This document shows, one piece after another, positions 1-64,000 of a DNA stretch of 64,000 bases. Each line of letters opens with the position of its first letter. Within the stretch, counting starts at the first letter, position 1. Under the pieces are notes generated by a model. The model worked only from the letters and a program-made list of their open reading frames with translations, was not told the origin of the DNA and ran no database searches. Source of the stretch: Gluconacetobacter diazotrophicus PA1 5 (lineage in GTDB: Bacteria; Pseudomonadota; Alphaproteobacteria; Acetobacterales; Acetobacteraceae); contig NC_011365.1 of assembly GCF_000021325.1 (NCBI RefSeq), forward strand, positions 3,314,001-3,378,000, in the 5' to 3' direction. The position numbers and the translations under genes were made by a program.

Positions 1-33
1 CTCCGAGACCACATTGGTATCAAGAAGGATCAT
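1..33 (-). CDS. PIN-domain toxin (VapC/FitB type), N-terminal fragment
   Basis: Only the first eleven codons lie in the window; they read MILLDTNVVSE. A start of hydrophobic residues followed by LDTNVVSE is the classic N-terminus of PIN-domain ribonuclease toxins, with the aspartate as the first metal-binding acidic residue. Its ATG overlaps the stop codon of the antitoxin gene upstream (ATGA), which is the usual translational coupling in vapBC/fitAB pairs. The rest of the gene is outside the window, so intactness cannot be judged. Confidence 0.75.
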   Translation of the reverse strand, partial: MILLDTNVVSE

Positions 34-284
34 TCGAATGTCATCGGCTCGGCTGGGGTCTGATCCCGAACCTGCTGCAAGGCCGCGACATCCTGCTCGG
101 TCACGTCGGCTTCACGACCTATGGACGCCAGAAGCGACCCCAGCCTGACGCGCTTCGGCGGCCGGACGACGGCTTCCAGAATGGCGCGGATTTCCGCTTC
201 CGTGCTGTGTCCATGCAGGGCGGCCCGCGCTTTCAGCGCCCGATGCGTCTCTTCGGGAAGATTGCGGATGACGACAGAGGACAT
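30..284 (-). CDS. FitA/VapB-type ribbon-helix-helix antitoxin
   Basis: An 84-residue protein beginning MSSVVIRNLPEETHRALKAR, the Arc/FitA-like ribbon-helix-helix signature (short beta strand, then two helices). Such antitoxins dimerise, bind their own promoter, and use the C-terminal tail to block the partner PIN nuclease. The C-terminal half (about residues 45-84) is less conserved and would be the toxin-wrapping part. An AAGGGG ribosome site lies upstream of the ATG, and a palindromic operator candidate lies 27 bp further up. The toxin gene follows with a 4-bp overlap. Family assignment is firm; the exact subfamily (FitA, VapB or StbC) is not. Confidence 0.85.
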   Translation of the reverse strand: MSSVVIRNLPEETHRALKARAALHGHSTEAEIRAILEAVVRPPKRVRLGSLLASIGREADVTEQDVAALQQVRDQTPAEPMTFE

Positions 285-310
285 GATGAAAGCCCCTTCT
301 TCATAAGGAC

Positions 311-337
311 CGATATCATATTTTATTTTTGATATCG
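311..337. promoter_or_regulatory. Palindromic operator of the toxin-antitoxin operon
   Basis: Perfect 7-bp inverted repeat CGATATC (311-317) and GATATCG (331-337) around a 13-bp AT-only-like spacer, in a markedly AT-rich patch 27 bp upstream of the antitoxin ATG. On the minus strand a TATGAT hexamer (320-315) overlaps it and could be the -10 box. Ribbon-helix-helix antitoxins usually autoregulate through such sites; binding itself is inferred. Confidence 0.6.
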
Positions 338-347
338 ATCCAGCAAA

Positions 348-367
348 ATCCTGCCGGCGGGCAGGAT
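348..367 (-). terminator. Intrinsic terminator candidate after ilvA
   Basis: An 8-bp perfect stem (348-355 with 360-367) and 4-nt loop lie just past the ilvA stop. Read on the minus strand, the hairpin is followed directly by TTTTGC, a short T run. It also separates ilvA from the toxin-antitoxin operator. Confidence 0.55.
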
Positions 368-375
368 ATGAGGGG

Positions 376-1572
376 CTACACCCGGCGGACGATGTAGGTC
401 TTGGCCAGTTGCCCCATGATCTCCATCGCGTGGGTGGGGTCGCGGGCTTCGATCATCACTTCCAGTTCGGCCGCCTGCACGCTGGCGGCGGTGAACAGGC
501 GCTGGTGCGAGACCTCGATGATGTTTCCGCCGGCCTCGCCGATCATGCGCGAGATGTCGGCCAGCACGCCCGGCCGGTCCGGGATTTCCATCTTCAGGCA
601 CAGCAGCCGCCCGTCGCGCAGCAGCGAGCGCAGCAGCGTGTTGGCCAGGATGCGGCTGTCGATATTGCCGCCCGTCACCGGCAGCGCCACCCGCTTGCCC
701 CGGAACAGTTCGGGATAGGTCAGGACCGCCGCCAGGGCGCTGGCGCCCGCGCCCTCGCTGACCTGCTTGGCGCCCTCGGCCATCAGGGTGATCGCATCCT
801 CGACCGCGCGTTCCGGCACCACCAGCACGCGTGAGACATGGTCGCGAATGACCGACAGCGGCTGCCGCCCGATCTGCAGCACCGCGATGCCCTCGGCGAT
901 CGTGGCGCCGCCGGGGGGCATGATCTCGTCCCCCGGGAAGGCGGACAGCGAGGAATAGCTTTCGACCTGCACGCCCATGATGTCCATGCCGGGACGCAGC
1001 GCGCGGCCCACCACGGCGCAGCCCGACAGCAGGCCGCCGCCGCCGATCGGACCGACGAAGATGTCGAGCGGGCCCGCATCCTCGAACAGTTCCAGGGCGA
1101 AGGTGCCCTGGCCGGCCATGACCTCGGGGTCGTCGTAAGGATGGACGAAGACCCGGCCTTCCCGCGCGCACAGGGCGTTGGCATGGGCCGTGGCCTCGGC
1201 GAAATTGTCGCCTTCCAGCACCACGCGCGCGCCCCAGGCGGCGGTGCGGGTGACCTTGGCGGCCGGGGTGAAGCGCGGCATGACGATGACCGCGTCGATT
1301 TCCAGCAGCGCGGCATGGCGGGCCACGCCCTGGGCGTGGTTGCCGGCCGATACGGTGATCACTCCGCGCGCGCGTTCCTCGGGCGTCAGCAGCGCCAGCT
1401 TGTTGGCGGCCCCGCGTTCCTTGAACGAGCCCACGGCCTGGAGATTGTCCAGCTTCAGGACGATGTCCGCCCCCGTCGCCCTGGAAAGCGCGTGCGAGGG
1501 AACGGTGGGCGTGCGCAGGACACGCCCCTCGATCCGCGCGGCGGCGGCGCGAACGTCGTTGAGGGTGATCAT
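376..1572 (-). CDS. ilvA: Threonine ammonia-lyase (threonine dehydratase) with C-terminal ACT domain
   Basis: A 398-residue PLP enzyme converting threonine to 2-oxobutanoate and ammonia, the first committed step to isoleucine. The PLP lysine sits in GSFKERGA (K51), and the glycine-rich phosphate loop is VGPIGGGGLLSG near residue 175. After about residue 320 comes a single ACT regulatory domain (MEIPDRPGVLADISRMIGE), giving the short one-ACT form rather than the longer E. coli IlvA form with two regulatory lobes. It follows greA by 10 bp on the same strand, so the two are probably co-transcribed. Whether it serves biosynthesis or breakdown cannot be told from sequence, since one-ACT enzymes are called both IlvA and TdcB-like. 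Confidence 0.9.
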   Translation of the reverse strand: MITLNDVRAAAARIEGRVLRTPTVPSHALSRATGADIVLKLDNLQAVGSFKERGAANKLALLTPEERARGVITVSAGNHAQGVARHAALLEIDAVIVMPRFTPAAKVTRTAAWGARVVLEGDNFAEATAHANALCAREGRVFVHPYDDPEVMAGQGTFALELFEDAGPLDIFVGPIGGGGLLSGCAVVGRALRPGMDIMGVQVESYSSLSAFPGDEIMPPGGATIAEGIAVLQIGRQPLSVIRDHVSRVLVVPERAVEDAITLMAEGAKQVSEGAGASALAAVLTYPELFRGKRVALPVTGGNIDSRILANTLLRSLLRDGRLLCLKMEIPDRPGVLADISRMIGEAGGNIIEVSHQRLFTAASVQAAELEVMIEARDPTHAMEIMGQLAKTYIVRRV

Positions 1573-1582
1573 CGCATCCCGC

Positions 1583-2056
1583 CTAGCCGTAGGTGACGGC
1601 CAGGATCTCGTACGTCCGGTCGCCGCCCGGGGCGGGGACCGAGACGGAATCGCCGATCCGCTTGCCGATCAGGGACTTGGCCAGCGGCGAGGACACCGAC
1701 AGCAGCCCCTGCTTGATGTCGGCCTCGTGCACGCCGACGATCTGGTAGGTGGCTTCCTTGTCGGTTTCCTCGTCCACCAGGCTGACCTGGGCGCCGAATT
1801 TCACCTGGTCGCCCGACAGGCTCGCCGGATCGATCACCTCGGCCGACGAGATGATGTCCTCAAGTTCAAGAATCCGGCCCTCGATGAAGGACTGGCGGTC
1901 CCGCGCCGCGTGGTATTCGGCGTTTTCCGAAAGGTCGCCGTGGCTGCGGGCCTCGGCGATGGCACGTATGACGGCCGGGCGTTCTTCACTCTTGAGCTTG
2001 CGAAGTTCTTCTTCCAGCCGCTGCAGGCCCTTGCCTGTCATCGGAAATTTCTGCAA
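1583..2056 (-). CDS. greA: Transcription elongation factor GreA
   Basis: 157 residues, the normal GreA length. The N-terminal coiled coil (MQKFPMTGKGLQRLEEELRK onward, to about residue 75) has the acidic tip used to reach the RNA polymerase active site and stimulate cleavage of backtracked transcripts. The C-terminal FKBP-like domain follows (VSSPLAKSLIGKRIGDSV near residue 130). It lies between the carB terminator and ilvA, with ilvA 10 bp downstream. Confidence 0.95.
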   Translation of the reverse strand: MQKFPMTGKGLQRLEEELRKLKSEERPAVIRAIAEARSHGDLSENAEYHAARDRQSFIEGRILELEDIISSAEVIDPASLSGDQVKFGAQVSLVDEETDKEATYQIVGVHEADIKQGLLSVSSPLAKSLIGKRIGDSVSVPAPGGDRTYEILAVTYG

Positions 2057-2131
2057 GGCGCGTCCCCGGAATGAAGGTCAGTCGCGCGACTGACATCAAA
2101 GGTTGAAGAAGAGCATCCCACAAGACCGAAT

Positions 2132-2175
2132 GCGCCGGGTGCGGGGCCGGCAGGAACCGGTCCCGCACCCGGCGT
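2132..2175 (-). terminator. Long GC hairpin, terminator of carAB
   Basis: A 13-bp perfect stem (2133-2145 with 2162-2174) continues through wobble pairs and a further CCGG/CCGG stem to a 6-nt loop (2151-2156). It starts 14 bp past the carB stop. The T-rich tail on the minus strand is weak (TTCGGTCTTG), so efficiency is uncertain. Confidence 0.55.
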
Positions 2176-2188
2176 CGGTGCGGTATGC

Positions 2189-5100
2189 TCAGAACGATCC
2201 GCTAAAGTAGGATTGAAGGGGCGCGACTTCAAGCGGTCCTTCCCGCATTGCCGCGATTGCGTGGGTCGCGGCCCGCGCGCCCGCGATGGTGGTGAAGTGC
2301 GGAATGCCGGTTGTCAGCGCCGAACGGCGGATGTCGAAGCTGTCCGTCACCGACTGGGCGCCCTGCGCGGTGTTGATGATCATCTGCACGTCGCCCGATC
2401 GGATGGCATCGACGCAGTTGGGCCGTCCCTCCAGCACCTTGTTCACCACTTCGACCGCGATCCCGGCGTCGCGCAGGTGCTGCGCGGTGCCCCGGGTGGC
2501 CAGGATGGTGAAGCCCATGTCCACCAGCCGGCGGGCCAGCGCCGGGATGGCGGCCTTGTCGCTGCGGCGCACCGACAGGAACACCACACCCGACAGCGGC
2601 AGCCGCACCCCGGCGGCAAGCTGCGACTTGGCGAAGGCCCGCTCGAACGACGCGTCCAGGCCCATCACCTCGCCGGTGGAGCGCATTTCCGGGCCCAGGA
2701 TCGTGTCCACGTTGGGGAAGCGGTTGAAGGGGAACACCGCTTCCTTCACCGCGACGTGCGGCGCCACGGCGCGGTCGTCCAGCCGGAATTCCGACAGCCG
2801 TGCCCCGGCCATGACCCGCGCGCCGATCTTGGCCACCGGCACGCCGGTCGCCTTGGCGACGAAGGGCACGGTGCGCGAGGCGCGGGGATTGACCTCCAGG
2901 ACGAAGATGTCCTGGTCCTTGATGGCGTACTGGACGTTCATCAGCCCGACGATGCCCAGTTCGCGGGCCATCGCCTCGGTCTGTTCCTTCAGTTCGGTGA
3001 CGATGGCGGGCGAGAGGGTGTAGGGCGGCAGCGAGCAGGCGCTGTCGCCGGAATGGATGCCCGCTTCCTCGATATGTTCCATGACGCCGGCGACATAGAC
3101 GGTGTGGCCGTCGGAAATGCAGTCCACATCGGCCTCGATCGCGTCGTTCAGGTAGCGGTCGATCAGCACCGGGCCCGAGGCGATGTCGTGCCCGGCCAGT
3201 TGCAGCGCCACGCGCATGTAGCGCTGCAGGCTGGCGCGGTCATGGACGATTTCCATCGCCCGGCCGCCCAGCACGTAGGACGGGCGGATCACGACGGGGT
3301 AGCCGATGCGCTCGGCCACGTCCTCGGCCTCGGCCGCCGTGCGGGCGATGCCGTTGTCCGGCTGGCGCAGGCCCAGCTTGTGCAGCATGGCCTGGAACCG
3401 CTCGCGGTCCTCGGCGCGGTCGATGGCGTCGGCCGGCGTGCCCAGCAGCGGAATGCCGGCGGCCTCCAGCGCGCGGGACAGCTTCAGCGGCGTCTGGCCG
3501 CCATACTGCACGATGCAGCCCAGCACGGTGCCGCTGGCCTGCTCGCGCCGGATCAGCGCGATCACGTCCTCTTCGGTCAGCGGCTCGAAATACAGGCGGT
3601 CCGAGGTGTCGTAGTCGGTCGAGACGGTCTCGGGGTTGCAGTTGACCATGATGGTCTCGAACCCGGCCTCGCGCAGCGCATAGGCGGCGTGGACGCAGCA
3701 ATAGTCGAATTCGATCCCCTGGCCGATGCGGTTGGGACCGCCGCCCAGGATCACGATCTTGCGCCGGTCGGTCGGGTGGCTTTCGCAATCCGGCACGCCG
3801 AACCCGCCCTCGTAGGTCGAATACATATAGGGCGTGGCCGAGGCGAATTCGCCGGCGCAGGTGTCGATCCGCTTGTAGACGGGCGCGACCGCCAGCCGCG
3901 CGCGCAGGGACGCGACCTCGTGCGCGCCGGTGCCCGACAGGCGGCCGAGCTGCACGTCCGAGAAGCCCAGCGCCTTCAGCCGGCGCAGCGCCAGCGCGTC
4001 CTGGGGCAGGCCGTCGCGGACCACGGCATGTTCCGCCGCCACGATCTTCTGCAACTCGCGCAGGAACCAGGGCTCGAACCGGCAGGCGGCGTGGATTTCA
4101 TCCACGCCCAGGCCGGCGCGCAACGCCTGGGCGGCCATCAGGATCCGTTCCGGCCGGGGCTGGGACAGGGCGGCGCGGAACGCGTCCTCGCCGCCGTCGC
4201 CCGGGGCCTCGACCGGGTCCAGCCCGGCCAGCCCGGTTTCCATCGAGCGCAGGCCCTTCTGCAGCGCCTCGGGGAACGAGCGGCCGATGGCCATCGCCTC
4301 GCCGACCGATTTCATGCTGGTGGACAGCAGGGCGGGGGTGCCGGGGAATTTCTCGAAGGTGAAGCGCGGGATCTTGACCACCACATAGTCGATGGTCGGC
4401 TCGAACGACGCCGGGGTCGAGCCCGTGATGTCGTTGGCCAGTTCGTCCAGCGTGTAGCCCACGGCCAGCTTGGCCGCGACCTTGGCGATGGGAAAGCCCG
4501 TGGCCTTGGACGCCAGCGCGGAGGAGCGCGAGACGCGGGGATTCATCTCGATGACCACCATGCGGCCGTCGGCGGGGTTGACGCCGAACTGCACGTTCGA
4601 CCCGCCGGTATCGACGCCGATGGCGCGCAGGCACGCCAGCGAGGCGTCGCGCATGCGCTGGTATTCCTTGTCGGTCAGGGTCAGCGCCGGCGCGACGGTG
4701 ATGGAATCGCCGGTATGCACGCCCATCGGATCGATGTTCTCGATCGAGCACACGATGATGCAGTTGTCCGCGCTGTCGCGGACGACCTCCATCTCGAACT
4801 CCTTCCAGCCCAGCACCGATTCCTCGATCAGCACCTCGGTGGTCGGGGACGCGTCGAGGCCCGAGGCCACGATCTGGTCGAATTCCTCGCGGTTATAGGC
4901 GATGCCGCCGCCCGAGCCGCCCATGGTGAACGAGGGACGGATGACCGCGGGCAGGCCGACCTGCTCCAGCGCCGCGCGGGCCTCGTCCAGCGTATGGGCG
5001 ATCACGCTGCGCGGGCTTTCGATGCCGATCGCGTCCATCGCCTCGCGGAATTTCTGCCGGTCCTCGGCACGGTCGATGACTTCGGCGTCAGCGCCGATCA

Positions 5101-5443
5101 ACTCCACCCCGTGTTCCTTCAGGAAGCCGGACTTGTCCAGCGCCATGGCGGTGTTCAGCGCCGTCTGGCCGCCCATGGTCGGCAGGATGGCGTCCGGCTT
5201 TTCGCGCAGGATGATCCGCTCGACGAATTCCGGGGTGATCGGCTCGACATAGGTCGCGTCCGCCAGTCCGGGATCGGTCATGATCGTGGCCGGGTTGGAA
5301 TTGACCAGGATGACCCGGTACCCTTCCTCGCGCAGGGCCTTGCAGGCCTGGGCGCCGGAATAGTCGAATTCGCACGCCTGGCCGATGACGATCGGACCAG
5401 CGCCGATGATCAGGATGGAGCGGATATCTGTCCGTTTGGGCAT
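2189..5443 (-). CDS. carB: Carbamoyl-phosphate synthase large subunit
   Basis: 1,084 residues, full length. It makes carbamoyl phosphate from bicarbonate, ATP and ammonia delivered by CarA, feeding arginine and pyrimidine synthesis. There are two homologous ATP-grasp halves: the first opens with [19 protein letters not shown] near residue 12, the second with [19 protein letters not shown] near residue 560. A C-terminal MGS-like regulatory domain follows (after about 940, [21 protein letters not shown]). It starts 12 bp after the carA stop, so the pair forms one operon. No frameshift or missing motif seen. Confidence 0.97.
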
Positions 5444-5455
5444 GGTGTGCTGCTT

Positions 5456-6859
5456 TCAGACGGGTGCGTTGACGCGGTCGATCAGGGCGACGAAGCGGTC
5501 GAACAGATAATGGCTGTCCGACGGGCCGGGGCTGGCCTCGGGATGGTACTGGACCGAGAAGGCCGGATAGCGGTCGGAGGCGATGCCCTCGTTCGAGCCG
5601 TCGAACAGGCTGGTATGGGTCACGCGCACGTCGGCGGGCAGGCTGGATTCGTCCACCGCGAAGCCGTGATTCTGGCTCGTGATCTCGACCCGCCCGGTTC
5701 CCAGGTCCTTGACCGGCTGGTTGGCGCCGCGATGGCCGCGCGCCAGCTTGTAGGTGCGCGCGCCCAGCGCCTGCGCCAGCAACTGGTGGCCCAGGCAGAT
5801 GCCGAAGACCGGCTTGCCGGCCTCCAGCACGCCGCGGATCGCCGGCACGGCATATTCGGCGGTCGCGGCCGGGTCGCCCGGGCCGTTGGACAGGAACACG
5901 CCGTCCGGCGCGTGGGCCAGGATCTGGTCCGCCGTGGCCGTGGCCGGCACGACCGTCACGTCGCAGCCCGCGCTGGCCAGGCAGCGCAGGATGTTGCGCT
6001 TGGCGCCGTAATCGACCGCGACCACGCGGCGGCGGCGCTCGGGCAGCGGGCAGGTGCCCGCGGGCCAGGTCCAGACGCCCTTGTCCCAGGAATAGGGGGC
6101 GGCGCAGGTCACGTCGCGGGCCAGGTCCATGCCTTCCAGCCCCGGCCATGCGGCGGCCTGGGCACGCAGGGCGTCCAGGTCGAACACGCCGTCGGCGGGG
6201 TAGGCCAGGATGGCGGTCTGCGGGCCGCCGTCGCGCACCCGCAGCGTGATGGCGCGGGTATCGACGCCGCAGATGCCCGGCACGCCCTGGCCGGCCAGCC
6301 AGGCGTCCAGCCCCTGCGTCGCGCGCCAGTTGGCGGGCTCGGTCAGGTCCTGCTTGACCGCCAGCCCGCGCGCGGCCACGCGGGGGGCTTCGTCGTCATC
6401 CGCGTTGGTGCCGACATTGCCGATATGGGGAAAGGTGAAGGTGATGATCTGCCCGGCGAAGGAGGGATCGGTCAGGGTTTCCTGATAGCCGGTCATGCCG
6501 GTGGAAAAGCACAGTTCGCCGATGGCGCTGCCGGCGGCCGGCGTATGCGCGCCGAAGCCGCGCCCCCACGCGACCGTGCCGTCGGCCAGGACCAGCGCGG
6601 CGGTGGCGCCTTCGGGGGGCTGGGTGGCGGGGGGTAACGGGGTCTCCGGCATCTGGGTCTCCGCTCGGTCGGACGCGCTGTCGGGTTGCAGGTCGGAAAG
6701 GCTGAGGCCGGTGTGGCGCAGGATGACCGTCCAATGCTTGGGCGGGATCGCGCGGGCCTGCCGCCATTTGCGGATGGCCTCGGTCCCGACGCCGGTCAGC
6801 CGGGCGGCATGATCCGCGCCGCCCAGACGCTCGATGATGGTCTCGATCGATATCGGCAT
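5456..6859 (-). CDS. carA: Carbamoyl-phosphate synthase small subunit with N-terminal helix-turn-helix-like extension
   Basis: 467 residues, about 70-80 longer than usual CarA. The glutaminase body runs from about residue 85 and contains the class I amidotransferase cysteine motif FGICLGHQL and the C-terminal histidine/glutamate in QYHPEASPGP. Residues 1-57 (MPISIETIIERLGGADHAAR onward) resemble a small Cro/YdaS-like helix-turn-helix, with HAARLTGVGTEAIRKWRQAR as the likely helix pair. The long start at 6859 has a strong AAGGAAG ribosome site 7-8 nt upstream. An inner ATG at 6652 (MPETPLPP) also has a GGAG at good spacing, so both long and short forms are possible. The enzyme call is certain; the function of the extension is unknown. 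Confidence 0.93.
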   Translation of the reverse strand: MPISIETIIERLGGADHAARLTGVGTEAIRKWRQARAIPPKHWTVILRHTGLSLSDLQPDSASDRAETQMPETPLPPATQPPEGATAALVLADGTVAWGRGFGAHTPAAGSAIGELCFSTGMTGYQETLTDPSFAGQIITFTFPHIGNVGTNADDDEAPRVAARGLAVKQDLTEPANWRATQGLDAWLAGQGVPGICGVDTRAITLRVRDGGPQTAILAYPADGVFDLDALRAQAAAWPGLEGMDLARDVTCAAPYSWDKGVWTWPAGTCPLPERRRRVVAVDYGAKRNILRCLASAGCDVTVVPATATADQILAHAPDGVFLSNGPGDPAATAEYAVPAIRGVLEAGKPVFGICLGHQLLAQALGARTYKLARGHRGANQPVKDLGTGRVEITSQNHGFAVDESSLPADVRVTHTSLFDGSNEGIASDRYPAFSVQYHPEASPGPSDSHYLFDRFVALIDRVNAPV

Positions 6860-6907
6860 GGCGAATTCTTCCTTCCGGGATTATCTCCTACCAGCGTCCC
6901 GATCGGC

Positions 6908-6962
6908 TGGGAAGAAAATTCCCACCCGGATCGACGGCAAATCGGTGGGAAAAATGTTCCGG
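6908..6962. promoter_or_regulatory. Two spaced inverted repeats in the carA/yqeY divergent gap
   Basis: TGGGAA-N5-TTCCCA (6908-6924) is a perfect dyad. A second copy, TGGGAA-N5-TTCCGG (6946-6962), keeps one full half and four bases of the other, 38 bp away centre to centre. They lie between the divergent starts of carA and yqeY, where an operator for either would be expected. The binding protein is not identified. Confidence 0.45.
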
Positions 6963-7003
6963 CCCCTCGCCGGCGCCCGCCACTGGATCAGGAGAACGGG
7001 ATC

Positions 7004-7459
7004 ATGTCCCTGCGCGCGCGTTTCATGGAAGACCTCAAGGCGGCGATGAAGGCCGGGCAGTCCGGGCGCGTCGGCACCCTGCGCATGGTGAACGCCAGGC
7101 TGAAGGACGTCGACATCGGCGCCCGGGCCAAGGGTGGCGAGGTGGCGGAGGACGAGATCGTGTCCATGCTGCGCGGCATGATCAAGTCGCGCACCGAATC
7201 GGCGGCGATGTACCGCCAGGGCGGCCGCCCCGAACTGGCCGAGAAGGAAGAAGCCGAGATCGAGACGATTCGCGGCTACCTGCCCGCCGAGCTGGACGCC
7301 GCCACGCTGGAGGCGGCGACGCGCGAGGCGATCGCGGAACTGGGGGCGGCGTCGATGAAGGACATGGGCCGCGTCATGGCCGCGCTGAAGGCGCGCTTCG
7401 GCGCGGCACTGGATGCCGGCCGCGCCAGCGCCACCGTCAAGACGCTGCTGTCCGCCTGA
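7004..7459 (+). CDS. yqeY: GatB/YqeY domain protein
   Basis: 151 residues starting MSLRARFMEDLKAAMKAGQS, the typical YqeY opening. The ATG at 7004 has a GGAG motif eight bases upstream. YqeY resembles the helical tail domain of the GatB amidotransferase subunit that contacts tRNA; its cellular role is not established, though it is often found next to dnaG and rpoD in this class of bacteria, as here. dnaG begins 4 bp after its stop. Confidence 0.9.
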   Translation: MSLRARFMEDLKAAMKAGQSGRVGTLRMVNARLKDVDIGARAKGGEVAEDEIVSMLRGMIKSRTESAAMYRQGGRPELAEKEEAEIETIRGYLPAELDAATLEAATREAIAELGAASMKDMGRVMAALKARFGAALDAGRASATVKTLLSA

Positions 7460-7463
7460 CGCG

Positions 7464-9323
7464 GTGGCGCTCGATCCCGCCTTTCTGGAGGAATTGCGTG
7501 CCCGCACGCCGATCGCCTCGGTGATCGGCCGCCGGACCAAGCTGGTCCGGTCGGGGAGGAACTGGAAGGCCTGCTGCCCCTTCCATGGCGAGAAGACGCC
7601 GTCATTCTACGTCTATGACGATCATTTCCACTGCTTCGGCTGTGGCGCGCATGGAGACGTCATTTCCTTCGTGATGCAGAGCGAGGGACGCTCCTTTCCC
7701 GAAGCGGTCGCCGAACTGGCGGGCGAGGCGGGGCTGGAGGTGCCGCGCGCCAGCCCGCGGGAGCGCGAGGCCGAGCAGCGCGCCCGGGGCCTGTCCGACG
7801 TGCTGGACCTGGTGCAGGCCGCCTGGGTGCGCCGGCTGCATGCGCCCGAGGGCCGGGCGGGCCTGGCCTACCTGCGCGGGCGGGGCCTGTCGGACGAGAC
7901 GATCGCCGGCTTCGGGCTGGGCTGGTCCGGCGACGGGCGGGGCGGATTGCTGAACGAGTTGGCGCCGCACGGGGTCACGCCCGAGATGCTGGCGCAGGCC
8001 GGGCTGATGCGCGTGGACGAGGACGGGCGCCCGAAGGGGGAACTGTTCTTCAACCGCGTGACCTTCCCGATCCGCGACCGGCGGGGCAGCCTGGTCTCGT
8101 TCGGCGGGCGCATCCTGGGGGATGGGCAGCCGAAATACCTCAACGGGCCCGAGACCGCGCTGTTTTCCAAGCGGCGGACCCTGTTCGGCATGGATCGCGC
8201 CCGGGCCGCGCTGCGCACCGCGCGGCCGCGCGGGGCGCCGCCGGTCGAACTGGTGGTGGTCGAAGGCTACATGGACGTCATCGCCCTGCACCAGGCGGGG
8301 TTCCCCGGCGCGGTCGCGCCATTGGGCACCGCCCTGACGTCGGAACAGATGGAGGCGCTGTGGCAGATGGCGGCGGCCCCGATCCTGTGCTTCGACGGCG
8401 ACGGGGCAGGGCAGCGCGCGGCGGTCAAGGCGGCGGAAACGGCGCTGCCGCTGCTGGATATCAACCGCACCCTGCGCTTCTGCGCCCTGCCGGAGGGCGA
8501 GGACCCCGACAGCCTGCTGCGCGGGCAGGGAAGCGGCGCGGTGGCGGCACTGCTGGAGGGCGCGCGGCCGATCGGCCACGTGCTGTTCGACCTGCTGACC
8601 CAGGGGGTACGCGACCCCGGGCCCGAGCAGCGCGCCGCGGTGCGCCGGCGCCTGGTCGAGGCGGCGGCGCTGATCGCGGACAAGGGGCTGGCGGCGGAAT
8701 ATCGCAGCACGCTGCTGGACCGCTTCTTCGAGACCTATCGCCGCCGTCCGGGCCAGGGGAAGCGTGCGGGCCAGGGCGGCCAGCGCGGGGACGGCAGGCA
8801 GGCGGGCGTGTCGTGGCCGGCCGGGTCCGCCCCGGCGCCGTTCGACGAAGCGGCCGCGGCGCAGGAGCGCATGCGCATCCTGACCGCGATCCTGCTGCGC
8901 CACCCCCATATCCTGCCCGAGGTCGAGGACGCCTATTGCCGCCTGGACCTGCCGCCCGCCCTGGCGCGGGTGCGGGCCGCGGTGATGGACCTGGCCGCGT
9001 CGGGCGACCTGACGGATGCGAAGGCGCTGGACCGGCGCCTGGACGAGGGCGGCCTGGCGGAGGAACGGATGGCGGTGGTGGCCGCCCGGCCGCTGCCGAT
9101 GTCGCTGAGCGCGCCCGACGACCTGATGGCGGTCGACGTGGTGCAGGAATGGTGGCATTTTTTTGCCTTGCTGAATGTCCGGCAGTTCGGCGAAGATATC
9201 CGCCTGGACACCGAAAGCCTGTGCGCCGGCACGCTGGACGCGCGGTCGTGGGCCAGTTTGCGGACCCGGCTTCTGGCCTGGGAGGCGTTGCGGCGCGGGG
9301 ATCTCACGCCCGGCGAAGGGTAA
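7464..9323 (+). CDS. dnaG: DNA primase
   Basis: 619 residues from a GTG start at 7464, chosen because it is 4 bp after the yqeY stop and gives the normal N-terminus (VALDPAFLEELRARTPI). An in-frame ATG at 7413 would overlap yqeY by 47 bp and adds a non-conserved leader. The CHC2 zinc-binding domain is clear (CCPFHGEKTPSF, then CFGCGAHGDV). The catalytic TOPRIM core follows around residues 255-340 (VVVEGYMDVIALHQ, CFDGDGAGQRAA), and a C-terminal helicase-binding region ends the protein. It makes RNA primers for replication. No obvious ribosome site, so translation may be coupled to yqeY. Confidence 0.95.
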   Translation: MALDPAFLEELRARTPIASVIGRRTKLVRSGRNWKACCPFHGEKTPSFYVYDDHFHCFGCGAHGDVISFVMQSEGRSFPEAVAELAGEAGLEVPRASPREREAEQRARGLSDVLDLVQAAWVRRLHAPEGRAGLAYLRGRGLSDETIAGFGLGWSGDGRGGLLNELAPHGVTPEMLAQAGLMRVDEDGRPKGELFFNRVTFPIRDRRGSLVSFGGRILGDGQPKYLNGPETALFSKRRTLFGMDRARAALRTARPRGAPPVELVVVEGYMDVIALHQAGFPGAVAPLGTALTSEQMEALWQMAAAPILCFDGDGAGQRAAVKAAETALPLLDINRTLRFCALPEGEDPDSLLRGQGSGAVAALLEGARPIGHVLFDLLTQGVRDPGPEQRAAVRRRLVEAAALIADKGLAAEYRSTLLDRFFETYRRRPGQGKRAGQGGQRGDGRQAGVSWPAGSAPAPFDEAAAAQERMRILTAILLRHPHILPEVEDAYCRLDLPPALARVRAAVMDLAASGDLTDAKALDRRLDEGGLAEERMAVVAARPLPMSLSAPDDLMAVDVVQEWWHFFALLNVRQFGEDIRLDTESLCAGTLDARSWASLRTRLLAWEALRRGDLTPGEG

Positions 9324-9539
9324 GGTTGCGCGTCGGCGCGCCATGCCGGGCCTTGACTTCCGCGAGTGAATCGACCACCTGCACCACACTGTAATTTGTC
9401 AGATGCGACAAAGTGGTCATTTCGTATCCGGTGGTTTACGCGCCCTGCGCGGCAACGCGACCGGACCGCGAAACAGGGCCGGCGACGCCGTTGCATGACA
9501 CAGGCGAGGGCGCTTTAGCGGTTGAGGATAGGGCAGGCG

Positions 9540-11492
<1,953 letters not shown>

Positions 11493-11503
11493 TTCGCCGG
11501 GCC

Positions 11504-12094
11504 ATGGTCGCGTCCGTCGGAGACGCGCGGGCGGACTCCGGGCCGGCGACCCGGGCCGTTGTCGACGTGACCTTCCTGTGCATGGACGCCCCGCCATCCG
11601 GTCCGGCGCCTGCCCTGCCGGAAGGCTACCGCATCGTGCATCAGCCGGCGCCGGGCGTTGCGTTCTATCGCCGCCTGTATGACGGGGTGGGCAAGGATTA
11701 TTGCTGGTGGCTGCGCCGCGTCGTGCCCGACCGGGAACTGGCGGCGCTGCTGCGCGACCCGGGCGTGCTGGTCCACGTCCTGTGGCGCGGCGAGCAGGTC
11801 TGCGGCTTCTTCGAACTGGACCGGACCCAGCCGGATGAGGTCAACCTGGCCTATTTCGGCCTGATGCCCGGCCAGATCGGGCATGGGATCGGCCATGCCT
11901 TCCTGCGGGCCGCCCTGGACGCGGCCTGGGCCTTCCACCCCGACAGCGTGCGGGTGAATACCTGCACCGCCGACCATCCCAGGGCGATGGAGACCTATCT
12001 GCGGGCCGGATTCCGGCCCGTGCGCACGGTGCGCGAGGTCTGGGACATTCCCGACCGGCTGGGGCTGACGGTTCCCCGGGCCCTGCGCCCCTGA
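11504..12094 (+). CDS. GNAT family N-acetyltransferase
   Basis: 196 residues. The acetyl-CoA-binding motif A is recognisable as [20 protein letters not shown] (about 125-145), followed by a beta strand and the familiar ENYLRAGF-like motif, here [14 protein letters not shown]. It begins 11 bp after rpoD and has no visible terminator between, so it may be read through from rpoD. The N-terminal 26 residues are weakly supported; [20 protein letters not shown], starting at 11582, is a plausible alternative start. The substrate cannot be predicted. Confidence 0.8.
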
Positions 12095-12226
12095 TCCACC
12101 GGCCGCCCGAATTCGGCTTTTCGGCAGTTTCCCCTTGTGGTCGGCCGGGGTTTGTGCTTCACACCGCACCTTCCCTGCCGGGACGCGGCATCGCCCCGGC
12201 TATACCCATGCCCCGCGGGAGGGGCG

Positions 12227-12250
12227 CCGTCCGGACCGGGTCCGGAACGG
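12227..12250 (+). promoter_or_regulatory. Hairpin in the rpsF leader
   Basis: Inverted repeat TCCGGA/TCCGGA (12230-12235 with 12241-12246), extended by three outer pairs across one bulged A, 31 bp upstream of the rpsF ATG. Ribosomal protein S6-S18 operons are often autoregulated by a leader hairpin bound by S6:S18. Position fits, but I could not confirm the conserved binding bulge. Confidence 0.3.
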
Positions 12251-12280
12251 TCGGGTTGACCTTATCCGAAGGGAGTTCCC

Positions 12281-12766
12281 ATGCCGTTATATGAGACCGT
12301 GTTCATCGCACGTAACGATGTATCGCAGCAGCAGGTCGAGGCCGTCGCCGACGGGATCGCCGCGCTGCTGGAAACCGATGGCGGCGCTGTGAAGAAGCGC
12401 GAATATTGGGGCCTGCGCAGCCTGGCCTACCGCATCAAGAAGAACCGCAAGGGGCACTACATGCTCCTGGGTCTGGATGCGAAGCCGGAGACGATCAAGG
12501 AAATCGAGCGCCAGCTCGGCCTGAACGAGGACGTGATGCGCGTCCTGACCCTGCGCGTCGACGAGATCGACGAGGCGCCGTCCGTGATCCTGTCCCGCAA
12601 GGGCGACGAGCGCGAGCGCGGCTTCCGTGGTCCGAAGCCGGCCGGCCGCTTTGAAAGCGGACGTGGCGGTGCCGGCGGTGCCCGTCGCGGCTACGACGAT
12701 CGCGAGGAGTTCCGGGCACGCAACGAGCGTGAAGACGGGCGCGACACCGACGGCGAAGCGGAGTAA
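12281..12766 (+). CDS. rpsF: 30S ribosomal protein S6
   Basis: 161 residues starting MPLYETVFIARNDVSQQQVE, the standard S6 opening. The ferredoxin-like fold covers about residues 1-95, and a glycine/arginine-rich, charged tail is typical of alphaproteobacterial S6. GGGAG precedes the ATG at good spacing. First gene of an rpsF-rpsR-rplI operon; S6 pairs with S18 on the small subunit platform. Confidence 0.97.
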   Translation: MPLYETVFIARNDVSQQQVEAVADGIAALLETDGGAVKKREYWGLRSLAYRIKKNRKGHYMLLGLDAKPETIKEIERQLGLNEDVMRVLTLRVDEIDEAPSVILSRKGDERERGFRGPKPAGRFESGRGGAGGARRGYDDREEFRARNEREDGRDTDGEAE

Positions 12767-12772
12767 GAATCC

Positions 12773-13048
12773 ATGTCCGAGACCACTGAAATCAACCCCG
12801 CCGCCCGTCGCACGGCCGTGGGTGCGCGCCGGCCGTTCTATCGTCGCCGCAAGTCCTGCCCGTTCTCCGGCCCCAACGCGCCGAAGATCGACTACAAGGA
12901 CGTTCGCCTGCTCAGCCGCTTCCTGTCCGAGCGCGGCAAGATCGTCCCCAGCCGCATCACCGCGGTGTCCGCGAAGAAGCAGCGCGAGCTGGCCCAGGCG
13001 ATCAAGCGGGCCCGTTTCATGGCGCTTCTGCCCTACATTGTCGGCTGA
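12773..13048 (+). CDS. rpsR: 30S ribosomal protein S18
   Basis: 91 residues. The core motif [20 protein letters not shown] is diagnostic of S18. An N-terminal extension of about 25 residues includes [15 protein letters not shown]. Six bp after rpsF and 12 bp before rplI. Confidence 0.97.
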
Positions 13049-13060
13049 GGGAGGCAGATC

Positions 13061-13627
13061 ATGTCCGCAGTAGAACTGATCCTGCTCCAGCGCGTCGAAA
13101 ACCTGGGGCAGATGGGCGACGTCGTGAAGGTGAAGCCGGGCTATGCCCGTAACTTCCTGCTGCCGCAGGGCAAGGCGATCCGTGCCAACGCCCTGAACCG
13201 CGAGCGCTTCGAGCGCGAGCGCGTGCAGCTCGAGGCGCTGAACCTGAAGCGCCGCGAGGAGGCCGAGCGCCTGTCCGAGCGCATGCACGGCCTGTCCGTC
13301 GTGCTGATCCGCCAGGCCGGCGACAGCGGCAGCCTGTACGGCTCGGTCACGACCCGCGACATCGCCGAGGCGGCGACGGCGGCCGGCCTGACGGTCGCCC
13401 GCACGCAGGTGATCCTGGAAAACCCGATCAAGCAACTGGGCCTGTACGACGTCCGCGTCGCGCTGCATCCGGAAGTTTCGATCCCCGTCACGGTGAACGT
13501 GGCCCGTTCGGAAGAAGAAGCCGAGCGCCAGGCCCGTGGCGAAGAGATCGGCGTCGAGAAGGAGGAGCCCTCGGGCTTCGTCGAGGAAGCGCTCGAGGAA
13601 ACGGTGGAAGCTCCGGCGGAAGCCTGA
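13061..13627 (+). CDS. rplI: 50S ribosomal protein L9
   Basis: 188 residues. The N-terminal RNA-binding domain has the L9 signature [20 protein letters not shown] (about 20-39). A long central helix and C-terminal domain follow, with an extended acidic tail ([20 protein letters not shown]). Preceded by a GGGAGG ribosome site. Last gene of the operon, followed by a strong terminator 23 bp on. Confidence 0.97.
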
Positions 13628-13650
13628 TCCTTTCCGTTTCCGTTCTGTCG

Positions 13651-13686
13651 CAAAGGCCCGGAAGAGCATGCTCTTCCGGGCCTTTG
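13651..13686 (+). terminator. Strong palindromic terminator after rplI
   Basis: A perfect 36-bp palindrome: 16-bp arms beginning CAAAGGCCCGGAAGAG around CATG. The arms end in CTTTG, giving a U-rich 3' edge, followed by TCTTTG. Symmetry means it could act on both strands, though only the plus-strand operon ends here. Confidence 0.85.
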
Positions 13687-13783
13687 TCTTTGAAAAGGCA
13701 CGCAAAGCGTCATCACCGGTTCTTTACGGATCGATCCGGACCCTTCATGCTTCGGGCCCGGCCGAAAGAAGAGAGGTGAGTCC

Positions 13784-15037
13784 ATGACGCCCTTGATAGA
13801 CAGGATCTTTCGCAGTTTCATCTCGCTGGGGCGGCTGGACGTCGTCTATTCCGACGGCACGCGGCGGACCTATGTCGGCACGCCTGGGCCAGTCGCGGCG
13901 ATGCGCATTCTCTCCCCGTCGGTCGAGCGGCGCCTGATCGTCAATCCCGGCCTGGCGTTCGGCGAAGCCTATATGGACGGTCTGGTCGTGCCCACGGGCT
14001 GCACGCTGTACGACCTGCTGGACGTCCTGATGGCCAACAGCATGCAGGCCGGCCATATCGGCGAATCGGTGGCGGCGGTGATCCGCTACGGCAAGCGGAC
14101 CTGGACGCAGTTCAATCCGGCGTCCCGCGCACGGCGCAATGTCGCGCACCATTACGACCTGAACGGTGCGCTGTACGACCTGTTCCTGGACAGCGACCGC
14201 CAATATTCCTGTGCCTATTTTCCGCGTGGGGACGAGACGCTGGAAGAGGCGCAGGTGGCGAAGAAGCGCCATATCGCCGCCAAGCTGCGGCTGGACCGCC
14301 CGGGCCTGGAAGTGCTGGATATCGGATGCGGCTGGGGTGGCATGGCGCTGACGCTGGCGCGGGAGTACGGCGCACGGGTCACCGGCATCACCCTGTCCGA
14401 GGAACAGCTTGGCGTGGCGCGGCAGCGGGCACGGGACGAGGGGTTGGCGGACCGGGTGCGGTTCGAACTGGTGGATTACCGGGCCGTGACGCGGCGTTTC
14501 GACCGCATCGTATCGGTCGGCATGTTCGAGCATGTGGGGATCGGCCATTATCGCCAGTTCTTCGACCTCGTGGCGAATATCCTGGCTCCGGACGGGGTCA
14601 TGCTGCTGCATTCCATCGGGCGGCATGACGGGCCGGGTTCGACCAATCCCTGGATCGATCGCTACATCTTTCCCGGCGGCTATTCGCCCGCGCTGAGCGA
14701 AACCTTCGCGGCGATCGAAAAATCCGGCCTGTGGGTGACGGATTGCGAGATCCTGCGCCTGCATTACGCCAAGACCATCGCGCTGTGGCGCGACCGCTTC
14801 GCCGCCAATCGCGAGCGGGTCGCCGCGATGTACGATGAACGGTTCTGCCGGATGTTCGAATTCTATCTGGCTGCGGCGGAACTGTCCTTCCGCGTGCAGG
14901 GGCACATGAATTTCCAGCTCCAGATCACACGGTCGATCGACGCCGTGCCGCTGACGCGCGACTATATGGTCGATGTGGAACGCGACGCGGCGGCGACGCG
15001 CCGCCCGCGCGTGCGTAGCCGGGCCAGGGCAGGGTAG
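13784..15037 (+). CDS. cfa: Cyclopropane-fatty-acyl-phospholipid synthase
   Basis: 417 residues, full length. It transfers a methylene from S-adenosylmethionine to double bonds of membrane phospholipid acyl chains, a known acid and stress adaptation. The SAM-binding motif is LDIGCGWGGMALTLAREYG (about 185). The Cfa-specific motifs QYSCAYF, SVGMFEHVG and GGYSPAL are all visible. GAGAGG lies 7 nt before the ATG. It stands alone between two terminators, 98 bp after the rplI hairpin. Confidence 0.95.
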   Translation: MTPLIDRIFRSFISLGRLDVVYSDGTRRTYVGTPGPVAAMRILSPSVERRLIVNPGLAFGEAYMDGLVVPTGCTLYDLLDVLMANSMQAGHIGESVAAVIRYGKRTWTQFNPASRARRNVAHHYDLNGALYDLFLDSDRQYSCAYFPRGDETLEEAQVAKKRHIAAKLRLDRPGLEVLDIGCGWGGMALTLAREYGARVTGITLSEEQLGVARQRARDEGLADRVRFELVDYRAVTRRFDRIVSVGMFEHVGIGHYRQFFDLVANILAPDGVMLLHSIGRHDGPGSTNPWIDRYIFPGGYSPALSETFAAIEKSGLWVTDCEILRLHYAKTIALWRDRFAANRERVAAMYDERFCRMFEFYLAAAELSFRVQGHMNFQLQITRSIDAVPLTRDYMVDVERDAAATRRPRVRSRARAG

Positions 15038-15057
15038 GAAGAAAAACGACCGGGTTT

Positions 15058-15078
15058 CCAAAGGGCCGAGCCCTTTGG
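15058..15078 (-). terminator. Terminator candidate of the lpt-surA-rsmA operon
   Basis: A 9-bp perfect stem with 3-nt loop (15058-15066 with 15070-15078) directly after the rsmA stop. On the minus strand a TTTTT tract follows about 11 nt later. It lies in the 45-bp convergent gap with cfa. Confidence 0.5.
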
Positions 15079-15082
15079 CGGG

Positions 15083-15910
15083 TCAGGGGGGGAGCCCCTG
15101 CCTTTCCGCGTGGCACCGCGCCAGAAGGTCGAACTCCGCGATATCCAGCGTTTCCGCCCGGCGGGCGCCGTCGATGCCGGCGGCGGCCAGCAGGGCTTCG
15201 CCGCCGATCGGGCGCAGGGAGCCGCGCAGCATCTTGCGCCGCTGGCCGAACGCCGCCGCCGTGACCTGTTCCATGGCGCGGAACAGGGCGGGGTCGGGCT
15301 GGGTCGCGTGGGGGATCAGGCTGACGACGGCGGAATAGACCTTGGGCGGCGGCGAAAACGCGCCGGGGGGGATGCGCATGACCAGGGCGCACCGGCAGGT
15401 CCATTGCGCCAGCACGGCCAGGCGGCCGTACTGGGCGCTGTCGGGGGCGGCGCAGATCCGCTCGGCGACTTCCATCTGGAACATCAGGGTCAGCCGTTCC
15501 CAGGCCGATGCCTGGCGCAGCCAGCCGACCAGCAGCGGCGTGCCGACATTATAGGGCAGGTTGGCGACGACCTGGCGCGGGGCGGGGCAGAGCCGCGTCA
15601 GGTCCTGGCGCGTCGCGTCGGCCTCGACCAGGTGCAGGCGGCCCGGGAACAGGGTGGCCAGTTCGGCGATGATCGCGACCGCGCGCGCATCGACTTCCAC
15701 CGCCGTGACCGTCTCGGCCGGGCTGTCCAGCAGGGCACGGGTCAGGCCGCCGGGGCCGGGGCCGACCTCGACGACATGCCGGCCCGTCAGGTCCCCGGCC
15801 AGGGCGGCGATGCGTGCGGTGATGCCGGGGTCCAGCAGGAAGTGCTGGCCCAGGGCCTTGCGCGCATCCAGCCCGTGGCGGGCGATCACGTCGCGCAGCG
15901 GTTCCAGCAA
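15083..15910 (-). CDS. rsmA: 16S rRNA (adenine1518/1519-N6)-dimethyltransferase
   Basis: 275 residues. The N-terminus KALGQHFLLDPGITARIAAL and SAM motif VVEVGPGPGGLTRALL are standard RsmA/KsgA, and NLPYNVGTPLL is the catalytic NLPY motif. It dimethylates two adjacent adenines near the 3' end of 16S rRNA; loss gives kasugamycin resistance. It closes the lptFGD-surA block, 43 bp after surA; pdxA, commonly found between surA and rsmA, is absent here. Confidence 0.95.
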   Translation of the reverse strand: MLEPLRDVIARHGLDARKALGQHFLLDPGITARIAALAGDLTGRHVVEVGPGPGGLTRALLDSPAETVTAVEVDARAVAIIAELATLFPGRLHLVEADATRQDLTRLCPAPRQVVANLPYNVGTPLLVGWLRQASAWERLTLMFQMEVAERICAAPDSAQYGRLAVLAQWTCRCALVMRIPPGAFSPPPKVYSAVVSLIPHATQPDPALFRAMEQVTAAAFGQRRKMLRGSLRPIGGEALLAAAGIDGARRAETLDIAEFDLLARCHAERQGLPP

Positions 15911-15953
15911 CGGCTGGCTACCGGGCAGGGGTGGAGTGGTCAGAGCGGCTGCC

Positions 15954-17333
15954 TCATACCTTCGAGCGCATTTCGATGATGGCGCGGCGATGCAGGTCGC
16001 GATCCAGCTGGCGCGACGTCTGTTCCGCCCGTTCGTTCATCAGCTGGTCGGCGATGTCGCTGGGGGTCTGCTGGGCGAAGTTCTTCTGCTGGCGGGAGCA
16101 GACCATCAGCACCGCGATACCGTCGGGGGCCACCAGCGGATGGCTGGCCTGGCCCGGGGTCAGGCCGGTCAGGACCTTCTGCATCTGCTCGTTGACGCGT
16201 TCGAGCTGCACGTCGCCCGGATTGGACGGGTGCTTGTCGCCGAATTTGTGGTTGATCGCCTCAAGCTCCGGGCACGAATGCACGGTCGTGGAAATCTGCT
16301 GCGCCTGCTTCAGCGCATCGCGCTGCTGCTCGCTCGGCGCCTGCGGGTCCAGGGGCGTGGTGAAGGGAATGAACGCCTCGCGCAGCGACACCAGCGTGCC
16401 CATCTGGTGACCGATCACGCGGCGGCCGTTCAGCGTCGCGATGACATAGCCGCCCGCGACGCGGATCGGGTTGGAAATGGCGCCGGGCGGCATGGCCTTG
16501 GCGATTTCGACGACCTGCGGGTCCAGGCTGTCCTCCTGCACCCAGCCCATCAATCCGCCTTCGAGCGCCGCCTGGTTCTGCGAGAACTGGGCCGCCACGA
16601 TGGGGAACGGCGCGCCGTTGCGCAGTTCCTGGATGATGGTCTGGGTGAATTTCAGCTCGTCCTCGGAATGGCGGGGATCGTCGACCGGGATGAAGATTTC
16701 GCTGATCAGGTATTGCGGCTTGCCGTCCTCGTGCCGCAGGGCCTCCTCGCGCTGGGAGATCTCGGCCGCGGTGATGCGGCCGCGGGTTCCCATTTCCTCG
16801 CGCAGCACCTGCGACCAGCCCAGTTGCACGCGGATCTGGTCGATCATGGTGGTCAGCGAAATTCCGTCCTGGGCCAGCCGGTCGCGCAGGGCGTTCTTCG
16901 GCATGCCGTTCCGGCGTTCGATGTCGGCGATCGAGGCGGCGATCTGGTCGGGCGACACGTTGATGTGGCGCGAGAGCATCTCGTTCTGCCGCAGGCGCTC
17001 GTCGATCAGCTGCCGGAGGATCTGCGGCCGCAGCCGGGCCATGACGTCGTCGCTGAGCGTCAGGCCCGCCGACAGCGCGAACAGCCGTCCGCGATTGTCC
17101 ACGTCCCGGCGGGTCAGCAGCGTGCCGTCGATGATGGCGATGATCGCATCCTGGCTCGTCGCGTCCGACTGGTCGGATGAATGGGCGGAAGCGGGGGGGG
17201 GCGCATGGCGGGCGGCCAGCGCCGGGCCGCCGGCGACGGCCGCCAGCCCGGCCGCCAGCAGGCATGCCATGACATTCGAGGAAAAACCGGTCTTGGTGGG
17301 GCGGCGTCGCATTCTGCTCGGTCTCTCACGCAT
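15954..17333 (-). CDS. surA: Periplasmic peptidyl-prolyl isomerase / outer-membrane protein chaperone SurA
   Basis: About 459 residues from ATG 17333, 4 bp after the lptD stop; ATG 17312 (MRRRPTKTG) is equally plausible and gives a neater signal peptide (hydrophobic core MACLLAAGLAAVAGG, cleavage after ALA). The SurA N-terminal domain contains VDNRGRLFALSAGL and LIDERLRQNEMLSRHINVS. Two parvulin-like domains follow; LISEIFIPVDDP begins the first and FAQNQ-type sequence QFSQNQAALEGGLMGWVQED is typical. It helps fold outer-membrane barrels, including its operon partner LptD. Confidence 0.9.
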   Translation of the reverse strand: MRERPSRMRRRPTKTGFSSNVMACLLAAGLAAVAGGPALAARHAPPPASAHSSDQSDATSQDAIIAIIDGTLLTRRDVDNRGRLFALSAGLTLSDDVMARLRPQILRQLIDERLRQNEMLSRHINVSPDQIAASIADIERRNGMPKNALRDRLAQDGISLTTMIDQIRVQLGWSQVLREEMGTRGRITAAEISQREEALRHEDGKPQYLISEIFIPVDDPRHSEDELKFTQTIIQELRNGAPFPIVAAQFSQNQAALEGGLMGWVQEDSLDPQVVEIAKAMPPGAISNPIRVAGGYVIATLNGRRVIGHQMGTLVSLREAFIPFTTPLDPQAPSEQQRDALKQAQQISTTVHSCPELEAINHKFGDKHPSNPGDVQLERVNEQMQKVLTGLTPGQASHPLVAPDGIAVLMVCSRQQKNFAQQTPSDIADQLMNERAEQTSRQLDRDLHRRAIIEMRSKV

Positions 17334-17337
17334 CGGA

Positions 17338-19692
17338 TCAGCCACGAATACCAAAGGCACCGATGGTCTTGAAGGTCAGGGTGAACATGATGGTCGAATT
17401 GCGCTGTTGGCCGCCGATCGACGTATATTGCTTGATATACATCAGGTTGAAGCCGAAACAGTCATTGTTGTAGCCGGCGTTGCCGCCCATGCTGACGAAT
17501 TGCTGGCGCGACAGGCTGCGGCGGACGAAGGCCGACAGGCTGTAGTTCTGCCAGTTGGTGTTGGCACCGACCGTCACCTCGTTCGTGCGCACATAATAGG
17601 CCGCGTTGGGGCTCGCCGTCTGGATGTTGGTGGCATAATAATAATACGGCGTCACCGGTTCGTAGACATAGCCGCTGGTCAGGTGGAAATGCTTTACCCC
17701 GGTGCTGACCAGCGCGTCGCCGAAATCGATCCGGCCGGCATACGGGTCGATCCGGGTGCGGCCGGTGAAGTCGATATACTGGTTCGGCGCGAAGCGCGCG
17801 CGCGCCACCACGTCGGAAAAATGGTGGTTCAGCCCGGAATAGGGAATGCGGTTGTGGTCGATATGCTCCTGGAGGCTTTCGCCGACCAGCGTATCGATTT
17901 CATGCCCGTTCCACGTCCAGTTGCCATGCACGCCGAAATTGCCGCGCAGGCCGCCGTCCAGCCGGTCGGTCCCCGGGTAGCGGTTGATCGCGAACAGCGT
18001 CGAATCGGTGAATTCGTAGGACAGGCTGTCTTCGTTCGGCAGGTTGCTGTTGCGGCTGTTGCCGGTGTTGGGCGCCGCGATGACCTGGGCGATGGGTTCT
18101 AGGATCTGGGTGCCCTTGCCGTTCATGAAGCCCCGCAGGAACGGCCAGTTCATCTTCAGCGCGACCGTCGGCAGGACCTGGCCCGTGATCTGCTGGCGGG
18201 TCGTGGTCGGGGCGTAGATCGGCTGCTGGTTCAGGCTGGTCGCCCGGTGGATGGCCGATTCCAGGTGCAGGGTCAGCTTCCAGAGCTGGCCCAGATGGTT
18301 GCGGAACGGCCGGTCCCAGTTCAGCGAGAGCTGCCCGCGCTGGTCCGAGACGCCGGATGCGCGATAGACGTAGAAATCGGTGGTATCCACCGCCAGCCGG
18401 CCGCCCCACGCGTCGGGCTGGCCGAAATAGCTGTAGGTGTAGCGCGGCAGCACCCACGGCAGTTCGTTGTCGCGGATGACGCCCTGGTTCAGGCCCTGGT
18501 AGGCCTGGGCGTCGACGCGCGAATAGGACCCGGTTCCGAACCCTTCGAGATAGACGTTCGAGGTCAGCATTTCCTGGCCGTAGCCGGACACGCGATAGTC
18601 GCGCATGTAGTCGGCCGACGTGGCCAGGTTGATGTTCGCCCCCGCGCGCCAGGCGCGCGTGATCGACGCCTGCGCCTGGGCGAAGATGTAGCCCTGTATG
18701 CCGTGCTCGTCGGACGTGCCCGTGGTGTTGCCGAAGGTGTTCACGTACGACCCCTGGCGGTTGGTGTCGTAGGCCAGGCCGGCCAGGATGTTCAGCGTGC
18801 CGAAATTCAGCGCGTTGCGGTACTGGGTGCTGACCTGGGGGCCCGTCCGGGTGGACAGCAGACCCTGGATCGTCATGTCGGACTGTTTGTCGATCACCCA
18901 GTAATAGGGGATGGTGACATAGGCGCCCAGATAGCGGTCATGCGGCGTGATCCCCGGCGTCAGGAAGCCGCTCTGCCGCTTGACCGACGGGTCGGACATC
19001 GAAAAGGCGGGCATGTACATGACCGGAATGCCGAACATGTCCAGATAGGCGTCACGGAAGTCGATGCGCTTGTGTTCGGTATCGTCGATCGCGTCATAGG
19101 CCCGCAACTGCCAGAAGGGCGGCCGTTCGGGATGCTGGGCGCAGATGTTGCAGGCCGTGTAGACGGCGCGCGCCATGTCGTTGACCTTGGCCCCGGTGCG
19201 CCGCATGCCGTTGGCCGCCAGCTTGGCGTTTTCGGTCATCAGCATATGCAGGCGGGTCATGATGCCGTCGCGCATGCCGTTGCTGAGTTCGGCGTAGTCG
19301 CTGAAGATGACCGTGCCGTCGGGTTCCACCATCGCGACGTGGCCGTGGGCGGCGGCGATGCCGGTATTGCGGTCGTACGTCACCGTATCGGCGCGCAGGA
19401 CGTGGTCTTCCTGCCAGATCTGGACGTTGCCGGTCCAGGTCACGATGCCCCGCGCGTTGTCGTAGGTGACGGTGTCCGCCTGGAACGTGACGGGGGCCGA
19501 CTGCGACATGGGGCTGCCGGTCGTGATCTTGATCGGCTTGGCCTGGACCTGCGCATGGGCGCGGTGAACCTGGATGACCGCGCCCAGGAACGTGCTGCCC
19601 AGCAGGCCGGCAGCCAGCAATGTGCCACGCGCCTGCGAACGCTGGCCCCGGGCAGGGCGAAACAGGCGACGGGACATCAGGATCGGCATCAT
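17338..19692 (-). CDS. lptD: LPS assembly outer-membrane protein LptD
   Basis: 784 residues from the ATGATG at 19692/19689, which overlaps the lptG stop. A long signal peptide ends near RAHA (about residue 46). An OstA/LptA-like beta-jellyroll follows (FQADTVTYDNARGIVTWTGN), then a large beta barrel rich in aromatic residues. A CxxC (TACNICAQ) just before the barrel and a late cysteine (YNNDCFGF) fit the inter-domain disulfides known from LptD. It inserts lipopolysaccharide into the outer leaflet. The C-terminal residue is Gly rather than the usual aromatic, but the strand before it (TFKTIGAFGIRG) looks normal for the family. Confidence 0.93.
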   Translation of the reverse strand: MMPILMSRRLFRPARGQRSQARGTLLAAGLLGSTFLGAVIQVHRAHAQVQAKPIKITTGSPMSQSAPVTFQADTVTYDNARGIVTWTGNVQIWQEDHVLRADTVTYDRNTGIAAAHGHVAMVEPDGTVIFSDYAELSNGMRDGIMTRLHMLMTENAKLAANGMRRTGAKVNDMARAVYTACNICAQHPERPPFWQLRAYDAIDDTEHKRIDFRDAYLDMFGIPVMYMPAFSMSDPSVKRQSGFLTPGITPHDRYLGAYVTIPYYWVIDKQSDMTIQGLLSTRTGPQVSTQYRNALNFGTLNILAGLAYDTNRQGSYVNTFGNTTGTSDEHGIQGYIFAQAQASITRAWRAGANINLATSADYMRDYRVSGYGQEMLTSNVYLEGFGTGSYSRVDAQAYQGLNQGVIRDNELPWVLPRYTYSYFGQPDAWGGRLAVDTTDFYVYRASGVSDQRGQLSLNWDRPFRNHLGQLWKLTLHLESAIHRATSLNQQPIYAPTTTRQQITGQVLPTVALKMNWPFLRGFMNGKGTQILEPIAQVIAAPNTGNSRNSNLPNEDSLSYEFTDSTLFAINRYPGTDRLDGGLRGNFGVHGNWTWNGHEIDTLVGESLQEHIDHNRIPYSGLNHHFSDVVARARFAPNQYIDFTGRTRIDPYAGRIDFGDALVSTGVKHFHLTSGYVYEPVTPYYYYATNIQTASPNAAYYVRTNEVTVGANTNWQNYSLSAFVRRSLSRQQFVSMGGNAGYNNDCFGFNLMYIKQYTSIGGQQRNSTIMFTLTFKTIGAFGIRG

Positions 19693-20798
19693 CCGTCTTC
19701 TAGATGAAGCAGCAGAGAAACTGCAAGGCAGAGTCCTGCTCCGGTCGGGGCCCAGGCGGCCAGCAGCGGCGGCATCGCCCCGGATTCGCCGAATTGCGCG
19801 GCCACCTTCGAGATCGTGAAGAGGGCGAACCCCGCGGCGACGCCGCTGCCGATCATGCGCGCGACGCCGCCGCGCCGCGTCGGCCGCATCGAAAAGCCCG
19901 CCGCCACCAGCGCCATGGTGCCGGCCAGGATGGGCAATGTCAGCAGGGTCTGGAAATGCAGCCGGTGGCGGATGGACGAAAAGCCCGAACGTTCCAGCAG
20001 GGCGATGAAGCCGGGCAGCGCCCAGACCGACAGCGTGTCGGGCGAGGCGAAGCTTTCCTGCACGCGGGGAACGGTCAGGTCGGTCGGCATGACGAACCGG
20101 CCCGCCGGGACGGGCAGGCGGTCGGGGCGGATCGTCCTGGCATCCTGGAAAATCCAGACCTTCCGGCCGAGATAGCCCTCGGGGGCTTCGATCCGGACGA
20201 TCAGATGGTCGGTATCGTCCAGCCGGAACAGGCTGATGCCGCCGATCCGCAGGACCCCGCCCTGCAGGTGGACGCTGCGGGCATGCAGGATCGCGACCCC
20301 GTGGGGAACCAGGCCGGAATCGGCCTGGCGCAGCCACAGCGCGCCGTCCGACAGGTTCAGCGGGCCGCCGCTGCGCAGATAGACGTGGTCCAGCGTTTCC
20401 GCCTGGCGATACATGATGGACGACAGCGGCGACAGGGCCCCGGTGGCCAGGATGCCGATCAGCAGCGCGCAGGACAGCGGGCCGGTCAGGAACTGCCAGG
20501 CCGAAATCCCGGCCGCGCGCGCCACGATCAGCTCGGACGACCGGGTCAGCCGCCAGAAGCACACGATCCCGCCCAGCAGCACGCCGAAGGGCAGGATCTC
20601 GATCATGAAATAGGGGACGTGCAGCAGCGCGATCTCGCTGGCCAGGCTGGTCGGCACGTCGGGCCGGGTGGCCACGCGGCGCAGCAGGTCGATGAAATCG
20701 AACAGCGAGACCAGCCCCGTCAGCGACAGGATCATCGCCATGACCGCCAGCGTGAACTGCCGGGCGATATAGAAGGACAGGGTGACGGAAACCGTCAT
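19689..20798 (-). CDS. lptG: LPS export permease LptG
   Basis: 369 residues from MTVSVTLSFYIARQFTLAVM. A YjgP/YjgQ-family permease with three N-terminal transmembrane helices (about 15-35, 62-82, 100-120), a periplasmic jellyroll and three C-terminal helices. With LptF and the LptB ATPase it extracts lipopolysaccharide from the inner membrane. Its ATG overlaps the lptF stop (ATGA) and its stop overlaps the lptD start, so translation is tightly coupled. Confidence 0.93.
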   Translation of the reverse strand: MTVSVTLSFYIARQFTLAVMAMILSLTGLVSLFDFIDLLRRVATRPDVPTSLASEIALLHVPYFMIEILPFGVLLGGIVCFWRLTRSSELIVARAAGISAWQFLTGPLSCALLIGILATGALSPLSSIMYRQAETLDHVYLRSGGPLNLSDGALWLRQADSGLVPHGVAILHARSVHLQGGVLRIGGISLFRLDDTDHLIVRIEAPEGYLGRKVWIFQDARTIRPDRLPVPAGRFVMPTDLTVPRVQESFASPDTLSVWALPGFIALLERSGFSSIRHRLHFQTLLTLPILAGTMALVAAGFSMRPTRRGGVARMIGSGVAAGFALFTISKVAAQFGESGAMPPLLAAWAPTGAGLCLAVSLLLHLEDG

Positions 20799-21991
20799 GA
20801 CCGGCCCGTTTCCGTCATGGCCGGCGCGTCGAGGCCGGGCTGGGCGCCGGCATCGCGCCATTTCAGTTCCGGCAGGAACAGCATCAGCGCGCAGGCGATC
20901 CCGGGCAGGATCGCCTCGACCCACATCAGGGGGATCAGGCTGGTATTGCGGCTGGCCAGGTTCTGCACCATCAGGCTGAGCGCCAGCAGGCTGACGACGC
21001 TGAGGATCGCGACCGCCGGGCGGATGATGTTGCCATGGCGGGAGAAGGCGCCCCGCAGCACGGCGACCAGCCCGACCATGGCGAAGGAGAACGCGGTGAA
21101 CGGCGCGGTCAGCCGGCGCCAGGCCTCGACCGCGAACTTGCCGCGGTCGCGGGGGGCGACCTCCTGCGGGTCGGGGTGCAGCAGTTCATGCAGCGACATT
21201 TCCGTCGCGTCGCGAAAGCGCGCCTGGTCCCCGCGGGAGGATGTCAGGTCGATCGTGTTGCGGCTGAAGGTCAGGACGTTCAGCCGTCCGCTCTTGCGGT
21301 CGATCTCCTGCCGCGAGCCGTCATACAGGACCACGCGCGGCTGGTTGTCGACGACCAGCATCGTGCCGCGCTGGGCCAGGACGGTCGACGGATTGTCGGG
21401 CTGGCGGTCGTCCTCGACCACGATGCCGTGCAGCGTACCGTCGCGATCGCGGGAGCGGACATAGACGGTCATGGTGGGCGATACGGGGGTGAACACGCCC
21501 TCCTGCAGCATGAAGGCCGCCATTCGGTTGCGGATCTGGAATTCGTACTGCTTGAAGGCATGGAAGGACAGCGGCACGATCCAGATGTTCAGGATCATGC
21601 ACGACACCACCGAGATGGTGGCGCAGAGCAGCCCCGCCCGCGCGATGAAGAAGGGCGACAGGCCGGCGGCGCGCATGACCGTCAGTTCCCTGTCCCCGGC
21701 CAGCCGCTGATAGACGAACTGCACGACGATGAAGGTCGTGATCGGCAGGATGACGGCGACGAAGGAGGGGACCAGCAGGCTGGTCAGCCCGATGAAGACC
21801 CGCAGCGACAGCCCGCGCTCGACCACCAGCGAGACGAAATGCAGCGACTGGGTCAGCCAGATCAGCGCCGACAGGCCGCCCGTCGTGGCCAGCAGGGCCA
21901 CGAGCAATTGCCGCAGGACATAGCGGTCGAGCATCGGCAGGCGCGATCTCGGCTGCAGTCGGGTGACGGATCGGGCGAACGACATACGCAT
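20795..21991 (-). CDS. lptF: LPS export permease LptF
   Basis: 398 residues from ATG 21991; a shorter form from MLDRYVLRQLLVALLATTGG at 21934 is the more usual family start, and neither has a strong ribosome site. Permease fold as in LptG: helices near 30-50, 75-95 and 120-140, a periplasmic domain, and helices after about 290. First gene of the lptF-lptG-lptD-surA-rsmA operon. LptF and LptG form the heterodimeric core of the LptB2FG transporter. Confidence 0.92.
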   Translation of the reverse strand: MRMSFARSVTRLQPRSRLPMLDRYVLRQLLVALLATTGGLSALIWLTQSLHFVSLVVERGLSLRVFIGLTSLLVPSFVAVILPITTFIVVQFVYQRLAGDRELTVMRAAGLSPFFIARAGLLCATISVVSCMILNIWIVPLSFHAFKQYEFQIRNRMAAFMLQEGVFTPVSPTMTVYVRSRDRDGTLHGIVVEDDRQPDNPSTVLAQRGTMLVVDNQPRVVLYDGSRQEIDRKSGRLNVLTFSRNTIDLTSSRGDQARFRDATEMSLHELLHPDPQEVAPRDRGKFAVEAWRRLTAPFTAFSFAMVGLVAVLRGAFSRHGNIIRPAVAILSVVSLLALSLMVQNLASRNTSLIPLMWVEAILPGIACALMLFLPELKWRDAGAQPGLDAPAMTETGRS

Positions 21992-22070
21992 GTGTAGCCC
22001 CGCCGGGGGCCCGGCGAAAGCCCCGCGGCATAGGTGCTATACGACTGTTATGCAGCCGGATCGTCCGGGG

Positions 22071-23540
22071 TCATGCGTCCGGGGTCACGCGGGCCGGATT
22101 CCCCGTATCGGGGGGAAATATGGCGCCGGGGTTCAGCAGGCCGCGCGGGTCGATCGCGTCCTTGATCCGGCGCATCGTGGCCAGTTCGGCGCCGCCGCGC
22201 CAGTCCGGCATCATGTAGGGCTTCAGCCGCCCCACCCCGTGTTCGGCGGAGAAGGAGCCGTCCAGGTCGCGCACGATGGCCCCCACCGTATCCATGATCC
22301 GGTGGTCCAGTGCCAGGAAGGCGGCCGGGTCCATGCCTTCGGGCTGGACCAGGTTGAAATGGATGTTCCCGTCGCCGATATGGCCGAACGGCGCCGGGCG
22401 GATGCCCGGGATCAGGGCCGCGCAGGCGGCGGTGGCCCGGTCGATCAGTTCCGGCACGTGCGAGACCGGGACCGAGACGTCGTTCTTCACGCTGGCGCCG
22501 GCGCGGCGCTGGGCCTCGGCATGTTCCTCGCGCAGCTTCCACAGGGCCATGCGCTGGCCCTCGCTCTCGGCGATCACCGCATCGGTGACCGTGCCGTCCT
22601 CCAGCGCCGCGCCCAGCACGTCCTCCAGCGCCCCGCGCAGGTCGGCATTGGCGCGCGGGGTGGCCAGTTCGACCAGCACGTAGGCCGGTGCCGGTTCGGC
22701 CAGCGGCAGGCTGGCGCCCGGGACCAGTCGCGTGACCAGGTCCATGCCGGCGCCGGACATGTATTCGAACGCCTGGATCAGCGCCGGGTCCTGCGCGCGG
22801 AAGGCCGCGAACAGCGCCAGCGCGCCCTTGGCGTCGGCGACCGCGCACAGGGCGGCCTCGGTCGCGCGCGGCTGCGGCTGAAGCTGCAGGATGGCGGCGG
22901 TGATGAAGCCCAGCGTGCCCTCGGACCCCACGAACAGCTGGCGCAGGGCGTATCCGGTGTTGTCCTTGCGCAGGCGGCGCAGCCCGTGGAACACGCTGCC
23001 GTCCGGCAGCACGACCTCCAGCCCCAGGACCAGTTCCCGCGCGTTGCCGTAGCGCACGGTGTTGTTGCCGCCGGCATTGGTGGCCAGCACGCCGCCGATC
23101 TGGGCCGAGCCTTCCGATGAAATCGACAGCGGCAGCATCAGCCCGGCCTCGCGCGCGGCGTCCTGCGCGGCCTTCAGCGTCACCCCGGCCTCGACTTCCA
23201 TCGTGTGGTCCAGCGGATCGATCCGGCGCACGCGGTTCATGCGCGACAGGCAGATCACGACCTCGCGCCCGCTGTCGTCCGGGGTGGCGCCCCCCACCAT
23301 GCTTGTGTTGCCCCCCTGCGGCACCATCGCCACCCCCGCCTGGGCGCACAGCGTGACCGCCTGGGCCAGTTCGGCGGTGTCGGCGGGGCGCAGCACGGCG
23401 GCGGTGCGGCCGTGATAGAGCGCCCGCCAGTCCGTGCAGTACGGATCGGTGTCCGACGGGGCGGTCAGGATGCCCGAGGGACCCAGCAGATGTGCCAGAC
23501 GGTCCAGCAGGTCGGCGGTCGGGGCGGGGCAGGCGGTCAT
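22071..23540 (-). CDS. FAD-linked 2-hydroxyacid dehydrogenase (GlcD/D2HGDH family)
   Basis: 489 residues. The N-terminal FAD-binding domain contains VPQGGNTSMVGGATPD and VLATNAGGNNTVRYGNAREL. The C-terminal FAD-oxidase domain has the metal-site histidines in FGHIGDGNIHFNL and the motif FSAEHGVGRLKPYM near the end. The family oxidises D-lactate, glycolate or D-2-hydroxyglutarate; sequence alone does not decide which, though HIGDGNIHFNL with SAEHGVG is common to D-lactate and D-2-hydroxyglutarate enzymes. It is 79 bp upstream of lptF on the same strand. Confidence 0.85.
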   Translation of the reverse strand: MTACPAPTADLLDRLAHLLGPSGILTAPSDTDPYCTDWRALYHGRTAAVLRPADTAELAQAVTLCAQAGVAMVPQGGNTSMVGGATPDDSGREVVICLSRMNRVRRIDPLDHTMEVEAGVTLKAAQDAAREAGLMLPLSISSEGSAQIGGVLATNAGGNNTVRYGNARELVLGLEVVLPDGSVFHGLRRLRKDNTGYALRQLFVGSEGTLGFITAAILQLQPQPRATEAALCAVADAKGALALFAAFRAQDPALIQAFEYMSGAGMDLVTRLVPGASLPLAEPAPAYVLVELATPRANADLRGALEDVLGAALEDGTVTDAVIAESEGQRMALWKLREEHAEAQRRAGASVKNDVSVPVSHVPELIDRATAACAALIPGIRPAPFGHIGDGNIHFNLVQPEGMDPAAFLALDHRIMDTVGAIVRDLDGSFSAEHGVGRLKPYMMPDWRGGAELATMRRIKDAIDPRGLLNPGAIFPPDTGNPARVTPDA

Positions 23541-23568
23541 GCAATGATTCCGGGAAAAGTAATGAGGC

Positions 23569-24129
23569 CTATTTCAGCGCGGTGGCGCTGTAGGGCGCGG
23601 TCGGGGTATCCAGGGCGTGCAGGAATTCCATGCCGGCCATGCCGGCGATCCCGGCCAGGGCGCCCACGGCGAAGGCCAGGACGACGATCGACCGGCGTCG
23701 GGGCATGGGCCGTGCCTGCATGACCGACAGGGCGGCCTGGGTTTCCGCCCGCGCCTGCTGGGTCAGGTAGAGCTGCGAGCGCAGTTCCTCGGCCCGGGCG
23801 CGGGCATGGCGCAGGTCGATGTCGAGCCGGTTGAGGCTTTCGGTCAGTTGGGAAATCCGGACCCGGGCGGCCTGCATTTCCGTCGCGCTTGCGGCGGCCC
23901 CCGCGCCGCGCGGCGCGCGGGGACGGGGCTGCGCGCGGGGCGGCGGGCTGGGCGCGATGGCCGTGAACAGGTTCTTCAGCGCGCCGCCCGTGGTGCCGTT
24001 CCGCCGCGCGCGGTTGCGCAGCGCGTCGAGCGCGTTCGCGGACTGTCCCGGATGTTCCTCCAGCACCAGGGCCAGGATATCCGACAGGATCTTCAGTTCC
24101 TTGGGGTCGAACTTGTCGCTCATGGCCAC
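23569..24129 (-). CDS. Unknown protein with coiled coil and single C-terminal membrane helix
   Basis: 186 residues; I do not recognise the family. Residues 1-55 (MSDKFDPKELKILSDILALV onward) form a compact helical segment with conserved-looking charge pattern. A proline/arginine/alanine linker (58-85) is followed by a likely coiled coil (about 85-140, RISQLTESLNRLDIDLRHAR). One hydrophobic helix (148-167, VVLAFAVGALAGIAGMAGME) comes next, after basic PRRR, so the N-terminus is probably cytoplasmic. The start at 24129 or 24123 (MSDKF) is open. Located 28 bp upstream of the dehydrogenase gene. Confidence 0.7.
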   Translation of the reverse strand: MAMSDKFDPKELKILSDILALVLEEHPGQSANALDALRNRARRNGTTGGALKNLFTAIAPSPPPRAQPRPRAPRGAGAAASATEMQAARVRISQLTESLNRLDIDLRHARARAEELRSQLYLTQQARAETQAALSVMQARPMPRRRSIVVLAFAVGALAGIAGMAGMEFLHALDTPTAPYSATALK

Positions 24130-24170
24130 GGATCAGCGGGAAGGGGAACGGTCGTCATGCGGGTGTCCCG

Positions 24171-25142
24171 TCATGCCGGCCGGGGAGAGGCCGCGCGGCG
24201 CAGCCGGTCGCGGATGGCCATGCCCAGCCCGACGCGCGGGATCGGCATCGCGGCGATGCGGACCAGGCCGCGCCGCGCGCCCTCGCTGTCCAGGAAGCGC
24301 AGGCCGGCGAACAGGCGGGCGGCGGCCTCGTCCAGCCGTCCGGCGGGGCTGAGGTTCCACACCAGGCCGGCGCCGGGCAGTTCCGGCCCGAAGGCCAGCA
24401 GGGCCTCGTCCGCCGCCACGTCATGGGCGTCCAGCCGCACCGGCAGGCCCGGGGCGTAGTGCGAGGCCAGGCGGCCGGGCGACAGCGGCAGCGTGTCGGC
24501 ATAATCGTCGGGGTGCGAGATCGGGCCGCAGACCTCGCTCAACGCCTCGACCGTCACGCCGCCGGGACGCAGCAGCATCGGCGCGGTGCCCGTCAGGTCC
24601 AGCACCGTGCTTTCGACCCCGACCGGACAGGGGCCGGAATCCAGGACCGCATCGATGCGGCCGGACAGGCCCCGCAGCACGTGATAGGCGTCCGAGGGGC
24701 TGACCCGGCCCGACAGGTTGGCCGAAGGCGCCGCCACCGGCCGGCCCACGGCGCGCAGCAGGGCGGTGGTGATGGCGCCGCGCGGCACGCGCACCGCCAC
24801 CGACGGCAGGCCGGCGGCGGCGAGGTCCGAAATGGTGCTGCCTGGCTGGCGCGGCAGCACCATCGTCAGCGGCCCGGGCCAGAACCGTTCGGCCAGGCGC
24901 CGCGCCACGTCGTTGGGCGCGGCCTGGGCGAAGGCCGCCTCGGCATCGGGGAAATGGCTGATCAGCGGGTTGAAGCGCGGGCGTTCCTTGGCGGCGAAGA
25001 TGCGTGCCACGGCGGTGTCGTTGGTGGCGTCCGCGCCCAGGCCGTAGACGGTCTCGGTCCCGAATGCCACCAATCCCCCCGCCCGCAGCAGATCGGCCGC
25101 CCGGGCGATGCCGGCGTCGTTTGCCTCCAGACGCTCTGTCAT
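24171..25142 (-). CDS. L-threonylcarbamoyladenylate synthase (Sua5/YwlC type)
   Basis: 323 residues from MTERLEANDAGIARAADLLR; an in-frame ATG at 25187 adds an unconserved 15 residues. The YrdC domain (about 10-200) includes GGLVAFGTETVYGLGADAT and the KxR-like motif KERPRFNPLISH. The C-terminal Sua5 domain follows (RLASHYAPGLPVRLD). It makes threonylcarbamoyl-AMP for t6A37 modification of tRNAs reading ANN codons. On the same strand as cysQ upstream, 57 bp away. Confidence 0.93.
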   Translation of the reverse strand: MTERLEANDAGIARAADLLRAGGLVAFGTETVYGLGADATNDTAVARIFAAKERPRFNPLISHFPDAEAAFAQAAPNDVARRLAERFWPGPLTMVLPRQPGSTISDLAAAGLPSVAVRVPRGAITTALLRAVGRPVAAPSANLSGRVSPSDAYHVLRGLSGRIDAVLDSGPCPVGVESTVLDLTGTAPMLLRPGGVTVEALSEVCGPISHPDDYADTLPLSPGRLASHYAPGLPVRLDAHDVAADEALLAFGPELPGAGLVWNLSPAGRLDEAAARLFAGLRFLDSEGARRGLVRIAAMPIPRVGLGMAIRDRLRRAASPRPA

Positions 25143-25199
25143 GACTCCTCTGCCCGTCCGCTCAAGCCGTTGGTTCGGTTGGATCATAACGCGGTGCGC

Positions 25200-25997
25200 T
25201 CATGAATGCTCCCGCTTTCCCGCACATATAAAATGCGGGTTGCGCCAGTCGGGCTTCCCGTAGCGCAGGGGCGTGCCGTCCAGCAGGGCGACGCTGCCGC
25301 CCGCGGCCTCGACCACGGCCTGCGGGGCGGCGGTGTCCCATTCCATGGTCGTGCCCAGCCGGGGGTAGAGATCGGCCGCGCCTTCCGCCACGCGGATGAA
25401 CTTCGCGGCGGACCCGATATTGCCCAGATGCGCGATCCGGTGCCCCCCCAGGAACGATGCCAGGCGCGGATCGTCGGCGTAATGGCGCGACGCCAGCACC
25501 GTCAGCCCTTCCCCGGGTGCCGGGCGGGCATGGATCGCGTGGGTGCCGTCCGCGTCGATGCGCATGGCGCCGGTGGCGACATGGGCGGCATAGAGCTGGT
25601 GATAGGCCGGAAGGGCGACCGCGCCCAGCACGGCGCGGCCGTTGCGGACCAGCCCGATATTGACGGTGAAATCGTCGCGGCCCGCGGCGAATTCCCTCGT
25701 GCCGTCCAGCGGATCGACCAGCCAGAACGTCTTGCCGCCCGCGACGCGGATACCGGCGGCGGCCTCTTCCTCGGCAATGACCGGGATGTGCGGGAACGCG
25801 GCGCGCAGCCCGGCCAGGATGTGAGCCTCGGCGGCGTGGTCGGCTTCGGTCACCGGGGACGAATCCGACTTCGTGACGGTTTCGAACCCGCGCGCGCGGA
25901 TGGCGCGGATCAGGGCGGCGGCCTCGTCGGCCAGTCGGGTCGCCAGGTCCAGCAGCGCCTGGTCGCCAGCCTGCAGGAGAGAGGATGAATGCGTCAT
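25200..25997 (-). CDS. cysQ: 3'(2'),5'-bisphosphate nucleotidase CysQ
   Basis: 265 residues, inositol-monophosphatase fold. The lithium-sensitive phosphatase motifs are present: metal-binding EEEAA near residue 75, DPLDGTREFAAGRDDF (about 95-110), and WDTAAPQAVVEAAGG near 220. It removes the 3' phosphate from PAP, a by-product of sulfate assimilation. Divergent from pepA, with 157 bp between the two starts that must contain both promoters. Confidence 0.9.
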   Translation of the reverse strand: MTHSSSLLQAGDQALLDLATRLADEAAALIRAIRARGFETVTKSDSSPVTEADHAAEAHILAGLRAAFPHIPVIAEEEAAAGIRVAGGKTFWLVDPLDGTREFAAGRDDFTVNIGLVRNGRAVLGAVALPAYHQLYAAHVATGAMRIDADGTHAIHARPAPGEGLTVLASRHYADDPRLASFLGGHRIAHLGNIGSAAKFIRVAEGAADLYPRLGTTMEWDTAAPQAVVEAAGGSVALLDGTPLRYGKPDWRNPHFICAGKREHS

Positions 25998-26154
25998 GCC
26001 TTGGCATTAGCTTACTCCCCGCCGCGCGTCATGCGCCTTTCGCGCGCGCGGGCAGTGTCGGCGCATGTTTTGGACAGACGGCCGCGCATGGGGCATTCTG
26101 CCCGGCAAAATCGAGGGACCCGCCGTCCCCCGCAACCCCACCCGGAGCGCCCTC

Positions 26155-27618
26155 ATGCTGCAGACAGGTTTTTCATCCGCCGCCCTTCCGGCCGACGGCA
26201 CCCTGGCCCTTCTGGTGTCCGAGGACGGCCCGCGTCCGGCCTCCTTCACCGCCGCCGATTCGGCGACCGGCGGCGCGCTGACCCGCGCGGTCGAGGCCTC
26301 GTCGTTCCGCTTCACCAGGGGGCGGACCTGCATGCTGCTGGCGCCCGGGGGCGGGTTCGACCGGATCGTGCTGGTCGGGCTGGGCAAGGCGGCGGAGATC
26401 GGCGTGCGGGTCGTCGAGACCGCATCGGCCGCCGCGGTGAAGGCACTGGGCACCCTGGCCGAGGCGGCGTGGGTCGCGGCCGATGCCGTCCCGTCCGAAC
26501 TGCTGGCCCATGTGGCCCATGGCGCGGCGCTGGAGGCCTATCGCTTCGACCGCTACCAGACCCGCCCGGCCGAGGAGTCGCGCTGGCGGCTGGAGGAGAT
26601 CACGATCCTGGCACCGGACGCCGGGCAGGCGGCGGCGTGGACCGACCTCTCGGCGGTGACGCGGGGCATCTGCCTGGCCCGCGACCTGGTCAGCGAACCG
26701 GCGAACGTGCTGCGTCCCCCCGAATTCGCGGCCCGGATCGAGGATCTGCGCGACCTGGGCGTGGAGGTCGAGATCCTGGACCGCGACGCGATGGCGGATC
26801 TGGGCTTCGGCGCGCTGCTGGGCGTCGCCCAGGCCAGCGACGCGCCGCCGCGCACCGTCATCATGCGCTGGAACGGCGGCGAGGCGGACGCCGCGCCTCT
26901 GGCCTTCATCGGCAAGGGTGTGACCTTCGATTCCGGCGGCATCTCGATCAAGCCCGCCGCCGGGATGGAGGAGATGAAGACCGACATGGCCGGCGCGGCC
27001 GCCGTGGTGGGGCTGATGGCGGCCCTGGCGGGACGGGGCGCGCGCGTCAATGTCGTGGGCGCGGTCGGGCTGGTCGAGAACATGCTGGCCGGCAACGCCC
27101 AGCGGCCCGGCGATGTGGTGCGGACCCTGTCCGGCCAGACGGTCGAGGTCATCAACACCGATGCCGAGGGGCGCCTGGTCCTGGCGGATGTGCTCTGGTA
27201 CGTGCAGGGCCGCTTCAAGCCGCGCCTGATGGTCGACCTGGCGACCCTGACCGGGGCGATCGTCGTCAGCCTGGGGCATGGGCACGCGGGGCTGTTCTCG
27301 AACGACGACGCGCTGGCGGGGCATCTGCTGGCGGCGGGCGAGGAAACCGGCGAGCTTCTGTGGCGCATGCCGCTGTCCGATTCCTATCGCGAGCAGATCA
27401 AGTCCGATATCGCGGACCTGAAGAATGTCGGCGGCCGGCCGGCGGGGGCAATCACCGCCGCCAAGTTCCTGGAATACTTCGTCAACGACGTGCCCTGGGC
27501 CCATCTGGACATCGCCGGGACCGCCTGGGCGAAGAAGGGCGTGCCCTGCACCCCGAAGGGCGCATCGGGCTTCGGCGTGCGGCTGCTGGACCAGTTCGTC
27601 CGCGAGTACCATGAGTAG
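26155..27618 (+). CDS. pepA: Leucyl aminopeptidase (M17 family)
   Basis: 487 residues from MLQTGFSSAALPADG; GGAG lies 8 nt upstream of this ATG. The metal and catalytic motifs of M17 are intact: GKGVTFDSGGISIKPAAGM (two-metal lysine and aspartate), the signature NTDAEGRL, and the C-terminal LDIAGTAW. Hexameric cytosolic aminopeptidase releasing N-terminal residues; family members can also bind DNA. Its TAG stop falls on the left end of an inverted-repeat element, so the last residues could have been altered by that insertion, although YHE* is a normal ending. Confidence 0.95.
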   Translation: MLQTGFSSAALPADGTLALLVSEDGPRPASFTAADSATGGALTRAVEASSFRFTRGRTCMLLAPGGGFDRIVLVGLGKAAEIGVRVVETASAAAVKALGTLAEAAWVAADAVPSELLAHVAHGAALEAYRFDRYQTRPAEESRWRLEEITILAPDAGQAAAWTDLSAVTRGICLARDLVSEPANVLRPPEFAARIEDLRDLGVEVEILDRDAMADLGFGALLGVAQASDAPPRTVIMRWNGGEADAAPLAFIGKGVTFDSGGISIKPAAGMEEMKTDMAGAAAVVGLMAALAGRGARVNVVGAVGLVENMLAGNAQRPGDVVRTLSGQTVEVINTDAEGRLVLADVLWYVQGRFKPRLMVDLATLTGAIVVSLGHGHAGLFSNDDALAGHLLAAGEETGELLWRMPLSDSYREQIKSDIADLKNVGGRPAGAITAAKFLEYFVNDVPWAHLDIAGTAWAKKGVPCTPKGASGFGVRLLDQFVREYHE

Positions 27619-27744
27619 CGTGTCCGGAAACGCGCGCTGGTGGCGATCCGGCGCGCGTCTGTTGCGCTCCGGTGCTCGCAGACACACGCCGGGCGCGGCC
27701 TTGCGGGCCGTTCTCGCTCACCAGCCTACGTTCCCGGACACGCT
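27617..27744. repeat. 128-bp inverted-repeat element next to pepA
   Basis: Ends AGCGTGTCCGGAAACG (27617-27632) and its complement (27729-27744, one mismatch). The similarity continues inward to about 30 bp per arm with small gaps. No credible protein is encoded. The left end overlaps the pepA stop codon, and the right end is 4 bp from the IS1182 left end. It resembles a MITE or a dispersed palindromic repeat; no flanking duplication could be assigned. Confidence 0.6.
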
Positions 27745-27748
27745 TTAG

Positions 27749-29198
27749 CAGGCTGTCGGGTTGGGGTACCTGGCTCTGGCGATCTGCGGTAAGCTTTCAG
27801 GATGAGCAGCTTCATTCCGTTTGATCGATCGCAGCCGTATCTTCTGCCGCCGGATCTGAAGTCATGGCTGCCGTCGGACGATGTGGCGCATTTCATCGTG
27901 GCGGCGGTAGAGCGGGTGCCGTTGAGGGCATTTTCCGTTCCTGTGCGGACTGGCGGCAAGGCGCAGTATCATCCGCGCCTGATGCTGGCGCTGCTGATTT
28001 ACGCCTATGCGAACGGCGTGTTCTCATCGCGTCGGATCGAACGGGCGACATATCGTGATATCGGTATGCGCTTTGTGGCGGCGAACCTGCATCCTGACCA
28101 TGACACGATCGCGACGTTCCGGCGCGGCAACCGCACGGCGATCGAGGCAGCGTTCATGCATGTACTCCTGCTGGCACGCGAGACGGGACTGGTGCGGCTT
28201 GGCACGGTGTCGATCGACGGCACGAAGATCGATGCCAATGCCTCGAAATACCGTTCCATTCGTTATGATCGCGCGAAAGAGCTGCGCGAGAAACTGGCCA
28301 CCGATATCTCCACCCTGATGGAACGGGCAGAGGCGGCGGATACAACCGATGTGGATCATCAGGCGTTGCCGGAGGAACTGGCCCGGCGGGAGGCTCTGAA
28401 GGCAAAGCTGGATGAAGCCTGTGCGCGACTGGAGGCGGAAGCCCGCGAGCAGGCCAAGACCGCCCGACCAGAATATGAGCGCAAGAAGGCAGCTTTTGAT
28501 GCGAAGCGGGGACGGCGCGGTCGGCCGCCGAAAGAACCGGACGATGAACCGCCACCAGACCGGCAGATCAACCTGACCGATCCGGACAGCAAGCTGATGC
28601 GCCGCTCCGACGCGCATGAATACCGGCAAGCCTACAATGCCCAGGCCGTGGTTTGTGCCGAGGGCAGCCAGTTGATCTTGGAAAATGGCGTCGTTGCGAC
28701 GACGGCGGACGCGCCCAGCTTCGCCGCCACCATCCTGGGTATGGAGGAGAGGATCGGCCTGCCACGAACCGTCCTCGCCGACACGGGTTTCGCCAGCGGC
28801 AAAGCCGTCGAAACGTTGCAGGCCAGCGGCGTGGACCCGCTGGTCGCCATCGGACGCCCTGTGAATCGGCGCCCTTATGACTTCCGGCCAGAACCGCCAC
28901 CCAGGGAGCCGCGCCGGATCACCGAGCCCTGGCGCCTGGAAATGAAGGCCAGGCTGCAACAGAACCCGGCAAAAGCCCTTTACGCCTTACGCAAGCAGAC
29001 CGTCGAACCGGTCTTCGGTATCATCAAGAGCGCCATGGGCTTCACCCGTTTCCATCTCCGTGGCCTCCCCAACGTCGCAACAGAATGGACGCTCGTCGCC
29101 CTCGCATATAATTGCCGTAGGATCACGCGACTGACGGCCGCATAAACGCCGTCGTCGCCATCACTCATCACTACGGCAGCGCCCAATCCGACAGCCTG
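27749..29198 (+). mobile_element. IS1182-type insertion sequence, complete
   Basis: 1,450 bp with terminal inverted repeats starting CAGGCTGTCGGGTTGGG (27749-27765), matched by the complement at 29182-29198 with one mismatch. It is flanked by a TTAG direct repeat at 27745-27748 and 29199-29202, which fits a YTAR target of IS5-related elements. One uninterrupted transposase gene fills it. Intact ends, target duplication and open frame suggest a recent insertion. It sits between pepA and holC without breaking either. Confidence 0.9.
27802..29145 (+). CDS. IS1182 family transposase (IS5 superfamily, DDE)
   Basis: 447 residues beginning MSSFIPFDRSQPYLLPPDLK. The N-terminal domain (DUF772-like, about 40-120) includes YHPRLMLALLIYAYANGVFS. 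The first catalytic Asp lies in GTVSIDGTKIDANASKYRS, the second probably in TVLADTGFASGKAVE, and the C-terminal E region is KQTVEPVFGIIKSAMGF. A lysine/arginine-rich insert (about 160-235) is usual for the group. Intact, so the element could be active. Confidence 0.93.
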   Translation: MSSFIPFDRSQPYLLPPDLKSWLPSDDVAHFIVAAVERVPLRAFSVPVRTGGKAQYHPRLMLALLIYAYANGVFSSRRIERATYRDIGMRFVAANLHPDHDTIATFRRGNRTAIEAAFMHVLLLARETGLVRLGTVSIDGTKIDANASKYRSIRYDRAKELREKLATDISTLMERAEAADTTDVDHQALPEELARREALKAKLDEACARLEAEAREQAKTARPEYERKKAAFDAKRGRRGRPPKEPDDEPPPDRQINLTDPDSKLMRRSDAHEYRQAYNAQAVVCAEGSQLILENGVVATTADAPSFAATILGMEERIGLPRTVLADTGFASGKAVETLQASGVDPLVAIGRPVNRRPYDFRPEPPPREPRRITEPWRLEMKARLQQNPAKALYALRKQTVEPVFGIIKSAMGFTRFHLRGLPNVATEWTLVALAYNCRRITRLTAA

Positions 29199-29235
29199 TT
29201 AGGGAATGCGGACACACTCCAGGGGAAAGGGAAGC

Positions 29236-29682
29236 ATGGCGGAAATCGGCTTCTATCATCTGACGCGGACCCCGGTGGAACAGGCGCTGCCGGCCCTGCT
29301 GGGGCGCACGCTGGATGCCGGGCGGCGTGCCGTCCTGCGGTGCGGCGACGCGGCGCGGGTGAAGGCGATGGACGAGGCGCTGTGGCAATCCGCCGATCCG
29401 GTCTGGCTGCCGCATGGCAGCGCCGCCATGGGCCATGGTGCGCTGCAGCCGATCTGGCTGACCGACGGCCCGGACGTGCCCAATGGCGCGACCTATCTTT
29501 TTGCGATCGACGGCGTTGTCTGTCCGGATGCCGGGACGTTCGAACGGGTGTTCGACCTGTTCGACGGCAGCGACGCGGATGCGGTGGCAGCCGCGCGCCG
29601 GCGATGGGTGACATGCCGCGAGGCCGGGCATACGCTCGTCTACTGGCAGCAGCAGGCAAAAGGCTGGGCCCGCAAGGCTTGA
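29236..29682 (+). CDS. holC: DNA polymerase III chi subunit
   Basis: 148 residues from MAEIGFYHLTRTPVEQALPA, the typical HolC opening; the chi fold motif QPIWLTDGPDVPNGATYLF is near residue 80. Chi links the clamp loader to single-strand-binding protein. A strong AGGGGAAAGGGAAG tract precedes the ATG. holC follows pepA in many alphaproteobacteria; here the insertion sequence and repeat have separated them, so holC may have lost its normal promoter. Confidence 0.92.
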   Translation: MAEIGFYHLTRTPVEQALPALLGRTLDAGRRAVLRCGDAARVKAMDEALWQSADPVWLPHGSAAMGHGALQPIWLTDGPDVPNGATYLFAIDGVVCPDAGTFERVFDLFDGSDADAVAAARRRWVTCREAGHTLVYWQQQAKGWARKA

Positions 29683-29716
29683 TGGGCGGGCCGGCACAGG
29701 CAGGAGGAGATCCGGC

Positions 29717-30571
29717 ATGATGGGTTCCGTCACATTGGCCGACGGCACGCGGCTTCCCGCCCTGGGCATGGGCACCTGGGCGCTCGGCGACCGTGCCGAC
29801 CGGCGCGCGCAGGAGATCGAGAGCCTGCGAGGCGGGCTGGATCAGGGGCTGCGGCTGATCGATACCGCGGAGATGTATGGCAGCGGGCGATCCGAAAGCC
29901 TGGTCGGCGAGGCGATCGCCGGACGCCGGGACGAGGTCTACCTGGTCACGAAGATCGTGCCCTCCAACGCCTCGCGCCGGCAGGTGCCGGAACATTGCCG
30001 GGCCTCGCTGCGGCGGCTGGGGACGGACCGGATCGACCTGTACCTGCTGCACTGGCAGGGCGCCGTGCCGCTGGAGGAGACGGTCGAGGCGTTCGAGCGG
30101 CTGAAGGACGAGGGGCTGATCGGGGCCTGGGGCGTATCGAACTTCGATGCCGGCGACATGGACACGCTGGCCCACGTCACGGGGGGCGTGCACTGCGCCG
30201 CCAACCAGGTTCTCTACAGCCTGGATTATCGCGGGGTGGAATTCGACCTGCTGGAGGCCGACCGGCGCCGGCATGTCCTGACCATGGCCTATTCCCCGCT
30301 GGGGCAGGGGGGCGACCTGCTGCGCGCGCCGGTGCTGGCGCGGATCGCGGCGCGGCACGAAACCACGCTGGGTCCGGCGACCCCGGCGCAGGTGGCGCTG
30401 GCCTGGGTGCTGCGCCAGCCCAATCTGGTGGCGATTCCCAAGGCCGGCAGCCCGGCGCATCAGCGTGAAAACATCGCGGCGGCCGAACTGGCGCTGAGTG
30501 CCGAGGACCTGGCCGCGATCGACCGCTCGATCCCGCCGCCGGCACGCAAGGTTCCCCTCGCCATGATCTGA
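29717..30571 (+). CDS. Aldo/keto reductase
   Basis: 284 residues, NADPH-dependent (alpha/beta)8 barrel. The catalytic tetrad is visible: Asp and Tyr in IDTAEMYGSGRSE (about 52-64), Lys in YLVTKIVP, His in LYLLHWQG. The coenzyme-binding motif near the C-terminus is AIPKAGSPAHQREN. Substrate unknown; the closest family type is the 2,5-diketo-gluconate reductase/YvgN-like group. It is 34 bp after holC and 26 bp before the hydrogenase-related operon, on the same strand. Confidence 0.9.
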   Translation: MMGSVTLADGTRLPALGMGTWALGDRADRRAQEIESLRGGLDQGLRLIDTAEMYGSGRSESLVGEAIAGRRDEVYLVTKIVPSNASRRQVPEHCRASLRRLGTDRIDLYLLHWQGAVPLEETVEAFERLKDEGLIGAWGVSNFDAGDMDTLAHVTGGVHCAANQVLYSLDYRGVEFDLLEADRRRHVLTMAYSPLGQGGDLLRAPVLARIAARHETTLGPATPAQVALAWVLRQPNLVAIPKAGSPAHQRENIAAAELALSAEDLAAIDRSIPPPARKVPLAMI

Positions 30572-30597
30572 GCGGCGTGGTTTGATCGTGCCGTGAT

Positions 30598-32430
30598 TTG
30601 GCCCGTGATTCGGGGATTGGGCGCATCCTTCCGCTTTTTCTGACTCTTGTCCTGTCGGGGTTGCTGCTCGCCAGCCTGACGACGCTGCCCGTGGGCCGTC
30701 ATGCGCTGCGGGCCGGATGGGGGCTGGCCCTGCTGGCGGGGCTGGCGCTGGCGTGCTTTCCGGCCAGCGGGGACGCGCGGTTCGGCGCGGCCATCCTGCA
30801 TGTCGATGCCATGTCCCTGCCGTTCCTGCTGGTCCTGACGCTGTTCGGCCTGATGTCCGGCGCGCGGGATGCCGGGCTGGCCTGCGCCGCCCTGACGGTC
30901 GCGACCGGCAATCCGGTCCTGTTCTGCGTCGGTGCCGCCGCGCTGGTGGTTCTGCCGCGCGGCCCCGGGGGCGGCCCCAGAGGGGCCCCCGCAAGCGGAT
31001 CATGGGGCGTGGCGGCGGTGGCGCTGGGGACGGCCCTGCTGTCGGGCGGGGACGCGTGGCGCCTGTCGGTTCTGCCCGGGCCCGTGCTGGTCGCGGCCGC
31101 GGCGCTGATGGGCCTGTCGCCGCGTCCGCTGTCCGGCGCGCGGCATGTCGCGCCCGCGTCGGTCCGGGACCTGGCGGGGCTGGTCGCGGGGTGCTGCCTG
31201 GCGGTGCGGATGCTGGTGGACTGGCCCGCCGCCCCGGTCGGGGCGGCGTGGGGCGGGGGTGTCGCGGCCGTGGGGCTGCTGGCGGCGCTGGCGGGGGGGG
31301 CACGGGCCCTGACGGCGCCCGATGCCGCGCGGGTGCTGTCCGGGCTGCTGGCCGCATGGGGCGGGCTGGGGCTGCTGCTGGTCGGGCTGGTGGTGGTGGG
31401 GCGCGCGGATGACCTGCCGCTGCTGGCGCTGGGGGCGTTTCGCGCGTTGGTGCTGCTGCTGGGCGGGGTCGGCATGGCGATGCTGGCGGTGCTGCTGGTC
31501 CTGCGGGACATCGCGGCGGCGGCGGGGCCGCTGGCCCTGGTCCGGGCGGGCGGGCTGGCCGCGCTGATGCCGCGCGCGTCCGGGGTGCTGGTCCTGGCGC
31601 TGGCGGTGGGGTGCGGCCTGCCGCCGCTGGCCGGCTTCGCCGTGCTCTGGCTGGTGGTGCACTCCCTGCTGGCCCTGCCGCGGGCGGAGGGACTGGCGGG
31701 GGAAATCGCGCCCCTGCTGGCCCTGGGCGGGGTGGGGCTGGTGTCCGGGCTGATGATGCTGGCCACGCTGCGGCTGGTGGCCTGCGTGGTGCTGGGCCGG
31801 CCGCGCACGCCGCGTGCCGCCGGCGCGGTGGATTGCGCCGCCGCCGCGCTACGTGTGCCCCTGGCCTGCCTGGGTGTTGCGGGGGCGCTGTCCCTGGTGC
31901 CGGGGCTGTGGCTGTGGCTGACGCGCGCGGCGGGGTGGCAGGCGGCCGGACTGGTGCCCGGACTGGCGCCCAGACTGGCGCGCATGGTTCCGTCGGGTGC
32001 GCGACCGCCCTGGCTGGGCTTGGTCGCGCCGGGCGGGGATGGCGTGTTCTATCCGGCCGGGATCGTGCTGCTTCTGCTGCTGGCGGGGGGGCTGGTCCTG
32101 GCGGCGGCGCGTCTGGCCGGCATCCCGGCATCCCGTCCGGTCGCGGCCTGGACCGAGGGTGCGCCCCCTTCGCCGCCCTGGATGCCGTTCGGCGATGCCG
32201 CGACGCAGGCCGGGCCGGCGCTGTTCGTCAGCCAGATCGACGCGATCCTGGACGCCACGCGGCCGGCGCGGGGCGTGGTACGGCGGGGCGTGCGGGCCGG
32301 GCGCTGGTGCCGCCGATGGGGCCGGGTGCTGACGGAATGGGCGGCGGCGCAGGCGGCGCGCCATGCGATGATCCTGGTCCTGCTGTGGATCGCGGTCGCG
32401 GCGCTGGCGCGGATGTGGGGCCGGCCATGA
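30598..32430 (+). CDS. HyfB-like antiporter-type membrane subunit of an Ehr-like complex
   Basis: 610 residues from a TTG start at 30598, which is uncertain. Almost wholly hydrophobic, with 13 or more probable transmembrane helices, as in the proton-pumping-type subunits of hydrogenase-4 (HyfB) and complex I (NuoL/N). The stretch ARHVAPASVRDLAGLVAG (181-198) resembles the helix 7-8 loop of that family (AHPxAPSxVSALMSG). HyfB is usually about 670 residues and this copy looks short at the N-terminus. I see no lysine in the whole protein, although family members use lysines in the proton path. The stop overlaps the next ATG (ATGA). First of six coupled genes. Confidence 0.65.
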   Translation: MARDSGIGRILPLFLTLVLSGLLLASLTTLPVGRHALRAGWGLALLAGLALACFPASGDARFGAAILHVDAMSLPFLLVLTLFGLMSGARDAGLACAALTVATGNPVLFCVGAAALVVLPRGPGGGPRGAPASGSWGVAAVALGTALLSGGDAWRLSVLPGPVLVAAAALMGLSPRPLSGARHVAPASVRDLAGLVAGCCLAVRMLVDWPAAPVGAAWGGGVAAVGLLAALAGGARALTAPDAARVLSGLLAAWGGLGLLLVGLVVVGRADDLPLLALGAFRALVLLLGGVGMAMLAVLLVLRDIAAAAGPLALVRAGGLAALMPRASGVLVLALAVGCGLPPLAGFAVLWLVVHSLLALPRAEGLAGEIAPLLALGGVGLVSGLMMLATLRLVACVVLGRPRTPRAAGAVDCAAAALRVPLACLGVAGALSLVPGLWLWLTRAAGWQAAGLVPGLAPRLARMVPSGARPPWLGLVAPGGDGVFYPAGIVLLLLLAGGLVLAAARLAGIPASRPVAAWTEGAPPSPPWMPFGDAATQAGPALFVSQIDAILDATRPARGVVRRGVRAGRWCRRWGRVLTEWAAAQAARHAMILVLLWIAVAALARMWGRP

Positions 32431-33356
32431 TCGGGCTGCTGCTGGGGTGCGTGCTGCTGGCCGTGCATGTGACGATGATGGTGGCGCTGGCGCCGGTCGT
32501 GCGCGGTGTGGTGGCGGCGGGCGCGGCGCGGCTGGGCGGCGATCGGCCCATGCCGGTGCGGATGCGCTGGCGCCGGCTTCTGGCGCTGGCGCGGCAGCGG
32601 GGACTGCGCGCGGCCGGCATGGCGGACGTCATGCCGCCCCTGGCGCTGGCGGCTTCCGTGGCGGCGTGCGCGCTGGTGCCGTCCTTCGCGCTGGGGCTGC
32701 CGGGTTCCGGCCTGTCGGACCTGCTGCTGGTCGCGGGCCTGCTGGTGCTGGTCCGGCTGGCGTTGCTGGGGCCGGCCCTGGCGGCGGGCCAGGCGCGGTC
32801 CGGCCGTGCGGCGGCGGCCACCGGCGCCGCGCTGGCGGTGATGCAGACGGTCTTTCCCCTGGTGGTGGCGGGGGCGGTGCTGGCGACGGGCCATGGCGGA
32901 ATCGATGCCATCCTGACCCGCATGCATGACCCGGACATGGACGGGGCACGGACGCCGCTGATCCTGGCCGCCGTGGCGCTGCTGCTGGCGGGCCCGGATA
33001 TCGGGCCGGGCGACGATGCCCGGGCGGCGGACCTGCTGGCCGATCTGGGCGGCCGGGACCGGGCGGCGCTGGAACTGGCGCGGGACATGGCGCTGCTGGC
33101 CTGGATCACGCTGGCGGGGGACCTTGCCTGGCCCGGCGGCCTGGTGCCCGTGGACGGCGGGGCGGCCACGCCGCTGTCCCTGCTGGGGGCGGTGGCGGCG
33201 TGGCTGGCGCGGGTCGGGGTGGCGTGTGCCGGCATCGTGGCCGTGCGGGTGGTGGTGCTGGCCCCGGTCCGGGCACAGCGGGCCCGGCTGGTCCTGTCGG
33301 TGCTGTTCGCGCTGCTGGCGGTGGTGGTCCTGTTCGCGGGGCGGGAGTTCGGGTGA
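32427..33356 (+). CDS. HyfC/HycD (NuoH)-like membrane subunit
   Basis: 309 residues with about eight hydrophobic helices. Position after the HyfB-like gene and size match HyfC/HycD, the subunit that links the membrane arm to the peripheral redox arm. Recognisable remnants are the early basic loop (VRMRWRRLLALARQRGLRA) and the acidic segment ADLLADLGGRDRAALELARD, corresponding to the Glu/Asp-rich loop facing the redox module. Divergent from canonical members and without any lysine. Starts on the 4-bp overlap ATGA with the upstream gene. Confidence 0.65.
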   Translation: MIGLLLGCVLLAVHVTMMVALAPVVRGVVAAGAARLGGDRPMPVRMRWRRLLALARQRGLRAAGMADVMPPLALAASVAACALVPSFALGLPGSGLSDLLLVAGLLVLVRLALLGPALAAGQARSGRAAAATGAALAVMQTVFPLVVAGAVLATGHGGIDAILTRMHDPDMDGARTPLILAAVALLLAGPDIGPGDDARAADLLADLGGRDRAALELARDMALLAWITLAGDLAWPGGLVPVDGGAATPLSLLGAVAAWLARVGVACAGIVAVRVVVLAPVRAQRARLVLSVLFALLAVVVLFAGREFG

Positions 33357-33910
33357 TGCTGTCGCTGCTGCTGGGGGTGCTGATCGTGGTGTCGGTCGTC
33401 CTGTCCGGGGGGCGCGGGGCGGCGTTGCTGTGGCACGGGGGGTTGGTGGCCCTGGCGCTGCTGGCCGCGGCATCGGACGCGGCGGCACCGCTGCTTCCGT
33501 GCCTGGCGGCCGTATGCGTGCTGGCGGTGGTGCTGCCCCTGGCCTGGGGCCTGGCGCGGCTGGAGGACGATCCGCCCACCGCGCGGGAGCGCGCGGTGGG
33601 TGTCGGCGCGGGGCTGATGCTGACGGTCCTGGCGGTTGTCGCGGTGCCGCGCGGGCTGGTCGACATGGCGACGCGACCGGGTTTGATCGCCGCGCTGACG
33701 GTCATTCTGTGCGGCGTGCTGGCGGCGGCCGTGCGGCGGTCGGTGGTGGGACAATGCGCGGGTCTGGCGGCGGCGGTGAACGGACTGATGCTGCTGGCGG
33801 GCCTGTCCGGACGGGGGGGCATGCTGGCTGGTGTGGTGGTGCTGCAGGCGGCGCTGATGCTGGTGGCGTTCGTCTGCCTGCGCCGGATCGCGTGGAGGAG
33901 CATGGAATGA
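33356..33910 (+). CDS. HyfE-like small membrane subunit
   Basis: 184 residues with five to six predicted helices. Size and location fit HyfE, whose C-terminal part is NuoK-like. The start ATG shares one base with the previous stop (TGATG). One acidic residue pair lies in a loop (LEDDPPTARERAV, about 73-85). Sequence identity to the family is hard to see by eye, so the call rests mainly on operon position. No lysine. Confidence 0.55.
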   Translation: MLSLLLGVLIVVSVVLSGGRGAALLWHGGLVALALLAAASDAAAPLLPCLAAVCVLAVVLPLAWGLARLEDDPPTARERAVGVGAGLMLTVLAVVAVPRGLVDMATRPGLIAALTVILCGVLAAAVRRSVVGQCAGLAAAVNGLMLLAGLSGRGGMLAGVVVLQAALMLVAFVCLRRIAWRSME

Positions 33911-35064
33911 ATGCCGCGCCGCTGCTGATGCCGCTGGCGCTGTGCTGGCCCTTCCTGTCGATGGCGATGCTGGCGGCCTGTCCGCGACCCTCGGTCCGCG
34001 CCGCTTCGATCGGCCTGGCGGCGGTCGGGCTGGTGCTGGCCGTCCTGGCCGCCTGCGTGGGCGGGGCATGGCCGGCGACGCCCTTCGCCGTGCCGTCCGG
34101 GCTGTTGCGCGTGCTGCTGCCCCTGCCGCTGCTGGCGCTGGTCCTGGTCATGCTGTCGCCGTCGCCAGGGGCGTTCATGGGGGTGTCCCCAGGGACGGTC
34201 ACGGGGGCGTCGCGGGGGACGATGGCGCTGATGCACGGGCTGGCCGGCGGGTCGGCCGTGGCGACGGCGTGCGCGGACCCGCTATCCGGCGCGGTGGCGG
34301 TCGGCGGGGTGGCGATGCTGGCGGCGCTGGCCACCGCCACCACACGCGGCGCGGCGCGGCTGGGCTGGGACGCGTTCCGCCTCAACCTGTCCGGGATTCT
34401 GCTGGCGGTGCCGGGGGCGGTGCTGCTGGTCGCGACGCCGGACGCGGCGGGGCGGCTGGACGGCCTGGGCGGTGTGCTGCTGACCGTGGGGCTGGGCACG
34501 GTGGCGGGGCTGGGGCCCGCGGCACCGGTCGTCATGGTGGCCGGGGACGCCCCGGCCGCCATGGCGCTGGCACCGGTCATGACTGCCATTCCCGTGCTGC
34601 GGCACCTGGTGGCGGGGCCGGACGGGACAGGGACGATGCTGCTGGGCATCGTGACCCTCTGGCTGATGGTCCTGCCGATGCGGGACGCGTCCCCCGCGCG
34701 GGCGGCCCGGCTGGCGCTGGGGGGCATGATCGGCCTGGCGGCGGTGGCAGCGGGGGCCGGCGGCCGGTCCGGGATGGCGGGAATGGTGGCGTTGCTGGCA
34801 TCGGCCGCCCTGTCGGCGCCGCTGGGCGTGCGCGGTGCGGCGTGGTCGCTGCGTCCGCCCTTCCTGCCCTTCGGGGGCCTGGTGCTGACCCTGGTCGCGG
34901 TGTGTGACGCGGCCCCCCTGCTTCTGGTGCCGCTGGTTGCGGCCGTGGTGGCGGGGCGCGGGTCCATCCGTGCCGCGCCCCCGGGCGAGGAGCCGGTGGC
35001 ATGGCTGGTGACCGGGTTGCTGCTGGCCGGCATGGCGGTGCTGGTCGGGCTGGTGGTGCGATGA
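33907..35064 (+). CDS. HyfF-like antiporter-type membrane subunit, shortened
   Basis: 385 residues of mostly hydrophobic helices; canonical HyfF is about 500-530. Position (fourth gene, between HyfE- and HyfG-like) and character support HyfF. The segment LGPAAPVVMVAGDAPAAMAL (about 201-220) may be the worn-down AHPxAPSxVSA loop of this family. The usual lysine-bearing helices cannot be found because the protein contains no lysine. Overlaps both neighbours by ATGA. Confidence 0.55.
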   Translation: MNAAPLLMPLALCWPFLSMAMLAACPRPSVRAASIGLAAVGLVLAVLAACVGGAWPATPFAVPSGLLRVLLPLPLLALVLVMLSPSPGAFMGVSPGTVTGASRGTMALMHGLAGGSAVATACADPLSGAVAVGGVAMLAALATATTRGAARLGWDAFRLNLSGILLAVPGAVLLVATPDAAGRLDGLGGVLLTVGLGTVAGLGPAAPVVMVAGDAPAAMALAPVMTAIPVLRHLVAGPDGTGTMLLGIVTLWLMVLPMRDASPARAARLALGGMIGLAAVAAGAGGRSGMAGMVALLASAALSAPLGVRGAAWSLRPPFLPFGGLVLTLVAVCDAAPLLLVPLVAAVVAGRGSIRAAPPGEEPVAWLVTGLLLAGMAVLVGLVVR

Positions 35065-36593
35065 CGCCGAACGGACCCTTCGCGCCCGGTGGCGGCGCGG
35101 CCGCGCTGATCCGGCGGGGCGAGGCCGAGGCCGGGGCATGGCGGTTCCGGCTGGAGGAAGAGGGCTGGCGCGACCTGGTCGCGACGCTGGCCCGCGATCC
35201 GCTGCCCTTCGTGGGGCTGTGGGCCGACGGACAGGACGTGCATGCCCTGTTCCTGGAGGGCGGCGAGCGGGTGCTGGTCGCCAGCGTGGCCCCCTATGGC
35301 GGCCGTTACCTGGGCCTGTCCGGCGTGCGCCCGGCGGCGTCGCTGCCGGAACGGTGCGTACACGACCTGTGGGGGTTCGAGGCGATGGAGGCGCGCGATA
35401 CGCGCCCCTGGCTGGATCATGGGGTCTGGACGGCGACCTGGCCGCTGGGTCCCCGGCCCGGCCCGGTATCCTGGCCGCCCGATCCGCCGGAATTCCGGCC
35501 CCAGCCCGGCGGAGGGACCATCCTGGGTATCGGGCCGGCCGACGGCGGGCACCACACGCCGGGCCATCTGCGTCTGGCGCTGGGGGGGCGCGATACGGTC
35601 GGGGGGGCGGAATGGCGGCTGGGCTATGCCCATCGCGGCGTGATGGCGCGGCTGTGCGGGCTGGATGCCCCGGCGGCGGTGCGCCTGGCCGGGCGGGCGG
35701 CGGCCGGGGCGTCGGTCGCCCATCAATCCGCCCTGTGCCGGGCGATCGAGGCCGCGTCCGACAGCATGGTCGGCACCGGAACCGAGCGCTGCCGCGTGCT
35801 GCTGGCGGAAATCGAGCGGGTGGCGACCCATCTGCATGACGTCGCCCGCACCGCCCGGGCAGCCGGGGCGACGGCGCTGGCGGCGGAATGCGAATACCTG
35901 CGCGAGAGCGTCATGGATCTGTGCGGCCGGATGTTCGGGCATCGGCTGCTGATGGATCTGGTGCGGCCGGAGGGCCCGGACGGGCATGCCGGGGCCGGCG
36001 ATGCCGAGGACGGAGCCGCGATCGCGGCCGTGGCCCGACAGGTGGCGGACCTGGTGCGGGGCCGCATGCGTGTCGTCGGGCGGTGCCGGGACTGGCCCGG
36101 CCTGGAGGCCCGGGTGGTGGGGCGCGGCGTGCTGGGCGAGCACACGGCCCGGATGCTGGGCGTCGGCGGGGTGGCCGGCCGGGCCTCGGCGCGGGAGGAA
36201 GACCTGCGCCGACTGGTGCCGGGCTATCGCCTGGGCTGGCTGGATACCGGGGTGCGCCGCGCCGGTGACGTGGCGGCGCGGATCGACCTGCGCCTGGCCG
36301 AGATCGGCGGCAGCGTCCGCATCCTGGAATCCGCCGGCGCGGACGGGCCGTTGCCCGGAACCGGGACGCCGCCCCGCCGCGACGGCGAGGGTGTGGGCTG
36401 TGCCGAAGGGCCGCGCGGCGCGGTGTGGTACTGGGTGAGGATGGAAGGCGGCGCGGTGCGGGCGGCCCATGTGCGTGATCCGGCGTTGGCACATGTCGCG
36501 GCGCTGGAGCATGTGCTAGCGGGCGCGGATGCCGATGACGTGGCGATGATCGTCCGGTCGTTCGGCCTGTCCGCCGCCGCGGCGGATTTGTAG
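35061..36593 (+). CDS. HyfG/HycE-like large subunit without nickel-binding cysteines
   Basis: 510 residues. Residues 1-150 correspond to the NuoC-like domain (ERCVHDLWGFEAMEARDTRP near 100-120 is typical), and 150-510 to the NuoD/hydrogenase large-subunit domain. The classic large-subunit sequence ERxCGxCxxAHSxAFCxAxE aligns with GRAAAGASVAHQSALCRAIE (211-230). Both cysteines (214 and 217) are alanine. The C-terminal end (IVRSFGLSAAAADL) has no DPCxxC either. It therefore cannot hold a [NiFe] centre and groups with energy-converting-hydrogenase-related (Ehr) proteins. HRGVMARL, VATHLHDVARTA and the following core still identify the fold. Confidence 0.8.
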   Translation: MTPNGPFAPGGGAAALIRRGEAEAGAWRFRLEEEGWRDLVATLARDPLPFVGLWADGQDVHALFLEGGERVLVASVAPYGGRYLGLSGVRPAASLPERCVHDLWGFEAMEARDTRPWLDHGVWTATWPLGPRPGPVSWPPDPPEFRPQPGGGTILGIGPADGGHHTPGHLRLALGGRDTVGGAEWRLGYAHRGVMARLCGLDAPAAVRLAGRAAAGASVAHQSALCRAIEAASDSMVGTGTERCRVLLAEIERVATHLHDVARTARAAGATALAAECEYLRESVMDLCGRMFGHRLLMDLVRPEGPDGHAGAGDAEDGAAIAAVARQVADLVRGRMRVVGRCRDWPGLEARVVGRGVLGEHTARMLGVGGVAGRASAREEDLRRLVPGYRLGWLDTGVRRAGDVAARIDLRLAEIGGSVRILESAGADGPLPGTGTPPRRDGEGVGCAEGPRGAVWYWVRMEGGAVRAAHVRDPALAHVAALEHVLAGADADDVAMIVRSFGLSAAAADL

Positions 36594-36603
36594 GGAGGGT
36601 ACC

Positions 36604-37104
36604 ATGGCCCTGTTGCGCGCGATCCTGGCGGGCCGGCGCCCGGCCGTTCGCCTGCCCGTCACGGGCGCGCGGCCGCTGGCGGTCTTTCATGTCGAGACCG
36701 GAGGGTGCGAGGGATGCGCGATGGAGGTCGCGGCGCTGGACGGGGCGGCCTACGGCCTGCCGGCCACCGGGATCGCGTTCGTGGCGACGCCGCGCCTGGC
36801 GGAGGTGCTGCTGGTGACGGGTCCGCTGACGCGGGCCATGGCGCCGGTGCTGGAAGCCGCCTGGCATGCCATGCCCGAGCCTCGGGCGCTGGTCGCGGTC
36901 GGGGCCTGCGCGATCGATGGCGGCCCGTTTCCCGAAAATTACGCCGTGCTGGGCGGGCTGGAAGGCCGCGCCACGCTGGATATGACGGTGCCGGGCTGCC
37001 CGCCCTCGCCGGCGGCGATCCTGGCCGGGCTGGCGCGGGTGCTGGAGCGCGACGTCGCCGGTCAGGCCGGGGTGGCGGAATCCGGGCTGTCGTCCTCGGT
37101 CTGA
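36604..37104 (+). CDS. HyfI/NuoB-like [4Fe-4S] small subunit
   Basis: 166 residues. All four cluster ligands are present: C35 and C38 in ETGGCEGCAMEV, C102 in AVGACAIDGGPF, C132 in VPGCPPSP. The CxxC spacing is that of hydrogenase small subunits, not the adjacent cysteines of complex I NuoB. A strong GGAGGG precedes the ATG, the only gene of the operon with a clear gap (10 bp). The 3' end overlaps the convergent pssA gene by 43 bp. No lysine. It would pass electrons to or from the large subunit. Confidence 0.88.
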   Translation: MALLRAILAGRRPAVRLPVTGARPLAVFHVETGGCEGCAMEVAALDGAAYGLPATGIAFVATPRLAEVLLVTGPLTRAMAPVLEAAWHAMPEPRALVAVGACAIDGGPFPENYAVLGGLEGRATLDMTVPGCPPSPAAILAGLARVLERDVAGQAGVAESGLSSSV

Positions 37105-37976
37105 AGATCCTGCGCCTCGCGCTTCAGGCGGTGGAAGCTGCGGCGGCTGAGCGGCAGCAGCGCGATGTAGATGACCCCGGCCGCGGCCAGCGCGCCCCAC
37201 GGATCGGCCACCAGGACCGCGGCATAGGCACCGGTGCCCAGCATCAGCGGCAGCACGTAGGCCGACGGCACCTTGAAATTCTTGAACGACCAGACCGGCA
37301 GGGTGGACACCAGCAGGAACGCCGTGCCGCTGAGCGTCAGGGCCGGCAGCAGGGGCAGGCGCGTGATGGCGTAGATGCCGTCCCACCCCAGCTTGCGGGC
37401 TTCCAGCCCCAGGAAGACGGGAAACAGCGCCAGCCCGGCCCCGGCCGGGGCCGGAACGCCGGTGAAGAAACTGCTGGCGTATTTGGGCTTGTCCGTATCG
37501 TCCAGGCTGGCGTTGAAGCGCGCCAGGCGCAGCGCCATGCATACGGTGAACATGATGCAGGGCAGGTAGCCGTAGCGCCCGGCGTCACGCAGGGCCCACA
37601 GATACAGCACGAATCCCGGGGCCACGCCGAAGCACAGGAAGTCCGACAGGCTGTCGAATTCCGCGCCGAACCGGCTGGTGCCGCGCAGCAGCCGGGCGAT
37701 GCGCCCGTCCAGCCCGTCGATGCACGCGGCGATCAGCAGCGCGACGGCGGCGTCGCCGAACCGCTCGTCCAGCGCGAAGCGCATGCCCGTCAGCCCGGCG
37801 CACAACCCCAGCATCGTCATGATGTTGGGGATCAGCCGGTTGAAGGACGGACCGCGAACCCGGGGCCGCCGCCTGCGGCCCGGCCGCCGGGGCCGGCGCA
37901 GGGCCGCCGGCGCTTCGGGCACCGGGACCGCCGGCATGTCCTGCGGGCCGCCAGGGGATACGTTGGGGGAATCCAT
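37062..37976 (-). CDS. pssA: CDP-diacylglycerol-serine O-phosphatidyltransferase
   Basis: 304 residues, integral membrane. The CDP-alcohol phosphotransferase motif is complete: DGLDGRIARLLRGTSRFGAE followed by FDSLSD (about 88-113). A proline/arginine-rich cytosolic N-terminus (1-45) precedes the first helix. Makes phosphatidylserine for the psd product 5 bp upstream in the same operon, so together they supply phosphatidylethanolamine. Confidence 0.95.
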   Translation of the reverse strand: MDSPNVSPGGPQDMPAVPVPEAPAALRRPRRPGRRRRPRVRGPSFNRLIPNIMTMLGLCAGLTGMRFALDERFGDAAVALLIAACIDGLDGRIARLLRGTSRFGAEFDSLSDFLCFGVAPGFVLYLWALRDAGRYGYLPCIMFTVCMALRLARFNASLDDTDKPKYASSFFTGVPAPAGAGLALFPVFLGLEARKLGWDGIYAITRLPLLPALTLSGTAFLLVSTLPVWSFKNFKVPSAYVLPLMLGTGAYAAVLVADPWGALAAAGVIYIALLPLSRRSFHRLKREAQDLQTEDDSPDSATPA

Positions 37977-37981
37977 CGGCG

Positions 37982-38659
37982 TCAGAGACGCGCCATGACC
38001 GTTTCGCCGCCGACCATCGTCTGTCCCACCGTGACCAGGGGTTCGACCCCCGGCGGCAGATACAGGTCGGTGCGCGATCCGAAGCGGATCAGGCCGAACC
38101 GCTCGCCGGCTTCATAGGTCATGCCTTCCTCGGCGTCGCACAGGATGCGCCGGGCGATCAGTCCCGCGATCTGCACCACCGCCATGTTCCGCCCGTCCGG
38201 CAGGGTCAGGCGCAGCGCGTTGCGCTCGTTCAGCTCGGACGCCTTGTCCAGGCTGGCGTTCAGGAACTGGCCGGGGTGGTAGGCTACCCGCGTGACCGTG
38301 CCGGCGGCGGGCATGCGGTTCACATGCACGTCCAGCACCGACAGGAAGGTGGCGACGCGCCATACCGGGACGTCGCCCATGTCCAGGGAGTCGGGCGGAA
38401 CGACCTTCTCGACCGATACGACATGGCCGTCGGCCGGCGCCAGGGCCAGGTGGGTATCGACCGGCGGCACGCGTTCCGGGTCACGGAAGAAATAGAGGCA
38501 GAACCCGAAGAACAGGCCGCTGGCGGTGCCCAGCCATCGGGCCGGACGCCAGGGCAGGGCCCGGCCCGCCAGGGCGGCGGCGCCCGACGCGAGAAGAAAG
38601 GGACGCGCGGCCGGGTGCGGCCGGGCGAGGACGAGTTTCAGGGACTGGATCAGGGACAT
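37982..38659 (-). CDS. psd: Phosphatidylserine decarboxylase proenzyme
   Basis: 225 residues from [20 protein letters not shown], the short prokaryotic type. One or two N-terminal membrane segments are followed by [12 protein letters not shown] and [12 protein letters not shown]. The self-cleavage site is in RFGSRTD (G194-S195); cleavage creates the pyruvoyl group. Converts phosphatidylserine to phosphatidylethanolamine. Precedes pssA by 5 bp. Longer in-frame upstream reading is not family-like and was not used. Confidence 0.95.
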
Positions 38660-38769
38660 GGGCCGAGGTTCATGAAGCGTTCGGGTGTAACGGTCAAGCA
38701 TCGGTCCCGGCTGGTCCAGCCGGTCCGGGCCCCGTCTGGCGCGAAGTGTGGCACGGATCGCGCCGCCGG

Positions 38770-39558
38770 TCAGCCTGCTTTGGCGGACGGGTCGCCCTGG
38801 CGGGCGGCGTGGCGGCCGGCGCAGGATCGGGCGGTCAGGCCGGGTTCGTAGATCCGGCGGGGGGCGCGGATCAGCGCCGGGGCGGCCGGGACGCCGGAAT
38901 AGACGTCCTTGACCGCCTCGATCACGAATACCCCGCCCAGTCCGGGCAGCAGCATGTGGCCGACGGCCTCGGTGACGGCGCCCAGGCGCCGCAGCGCGGC
39001 CGCGACCGGCGGCAGGAACAGCGCGCCGTCGTGCCGTTCGGCGCGCAGGAAGGCATGGGCGAGGCGGCGGGTGATCTGGCGGGGCGAAAAGGGGGTGCCC
39101 TGGCCGAACGGGGTATCGTCCGAATGGGCCCACCAGCCGGCGCGGTTCGGCACCACCAGCAGCAGCCTGCCGTCATCCTTCATCACCTTCCAGACCGACC
39201 GGATCAGGTCGTCGGGCCGGTGGGTGACTTCCAGGGCGTGGACCAGCACCACGCGGTCGAAATGCAGCTCGGGGAAGGGCAGGCGGCCCTCGTCCACCAG
39301 GCAGTCATGGATGCCGGCCGCGCGCTCGGACGGGGCTTCGCGCGTGACGGCCGTATCCAGGCGGGCGGAAACGCACAGCCCGCGATCCGGCCGGGACCAC
39401 AGCGGCAGGAAGGGCAGCGTATAGCCCAGCCCCAGTACTCGATCCCCCCCGGTATGCGGCCAGAAGGCCTGCAGCCGCTGGCGCAGCAGCCGGGCCGTGT
39501 TTTCCCCCGGCCGGCTGGCATAGAATCGTGCGGCGGCGCGAATATCGACTTGCATCAC
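38770..39558 (-). CDS. SAM-dependent methyltransferase of the gloB neighbourhood
   Basis: 262 residues, class I methyltransferase fold: [17 protein letters not shown] is the degenerate SAM loop, with [20 protein letters not shown] as the post-motif (about 100-120) and [16 protein letters not shown] next. The family sits beside gloB in many alphaproteobacteria, as here (divergent, 86 bp apart). Substrate not established. The glycine motif is G-L-G-Y rather than GxGxG, yet this is normal for the subgroup. Confidence 0.8.
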
Positions 39559-39644
39559 GCCCTGTCAGGACAAACGTTGAAGGGAAGTGCCCCCGGCCGT
39601 CGCGCGGCATGGAACGGGCGTGCCCTGCGAGATGGAGACAGATC

Positions 39645-40373
39645 ATGGGACTTTCGATCCGCCCGGTGCCGATCCTGACCGACAATTATGCCTGGTTCCT
39701 GCGTGACGAGGACAGCGGCGCGACCGCGCTGGTCGATCCGGCCGAGGAAGCGCCCCTGGTCACGGCGGTGGAGGAGGCGGGTGGACGGCTGGACCAGATT
39801 TTCCTGACGCATCATCATGCCGATCATGTGGCGGCGACCGATGCGCTGCGCAAGCGCTTCGGTGCGATCGTGACCGGCGCCGCCGCCGATGCCTACCGTC
39901 TGCCGATGCTGGACCAGGCGGTGGCGGAGGGCGACGACATCGCGCTGGGCGGGGCCATCGGCACCGTGATGGAAACGCCTGGGCATACGCGCGGCCATAT
40001 CGCGTTCCATTTTCCCCTGGTCCCGGCGCTGTTCTGCGGTGACACGCTGTTCAGCCTGGGCTGCGGGCGGCTGTTCGAAGGATCGGCCGAGGAAATGTTC
40101 CACTCGCTGCGCCGGATCGCCGCGCTGCCGGATGCGACGCTGATCTGCTGCGGGCATGAATACACCCTGTCCAACGCCCGTTTCGCGCAGGAAGTCGAAC
40201 CGGAGAACGCGGCGCTGCATGCACGGGTGGCGGAAATCGACATCCTGCGCGCCGAGGCCCGGCCGACCGTGCCGGTGCGGCTGGGGCTGGAAAAACAGAC
40301 CAACCCGTTCCTGCGCGCCCCCGACGTGGCGACGTTCGCCCGCCTGAGGCGGGAGAAGGATGCATTCCGGTAA
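39645..40373 (+). CDS. gloB: Hydroxyacylglutathione hydrolase (glyoxalase II)
   Basis: 242 residues from MGLSIRPVPILTDNYAWFLR. Metallo-beta-lactamase fold with the two-metal motif THHHADHVAATD, later ligands in TPGHTRGHIAFHF, FCGDTLFSLGCGR and CCGHEYTLSNARFA. It hydrolyses S-lactoylglutathione to lactate and glutathione, completing methylglyoxal detoxification. Length is normal for the family. Confidence 0.95.
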   Translation: MGLSIRPVPILTDNYAWFLRDEDSGATALVDPAEEAPLVTAVEEAGGRLDQIFLTHHHADHVAATDALRKRFGAIVTGAAADAYRLPMLDQAVAEGDDIALGGAIGTVMETPGHTRGHIAFHFPLVPALFCGDTLFSLGCGRLFEGSAEEMFHSLRRIAALPDATLICCGHEYTLSNARFAQEVEPENAALHARVAEIDILRAEARPTVPVRLGLEKQTNPFLRAPDVATFARLRREKDAFR

Positions 40374-40400
40374 AAAGGAATACAGGCTCTTGAAGCAGCC

Positions 40401-41153
40401 TCAGGGCATGTGCTGGCCGCCGTTGACCGACAGGGTGGAGCCGGTGATGAACCCGGCTTCGTCCGCCGTCAGGAACGTCACCGCACGGGCCACGTCCTCG
40501 GGCGTGCCCAGCCGCCCGACCGGGATGCGGTCGATGATGCCGGTCAGGATATGCGGCGGCACCGTTTCCAGCATGGCGGTGTCGATATAGCCGGGCGCCA
40601 CGGTGTTGACCGTGATGTTGTGGCGCGCGCCTTCCAGCGCCAGGGCGCGGGTCAGGCCCTGCAGCCCGGCCTTGGACGCGGCGTAGTTCGCCTGGCCGAA
40701 CTGGCCGGTCTGGCCGTTGATGCTGGCCATGTTGACGATGCGGCCGAATCCCTGGGCCCGCATGGCGGGCATGGCCAGGTGGCACAGATTGAAGGCCCCG
40801 CCCAGGTTGGTGTCGATGACGTCGTCCCAGGCGGCGCGGGTCATGCGGCCGATGGTGGAATCGCGGGTGATGCCGGCATTGTTGACCAGGATGGTGACCG
40901 GGCCGTCCCGTTCCGCGATCCGCGCCAGGGCGTCGGCGCAGGCTTCCAGATCCGCGACGTCGAAGGCAACGGCGCGGATGCCGGTCTCGGCTTCGAAATG
41001 GCGGGCCTGTTCGACATTCGTGCCGTAGGTCGCCACGACCCGGCGGCCGGCGTCGCGAAGGGCGCGGCTGACGGCCGCGCCGATGCCGCGCGTGCCGCCT
41101 GTCACCAAGGCCACGCGCGGTGTCGGGTCCGGGGCAGGGATCATGGATACCAT
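40401..41153 (-). CDS. phaB: Acetoacetyl-CoA reductase
   Basis: 250 residues, short-chain dehydrogenase. Cofactor motif TGGTRGIGAAVSRAL, NNAG at about 96, catalytic Ser and YxxxK in MASINGQTGQFGQANYAASK. The GQFGQANYAASKAG and VAPGYIDTAML wording is typical of PhaB rather than FabG. It reduces acetoacetyl-CoA to 3-hydroxybutyryl-CoA for polymer synthesis. On the same strand, 54 bp after phaC. Confidence 0.92.
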   Translation of the reverse strand: MVSMIPAPDPTPRVALVTGGTRGIGAAVSRALRDAGRRVVATYGTNVEQARHFEAETGIRAVAFDVADLEACADALARIAERDGPVTILVNNAGITRDSTIGRMTRAAWDDVIDTNLGGAFNLCHLAMPAMRAQGFGRIVNMASINGQTGQFGQANYAASKAGLQGLTRALALEGARHNITVNTVAPGYIDTAMLETVPPHILTGIIDRIPVGRLGTPEDVARAVTFLTADEAGFITGSTLSVNGGQHMP

Positions 41154-41207
41154 CCTTGTTTCAGAATGGAATCCTACAGGATCGTGCGGCGCCTTCCATG
41201 CGTTTTG

Positions 41208-42320
41208 TCAGCCATGGCGCAGCAGCCACGCGGCCAGCGGGGCCCCCAGCAGGTCGCGGGCGCGGGGGCCGGCCACCATGCCGACATGGCCGCCCGCGAC
41301 CGGCAGTTCGGTGGCGTGCGGGATTTGGGCGGCCAGGGGGCGCGCGCTTTCGGGCGGGACGATCCTGTCGCGTTCCGGAATCGCGACCAGCGTCGGCAGG
41401 GCCAGCGTGGAGGGCCGGATGGTCGTGCCGCCGACCTGCCAGCACTCGCGCATCGGCTGGTTGGCGCCGTACCAGTCGCGCAGGCACGCGATGGCGGCCG
41501 GGGCGGCCAGCGGGACTCCGTCGCCCAGCCAGTCCTCCATCGCGGCGAACAGCGCGGTGCGCGGGTCGTCCGGCGCCATGTCGGCAAAACGGCGGAACTT
41601 GCGGATGATTCCCGGCGGATCGATGGCGGCGAAGGCGGTCTGCAGCGCATCGACCGGCACCGTCCCGGTCAGCGCCATCAGGCCCGCATAGGGGGCGATG
41701 ATGTGTGCCAGCGCGCCGGCCGTGCCGGGGGGCAGGGTGGAAAAGTCCCACGGCGTGGCCAGCAGGGCCAGTGCGCGCACCAGGCCGGGCCGGCGCTGGG
41801 CCGCCGCCACGGCCAGCAGCCCGCCCATGCAATAGCCCGCCAGCGTGACCGGGCCGCCGCATTGCGCCGCGATCGCGGCCAGGGCGGGTTCCAGCCGCTC
41901 CGTCACGTAGCCGGCGCAATCCAGGCGCCGTTCCGCCTCGCCCGGCCAGCCCCAGTCCACCAGCAGCGGCCGCAGTCCGCGCGCGGCCAGGTCGCGCAGG
42001 ATCGACACGCCGCCTGCCGCCGGCCCCGGCATCAGGTCCAGGACATAGGCGCGATTGATCAGGCTGGGAACGAACAGGACCGGCCGGCCGCCCGTGGGGG
42101 CGTAGTCCAGCACCCGCATATCGCCCTGCGCCCACAGCACGGGCGGCGGCGCGGGGTCCACCCGTTGGTAGGGGTGGCGGCGATAGGCGGCCACTCCGGC
42201 CAGGAAAACCGGGTCGAGGGCGGCGGGATCACCCCCCGGCAGGCCGGGCGGAAGCGGAAAGCCGGTCTTCGAGCTGGTCGAGCCGTCGTTCGATCCGGTC
42301 GAGCTGCGCGCGAATGGCAT
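41208..42320 (-). CDS. phaC: Polyhydroxyalkanoate synthase, class III-like
   Basis: 370 residues from ATG 42320, giving the usual class III PhaC length of about 355; the frame stays open to an ATG at 42536, but that part only mirrors the overlapping gene. Alpha/beta hydrolase with the synthase box GYCMGG (Cys164 as nucleophile), Asp in IPERDRIVPPES, and His in GGHVGMV. VDWGWPGEAERR and NQPMRECWQVGG are typical synthase segments. It polymerises 3-hydroxyacyl-CoA. The start overlaps the 3' end of the PhaE-like gene by 92 bp in another frame. Confidence 0.88.
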   Translation of the reverse strand: MPFARSSTGSNDGSTSSKTGFPLPPGLPGGDPAALDPVFLAGVAAYRRHPYQRVDPAPPPVLWAQGDMRVLDYAPTGGRPVLFVPSLINRAYVLDLMPGPAAGGVSILRDLAARGLRPLLVDWGWPGEAERRLDCAGYVTERLEPALAAIAAQCGGPVTLAGYCMGGLLAVAAAQRRPGLVRALALLATPWDFSTLPPGTAGALAHIIAPYAGLMALTGTVPVDALQTAFAAIDPPGIIRKFRRFADMAPDDPRTALFAAMEDWLGDGVPLAAPAAIACLRDWYGANQPMRECWQVGGTTIRPSTLALPTLVAIPERDRIVPPESARPLAAQIPHATELPVAGGHVGMVAGPRARDLLGAPLAAWLLRHG

Positions 42321-42711
42321 CGAGGTCAGCGCGCCCGACAGGTGCAGGGCCAGCGGCCGGGGACCCCGGCGCAGCATCGGGCCCGGGGCCACCGTGTGCG
42401 GGGGCTGTTCCCCAGGGGATTGGTCCGGGGAAGGGCCCAGGGAAGGGCCCAGGGAAGGGCCATGCGGGGGGGCGGGCGTGGGCGTCGCCATGGGGCGTTC
42501 CGGGGTCCGTTTCGGGCGAGGCGGGCGGCGGGGCATGGCCGGTCCAGAAGGGGGCGAATTGCTGAGCGATGTGCTGTGTCAGGCGCTGCATGGTCTCGGC
42601 GGCCTCGCGGTCCAGGCGCAGGGCCGTGGCCTCGCTGTGCCAGATCGCCAGCCAGTCGCGCATCAGGGCCGCCGGGTCGGGCGGGTCCTCGGGCGGGTCG
42701 GACCGGGTCAT
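42229..42711 (-). CDS. Short PhaE-like partner of PHA synthase
   Basis: 160 residues, directly upstream of and overlapping phaC. The N-terminal helix (DPAALMRDWLAIWHSEATAL) and a C-terminal coiled-coil-like helix (LDAIRAQLDRIERRLDQLED) flank a proline/glycine linker containing repeated PFPG units. Class III synthases need a PhaE subunit, normally about 350 residues, so this is either a much shortened PhaE or an unrelated phasin-like partner. The genomic position supports the first reading; the sequence does not prove it. No lysine. Confidence 0.5.
   Translation of the reverse strand: MTRSDPPEDPPDPAALMRDWLAIWHSEATALRLDREAAETMQRLTQHIAQQFAPFWTGHAPPPASPETDPGTPHGDAHARPPAWPFPGPFPGPFPGPIPWGTAPAHGGPGPDAAPGSPAAGPAPVGRADLDAIRAQLDRIERRLDQLEDRLSASARPAGG
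42428..42462. repeat. 12-bp tandem repeat inside the phaE-like gene
   Basis: Three copies of GGGAAGGGCCCA, the third missing one C. In the phaE-like frame it encodes Pro-Phe-Pro-Gly units. It lies upstream of the chosen phaC start. The missing base in the last copy makes this a likely site for length variation. Confidence 0.85.
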
Positions 42712-42909
42712 TTCGGCGGGGCGGGTGCGCGGGGGTGCGTCAAGGCATCGTGCGCCGGAAAGCCGGTCATGCTATCCTCCGTGACCCGCATGTCGTAGCC
42801 GTGGCGATTGCATCGCGGTCGCGAACTTCGATATGTCATTCCCGTTGCATTGCCGTTCGTCGTCCGACGGGCCGCTTTCACTTTGGCCGCATGTGGCCCA
42901 GCCCCGTTG

Positions 42910-43578
42910 ATGGAGGGTATATTGCCGGATGCCAACAGCCCGGTCGCCCCGATCGTCATCAAGAAATACGCGAACCGACGCCTGTACGATACCGAAAGCT
43001 CAATCTACATCACGCTCGATACGCTGGCCGATATGGTCCGTTGTGGCAAGGAGTTCGTGATCTATGACGCGCGGACCGGCGACGACATCACCCGTTCGGT
43101 CCTGACCCAGATCATCATGGAGGAAGAGACCAAGGGCCGCGCCATGCTGCCCGCGACCTTCCTGCGGCAGTTGATCCGCTTCTACGGCGACAGCATGCAG
43201 GGGCTGGTGCCCGACTATCTGGACCAGATGATGGAGCAGTTCGCCGCCAGCCAGAAGCAGATCCGCAGCACCATGGAGCGGACGATGGAAACCTTCCTGC
43301 CGCCTGAAATGGAAAAGATCGGGCGGCAGAACATGGCGATGATGGACCGGGCGCTGTCCATGTTCGTGTCGATGTACCAGCCCGCGCCCGACGCGCCGGC
43401 ACCCGGTCCCGCCGCGCGGCCGGACGCGCCGTCTTTCGCCGATGGGAACGCTCACGCGGCCGGGGATGCATCGCCGGGGGCGGTGAAACCCGAGACGATG
43501 GAAGAGGAACTGGAACGGCTGCGCCGCGAAGTCGCGGCCCTGCGCGACGCGCTGGGCCCGCAGGGCGGTCGGCGCTAG
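42910..43578 (+). CDS. phaR: Polyhydroxyalkanoate synthesis repressor PhaR
   Basis: 222 residues from ATG 42910. A TTG at 42922 with GGAGGG four bases upstream is an equally good start and would give MPDANSPVAPIVIKKYANRR. The PHB/PHA accumulation regulator DNA-binding domain is clear: IVIKKYANRRLYDTESSIYI (about 16-35) and FVIYDARTGDDITRSVLTQI. The second domain (LRQLIRFYGDSMQGLVPDYL) and a coiled-coil tail (EEELERLRREVAALRDAL) follow. It binds both PHB granules and promoters of phasin and its own gene. Divergent from the phaE-like gene, with 198 bp between. Confidence 0.93.
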   Translation: MEGILPDANSPVAPIVIKKYANRRLYDTESSIYITLDTLADMVRCGKEFVIYDARTGDDITRSVLTQIIMEEETKGRAMLPATFLRQLIRFYGDSMQGLVPDYLDQMMEQFAASQKQIRSTMERTMETFLPPEMEKIGRQNMAMMDRALSMFVSMYQPAPDAPAPGPAARPDAPSFADGNAHAAGDASPGAVKPETMEEELERLRREVAALRDALGPQGGRR

Positions 43579-43601
43579 GCGGGCGCCCACCCCCTCTCAG
43601 G

Positions 43602-44741
43602 TCAGGGCAGATCGTCGGCGATGCTGCCGATTGGCAGCGTGCCCAGGAACACGCCGCCCGCGCGCAGGCGCAGCGGCAGGTCCAGGCGCCGGTCGCTCAG
43701 CACCGGGGTGGCGGGCGAGGGACCGGCGGGTCCGTCCGCGCCGGTTTCGGCGGCCCAGCGGTCCAGTGCGGTGACCGCGCGTGCCAGGTCGCGGGGGACC
43801 GTTCCGCTCTGTTCCAGCGCGTGGATCGTGGTTCCGATGCCGGTAAGGGACAGGGTGAACGTGCCGTCCGGGCCGCCCGTAGGCGGCAGGGTCGCGTGTC
43901 CCACCAGATGCAGCGACAGGGTGGACCAGGTGGCGTGGGCGTCCTGAAGCAGCATATGCGCCGATGGGTCGCCGGGGGTGGGACCGGGGAACGCCACCTC
44001 CACGCCGGCGTCATGCAGGCGGCGCGGGTCCGGCAGCGTGGGGGGCATGGACCCGATCAGCGGCCAGTTCAGCGGCAGGTCCACCCGGTCGGCCGTCACG
44101 GCCAGCGCCAGCCGGCTGGCGTCGGGGCCGGCCTGGTCGTTCCACAATCCGTGGCCCTGCACGCCATCCAGGCGGAAGCCGGTCTCGTGCCCCGCCGGGT
44201 CCAGCACCCGCACATCCAGCCGCCGGGCCGACCATGCGGCCTGTCCCCCCGGCGCGTCCGGCCGCAGGGCCAGCGGCAGCGTGATGTCCGCATCCTGGCC
44301 CCGGCCGCGCAGGGCCAGCAGGCCGGCGCGGTCCGGGCCGGACAGGCGCAGGGCCTGCGTCCCGATCAGTCCGACCCGCAAGGTGCCGGGATGCAGCCAT
44401 GAAACCGATATCGCCAGCCCGTCCGCGCCCCAGGCCGCGCTGCGCCGGCCGATCGGTCCGTGCAGGCGGGGGGACCGCAGCGTGATGCGCGCCGTCAGCG
44501 GCGATCCGCCCCGTGCCCTGGGGCCTGCCTGCACGCTCCAGCCCTGCCGGGCGAGGCGCGTGGTCCAGCCATCCAGCGCCCTGTCCATCACCCGCTGCGC
44601 GGCCAGCCAGCACAGCCCGTCCAGCGCGGCCACGCACCCCAGGACCAGTCCGGCGCGGCGCACCCGGCGGCCGGCCGACGGGCTTCGGCGCAGGCGATGC
44701 AAAAAGGGGACTGAACCGGGCATCGCGCCTTGATAAAGCAC
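43602..44741 (-). CDS. DUF2125 domain protein, periplasmic and membrane-anchored
   Basis: 379 residues. A basic N-terminus (HRLRRSPSAGRRVRRAG) leads into one membrane helix or uncleaved signal (about 30-48, GLVLGCVAALDGLCWLAA). A long beta-rich periplasmic part follows, with tryptophan and RLxG patterns typical of DUF2125 and AsmA-like proteins. Function not established. No lysine is seen in the sequence. Convergent with phaR, 23 bp apart. Confidence 0.75.
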   Translation of the reverse strand: MLYQGAMPGSVPFLHRLRRSPSAGRRVRRAGLVLGCVAALDGLCWLAAQRVMDRALDGWTTRLARQGWSVQAGPRARGGSPLTARITLRSPRLHGPIGRRSAAWGADGLAISVSWLHPGTLRVGLIGTQALRLSGPDRAGLLALRGRGQDADITLPLALRPDAPGGQAAWSARRLDVRVLDPAGHETGFRLDGVQGHGLWNDQAGPDASRLALAVTADRVDLPLNWPLIGSMPPTLPDPRRLHDAGVEVAFPGPTPGDPSAHMLLQDAHATWSTLSLHLVGHATLPPTGGPDGTFTLSLTGIGTTIHALEQSGTVPRDLARAVTALDRWAAETGADGPAGPSPATPVLSDRRLDLPLRLRAGGVFLGTLPIGSIADDLP

Positions 44742-45020
44742 TTTGCGGATGGCGGCGAAGAGCTTGATTCACAAATCTTTCATATTGTCCGGGCACAGGA
44801 GAGGAAGGGGCGGGGGACAAAATTTATCCACAGGACCGGCAGCCCATGTCGCGCGGCAGCCGCAGGGTGCGGAAGGCCGCGCCGGGGGACCGGCCCGATT
44901 CTGGCGCGGGATTCCGGAAAGGCGTTGAAAAATACGGGATTTGTCCGAATTTCGGCACGTTGCCTGTCGGGACCGCGTGGCGCCGTGCCGGTCGATCGGC
45001 GGACCCGAGTACCGTGATCG
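44742..45020. other. Intergenic region with a DnaA-box match
   Basis: 279 bp between two minus-strand genes, with a less GC-rich stretch near 44760-44830. It contains TTATCCACA at 44824-44832, an exact DnaA-box consensus; a second exact copy (45073-45081) lies just inside plsC. Two boxes 249 bp apart are not enough to call a replication origin. The promoter of the DUF2125 gene should be here. No RNA gene recognised. Confidence 0.4.
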
Positions 45021-45806
45021 TCAAATCGGGGGTTGCAGGCCGTCCTGATCGATGACGGGAACGCCCACAGAGTTATCCACAGGGTTGTCCTCGGATGGAG
45101 CTTTTCCGAAGCGGCCGGACAGTTCGTCCCATGCCGCTGAGATGGCCGGAAGAATCCCGGCCCGTCCCAGTCCGGGGGGCAGGGCCGGGCCGATGGCGAT
45201 ATGGATCGGGCCGGGACGTTTGAAGAAGGCGTTGCGCGACCAGCGCAGACCGGAATCGGTGGCCACGGGAATGACCGGCAGGCCGGTATGGTTGGCCATG
45301 GCGACGATACCGGGATGCAGCCGTGCCTTCTCGCCCGGGCGGGTGCGGGTGCCTTCGGGGAAGATCACGATCTGCCGCGCGTCCGCCGCCGCCTGTCCGG
45401 TCGCGGCCAGCAGCGCGCGCAGGGCCTTCGGTCCGTCGGTGCGGCGCACCGGAATCATGCCGGCCAGCAGCAGCATCGGCCCGACCAGCGGAATGCGGGT
45501 CAGTTCTTCCTTCATCACATAGGCGGGCCGGTCCACCAAGTTCATCCAGACCAGCGTGTCGAAGGCCGATTGATGCTGGGACGCCAGCAGGCAGGGCTGA
45601 CCGGCGGGCAGGTTCTCGCGCCCGGTGACGATGACCCTGATCCCGCAGATCCGGCACAGGGCCGCCACCGACAGGCGGGTCCACAGCTTGGCGTAGCGCA
45701 GGGCGAAGCCGTGGGCGAACAGGCGGATCGGCAGGGCGGCAATGCCCATCACGACCGTCAGCGTGACGAAACAGAGATTGAACAGGCAGGCGCGGACGAA
45801 AGTCAT
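45021..45806 (-). CDS. plsC: 1-acyl-sn-glycerol-3-phosphate acyltransferase
   Basis: 261 residues from MTFVRACLFNLCFVTLTVVM. An N-terminal membrane helix is followed by the acyltransferase motifs: block I HQSAFDTLVW (HX4D), block II around MIPVRRTDG, block III FPEGTRTRPGEKA, block IV LPVIPVATDSG. It adds the second acyl chain to make phosphatidic acid, the precursor of the psd/pssA pathway nearby. A longer in-frame reading upstream was rejected as non-homologous. Confidence 0.93.
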   Translation of the reverse strand: MTFVRACLFNLCFVTLTVVMGIAALPIRLFAHGFALRYAKLWTRLSVAALCRICGIRVIVTGRENLPAGQPCLLASQHQSAFDTLVWMNLVDRPAYVMKEELTRIPLVGPMLLLAGMIPVRRTDGPKALRALLAATGQAAADARQIVIFPEGTRTRPGEKARLHPGIVAMANHTGLPVIPVATDSGLRWSRNAFFKRPGPIHIAIGPALPPGLGRAGILPAISAAWDELSGRFGKAPSEDNPVDNSVGVPVIDQDGLQPPI

Positions 45807-45859
45807 GGCAGCCGCCGTACACCGGAAAACGCGAATATGACAAGGCCGCGGGCCGGCAT

Positions 45860-46501
45860 TCAGCGGCCGTAGCCGTCCATGTCGCGGGTCAGGCCCAGGC
45901 TGGCCATGATCCATTTGTCGTATTCCGTGGCCATCAGGCGGACCGAGGCCACGCGCAGCGGCGCCTGCAGGGCGGGAGGCTGGATCGGATAGGGGTAGAG
46001 CACGATACCGGGCACCGTCCGGCGGATTTCCATCGTCGCGCGACGGATGTGGTAGCCGGCGGTGACGACGATCAGTGAATGGATGGCGTTGGCGTGGGCC
46101 CATTCGGCGGTTTCATCCGCGTTGCCGATGGTCGAGGTCGCATGGCGGCCCAGCGTCACATGCCGCCACAGGGCGGCGGGGATGCCGTCCCCCCCGCCCT
46201 GGGGCTGCAGGCGGCTGGCCACGCTGCCCGTGGTGGCGTGCGGGGCGACGCCCGAAATCAGCAATTGCCGCCCGCGTCCCTGGGCCAGCAGGCGCAGGGA
46301 TGCCTCGATCCGTCCCTGGCCGCCCGTCAGCGCCACGATGCCGTCGGCGATGGGCGGCATCGCGGGCGGGCGCAGCGCGTCGCGGAAGAACCAGGCGAAG
46401 CCGGCGCCCCACAGCAGGCCGAAGGCCAGCAGCCCGGCCAGCGCGCCATACAGGAAACGCCGCGCGTCCGGACTGGCTTTTATGGCAGGCGGCGGAGCCA
46501 T
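45860..46501 (-). CDS. YdcF/ElyC-like DUF218 membrane protein
   Basis: 213 residues from MAPPPAIKASPDARRFLYGA. One N-terminal helix (about 17-35, GALAGLLAFGLLWGAGFAWF) precedes the DUF218 domain: IADGIVALTGGQGRIEASLR, SGV near 84, and IVVTAGYHIRRATMEIR. The family includes SanA, ElyC and YdcF, linked to envelope maintenance. Its start overlaps the ftsX end by 22 bp, so it is part of an ftsE-ftsX-ydcF unit with plsC following 53 bp on. Confidence 0.85.
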   Translation of the reverse strand: MAPPPAIKASPDARRFLYGALAGLLAFGLLWGAGFAWFFRDALRPPAMPPIADGIVALTGGQGRIEASLRLLAQGRGRQLLISGVAPHATTGSVASRLQPQGGGDGIPAALWRHVTLGRHATSTIGNADETAEWAHANAIHSLIVVTAGYHIRRATMEIRRTVPGIVLYPYPIQPPALQAPLRVASVRLMATEYDKWIMASLGLTRDMDGYGR

Positions 46502-47517
46502 GTGCGTACGGTGATGTGTGTTGTCAGCCAGCCGATCAGCGCCGCCGCCGGCGCGAGGGCGAGCAGGGTGACGACCAGCGGCGTGGGCAGGGCGGACAGC
46601 CAGGCCGACCAGTCCGTCAGCGCGGGCAGGGCCTGGGGCGATGCGGTGCCCGAGGCCGCGAAGGGGGCGGCGACGCGCGACAGCAGGACCAGCACCGGCA
46701 GGGCCAGCAGGCTGCCGATCAGGCCGCCGGTGAAGGCCAGCAGGGCGGTGCGGCGGGCGAACCGGCCGGCGATATAGCCGTCGGTGGCGCCCATGGCGTG
46801 GATCAGTTCGATGGGCTGGCGCCGCGCGCCCAGGCCGGCGCGGGTGGTGGCGGTGATCAGCACGGCGGCGATCCCGGCGACGATCAGCACCGCCAGGATG
46901 GCGCAGGTGCGCAGGCTGCGGGCCAGCGTGCCCAGCCGGTCGCTCCACACGTCGTTGCGTTCGACCAGCGTGCCCGGGGCGCGGGCGTCCAGCAGGCGGG
47001 CCAGGGCGGCGGCGTCATCCGCGCCGCCGGAGGAGCCGCCGGGGGGCAGGTGCAGTTCGATCACCGCCGGCAGCGCCAGGGCGAAGGTGCCGGCGAAATT
47101 GCCGTCATGGCCCAGCCAGGGCGCCAGCAGGGCCGTCAGTTCATCCTTGGCCAGGCGATGGACCTGCGACGCGCCGTGCATGTCGGCCAGGGCGGCCAGG
47201 ACCGCGTCGGCCCGCGTCTGTGCCGGGGCGGAAGTCACGGCGGCGGAGGCCGCGGCATCGGGTTGCGGGATCTGGATGGTGACGATGGACGCCGCGCCGG
47301 CCGACCAGCGGTCCGACAGGACCTGCGCCCCCGTGGCGCCGGCCAGGGCCAGGGCGGCCAGCACCGCCATGGCGGCGACCAGCACGGGCAGCAGCCGGTC
47401 CGGCAGCGCGTGGCGCAGGGCCAGCCCGTCGGCGCGGCGGCCCCGGCTCCATCGCGCCAGGGGGCCCGGCTCGCCGTATGGCCGGTCGCGGTAGGGGCGT
47501 CCGGGGCGGTCAGCCAT
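46480..47517 (-). CDS. ftsX: Cell-division ABC transporter permease FtsX
   Basis: 345 residues. Cytoplasmic arginine-rich N-terminus, first helix at about 45-65, a periplasmic domain, and three C-terminal helices with the FtsX-like permease core (RVAAPFAASGTASPQALPAL sits in the last loop; RQPIELIHAMGATDGYIAGR in the second). With FtsE it controls periplasmic murein hydrolases at the division site. Starts 8 bp before the end of ftsE. Confidence 0.88.
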   Translation of the reverse strand: MADRPGRPYRDRPYGEPGPLARWSRGRRADGLALRHALPDRLLPVLVAAMAVLAALALAGATGAQVLSDRWSAGAASIVTIQIPQPDAAASAAVTSAPAQTRADAVLAALADMHGASQVHRLAKDELTALLAPWLGHDGNFAGTFALALPAVIELHLPPGGSSGGADDAAALARLLDARAPGTLVERNDVWSDRLGTLARSLRTCAILAVLIVAGIAAVLITATTRAGLGARRQPIELIHAMGATDGYIAGRFARRTALLAFTGGLIGSLLALPVLVLLSRVAAPFAASGTASPQALPALTDWSAWLSALPTPLVVTLLALAPAAALIGWLTTHITVRTWLRRLP

Positions 47518-48199
47518 CGCGCGCCAGCCTGCCCTGCGCCAGTTCCAGCTCGTGCGCCGGATAGCGGCGGATCAGGGCGTCGTTGTGGGTGGCGACCACG
47601 ATCGTGGTGCCCAGGCCCGACAGGTCCTGGAACAGCTCCATCAGCCGGCTGGCCTGGGCATCGTCCAGCGCGTTGGTGGGTTCGTCGGCCAGGATCAGCG
47701 CCGGCCGGTGAATGACGGCGCGGGCGATGGCCACACGCTGCTGCTCGCCGCCCGAAAGCTGCGGGGGGCGCGAGGCCGCCCGCGCGCCCAGGCCGACCCA
47801 GGACAGGATCGCCTCGACCTCGTCGCGGATCTCATCTTCCGGCCGATGCTGCAGGCGCAGCGGCAGGGCGACATTGTCGAAGACCGGAAGGTCGGGCAGC
47901 AGGCGGAAATCCTGATGGACGATGCCGATGCGCTGGCGCAGGCGGGCCAGGGTGGCGCGCCGTGCGTGTTCGATCGCGCTGCCCAGGATGTCCATTCCGC
48001 CCGATGTCGGGCGCGCGCCCAGGGACAGCAGGCGCAGCAGGCTGGATTTTCCGGCCCCCGAAGGGCCCAGCAGCCACCGGAAACCGCCCTGCGGCACGTC
48101 GAACGAGATGCGGCGCAGCGCGGCCCCACCCGAAGCGCCGCCTCCGCCGTCGGCGGCGCCGTCACCGTAGCGAAAACTGACGTCGCGCAGGCGGATCAT
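47510..48199 (-). CDS. ftsE: Cell-division ATP-binding protein FtsE
   Basis: 229 residues from MIRLRDVSFRYGDG. Complete ABC ATPase: Walker A LLGPSGAGKSSLLRLL, Q loop VHQDFRLLPDLPVF, signature LSGGEQQRVAIARA, Walker B ALILADEPTNALD, H loop VATHN. The insert ADGGGGASGGAAL after the first strand is longer than usual and glycine-rich, coded by near-repeats. Operon with ftsX. Confidence 0.95.
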   Translation of the reverse strand: MIRLRDVSFRYGDGAADGGGGASGGAALRRISFDVPQGGFRWLLGPSGAGKSSLLRLLSLGARPTSGGMDILGSAIEHARRATLARLRQRIGIVHQDFRLLPDLPVFDNVALPLRLQHRPEDEIRDEVEAILSWVGLGARAASRPPQLSGGEQQRVAIARAVIHRPALILADEPTNALDDAQASRLMELFQDLSGLGTTIVVATHNDALIRRYPAHELELAQGRLARDG

Positions 48200-48234
48200 G
48201 GGCGCCGTCCGCCGGGCCGCCGGGGCATGGGTCC

Positions 48235-48744
48235 CTACATCTCGCGCGCGGCGACGGCGGCCAGGGTGGCGCACAGCGCCGCGGCCGCCATCATCAGCAA
48301 TCCGTCCGTCACCAGCGACATGGCCGTGACGACATGGGAACCGACGACGATCTGGTGCGGAATGGTGCCGGCGACATGGGTGACGATATCGCGCGCCTGC
48401 GGGTCGGCCGAGGCCGCGCTGGTGCCGATGGCGCCGATCACGTGCGGCAGCACGCTCCAGCCCACGCCGACGATCAGCAGCAGCGGCGCCAGCAGTTCGG
48501 TGACCTGCTGCACGAAATAGAACAGGCCGTAGAACACGGCGCATACCAGCACGCGCACCAGGCGGCCCAGGGAAAAGCGGGAGGGCACGTGGCTTCGGGA
48601 TGCTCCGTCATGGGACGGCGTGCCCGCGGATGGCCCCTCTTCTGGCTGAAGGAACCGGTCGGCGGCACGGCCCGGGTTGAAGCTGTCCATGACGATGGTC
48701 TCCGGCAACGGATACACGGCGCGCCCGGTGTGTCGGGTACGCAT
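48235..48744 (-). CDS. Unknown membrane protein
   Basis: 169 residues from 48744, or 151 from MDSFNPGRAADRF at 48690. Three hydrophobic helices: about 63-78 (VLVCAVFYGLFYFVQQ), 82-102 (TELLAPLLLIVGVGWSVLPH) and 145-165 (LLMMAAAALCATLAAVAA). The first pair has a short spacing like a hairpin. Reminiscent of DUF4389-type small membrane proteins, not assigned. It is 35 bp upstream of ftsE on the same strand and divergent from the chemosensory operon. Confidence 0.65.
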   Translation of the reverse strand: MRTRHTGRAVYPLPETIVMDSFNPGRAADRFLQPEEGPSAGTPSHDGASRSHVPSRFSLGRLVRVLVCAVFYGLFYFVQQVTELLAPLLLIVGVGWSVLPHVIGAIGTSAASADPQARDIVTHVAGTIPHQIVVGSHVVTAMSLVTDGLLMMAAAALCATLAAVAAREM

Positions 48745-48866
48745 CCCTGCCGGAGGTAGCCGTCGCTTGTATTAAATGCAATCTTCGGTGAATAGAGAAC
48801 CGGGAGGGCGGCGCCGCAACGGCGGCCGCCGGGACCGGTGCGCCGAGTGGGGGCAGCAGAGCCGCG

Positions 48867-49406
48867 GTGCCAAGGGAAACGATATCACGCGATACGATAT
48901 CAGGGGCCGTCGTCGTCTTCCGTCTGGCGGGCGGCAGCTATGCCCTGCCGGTGCCCGCGGTGCGGGAATGCGTGCCGATGCCGGCCCTGTCGCGCCCGCC
49001 GGGAACCCCGGCGCCGGTGCTGGGCTATTTTCGCCTGGGCGGCGAACGCGTGGTGGCCATCGACCTGGCGGTGCTGCTGGGGCTGCGCCCCTGGGCGGCG
49101 CCGGATGAGGCCGTGATGCTGTATCGCCCGCTGCTGCTGTGCGGCCAGGCCGGCGGCACGCGCGTGGCCTTCATGGTCGACAGCGTGCTGGACGTCCGCC
49201 CGCAGGCCGGGCCGGCATCGGCCCTGCCCGCCGACGGGGCGCCCGCCGGGGACTGGCTGGTGGGGGAAATTGAACTGGATGGGGGCATGACCGCGTTGCT
49301 GATGGACCCGGACCGGCTGCTGATCGAGCGGGAACGGCAGCGGATCGGCCATCTGGCGTCCGCCCGGGACCAGCGGGCCGCGCTGTGGGGGGACGGCGAT
49401 GTCTGA
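48867..49406 (+). CDS. CheW-like coupling protein (WspB position)
   Basis: 179 residues from a GTG start at 48867. CheW fold from about residue 14 (VVVFRLAGGSYALPVPAVRE), with GYFRLGGERVVAIDLAVLLG in the middle. Couples receptor to CheA. First gene of an eight-gene operon ending at 60176. The CheR stop-start join overlaps by 8 bp. The direct repeat ACGATATCA occurs twice within the first 12 codons. No lysine. Confidence 0.85.
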   Translation: MPRETISRDTISGAVVVFRLAGGSYALPVPAVRECVPMPALSRPPGTPAPVLGYFRLGGERVVAIDLAVLLGLRPWAAPDEAVMLYRPLLLCGQAGGTRVAFMVDSVLDVRPQAGPASALPADGAPAGDWLVGEIELDGGMTALLMDPDRLLIERERQRIGHLASARDQRAALWGDGDV

Positions 49407-50826
49407 ATGCGGGATGGCGGAACGGCGGCATATCCTGGAACGGCTGGCCGGGTGGATCGTCGCGCGCACCGGGCTGCATTACTACGCCGACAAGATGGAT
49501 CTGCTGGACATGATCCTGACCCGCCGGATGGAAGCCTGCCACTGCGCCCGCCCGATGGAATACCTGGCCCTGCTGTCCGGCCCCGGAACGGGCGATGTCG
49601 AATGGCGGGCGCTGGAATCGGCGGTGACGATCGGCGAGACGTTCTTCTTCCGCTATGCCGAACAGTTCCACGCGCTGGAACGGACCATCCTGCCCGACCT
49701 GATCACCCGCCTGCGCCCGCTGCGGACCATGCGGATCTGGAGCGTCGGCTGTTCCAACGGGGCCGAGCCCTATTCGCTGGCCATCCTGCTGCGCCGCCTG
49801 CTGCGGGCGCGGGGCGAGCCCGACTGGACCATCGACATCCTGGGCACGGACATCAGCGTCCAGGCGCTGGACCGGGCGCGGGCGGCGGAATACGGGGCCT
49901 GGTCGCTGCGCGATGTCGGGCGGGCCGAACGGTCGCAATGGTTCCGTCCGACCGAATGCGGCCGGCACTGGGTGCTGCGCGACGCCTATCGCCGCATGGT
50001 GCGCTTCGAATACGGGAACATCATGGACCTGCCGGCGGGCGGCGGCCCGGCGGGGCCGTTCGACCTGATCCTGTGCCGGAACGTGCTGATCTATTTCCAG
50101 GCCGCGCAGGCGGTGGACCTGGTCCGGGCGCTGGCCGGGCGCCTGTCGCCGCCGGGCTGGCTGCTGCTGGGCCATTCCGACCCGGTTTCGGAATGCGGCG
50201 CGTTCCTGGAAACCGTGACGTTTCCCGGGACGGTCGCCTTTCGTCCCCGGGACTGCCGGGCCGGGCCGGCCCGGCCGCCCCGGCGGACGGCCGCCGCCTC
50301 GTCCCTTTTTTCGCCTGCCGTGCCGCTGCCCGGCCGCCCTGTCCGCCAGCCGCCCCCTGCGGGCCCCGGCAAGGGCCGGGACGTGCCGGCCGAGGCCGGC
50401 GTCGCGGCGGCCGGGGTGCGCGACCTGGCGGACAGCGGCGCGGTGGAGCAGGCGTTGGGCCTGTGCCGGGCGGCGCTGGCCCGACACCCGCTGGATATCG
50501 GGCTGAATTTCCTGTCCGGCGTGCTGGCCGATGATGCCGGCGCGGCCGAGCGGGGATTCCGCCGCACCATCTACCTGGATCGCGAGCATGTCATGGCGCA
50601 TGTCCATCTGGCGCGGTTGCTGCGCGACGGCGGGCAGGCCGGCGAGGGGCGTCGCCTGCTGCGCCAGGCCCGGACGCTGCTGCAGCGCCAGCCGCCCGAC
50701 AGCCCTCTGCCCGAGGGCGGCGGCCTGACGGCGGGCGGCCTGCTGCGGCTGATCCGGCCGGACGGGACGGAACGCGCCGATGACATGGTGGCCGACGGGC
50801 CGTGGCTGATGCGGGGTGTGTTCTGA
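49399..50826 (+). CDS. CheR-type methyltransferase with TPR tail (WspC-like)
   Basis: 475 residues. CheR N-terminal helices (1-70), then the SAM domain with WSVGCSNGAEPYSLAILLRR (about 114-133), GTDISVQALDRARAAEYG, and DLILCRNVLIYFQ. A proline-rich linker (about 285-330) joins a C-terminal tetratricopeptide region (365-450). A TPR-tailed CheR is characteristic of WspC and related alternative chemosensory systems. It would methylate the MCP two genes on. Confidence 0.9.
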   Translation: MSECGMAERRHILERLAGWIVARTGLHYYADKMDLLDMILTRRMEACHCARPMEYLALLSGPGTGDVEWRALESAVTIGETFFFRYAEQFHALERTILPDLITRLRPLRTMRIWSVGCSNGAEPYSLAILLRRLLRARGEPDWTIDILGTDISVQALDRARAAEYGAWSLRDVGRAERSQWFRPTECGRHWVLRDAYRRMVRFEYGNIMDLPAGGGPAGPFDLILCRNVLIYFQAAQAVDLVRALAGRLSPPGWLLLGHSDPVSECGAFLETVTFPGTVAFRPRDCRAGPARPPRRTAAASSLFSPAVPLPGRPVRQPPPAGPGKGRDVPAEAGVAAAGVRDLADSGAVEQALGLCRAALARHPLDIGLNFLSGVLADDAGAAERGFRRTIYLDREHVMAHVHLARLLRDGGQAGEGRRLLRQARTLLQRQPPDSPLPEGGGLTAGGLLRLIRPDGTERADDMVADGPWLMRGVF

Positions 50827-51407
50827 CCCGGCGCGACGGCATGCGGCAGGATGCGGACGATCCGTCCGGCCGCGCCGGGCGCTATGCGCGGCGGGTTATG
50901 GAGGAACGGGCCCGCCTGCTGGCCGCGCGCGGCCGGCAGGACGAGGGCCATGCCGGCGTGGTGCGCCGGCCGGCGGTCATCCTGGAGGTCGGGGACCAGG
51001 GATACGCGATCGACCTGCGGCATGTGCTGCGCATGACCGAGCCGGCATGGAGCGCCATGCCCATGCGCCCCGACTGCCCGGCCGGGGTGCGGGGCGTCTA
51101 TGGCTATGTCGGCAATCTGTATACAGTCTTCGATCTTTCGGTCCTGCTGGGCGGGGCCATGATGCAGGCGCCGGACCATGCGCCGGGGGCCATGGTGCTG
51201 CTGCGGCCCGTGGCCGGCCTGTCGGTCACGCGCGTGGCGGTGCTGGCGGAACGTACGACGGGGGTGATGGACGTGACGGATATCTCGTCTGCCGGGGGCG
51301 CCGCCGGGCCGCCGGCCGCGCACCCCATGGCCGCCCTGCCGGACGGGCGGGTGGTGGCCGCGCTCGATCCCGCCCGCCTGCTCGCCACGCGTCATTTCGG
51401 AGTCTGA
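50802..51407 (+). CDS. Second CheW-like coupling protein (WspD position)
   Basis: 201 residues from a GTG at 50802 that overlaps cheR by 25 bp; an ATG at 50841 (MRQDADDPSG) is the alternative. The CheW fold starts about residue 56 (PAVILEVGDQGYAIDLRHVL) and includes GVRGVYGYVGNLYTVFDLSVLL. The charged N-terminal 50 residues are extra. WspD also has an N-terminal extension. No lysine. Confidence 0.85.
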   Translation: MADAGCVLTRRDGMRQDADDPSGRAGRYARRVMEERARLLAARGRQDEGHAGVVRRPAVILEVGDQGYAIDLRHVLRMTEPAWSAMPMRPDCPAGVRGVYGYVGNLYTVFDLSVLLGGAMMQAPDHAPGAMVLLRPVAGLSVTRVAVLAERTTGVMDVTDISSAGGAAGPPAAHPMAALPDGRVVAALDPARLLATRHFGV

Positions 51408-51413
51408 CCTGCC

Positions 51414-53096
51414 GTGACTATCGCCAATCGTCTTCTGTTCGGGTTCATGGTCGGCGTCATGCTGATGGTGTCCATCGGCGTCTATGCGCTGGGGCAGATC
51501 CGCAATGTGCGCGACGAAATGACGGTGATCGTGACCCGCGACCTGTCCGTCTATCGCCAGTTGAACCATCTGCGCGCGCTGGAAAACGACCTGGTGGCGC
51601 GGCGCCTGTCGATCCTGTCGCATTACTATGCCCGCGACTACGACAAGGACCGCACCGCGCTGGACGGCGCGATCGCGGACTGGGGCGGGGTGGAGCGCCA
51701 GGCCGAGGACACGCTGGTCCAGGCCCTGACCGCCGCCAGCCAGGCGGATGACGAGGCCCGGGTGGACGCGCGGCGCGCCATGTTCGCCACCATCTCGTCG
51801 CGCCTGCGCCAGGCGCTGGACCAGGTGCGGCAGAACGGGCAGTCGGCGTCCGACCTGTTCGGGGCGATCCGGCGCGGGGACGACGCGGCGGTGCGGCAGC
51901 AAGCGGCGCGGTCGGACAGCCGCGACCAGGCCGTCGACCAGTTGGTGGCCGAGGCCGCGACGACGCTGGACGGCGGCGTGCAGGCCGGCGAGAGCCAGAG
52001 CGGCGCGCTGTACGAATTCAGCCGGCGGTCACTGACGCTGGGGCTGGCGGTGGCGGTCATCGTGGCGCTGATCGTCACGTTCTGGACCCGGCGGTCGATC
52101 CTGGCCCCGCTGGCATCATTGATGCGGGTGATGGAACTGGTCGGCCAGGGGGACCTGTCGACCCGTGTCAACGTCAACGGGTCGGGCGTCGGGCGGGACG
52201 AGTTCGAACGCCTGGCCACCGGGCTGAACCGGATGATCGACGGCCTGCGCGAGATCGCGCAGCAGAGCCGCGAGGCCACGCGCAACCTGGACGCGGCGGT
52301 GGCGGACATCCGCGCATCCGCCCAGCAGCAGGCGGCCAGCGTCGAGGAGCAGTTCGCCGCCGTGCAGGAAACGGCGGCGACCGTGGACCAGATCACCCAT
52401 TCCGGGGCGCAGATCAGCAAGCGCGCGCGCGAGGTGATCTCGTCGGCCGAAGTCATCGTCCATTCTTCCGCCAGCGGGCTGGAAGCGGTCGAGGAAACCG
52501 CGCGGGCGATGGACCGCACGCAGGAAGGCGCCGAGGCCGTGGCCTCGAACATCGTCGCCCTGTCGGAACGCACCGACGCGATCAGCGAGATTATCACCGC
52601 GGTCAACGACCTGTCGGAACGGTCGCACCTGCTGGCGCTGAACGCCGCGATCGAGGCCGCCGCGGCGGGCGAGCACGGACGCTCCTTCGCGGTGGTGGCG
52701 GCGGAAATGAAGATCCTGGCCGACCAGTCGCGCGACGCCACGCAGCATGTGCGGTCGATCCTGGGGGACATCCAGCGCGGCATCAACACGTCGGTCATGC
52801 TGACCGAGGAATCGGTCAAGCGCGTGTCGGCGGGCAAGGAACGCACCGACATCGCCTATCGCACGATCGAGCGCATGACCGGCGGGATCGAGGAAGGAGT
52901 GCATGCCTTCCAGCAGATCGTCGCCTCGACCAACCAGCAGCAGATCGGGATCGAACAGGTCATGACCGCGTTGCAGAGCATCCGCCAGGCCAGCCAGCAG
53001 ACGGCGGCGGGCACGCGCAACCTGGAGGCCTCGGCCAGCAACCTGGGCAGCCTGTCGCACCAGCTTCTGGCCATTTCCGCGCGCTACCGGACCTGA
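51414..53096 (+). CDS. Methyl-accepting chemotaxis protein (WspA-like)
   Basis: 560 residues from GTG 51414, 6 bp after the CheW stop. Two membrane helices (about 8-28 and 205-224) flank a four-helix-type periplasmic domain. A HAMP domain (225-280) and the signalling domain follow. The hairpin tip reads ERSHLLALNAAIEAAAAGEH (about 400-420) followed by GRSFAVVAAEMKILA, the variant seen in Wsp-type receptors rather than the QTNLLALNAAIEAARAGE of flagellar ones. No CheR-docking pentapeptide at the C-terminus. Confidence 0.93.
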   Translation: MTIANRLLFGFMVGVMLMVSIGVYALGQIRNVRDEMTVIVTRDLSVYRQLNHLRALENDLVARRLSILSHYYARDYDKDRTALDGAIADWGGVERQAEDTLVQALTAASQADDEARVDARRAMFATISSRLRQALDQVRQNGQSASDLFGAIRRGDDAAVRQQAARSDSRDQAVDQLVAEAATTLDGGVQAGESQSGALYEFSRRSLTLGLAVAVIVALIVTFWTRRSILAPLASLMRVMELVGQGDLSTRVNVNGSGVGRDEFERLATGLNRMIDGLREIAQQSREATRNLDAAVADIRASAQQQAASVEEQFAAVQETAATVDQITHSGAQISKRAREVISSAEVIVHSSASGLEAVEETARAMDRTQEGAEAVASNIVALSERTDAISEIITAVNDLSERSHLLALNAAIEAAAAGEHGRSFAVVAAEMKILADQSRDATQHVRSILGDIQRGINTSVMLTEESVKRVSAGKERTDIAYRTIERMTGGIEEGVHAFQQIVASTNQQQIGIEQVMTALQSIRQASQQTAAGTRNLEASASNLGSLSHQLLAISARYRT

Positions 53097-53105
53097 CGGC
53101 CGGCC

Positions 53106-55265
53106 GTGGAGGCGCTGCGACAGGAACTGCTGGCGGTCTTCGACGCCGAATACCGCGACCATCTGCGCGTGGTGCGCGACATCCTGGCCGCCGGCCCGAT
53201 GGATTCGCGCGCGATCGGCGAGGTGTTCCGCCGTGTCCATTCGCTGAAGGGCGCGGCGCGGGTCGTCGAGCGGACCGATATCGAGACGATCGCCCATACG
53301 CTGGAAAGCCGGCTGTTCCGGCTGCTGGACGCGGCGGAAACCGTGACGCCCGAGGACCTGGCCGCGATCGGCGAGGCGATGGACCGGATCGATTCCTGCA
53401 TGCAGGACGCGTCCGACGGGTCGGATGACGCGGACCCTTTCCCCACCCCCCAGCCCGTTCCGCCGGCACCCCTGTCGCGCGACGACGGGGCGGAGAGCTA
53501 TGTCCAGGTTCCGGTCTCGCGCCTCGATGCCCTGGTCAGCGTGATGCATGACGTGCTGGGGGCGTCGGCGCGCCAGGAACGGCTGTGGGCCGAACTGGAG
53601 GATCTGACGGCGGCGGCGACCCGCCGGGCGGGCCCCGCCGGCGCCGTCGCGGTCGATCCGGCGGCGGAACTGGCGCGGCTGACGCGCGCCCTGTCGGCGC
53701 TGGCGCGCGAGCGGGGGCGGATCGCCGGCCAGGTCGATCGCGCCATGCTGCGCCTGGACGAGGAGGTCCGGGCGGTGACGCTGGTCCCGGCCGGGACGGT
53801 GTTCGGGTCGCTGGCCGGCATGGTGCGGCAGATCGCGCGCGAACACGGCACGGGCGAGGTGATGGTGCGGCTGGCCGGCATGGACGTACGCGCCGACCGC
53901 CGCGTCATGCAGGCCCTGCGCGACCCGGTGATCCATCTGCTGCGCAACGCCATCGTCCATGGCCAGGAAGACCCCGCCCGGCGGCAGGAGGCCGGCAAGC
54001 CCGCGGTGCCGGTCCTGACCCTGTCGGTGCGGATGGTGGGCGTGCGCCTGCTGGTGTCGGTGGCCGATGACGGGCGCGGCCCGGACCTGGAGGCCATCGC
54101 CGCGCGCGCCGTGCGGCAGGGGCTGATGGCGCCGGACGATCCGCCGGTGCCCGAGACCCTGCTGGCGCTGGTGTTCGCCCCCGGCTTTTCCACCCGGGGC
54201 GAGGCCGACCGCCTGTCCGGCCGGGGCATGGGGCTGTCGGTGGTGGCCGAGGCCGCGCGGACCCTGCACGGGTCGGTGCGGATGGAAATCGGCAGTCCGT
54301 GGGGCACGGTGGTGACGATGGCCGTCCCGGTGTCGCAGCGCCAGCGCACCATCCTGATGGTCGAGGTCGGGGACATGACCATCGGCGTGCCCGGCCGGGT
54401 GATCGAACGGCTGGTGCGCGTCCGGCAGGGCGACATTCGCGTGGTCGACGGCCGGACCTATTTTCCGCTGAATGCCCGGCGCGATCCCCAAACCGACGCG
54501 GCCCTGGTGCCCCTGGTGCCGCTGGCGGCCTTCCTGGGCCGGCCGGACGCGGGGCTGCCGGTGCATGACGGCGCCCGGGAAGGGCAGGAAGGCGCGCTGT
54601 CGGTGGTGCTGGTGGCCATGGACGGCGTGCGCTGCGGCTTCGCCGTGGACCAGATGTGCGAGGTCCGGATCCTGCAGATCTCGGATGCCGAGGCCGTGGG
54701 GCTGGACAGCGCGCTGGTGCCGGGGGTGAGCTGGCCGCGCGGCGACCGGCCGGTCTTCGTCCTCAGCCCCGACACGCTGCTGGATCGATGGCGCAAGGCG
54801 GGCGCGACCGGCGGGCATCTGGGCGGGGCCCCGGGGGACGGCCCCGGGGATAGCCCGGGCGGCGGCACGGCCGGCGGCAACGCCGCGTCGCGGCGGACGC
54901 CGACGGTGCTGGTCGTTGACGATTCGATTACCACACGGACTCTCCAGAAGACGATCCTGCAGACCCATGGCTATGATGTCGTGCTGGCGACCGACGGGGT
55001 CGAGGCGTTGTCGATGCTGCACCGGTCGTCGCACCGCATCGATGTGATCGTGACGGACGTGGAGATGCCCCGGATGGACGGATTCGCCCTGCTGGACGCG
55101 GTCAGGTCCGATCCGCGCCTGTCTTCCATTCCCGTGGTCCTGATGACCTCGCGGAACGAGGAAGCCGACATCCGCCGGGGGCTGGAGGGCGGGGCGCGCG
55201 CCTATATCACCAAGCAGGGGTTCGAGCAGGGGGACCTGCTGGACACCATCCGGGGGGTGCTGTGA
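53106..55265 (+). CDS. CheA histidine kinase with C-terminal receiver (WspE-like)
   Basis: 719 residues from GTG 53106. HPt domain with VHSLKGAARVV (His45), a short linker with no P2 domain, dimerisation helices (about 130-210), then the ATPase with NAIVHG, ADDGRGPDLEA and GRGMGLSVVAEA. The CheW-like P5 domain (about 415-560) and a receiver (about 598-719; phospho-Asp in VIVTDVEMPRMDGF) complete it. A fused receiver and lack of P2 are standard in WspE-class kinases. Confidence 0.93.
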   Translation: MEALRQELLAVFDAEYRDHLRVVRDILAAGPMDSRAIGEVFRRVHSLKGAARVVERTDIETIAHTLESRLFRLLDAAETVTPEDLAAIGEAMDRIDSCMQDASDGSDDADPFPTPQPVPPAPLSRDDGAESYVQVPVSRLDALVSVMHDVLGASARQERLWAELEDLTAAATRRAGPAGAVAVDPAAELARLTRALSALARERGRIAGQVDRAMLRLDEEVRAVTLVPAGTVFGSLAGMVRQIAREHGTGEVMVRLAGMDVRADRRVMQALRDPVIHLLRNAIVHGQEDPARRQEAGKPAVPVLTLSVRMVGVRLLVSVADDGRGPDLEAIAARAVRQGLMAPDDPPVPETLLALVFAPGFSTRGEADRLSGRGMGLSVVAEAARTLHGSVRMEIGSPWGTVVTMAVPVSQRQRTILMVEVGDMTIGVPGRVIERLVRVRQGDIRVVDGRTYFPLNARRDPQTDAALVPLVPLAAFLGRPDAGLPVHDGAREGQEGALSVVLVAMDGVRCGFAVDQMCEVRILQISDAEAVGLDSALVPGVSWPRGDRPVFVLSPDTLLDRWRKAGATGGHLGGAPGDGPGDSPGGGTAGGNAASRRTPTVLVVDDSITTRTLQKTILQTHGYDVVLATDGVEALSMLHRSSHRIDVIVTDVEMPRMDGFALLDAVRSDPRLSSIPVVLMTSRNEEADIRRGLEGGARAYITKQGFEQGDLLDTIRGVL

Positions 55266-56365
55266 CCGGAAGTGCCGTGACCGGGGGGCGCGCGTCGCGC
55301 CCGGCCCGCGTGCTGGTGGTCGAGGATTCCGCCGTGGTCCGCCATGTGCTGGTCCGGCTGATCCGCGACGACCCGCGCCTGGAACTGGCCGATTCGGTCG
55401 AAACCGCGGAGGAAGCCCTGCGCCTGGTGCCGCGCCTGCGCCCCGACGTGATTTCGATGGATGTGCGCCTGCCCGGCATGGACGGGCTGGAGGCCACGCG
55501 GCGGATCATGGCGGAATGCCCGACGCCGATCGTGATCGTCAGCGACGCCTCGGCCGATCCGGCGTTGCAGGTTTCGATGAACGCCCTGCGCGCCGGGGCG
55601 CTTTCGGTGGTCGAGAAGCCGGCCGGCTGGCCGGTCGGTGCCGCCGGCGGCACCGCGATCGCGACGCAGCTTTATATCATGAGCCAGGTCCCGGTGATCC
55701 GGCAGCGGCTGTCGCACGGCCCGGCGGCAGCCGCTGCCGCCACCCTGCCGCTGCCCCGCCTGCGCCCGCGCATGGTCGGCATGGCGGCATCGACCGGCGG
55801 GCCGCAGGCATTGTCGCACATCATGGGGGCGCTGCCGGCGACGTTCCCGTGGCCGATCCTGCTGGTCCAGCATATGGGGGCGGGCTTCATGGAAGGATTC
55901 GCGGCCTGGCTGGGCACGCAGACGAAACTGTCGGTCAGCGTCGCGCGGCCGGGCGAGGCGCTGCGGCCCGGCCACGTGCATGTCGCCCCCGCCGACACCC
56001 ACCTGATGCTGGGATGCGGCGATGAGATCCGCCTGTCGAACGTGCCCCCGCTGGGCGGGCAGCGGCCGTCGGCAAACGCGCTGTTCGCGTCCCTGGCGCG
56101 GGAAGGCGCCGGGGCGATCGGCATCCTGCTGACCGGCATGGGCGAGGACGGGGCGACGGGGCTGAAGGAGGTGCGGCGGGCCGGCGGCTATACGATCGCC
56201 GAGGATCGCAGCACGTCCATCGTTCACGGCATGCCCGGCGCGGCCGAGCGGATCGGCGCGGCCTCGATCAGCCTGCCGCTGGGCCAGATCGCGCCGCACC
56301 TGGCCGCGATCGCCACGGCCACGTCCACGCTTGCGATCGCCGGGGCCGAGGCGCGGCTGCCATGA
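55262..56365 (+). CDS. CheB-type receptor methylesterase (WspF-like)
   Basis: 367 residues from GTG 55262 overlapping the CheA stop (GTGA). Receiver domain 1-120 with phospho-Asp in VISMDVRLPGMDGLEA, then the methylesterase domain: Ser in GMAASTGGPQAL, His in LVQHMGAGF, Asp in GMGEDGATGLKEV. Removes methyl groups from the MCP. Overlaps the next gene by 4 bp. Confidence 0.93.
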   Translation: MTGSAVTGGRASRPARVLVVEDSAVVRHVLVRLIRDDPRLELADSVETAEEALRLVPRLRPDVISMDVRLPGMDGLEATRRIMAECPTPIVIVSDASADPALQVSMNALRAGALSVVEKPAGWPVGAAGGTAIATQLYIMSQVPVIRQRLSHGPAAAAAATLPLPRLRPRMVGMAASTGGPQALSHIMGALPATFPWPILLVQHMGAGFMEGFAAWLGTQTKLSVSVARPGEALRPGHVHVAPADTHLMLGCGDEIRLSNVPPLGGQRPSANALFASLAREGAGAIGILLTGMGEDGATGLKEVRRAGGYTIAEDRSTSIVHGMPGAAERIGAASISLPLGQIAPHLAAIATATSTLAIAGAEARLP

Positions 56366-58263
56366 CCGGCGGCGCGTCCCAGGCCGCCGCATCGCGGGCG
56401 GTCCCGCCGCAGGAGGGGCCGGCACGGCCGGCGCTGCTGCTGGTCGAGGATTCCGATACCCAGGCGCTGCGCATCCGGCGGATGCTGGAAAGCCACGGCT
56501 TCGCCGTGACCCGGGTGGCCAGCGGCGAGGCCGCGCTGGATTCCCTGGACGGGCGGATTCCCGACCTGGTGGTGGCCGATTATCACCTGCCGGGCATGAA
56601 TGGCGGGCAGATGGCCCGGCAACTGCGCATGAGCGCGGTCACGCGCATGATTCCCGTCCTGATGCTGACCGAGGGCGGCGAGCCGGGGCTGGAGCGCGAG
56701 GGGCTGGAAAGCGGCGCCGATGCCTATGTGCCCAAATCGGCCGACCCGGACCTGATCGTCTTTCGCATCCGCGCGCTGCTGCGCGAGGGCGCGGGCGCGC
56801 TGCTGCGTGACGGCGCGGGGGCGCGCGACGGCATGTTCCGCCGGGCGCGTATCCTGATCGTGGGCGGCGACGGGACGCGTGACCGTGACGTGACGTCGCT
56901 GGCGGCCCTGATGCGCAGCGACGGGCACGAGGTCACGGTGGCCCACCAGCCGATGTCGATGGACCGGCAGGACTGGTTCGAAGCGGCGCGCGAACCCGAC
57001 TGCGTGGTCGTGGACCTGGTGTCCGACGCCTTCGACGGCATCGCCTTCTGCCGCGAACTGGACGATGTGCGGCAGGAGGTCGTGGTGGCGGGCGGCGTGC
57101 CGCCCCGCATCCTGGGGCTGAGCGGCGGGCAGGCGCTGCGGGGCGTGTTCTCGGCCCGGGCGTTCGAGGCCGGGGTGGACGACCTGGTGGCCGACGATGT
57201 CGAGCCCGACGTGCTGGCGCTGCGCATCCGCGCGCTGGTGCGGCGCAAGCTGCTGCAGGACGAGGCGCGGCGCGTGGACCAGGAACGGCAGGCGCGCGAG
57301 ATCGCGGTGGAGACCGCGCGGGCCGAGGCGGCGTCCATCGCGTCCAAGGCCTCGCTGGCCGAGGCGCTGGAACAGGCCAACGCCGAACTGGCCGATGCCA
57401 ACCGCAAGCTGATCGAAACCCAGGGCAAGCTGATCCAGACCGCCAAGATGGCCTCGCTGGGCGAACTGGTGGCCGGCATCGCGCACGAGATCAACAATCC
57501 GCTGGCCTTCATCCTGGCGCACAAGGACACGGTCGCCCGCCTGCTGGCGCGGGTGATCGCGGATGAGGAACGCGATGCGGCGCCGGCGGATGCCGGGCAT
57601 CATGCCGCGCTGATGAAATGCCGCGATCGCGTCGAATCGATGAACCTGGGGTTGCGGCGAATCCAGAACCTGGTGCTGAACCTGCGCAAGTTCTCGCGCC
57701 TGGAAGAAGGCCAGTTCCAGGTCATCGACGTGCCGGAGGCGCTGGAGACGGTGCTGGCGCTGCTGGGGCAGAAATTCGGCAGCGAGATCGTGGTGGAACG
57801 GGATTATCGCGCGCCCGACCGGCTGTATTGCCAGTCGGCGCTGCTCAACCAGGTGCTTATGAACATCATCAGTAACGCCGCCGACGCGATACAGTCCATG
57901 AGCGACGCGGGACCCGCGCGGGGCATGATCCGGATCGGCACCGAACTGCGCGACGGCGAGGCGGGGCGGACCTATGTCTTCACCGTGATGGATAACGGGC
58001 CGGGGATTCCGCCGGACCTGAAGGAGCGGATCTTCGAGCCGTTCTTCACCACCAAGCCGGTCGGCGCGGGCACCGGGCTGGGGCTGGCCATCGCCTATGG
58101 CGTCGTGCAGGCCCATCGCGGCACGATCTCGATCACCGATGCGCCGCGTTCGGCCGACGGGGCGGCCGCCGGCGGGACGGTCTTCACCGTGTCCGTGCCG
58201 TGGCAGCCGCATCTGGCGGCCATGGCCGATTCCACCGCCCTGCCGGCGGGAGAACACGCATGA
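56362..58263 (+). CDS. Hybrid histidine kinase REC-REC-HisKA-HATPase
   Basis: 633 residues. First receiver (about 25-145) with phospho-Asp in [16 protein letters not shown] second receiver-like domain (about 167-290) has [12 protein letters not shown] but lacks a clear acidic pair and the conserved lysine, so it is probably degenerate. A long coiled coil (295-365) leads to HisKA with [13 protein letters not shown], then ATP-binding N, G1 and G2 boxes ([37 protein letters not shown]). Input-side receivers suggest it is switched on by CheA phosphorylation. No sensor or membrane segments. Confidence 0.9.
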
Positions 58264-60176
58264 CCGATCGTCCCGTCGTCCTGCTGGTCGATGACGAACC
58301 GGAAATCCTGGTGGCGCTGGGCGACCTGCTGGAGGATTCGTTCACCATCCTGTCCACCACCTCGCCGGTCGAGGCGCTGGAGATCCTGGCCGGGCGCAGC
58401 GACGTCGACGTCATCGTGTCCGACCAGCGCATGCCGGAAATGGGCGGTGACGTCATGCTGGCGCGGGCGCGCACCGTCTGCGACGCGCAGGCGATCCTGC
58501 TGACCGGCTATGCCGATATCGGCGCGGTGGCGGCGGCGCTGAACCAGGGGCGCATCTCGTTCTATTCCCACAAGCCGTGGGACGGCGACGCGCTGCGCGC
58601 CATGATCGTCCAGGCGGCGCATCGCCATCGGCTGGAAGGCGAACTGCAGACCGAGCGGATGCTGCTGCGGGGGTTGCAGCAGAATCTGCGCGCGGGCCTG
58701 GCGTTCAAGGACCCGCAGGGGCGCTTCATCCGCATCAACCGCAAGGCGGCCGCCTTCTACGGGCGCGACGAGGCCGCCTGCCTGGGACAGCGGGAGGAGG
58801 ATGTGTGCGACCCCGCCCAGCGTCCCGCCGTCCGTGAGGCCGAGGCCCGCCTGGCGGCCGAGGGCAAGGACGAGGAGGTGATCGCCATTCCCGCGCCGGG
58901 AGGCGGGCTGTCCTGGCGGGAATTCACCCGGGTGCAACTGGACCGCAATGCGCGCGGCGAGGCGTATTCCGTGCTGATCAACCGCGACATCACCCGCCAG
59001 AGGGAGATGGAGGCCCGGCTGCGCCAGGCGGAGAAGATGCAGGCGCTGGGCACCATGGCCGGCGGGATCGCGCATGATTTCAACAATCTGCTGACGGCGG
59101 TGATGGGCTCGCTGGAACTGGCCACGGACATGGCCGACGGGCTGGACGAACGGACGGCGCACCTGCTGGACAACGCGATGGCGGCGGCGCGGCGCGGGGC
59201 GGAACTGACGCGGCGCCTGCTGAATTTCAGCCGGCCGCGCGACCTGAGCCTGCAGCCGGTGGACGTGAACGCGCTGCTGCGCGGCATGCGCGATCTGCTG
59301 ATGCAGGGCGTGACCTCGCGCCGGCGCGACGGCAGCCATGCGTCGTTCGACATCCGCATGGACAAACTGGCGCCGGACGGCGACCTGCCGCCGGCGCGCA
59401 CCGATGCCGGGCAACTGGAACTGGCGCTTCTGAACCTGTGCATCAATGCCAGCGACGCCATGCCCGACGGCGGGACCATCACCCTGTCCACGCGGGTGGC
59501 GCACCTGGACGAACCGGCGGCCGAGGGCGAGCCCGCTTCGGGCGATTACGTCGTGGTGTCGGTGGCCGACCAGGGAACAGGCATGCCGCCCGAAACGGTG
59601 GCGCGGGTGTTCGAACCGTTCTTCACCACCAAGGACGTGGGACGCGGGACGGGGCTGGGGCTGTCGATGATCTACGGCTTCGTGCGGCATGTCGGCGGCG
59701 ATGTCCGCGTGACCAGCGCGCCGGGGCAGGGCACGCGGGTGGATCTGTATTTCCCGGTCCATCATCGCCAGGGCGGCGCATCCGACCCCCGCGAGGCGGC
59801 GGAGCACGCGGCGGCCCCGCACGGGCTGCGGGTCCTGGTGGTCGATGACGAGGACGCGGTGCGGGCCGTGACCGCCGGCTTCCTGCGCGGAATGGGCCAC
59901 CAGGCGATCGAGGCCCGGGGCGGCGAGGACGCCCTGGCGCGGATCGCCGGCATGGCGCCCGATGTCCCCGACCTGGTGGTCATGGACGTGATGATGCCCC
60001 GGATGGACGGCGAGGAAGCGGCGCGCCGGATTCGCGCGCATTATCCGGGCAGCCGCATCCTGTTCCTGACCGGCTATGCCGACGACACCATCCTGCCCGA
60101 CGACGCCCTGGTGCTGCGCAAGCCCTTCACCCAGGCGGACCTGTCCCGCCATGTCAGCCGCGCGATGGCGGGCTGA
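58260..60176 (+). CDS. Hybrid histidine kinase REC-PAS-HisKA-HATPase-REC
   Basis: 638 residues from ATG 58260 overlapping the previous stop. N-terminal receiver (1-120, [13 protein letters not shown]), a PAS domain (about 140-255, [20 protein letters not shown]), HisKA with [15 protein letters not shown], and HATPase with [26 protein letters not shown] and [15 protein letters not shown] second receiver (about 520-638, [16 protein letters not shown]) ends it. Last gene of the operon; its terminal receiver is the only obvious output of the whole locus. Confidence 0.9.
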
Positions 60177-60228
60177 AGGGGCGAATCGAGGGGGCGAACC
60201 GGCGGGGGGCGGCCTTCCGTCTTTGGCT

Positions 60229-60256
60229 CTTGTCCTGCGGCGGGAACGGCCTATCT
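60229..60256 (+). promoter_or_regulatory. Heat-shock (RpoH-type) promoter of hslVU
   Basis: CTTG at 60229-60232 and CCTATCT at 60250-60256 with 17 bp between, close to the alphaproteobacterial RpoH consensus (CTTG, about 17 bp, CYTATnT). hslVU is a classical sigma-32 target. The -10 end is only 9 bp from the hslV ATG, so the transcript would have a leader of about 3-5 nt. Confidence 0.65.
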
Positions 60257-60265
60257 CTGTCAGTC

Positions 60266-60865
60266 ATGCAGAACATACACGCGAGCCAACATGATCCCAT
60301 CGGCTGGCACGGGACGACGATCCTGTGCGTGCGCCGGGGCGCGCAGGTGGCGATGGCCGGCGACGGCCAGGTCACGCTGGGCGCCACAGTCATCAAGGGC
60401 AATGCCCGCAAGGTCCGGCGCATCGGCCCGTCCAATTCCATCCTGGCGGGCTTCGCCGGGGCGACGGCCGATGCCTTCACCCTGCTGGAACGGCTGGAAG
60501 CCAAGCTGGAACGCTACCCGAACCAGTTGGAACGCGCCTGCGTCGAACTGGCCAAGGACTGGCGGACCGACCGCTACCTGCGCCGGCTGGAGGCGATGAT
60601 GGCCGTGGCCGACCAGGAACGCTCGTTCACCCTGACCGGCAACGGCGACGTGCTGGAACCCGAGGACGGGATCATCGCCATCGGCTCGGGCGGCAACTAC
60701 GCGCTGTCCGCCGCGCGGGCGCTGGCCGATATCGACGGCCTGTCGGCGGCCGAGATCGCGCGCCGGGCGATGCGCATCGCCGGCGAGATCTGCGTCTATA
60801 CCAATCATTCCGTGATTCTGGAGACCCTGGGCCCGGATGAGGCTCCGGGAGAGGCTGCCGCGTAA
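60266..60865 (+). CDS. hslV: ATP-dependent protease subunit HslV
   Basis: 199 residues. The catalytic threonine is in [12 protein letters not shown] after a short propeptide ([13 protein letters not shown]) typical of alphaproteobacterial Hsl[21 protein letters not shown] and [15 protein letters not shown] are family motifs. ATG 60266 is the only start that fits. Forms the peptidase core of HslUV; overlaps hslU by one base (TAATG). Confidence 0.95.
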
Positions 60866-62181
60866 TGGATATTCCCAACCATTCCCCCCGTGAGATCGTC
60901 TCGGAACTCGATCGCTTCATCATCGGCCAGACCGATGCCAAGCGCGCGGTGGCCATCGCGCTGCGCAACCGCTGGCGCCGGGCGCAACTGGCCGACGGGC
61001 TGCGCGACGAGGTGGTGCCGAAGAACATCCTGATGATCGGCCCGACCGGCTGCGGCAAGACCGAGATCGCCCGCCGCCTGGCCCGTCTGGCGCAGGCGCC
61101 GTTCTTGAAGGTCGAGGCCACCAAGTTCACCGAGGTCGGCTATGTCGGCCGCGATGTCGAAAGCATCGTGCGCGACCTGGTCGAGGTGTCGCTGAACATG
61201 CTGCGCGACCTGCGCCGCCGCGACGTGCAGGCGCGCGCCGAACTGGCCGCCGAAAACCGGCTGGTGGACGCGCTGGTGGGCGAGGGTGCCTCGGCCGACA
61301 CCAAGGGCAAGTTCCGCCGCATGCTGCGCAATGGCGAGCTGGAGGAGAAGGAGGTCGAAATCTCGATCGCCGACACCCAGGCACCGGGCGGCATGGGCGA
61401 CATGGGGAACATGACGTCCGGTACGGTCATCAATTTCTCCGACATGATGAAGGGATTGATGAACCGCGTGCCGCAGCGCCGCCGCATGACCGTCGCCGCC
61501 GCGCGCGAGGCCCTGACGCGCGAGGAAGCGGACAAGATGCTGGACAACGACGCCCTGACCGGCGAGGCGGTGGCCCATGCCCAGGATCACGGCATCGTCT
61601 TCCTGGACGAGATCGACAAGGTCTGCGCCCGGTCGTCGGAAAGCGGGTTCCGGGGCGGCGACGTCTCGCGCGAGGGCGTGCAGCGCGACCTGCTGCCGCT
61701 GATCGAGGGCACGACGGTATCCACCAAATACGGGCCGGTGAAGACGGACCATATCCTGTTCATCGCCTCGGGCGCGTTCCACATCGCCAAGCCGTCGGAC
61801 CTGCTGCCGGAATTGCAGGGGCGCCTGCCGATCCGTGTCGAGCTGGCGCCGCTGACGCGCGAGGACCTGCGGCGCATCCTGACCGAGCCGGAACATTCGC
61901 TGCTGAAGCAATATACCGCGCTGCTGGGGACCGAGGGCGTGACCCTGGAGTTCTCGGACGACGCGGTGGACGCGCTGGCGGAACTGGCCGCCGACATCAA
62001 CGAGCGGATCGAGAATATCGGCGCGCGGCGCCTGGCGACGGTGCTGGAGCGGCTGCTGGAAGAGGTCTCGTTCACGGCGTCCGACCGTTCGGGCCAGGCG
62101 GTGCGCATCACCGCCGCCGACGTGCAGGACAAGGTGGCGCCGCTGGCGCGCAAGGGCGACCTCAGCCGCTTTATTCTTTAA
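60865..62181 (+). CDS. hslU: HslUV unfoldase ATPase subunit HslU
   Basis: 438 residues, ClpX-like AAA+ ATPase. Walker [16 protein letters not shown] (about 54-68), the I domain insert (about 110-240), Walker [12 protein letters not shown], sensor-2 arginine in [17 protein letters not shown]. The pore loop GYVGRDVE is intact. It feeds unfolded substrates into HslV. C-terminal DLSRFIL is the conserved HslV-docking tail. Confidence 0.97.
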
Positions 62182-62203
62182 ATTACGTGGATCAGATAGC
62201 CTT

Positions 62204-62656
62204 ATGACCGAGCCGTTCGTCAGGCCCGAGGACGACACCGCCGCCGAGGCGGTTGCCGTCATCGGCGAGGAACTCGACCTGTTCGATGACTGGATGCAGC
62301 GCTACCAGTACATCATCGAACTGGGCCGCAAGCTGCCGCCTTTCCCCCCCGAATGGATGGATGACGCCCATCGCGTACCCGGCTGCCAGAGCCAGGTGTG
62401 GCTGGAGGCCAGCAGCCGCGACGGGAAGCTGTTCTTCGCCGGCGCGTCGGATGCTGCCATCGTCTCCGGCCTGGTGGCGCTGCTGCTGCGGGTCTATTCG
62501 GGCCGGTCGGCGGAGGAGATCCTGTCGACCGAGCCGGGCTTCCTGCGCGATCTCGGACTGGTGCAGGCGCTGTCCACCAACCGGGGAAACGGGGTGGAGG
62601 CGATGGCGCGCGCCATCCGGCACGCGGCGTCCCAGATATCAGGAAGCGGTGCGTAG
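62204..62656 (+). CDS. sufE: Cysteine desulfuration protein SufE
   Basis: 150 residues. The sulfur-accepting cysteine is in HRVPGCQSQVWLEA (about residue 57). Helix LFDDWMQRYQYIIELGRKLP opens the fold. SufE takes persulfide sulfur from SufS for iron-sulfur cluster assembly. The other suf genes are not in the window. Its 3' end overlaps the convergent transporter gene by 18 bp. Confidence 0.93.
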   Translation: MTEPFVRPEDDTAAEAVAVIGEELDLFDDWMQRYQYIIELGRKLPPFPPEWMDDAHRVPGCQSQVWLEASSRDGKLFFAGASDAAIVSGLVALLLRVYSGRSAEEILSTEPGFLRDLGLVQALSTNRGNGVEAMARAIRHAASQISGSGA

Positions 62657-64000
62657 CGCCGCACCGGCCGTGCGGTCCATGCGCAGGTAGCGCGGGATCG
62701 ACAGGGCCAGCGGGATGGCGACGATCAGGAACGCCCAGTGGAAATCGGCTGGGACGAAGGCGTCGGTGGCCGGGTGTTCGCCCCGCAGGGTGGCGACGGC
62801 GCGCAGCGTCAGCGCCGCGAAGGCCACGCCCAGCCCGATGCAGATCTGCCGGGTGACGCTGAGCAGCGTGCTGGCCGCGCCTTTTTCACGATTGCCGATA
62901 TCGGCGTAGCCCAGCGTGGCCAGCAGCGTGTACTGCATGGACCGTGTGACCCCGCAGCCCAGCAGCACCAGCAGCAGGATCGCGACCGGCGTCGCCGGGA
63001 CCATCGCCCCCGCCAGCAGGACGAACAGCACACTCAGCCCCGCGTTCACCGCCGCCGTGGTGCGGAAGCCGAAGCGGTCCAGGATGCGCGTCGTGAACAT
63101 CTTCATGCCCAGGTTGCCGAAGGCGAAGGCCAGCATCAGCGACCCGGCGTGAAAGGCCGTCAGCCCGAACCCTACCTGCAACAGCAGCGGCACCAGATAG
63201 GGGATGGCGTCGATGGTGAAGCGGCTGAGCGTGCCGGCCAGCACGGTGACGGCGAAGGTCGGATGCCGCATCAGCCGGAAATCCAGCAGCGGATGGTCCT
63301 GCCCCGCCGCGTGGCGCAGCGTGGCCGCGCCCAGCAGCAGGCCGGCCACGAACAGCGCCCCCGCCAGGACCAGGCTGGCCTGGGTGTTGCTGGCCAGTTC
63401 CGTGCCCAGCAGGATCGCGGTCAGCGACAGGCCGCCCAGCACGAAGCCGCCCCAGTCCATCGGCCGGCGCTCGCCGAACTGCTGGGGCACCACGGCGAAG
63501 ATGACGCCCAGCACCACCAGCCCCAGCGGCACGTTGATGAAGAAGATCCAGTGCCAGGTGGCGAACGTCACGATCATGCCGCCGACCGTCGGCCCCACCA
63601 CCGGGGCCACCACCGCCGGCCAGGTGATGGTGGAAATCGCCTGGATCATCCGGCTGGTTTCGGTGTTGCGCACCACGATGAACCGGCCGACCGGCACCAT
63701 CATCGCCCCGCCCAGGCCCTGCAGCACGCGGGCGGCGACGAACTGGTCCACGCTGCCCGCGAACCCGCACAGGACCGAGGCCGCGGTGAAGACCACGACC
63801 GCGCTGGCGAAGACCGTGCGCGACCCGAACCGGTCGGCCGCCCAGCCGCTGATCGGGATGAAGACCGCCAGCGTCAGCATATAGGCGGTCATGCCCAGGC
63901 TGATTTCGTTCGGCCCCACATGGAAGGACCGCGCCATGGACGGTAGCGCCGTCGCGATGATCGTGGAGTCCAGATACTCCATGAAGAACGTGGCGGCGAC
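62639..64000 (-). CDS. DHA2-family drug:H+ antiporter (EmrB/QacA type), 5' end cut
   Basis: Runs off the window edge; at least 453 residues are present. The frame is open through the last base, and residues before the ATG at 63982 (VAATFF) extend the helix carrying the DHA2 motif MEYLDSTIIATALPSMARSF, so the true start lies beyond 64000. Motif A is GWAADRFGSRTVF; motif C-like glycine/proline pattern VVAPVVGPTVGGMIV marks the antiporter group. About 13-14 helices are expected. Substrate unknown. Confidence 0.9.
   Translation of the reverse strand, partial: VAATFFMEYLDSTIIATALPSMARSFHVGPNEISLGMTAYMLTLAVFIPISGWAADRFGSRTVFASAVVVFTAASVLCGFAGSVDQFVAARVLQGLGGAMMVPVGRFIVVRNTETSRMIQAISTITWPAVVAPVVGPTVGGMIVTFATWHWIFFINVPLGLVVLGVIFAVVPQQFGERRPMDWGGFVLGGLSLTAILLGTELASNTQASLVLAGALFVAGLLLGAATLRHAAGQDHPLLDFRLMRHPTFAVTVLAGTLSRFTIDAIPYLVPLLLQVGFGLTAFHAGSLMLAFAFGNLGMKMFTTRILDRFGFRTTAAVNAGLSVLFVLLAGAMVPATPVAILLLVLLGCGVTRSMQYTLLATLGYADIGNREKGAASTLLSVTRQICIGLGVAFAALTLRAVATLRGEHPATDAFVPADFHWAFLIVAIPLALSIPRYLRMDRTAGAALRTAS

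Follow-up and report, generated by a model that had tools for sequence, protein, structure and literature searches.

The six genes hyfB-C-E-F-G-I, intact ORFs in this order on the + strand of a Gluconacetobacter genome at positions 30598-37104 of the window (the whole stretch of DNA analysed, 64,000 nucleotides), encode a relative of the energy-converting-hydrogenase-related (Ehr) complexes. On balance, we favor the explanation that an Ehr-type complex, a member of the complex I/group 4 hydrogenase superfamily, was dismantled stepwise in Acetobacteraceae and yet kept, its remainder being a non-pumping, non-hydrogenase, membrane-anchored [4Fe-4S] module. As judged from the alignments, the complex has no nickel site, no conserved ionisable HyfB/HyfC proton path and no complex-I quinone tyrosine, and its HyfF motif is changed; the predicted four-cysteine [4Fe-4S] site of HyfI is intact and the core of HyfG is conserved. 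In ordinary Ehr complexes, the proton-path residues of HyfB and HyfC are retained, as is an S-G-D motif of HyfG, whereas the clade of acetic acid bacteria studied here, referred to as the stripped clade, lost both.

The operon and its large and small subunits

The earlier note had described six overlapping genes. Their order was as described, and neighboring frames overlap by 1-4 bases at four of the five junctions, but HyfG and HyfI are separated by a 10-base gap. Pfam matches were obtained for HyfG (Complex1_49kDa, 9.6e-17) and HyfI (Oxidored_q6, 2e-25) and for none of HyfB, HyfC, HyfE and HyfF; the NCBIfam match of HyfB lies far under the curated cut-off of that model.

Table 1. Features of the hyf operon, in positions of the window.
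Feature	Position	Strand	Remarks
HyfB-like antiporter-type membrane subunit	30598..32430	+	610 aa; TTG start uncertain; NCBIfam hydrogenase 4 subunit B, 2.6e-10
HyfC/HycD (NuoH-like) membrane subunit	32427..33356	+	309 aa; QxYRD motif changed, acidic loop shortened; assigned by hhalign
HyfE-like (NuoK-like) membrane subunit	33356..33910	+	184 aa; assigned by hhalign and operon position
HyfF-like antiporter-type membrane subunit	33907..35064	+	385 aa; motif YGTKxGLxPLHAW changed to LGTVAGLGPAAPV
HyfG-like large subunit, NuoC+NuoD layout	35061..36593	+	510 aa; R-A-A-A-G-A at 212-217; without DPCxxC
HyfG codons 212-217 (where hydrogenases have their first nickel cysteine pair)	35694..35711	+	computed from 35061
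HyfI/NuoB-like small subunit	36604..37104	+	166 aa; C35, C38, C102, C132; one [4Fe-4S] cluster predicted

The R-A-A-A-G-A of HyfG aligns with R-V-C-G-I-C of E. coli HycE, and the C-terminus reads ...SFGLSAAAADL, in place of the ...DPCYSCTD... and the tail found in HycE, so that both sites lack their cysteines as the earlier note had stated; neither RxCGxC nor DPCxxC, by which [NiFe] group 4 is recognized, is present. The lost nickel cysteine pair had given the earlier note its headline, but nickel cysteines were found in none of the 59 ordinary Ehr large subunits aligned. Since the loss is common to all of them, it is not the novelty; on the alignments, the novelty is the loss of the proton-path residues and of a large-subunit Asp. 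The S-G-D motif to which this Asp belongs was found in 57 of the 59 ordinary Ehr rows, and its D in all six intermediates (see below) and in none of 40 stripped-clade rows. In addition, R212 of HyfG aligns with Nqo4 R84 and A215 with Nqo4 Y87, the quinone-binding tyrosine of complex I. Ordinary Ehr has Gly at the Y87 position and thus also no Tyr.

The predicted structure of HyfG (pLDDT 86) matched HycE best in the PDB (7z0s_E, TM 0.84) and NuoCD next, and the best PDB family match of HyfI was HycG (7z0s_G, 5e-42). With formate hydrogenlyase as the nearest solved relative, one could imagine a functional [NiFe]-hydrogenase whose ligands have been displaced; however, HyfG has no cysteine pair at either site and lacks the C-terminal tail on which a maturation protease would act. 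Of the Hyp maturation genes, HypD (PF01924) was the one searched for; it was absent from the genome (G000) and from 25 of the 26 genomes searched, by a search that was positive in 4 of 14 known genomes, including E. coli, as a control. Because the cysteine pairs and HypD are missing, the complex is not a hydrogenase, in agreement with the earlier note, and the displaced-ligand reading, vanishingly improbable in our estimate, is refuted.

HyfI was said to keep four cysteines, and it contains exactly these four. Their spacing, CxxC...C...C, is that of hydrogenase small subunits and not the CC of NuoB, and cluster binding is predicted. C-C-C-C was found in 43 of 45 stripped-clade rows (12 of the 45 being Gluconacetobacter); one row has S-C-C-C, Ser replacing the first cysteine at locus L044 of genome G013, and one is truncated where its contig stops. 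In G013 and G020 no HyfI stands beside HyfG, which raised the suspicion that these two genomes had lost the small subunit. A HyfI was located on another contig in each, and such a loss was therefore rejected.

Changes in the membrane arm

In ordinary Ehr HyfB, seven ionisable positions read E-K-K-H-H-K-E in 46 of 50 rows and E-N-[RK]-H-H-K-E in the other four. Two of those four (L116, L128), which stand at contig ends, probably represent HyfF instead. None of the seven residues was kept in any of the 22 non-duplicate stripped-clade HyfB rows, the first position being gapped in all 22 and the second in 21. The HyfB encoded in the window contains zero lysines in its 610 residues, and the Gluconobacter HyfB frame is 412-415 aa long. 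None of 29 stripped-clade HyfC rows has kept the Q, Y, Arg/Lys and His of ordinary Ehr or one Glu of the loop, and two have kept the motif Asp; R remains in 20 rows, P in 13 rows and a loop D in 11. The stripped clade retains 0.67 of the charged/His positions that are invariant in ordinary Ehr in HyfG, 0.37 in HyfI, 0.16 in HyfC and 0.14 in HyfB, as counted with the Gluconacetobacter rows thinned to four (the cysteine count above is unthinned). HyfB, HyfE and HyfF are shortened relative to ordinary Ehr, HyfF measuring 385 aa against about 483 aa. These motif counts and retention shares, with the proton-path residues and the HyfG Asp lost, bear out the suggestion of the earlier note that the complex has been eroded further than is usual for Ehr.

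Homology of the membrane subunits to those of ordinary Ehr was graded by profile comparison. By hhalign, HyfC of the stripped lineage aligned with ordinary Ehr HyfC at 99.4% (E 6e-22), HyfE more weakly at 75% (E 2.6e-5), and the homology of HyfF to ordinary HyfF was weak by sequence; its fold model was built from an alignment that included ordinary HyfF and may be biased accordingly. The membrane genes are nevertheless present and hydrophobic even in small genomes.

According to PMC6349859, Ehr complexes are suspected redox complexes, and a charge-translocating arm is suspected, not proven. When such an arm was sought in the sequences, none of the seven HyfB positions and few HyfC positions were found kept, and the HyfF motif was changed. 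The ancestry is Ehr; the suspected charge translocation is not supported for the stripped complex on this reading of the sequences. An unlikely alternative is that electrons are still moved between some donor and quinone as in ordinary Ehr, minus the proton pumping. It would draw on the suspected redox nature of Ehr and on the retained [4Fe-4S] site and R212, but Ala stands at the Nqo4 Y87 position, where ordinary Ehr has no Tyr either, the HyfG Asp is lost, HyfC is without QxYRD and most of the acidic loop, and no ferredoxin-type gene was found among the six genes or, by eye, among recurring neighbors. The electron-transfer complex of the earlier note remains a proposal: one [4Fe-4S] site is kept, but none of the six genes encodes an electron-input protein such as HyfA or HyfH, and the positions that hold nickel, quinone or protons in relatives are changed.

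Descent, distribution and selection

In a tree of 84 HyfG rows, the stripped clade comprised 37 large subunits with support of 100/100, from Gluconacetobacter, Acetobacter, Komagataeibacter, Novacetimonas, Gluconobacter and other genera. The 84 rows were drawn from 115, with E. coli NuoCD, 7 duplicates, 3 Gluconacetobacter rows and 20 ordinary rows omitted. The clade lies within ordinary Acetobacteraceae Ehr, to which the intermediates connect it, and this placement upholds the membership with Ehr-type complexes that the earlier note had proposed. The six intermediates have lost the membrane residues and retained the HyfG Asp, and within these alignments they show an order of loss, the proton path and then the large-subunit pocket. 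Comparison of the sequences further shows that the descent of the complex follows that of the host bacteria.

The genome scan with HyfI covered the best 80 of at least 455 confirmed loci, seven of which (L064-L069, L077) duplicate genomes already sampled and were excluded from counts. A HyfG of 69-73% identity was found in 11 of the 12 other genomes of the genus that were searched, the twelfth being a draft of 1310 contigs, so the operon is no chance set of frames. At all 11 other Gluconacetobacter loci, none of the six frames is interrupted and the gene order is unchanged. At locus L025, HyfI follows 1.1 kb after HyfG. The operon is kept in genomes of 1.9-2.6 Mb, and neither HyfG nor HyfI was found in G093, another genome of the family, which is complete at 2.0 Mb. 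The count of 212/249 was made by hand with a cut-off set after the list had been viewed; one of the genomes counted, G057, may possess a true hydrogenase.

A block of pepA, holC, an aldo/keto reductase gene, hyf, pssA and psd (gene names by eye) recurs across acetic acid bacteria, apparently as inherited synteny. No partner gene that would name a function recurred beside the operon in the neighbor survey. In one sub-branch, HyfI adjoins an NrtR-type gene and nad genes, which we record as a lead. The sole family in at least 4 of 38 ordinary Ehr loci was a small regulator (XRE type by eye), found in 14 of the 38; that survey covered about 2 kb upstream, and 3 of its loci are intermediates.

Median dN/dS was 0.205 for HyfI, 0.317 for HyfG, 0.349 for HyfE, 0.436 for HyfF, 0.460 for HyfB and 0.544 for HyfC, against 0.120-0.232 for five flanking genes, with which HyfI is comparable. 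Such a comparison shows purifying selection to be strongest on HyfI and HyfG, and these estimates show the membrane subunits to be under relaxed selection. The earlier note had named dN/dS near 1 or frameshifts in relatives as grounds for giving up its reading, and neither was seen in the other species of the genus. A second assembly, apparently of the same strain (PAl 5), carries frame-changing differences in HyfB, HyfC and HyfG.

These differences, together with the relaxed dN/dS of HyfB, HyfC, HyfE and HyfF (0.35-0.54), the shortening of HyfB, HyfE and HyfF and the absence from some lineages of the family such as G093, are what would be expected of a slowly decaying relic, a functionless Ehr operon caught before its loss. 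We consider such a relic improbable, since the frames are open in all 11 other loci of the genus, a single clade spans the genera listed above, genomes of 1.9-2.6 Mb retain the genes, the dN/dS of HyfI resembles that of the flanking genes, and the HyfI cysteines are kept.

Relation to known complexes and a possible role

Ehr complexes are defined by a large subunit without both nickel-binding CxxC pairs, according to PMC6349859 and PMC10284858. HyfG has neither pair, and a single operon joins group-4-like large and small subunits to antiporter-like membrane subunits. Ehr is reportedly also the subject of Coppi 2005 and Marreiros 2013. The stripped complex shares with the six-gene HyfB-C-E-F-G-I Ehr of Alphaproteobacteria the gene order, the lack of nickel cysteines, the small-subunit cysteines and its nesting in the tree. 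Formate hydrogenlyase and hydrogenase-4 (E. coli Hyc and Hyf; 7z0s) have the same subunit types and fold, but the stripped complex is without their CxxC pairs, maturation tail, HypD, ferredoxin-type subunits and proton-path residues. With complex I it shares homologous subunits (NuoB, C, D, H, K, L/N), an Arg that matches Nqo4 R84 in the alignment and a predicted N2-type cluster site in the four cysteines of the NuoB-type subunit, whereas the quinone tyrosine (A215 in its place), the acidic loop and the antiporter lysines are missing. No NADH module is encoded, NuoE/F/G being absent from the six genes, and the Gluconacetobacter genome has separate Nuo genes.

A deranged bc1 complex, proposed as a structural helper of complex I, and a deranged COX1-like protein are both kept in Acetobacteraceae, as set out in PMC10715153, whose main text contains neither 'hyf' nor 'ehr'. 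These resemble hyf as respiratory proteins that the same bacteria have retained although cofactor ligands were lost, and they differ in that hyf keeps its small-subunit cluster site and lost the proton path and the large-subunit pocket. By analogy with that case, the stripped complex might be a structural helper of complex I, which we judge very unlikely. HyfG and HyfI occur without NuoF in 8 of the 26 genomes tested (G060, G081, G088, G097, G128, G145, G157 and G162), all of them small genomes of the family, and the helper role is therefore refuted for those genomes. G060, G081, G088 and G128, the four of these sampled for the HyfG tree, fall in the stripped clade. A search that reached few subscription journals found no literature on the hyf complex in acetic acid bacteria.

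In the stepwise dismantling that we favor, the complex would be unable to produce or consume H2 or to pump protons through the known mechanism. HyfG and HyfI would form a module attached to a hydrophobic anchor, and the one cluster left in it may act as a redox-responsive scaffold or a one-electron relay at the membrane. It might, for example, sense the state of the quinone pool or keep a partner respiratory enzyme in place. Because the iron-sulfur protein and the reading frames are kept, the complex probably does some job other than handling H2 or moving protons. Several points count against the favored explanation: no partner gene recurs beside the operon; HyfI retains a smaller share of its charged invariants than HyfG, has Ser in L044 and lies apart from HyfG in G013 and G020; the membrane subunits are relaxed, G093 has no copy and the second assembly differs in three frames; and the sequence homology of HyfF is weak. 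A bolder form, to which we give somewhat less than even credence, is a selectively kept 'pseudo-complex', in which the proton path and then the pocket were discarded while the N2-type module and the membrane genes were kept as a redox sensor or scaffold, not a pump. To our knowledge, no such conversion of a complex-I-superfamily assembly has been described, and, if the proposal is true, intermediates of the conversion still exist in living bacteria.

Discussions of complex I and its relatives usually treat pumping as the reason for their being kept. Here, ordinary, intermediate and stripped complexes form a natural series in which the proton path goes first and the pocket second, and the iron-sulfur subunit stays selected. 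Because of this series, two questions become testable, namely the role of Ehr and the use of the fold without a pump, and the stripped form occurs in genera of industry and genetics, Gluconobacter, Komagataeibacter and Acetobacter.

Nickel and cluster sites of the operon

The six genes (Table) had been described in an earlier note as overlapping, which holds for four junctions (overlaps of 1–4 bases) but not for the last, a 10-base gap. Pfam recognised the large subunit HyfG (Complex1_49kDa, 9.6e-17) and the small subunit HyfI (Oxidored_q6, 2e-25), and in the same search of the window proteins it recognised none of the four membrane proteins HyfB, C, E and F; HyfB weakly matched the NCBIfam hydrogenase-4 subunit B model (2.6e-10). 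The strong strand skew across the operon is what would be expected of membrane-protein genes, whose second codon positions are rich in T.

Features and their coordinates
Feature	Location	Strand	Remarks
HyfB, C, E, F, G, I, in that order	window 30598-37104	+	
Skewed interval across the operon	window 30001-36000		AT skew -0.29 to -0.45; GC skew 0.14 to 0.19; G+C 0.755-0.766
Transposase-like frame	window 27802-29145		447 aa (by eye); upstream of the operon, flanked by pepA and holC
HypD and HyfI-like gene	G057:C1:745442-755212		1.9-Mb family member; about 8 kb apart; HyfI-like gene at 40% identity
Small regulator	L112:1849-2163		about 100 aa; XRE-type helix-turn-helix by eye

Rechecking of the sequence confirmed R-A-A-A-G-A at the RxCGxC site of HyfG (residues 212-217), the lack of DPCxxC, in whose place the C-terminus ...SFGLSAAAADL stands with no tail after it, and the presence of C35, C38, C102 and C132 in HyfI. 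The nickel cysteines are thus truly lost in the window, but the loss is not peculiar to this locus. No cysteine of either nickel pair was found in 59 aligned large subunits of ordinary energy-converting-hydrogenase-related (Ehr) complexes, those that keep the proton-path residues, indicating that cysteine loss marks the family. The first site reads S-G-D in 57 of these and S-G-V-G-S in two, and at the second site the paired cysteines are replaced by S-G (55 rows), T-G (three) or A-G (one). Four rows (L047, L051, L072 and L073) of the stripped clade, the acetic-acid-bacteria clade without proton-path residues, carry a single cysteine at the first site.

Loss of the proton-path residues

The proposal that this complex is more worn down than usual Ehr sets was borne out by HyfB, HyfC and HyfF, which have lost residues of ordinary Ehr. 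Across the fetched loci, HyfB was compared at seven ionisable positions and HyfC at thirteen. In E. coli HyfB the seven are Glu (TM5), Lys (TM7), Lys (TM8), two His, Lys and Glu. Ordinary HyfB rows read EKKHHKE in 46 of 50 and EN[RK]HHKE in four, two of which (L116 and L128) are probably HyfF mistaken for HyfB at contig ends. None of the seven residues was found in any of 22 non-duplicate stripped-clade rows, where the alignment is gapped at the first position in all 22 and at the second in 21, so that this stretch is either deleted or too diverged to align. Among 29 clade rows of HyfC, the ordinary motif residues are retained as Q 0, Y 0, R 20 and D 2, and the loop residues as E 6, R 0, P 13, D 11, A 0, H 0, E 0, E 5 and E 2. 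The HyfF motif YGTKxGLAPLHAW of ordinary rows is replaced by LGTVAGLGPAAPV in the window, and Lys of the ordinary A-A-W-K by Asp. Lysine is absent from all six window proteins, compared with 1.1-2.5% in ordinary subunits (14 loci). The G+C content of about 0.76 across the operon favours Arg over Lys, yet Glu and His positions are also lost.

In an 84-row HyfG tree, in which the exact placement of the long branches L028 and L051 is unsure and 11 rows have unusual composition, 37 stripped rows formed a single clade (support 100/100). Six intermediates (L032, L078, L080, L085 from Rhodopila, L088 and L103) branch directly below it, with ordinary Acetobacteraceae rows below them. The intermediates have lost the HyfB residues, except one His in L032, and most of the HyfC loop, whereas the Asp of the HyfG motif is kept in all six, compared with none of 40 stripped rows. 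Most simply, the membrane proton path was lost first and the HyfG Asp second, one time each. In L078, L080 and L085, one frame of 515-569 aa covers the HyfE and HyfF places, as if fused.

Selection and the second assembly

The earlier note had named dN/dS near 1 as evidence against its reading. By the Nei-Gojobori method (12 Gluconacetobacter sequences per gene, pairs with dS 0.02 to 1), all medians were below 1 within the genus: HyfI 0.205, HyfG 0.317, HyfE 0.349, HyfF 0.436, HyfB 0.460 and HyfC 0.544. Flanking genes gave 0.231 (aldo/keto reductase), 0.232 (PepA), 0.181 (PssA), 0.120 (Psd) and 0.143 (GloB). The membrane genes HyfB, C, E and F are under relaxed selection; the extreme G+C probably compresses dS and so inflates dN/dS.

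A second assembly, apparently of the same strain (G240), gave a result against a kept operon: 89 substitutions across the six genes, with frame-changing differences in HyfB, HyfC and HyfG. The flanking genes, all without gaps, carry no substitutions in PepA, the transposase and GloB, one each in HolC and the aldo/keto reductase, two in PssA, four in Psd and seven in a methyltransferase-like gene. We take the window genome to be CP001189 and G240 to be AM889285, both of G. diazotrophicus PAl 5. We think that the operon differences are likely sequencing error or base-calling trouble in DNA of 76% G+C. Both accessions are named in PMC3035290, which describes the two PAl 5 assemblies as in conflict, reports misassemblies in AM889285 revealed by an optical map, and allows for either error or true divergence as the source of the differences.

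Distribution, neighbours and possible role

In a HyfG profile search of 249 genomes of the family, matches with an E value of 1e-60 or lower were counted as Ehr type, since NuoD of complex I apparently scores about 1e-36 to 1e-55 here. By hand count, 212 genomes had such a match, comprising ordinary, intermediate and stripped forms plus the family member G057, while 32 had weaker matches and five none. In the profile searches, HyfG and HyfI were both missing from at least one complete genome (G093, 2.0 Mb). Eight genomes of 1.9-2.6 Mb (G060, G081, G088, G097, G128, G145, G157 and G162) each gave a single match of HyfG type, a single one of HyfI type and none for NuoF, indicating that in them the complex is independent of complex I; the four of these that were fetched (L060-L063) all fall in the stripped clade. 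HypD was missing from 25 of 26 genomes searched, including that of the window. A genuine [NiFe]-hydrogenase may be present in G057, a relative of the acetic acid bacteria in which HypD lies near a HyfI-like gene.

In one acetic-acid-bacteria branch (L045, L052, L053, L056, L057, L061 and L063), HyfI lies near one gene family, whose L056 member is an NrtR-type NAD regulator (Pfam NrtR_WHD, 7.9e-25) overlapping HyfI by 4 bases. Genes for nadA (Pfam-checked in L053 only) and nadB-like and nadC-like genes occur in L045, L053, L056 and L061-L063. Ordinary Ehr operons are adjoined by the small regulator in 14 of 38 loci (for example L112, L083 and L121), and no other gene family was common to at least four of these 38.

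PMC6349859, PMC10284858 and PMC7894505 define Ehr complexes by the absence of nickel ligands and treat their function as suspected at best. PMC10715153 describes deranged bc1 and COX1-like respiratory enzymes in Acetobacteraceae, with no occurrence of 'hyf' or 'ehr' in its main text. Ehr complexes and their missing nickel ligands are therefore already known, and the stripped form is apparently new, no description of it having been found among the matches listed in the literature searched.

With its nickel, quinone and proton positions gone, the complex would be unable to act as a hydrogenase or as a complex-I-type pump. Conservation is highest in HyfI, including its cysteines, and in the core of HyfG; these parts probably position one [4Fe-4S] cluster at the membrane. 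Since the frames stay open and the cluster site is retained across genera and in small genomes, we think that a redox-responsive scaffold or relay for some partner is likelier than a dead relic. We hold this overall reading to be about evenly balanced between right and wrong, and any single role to be less probable.
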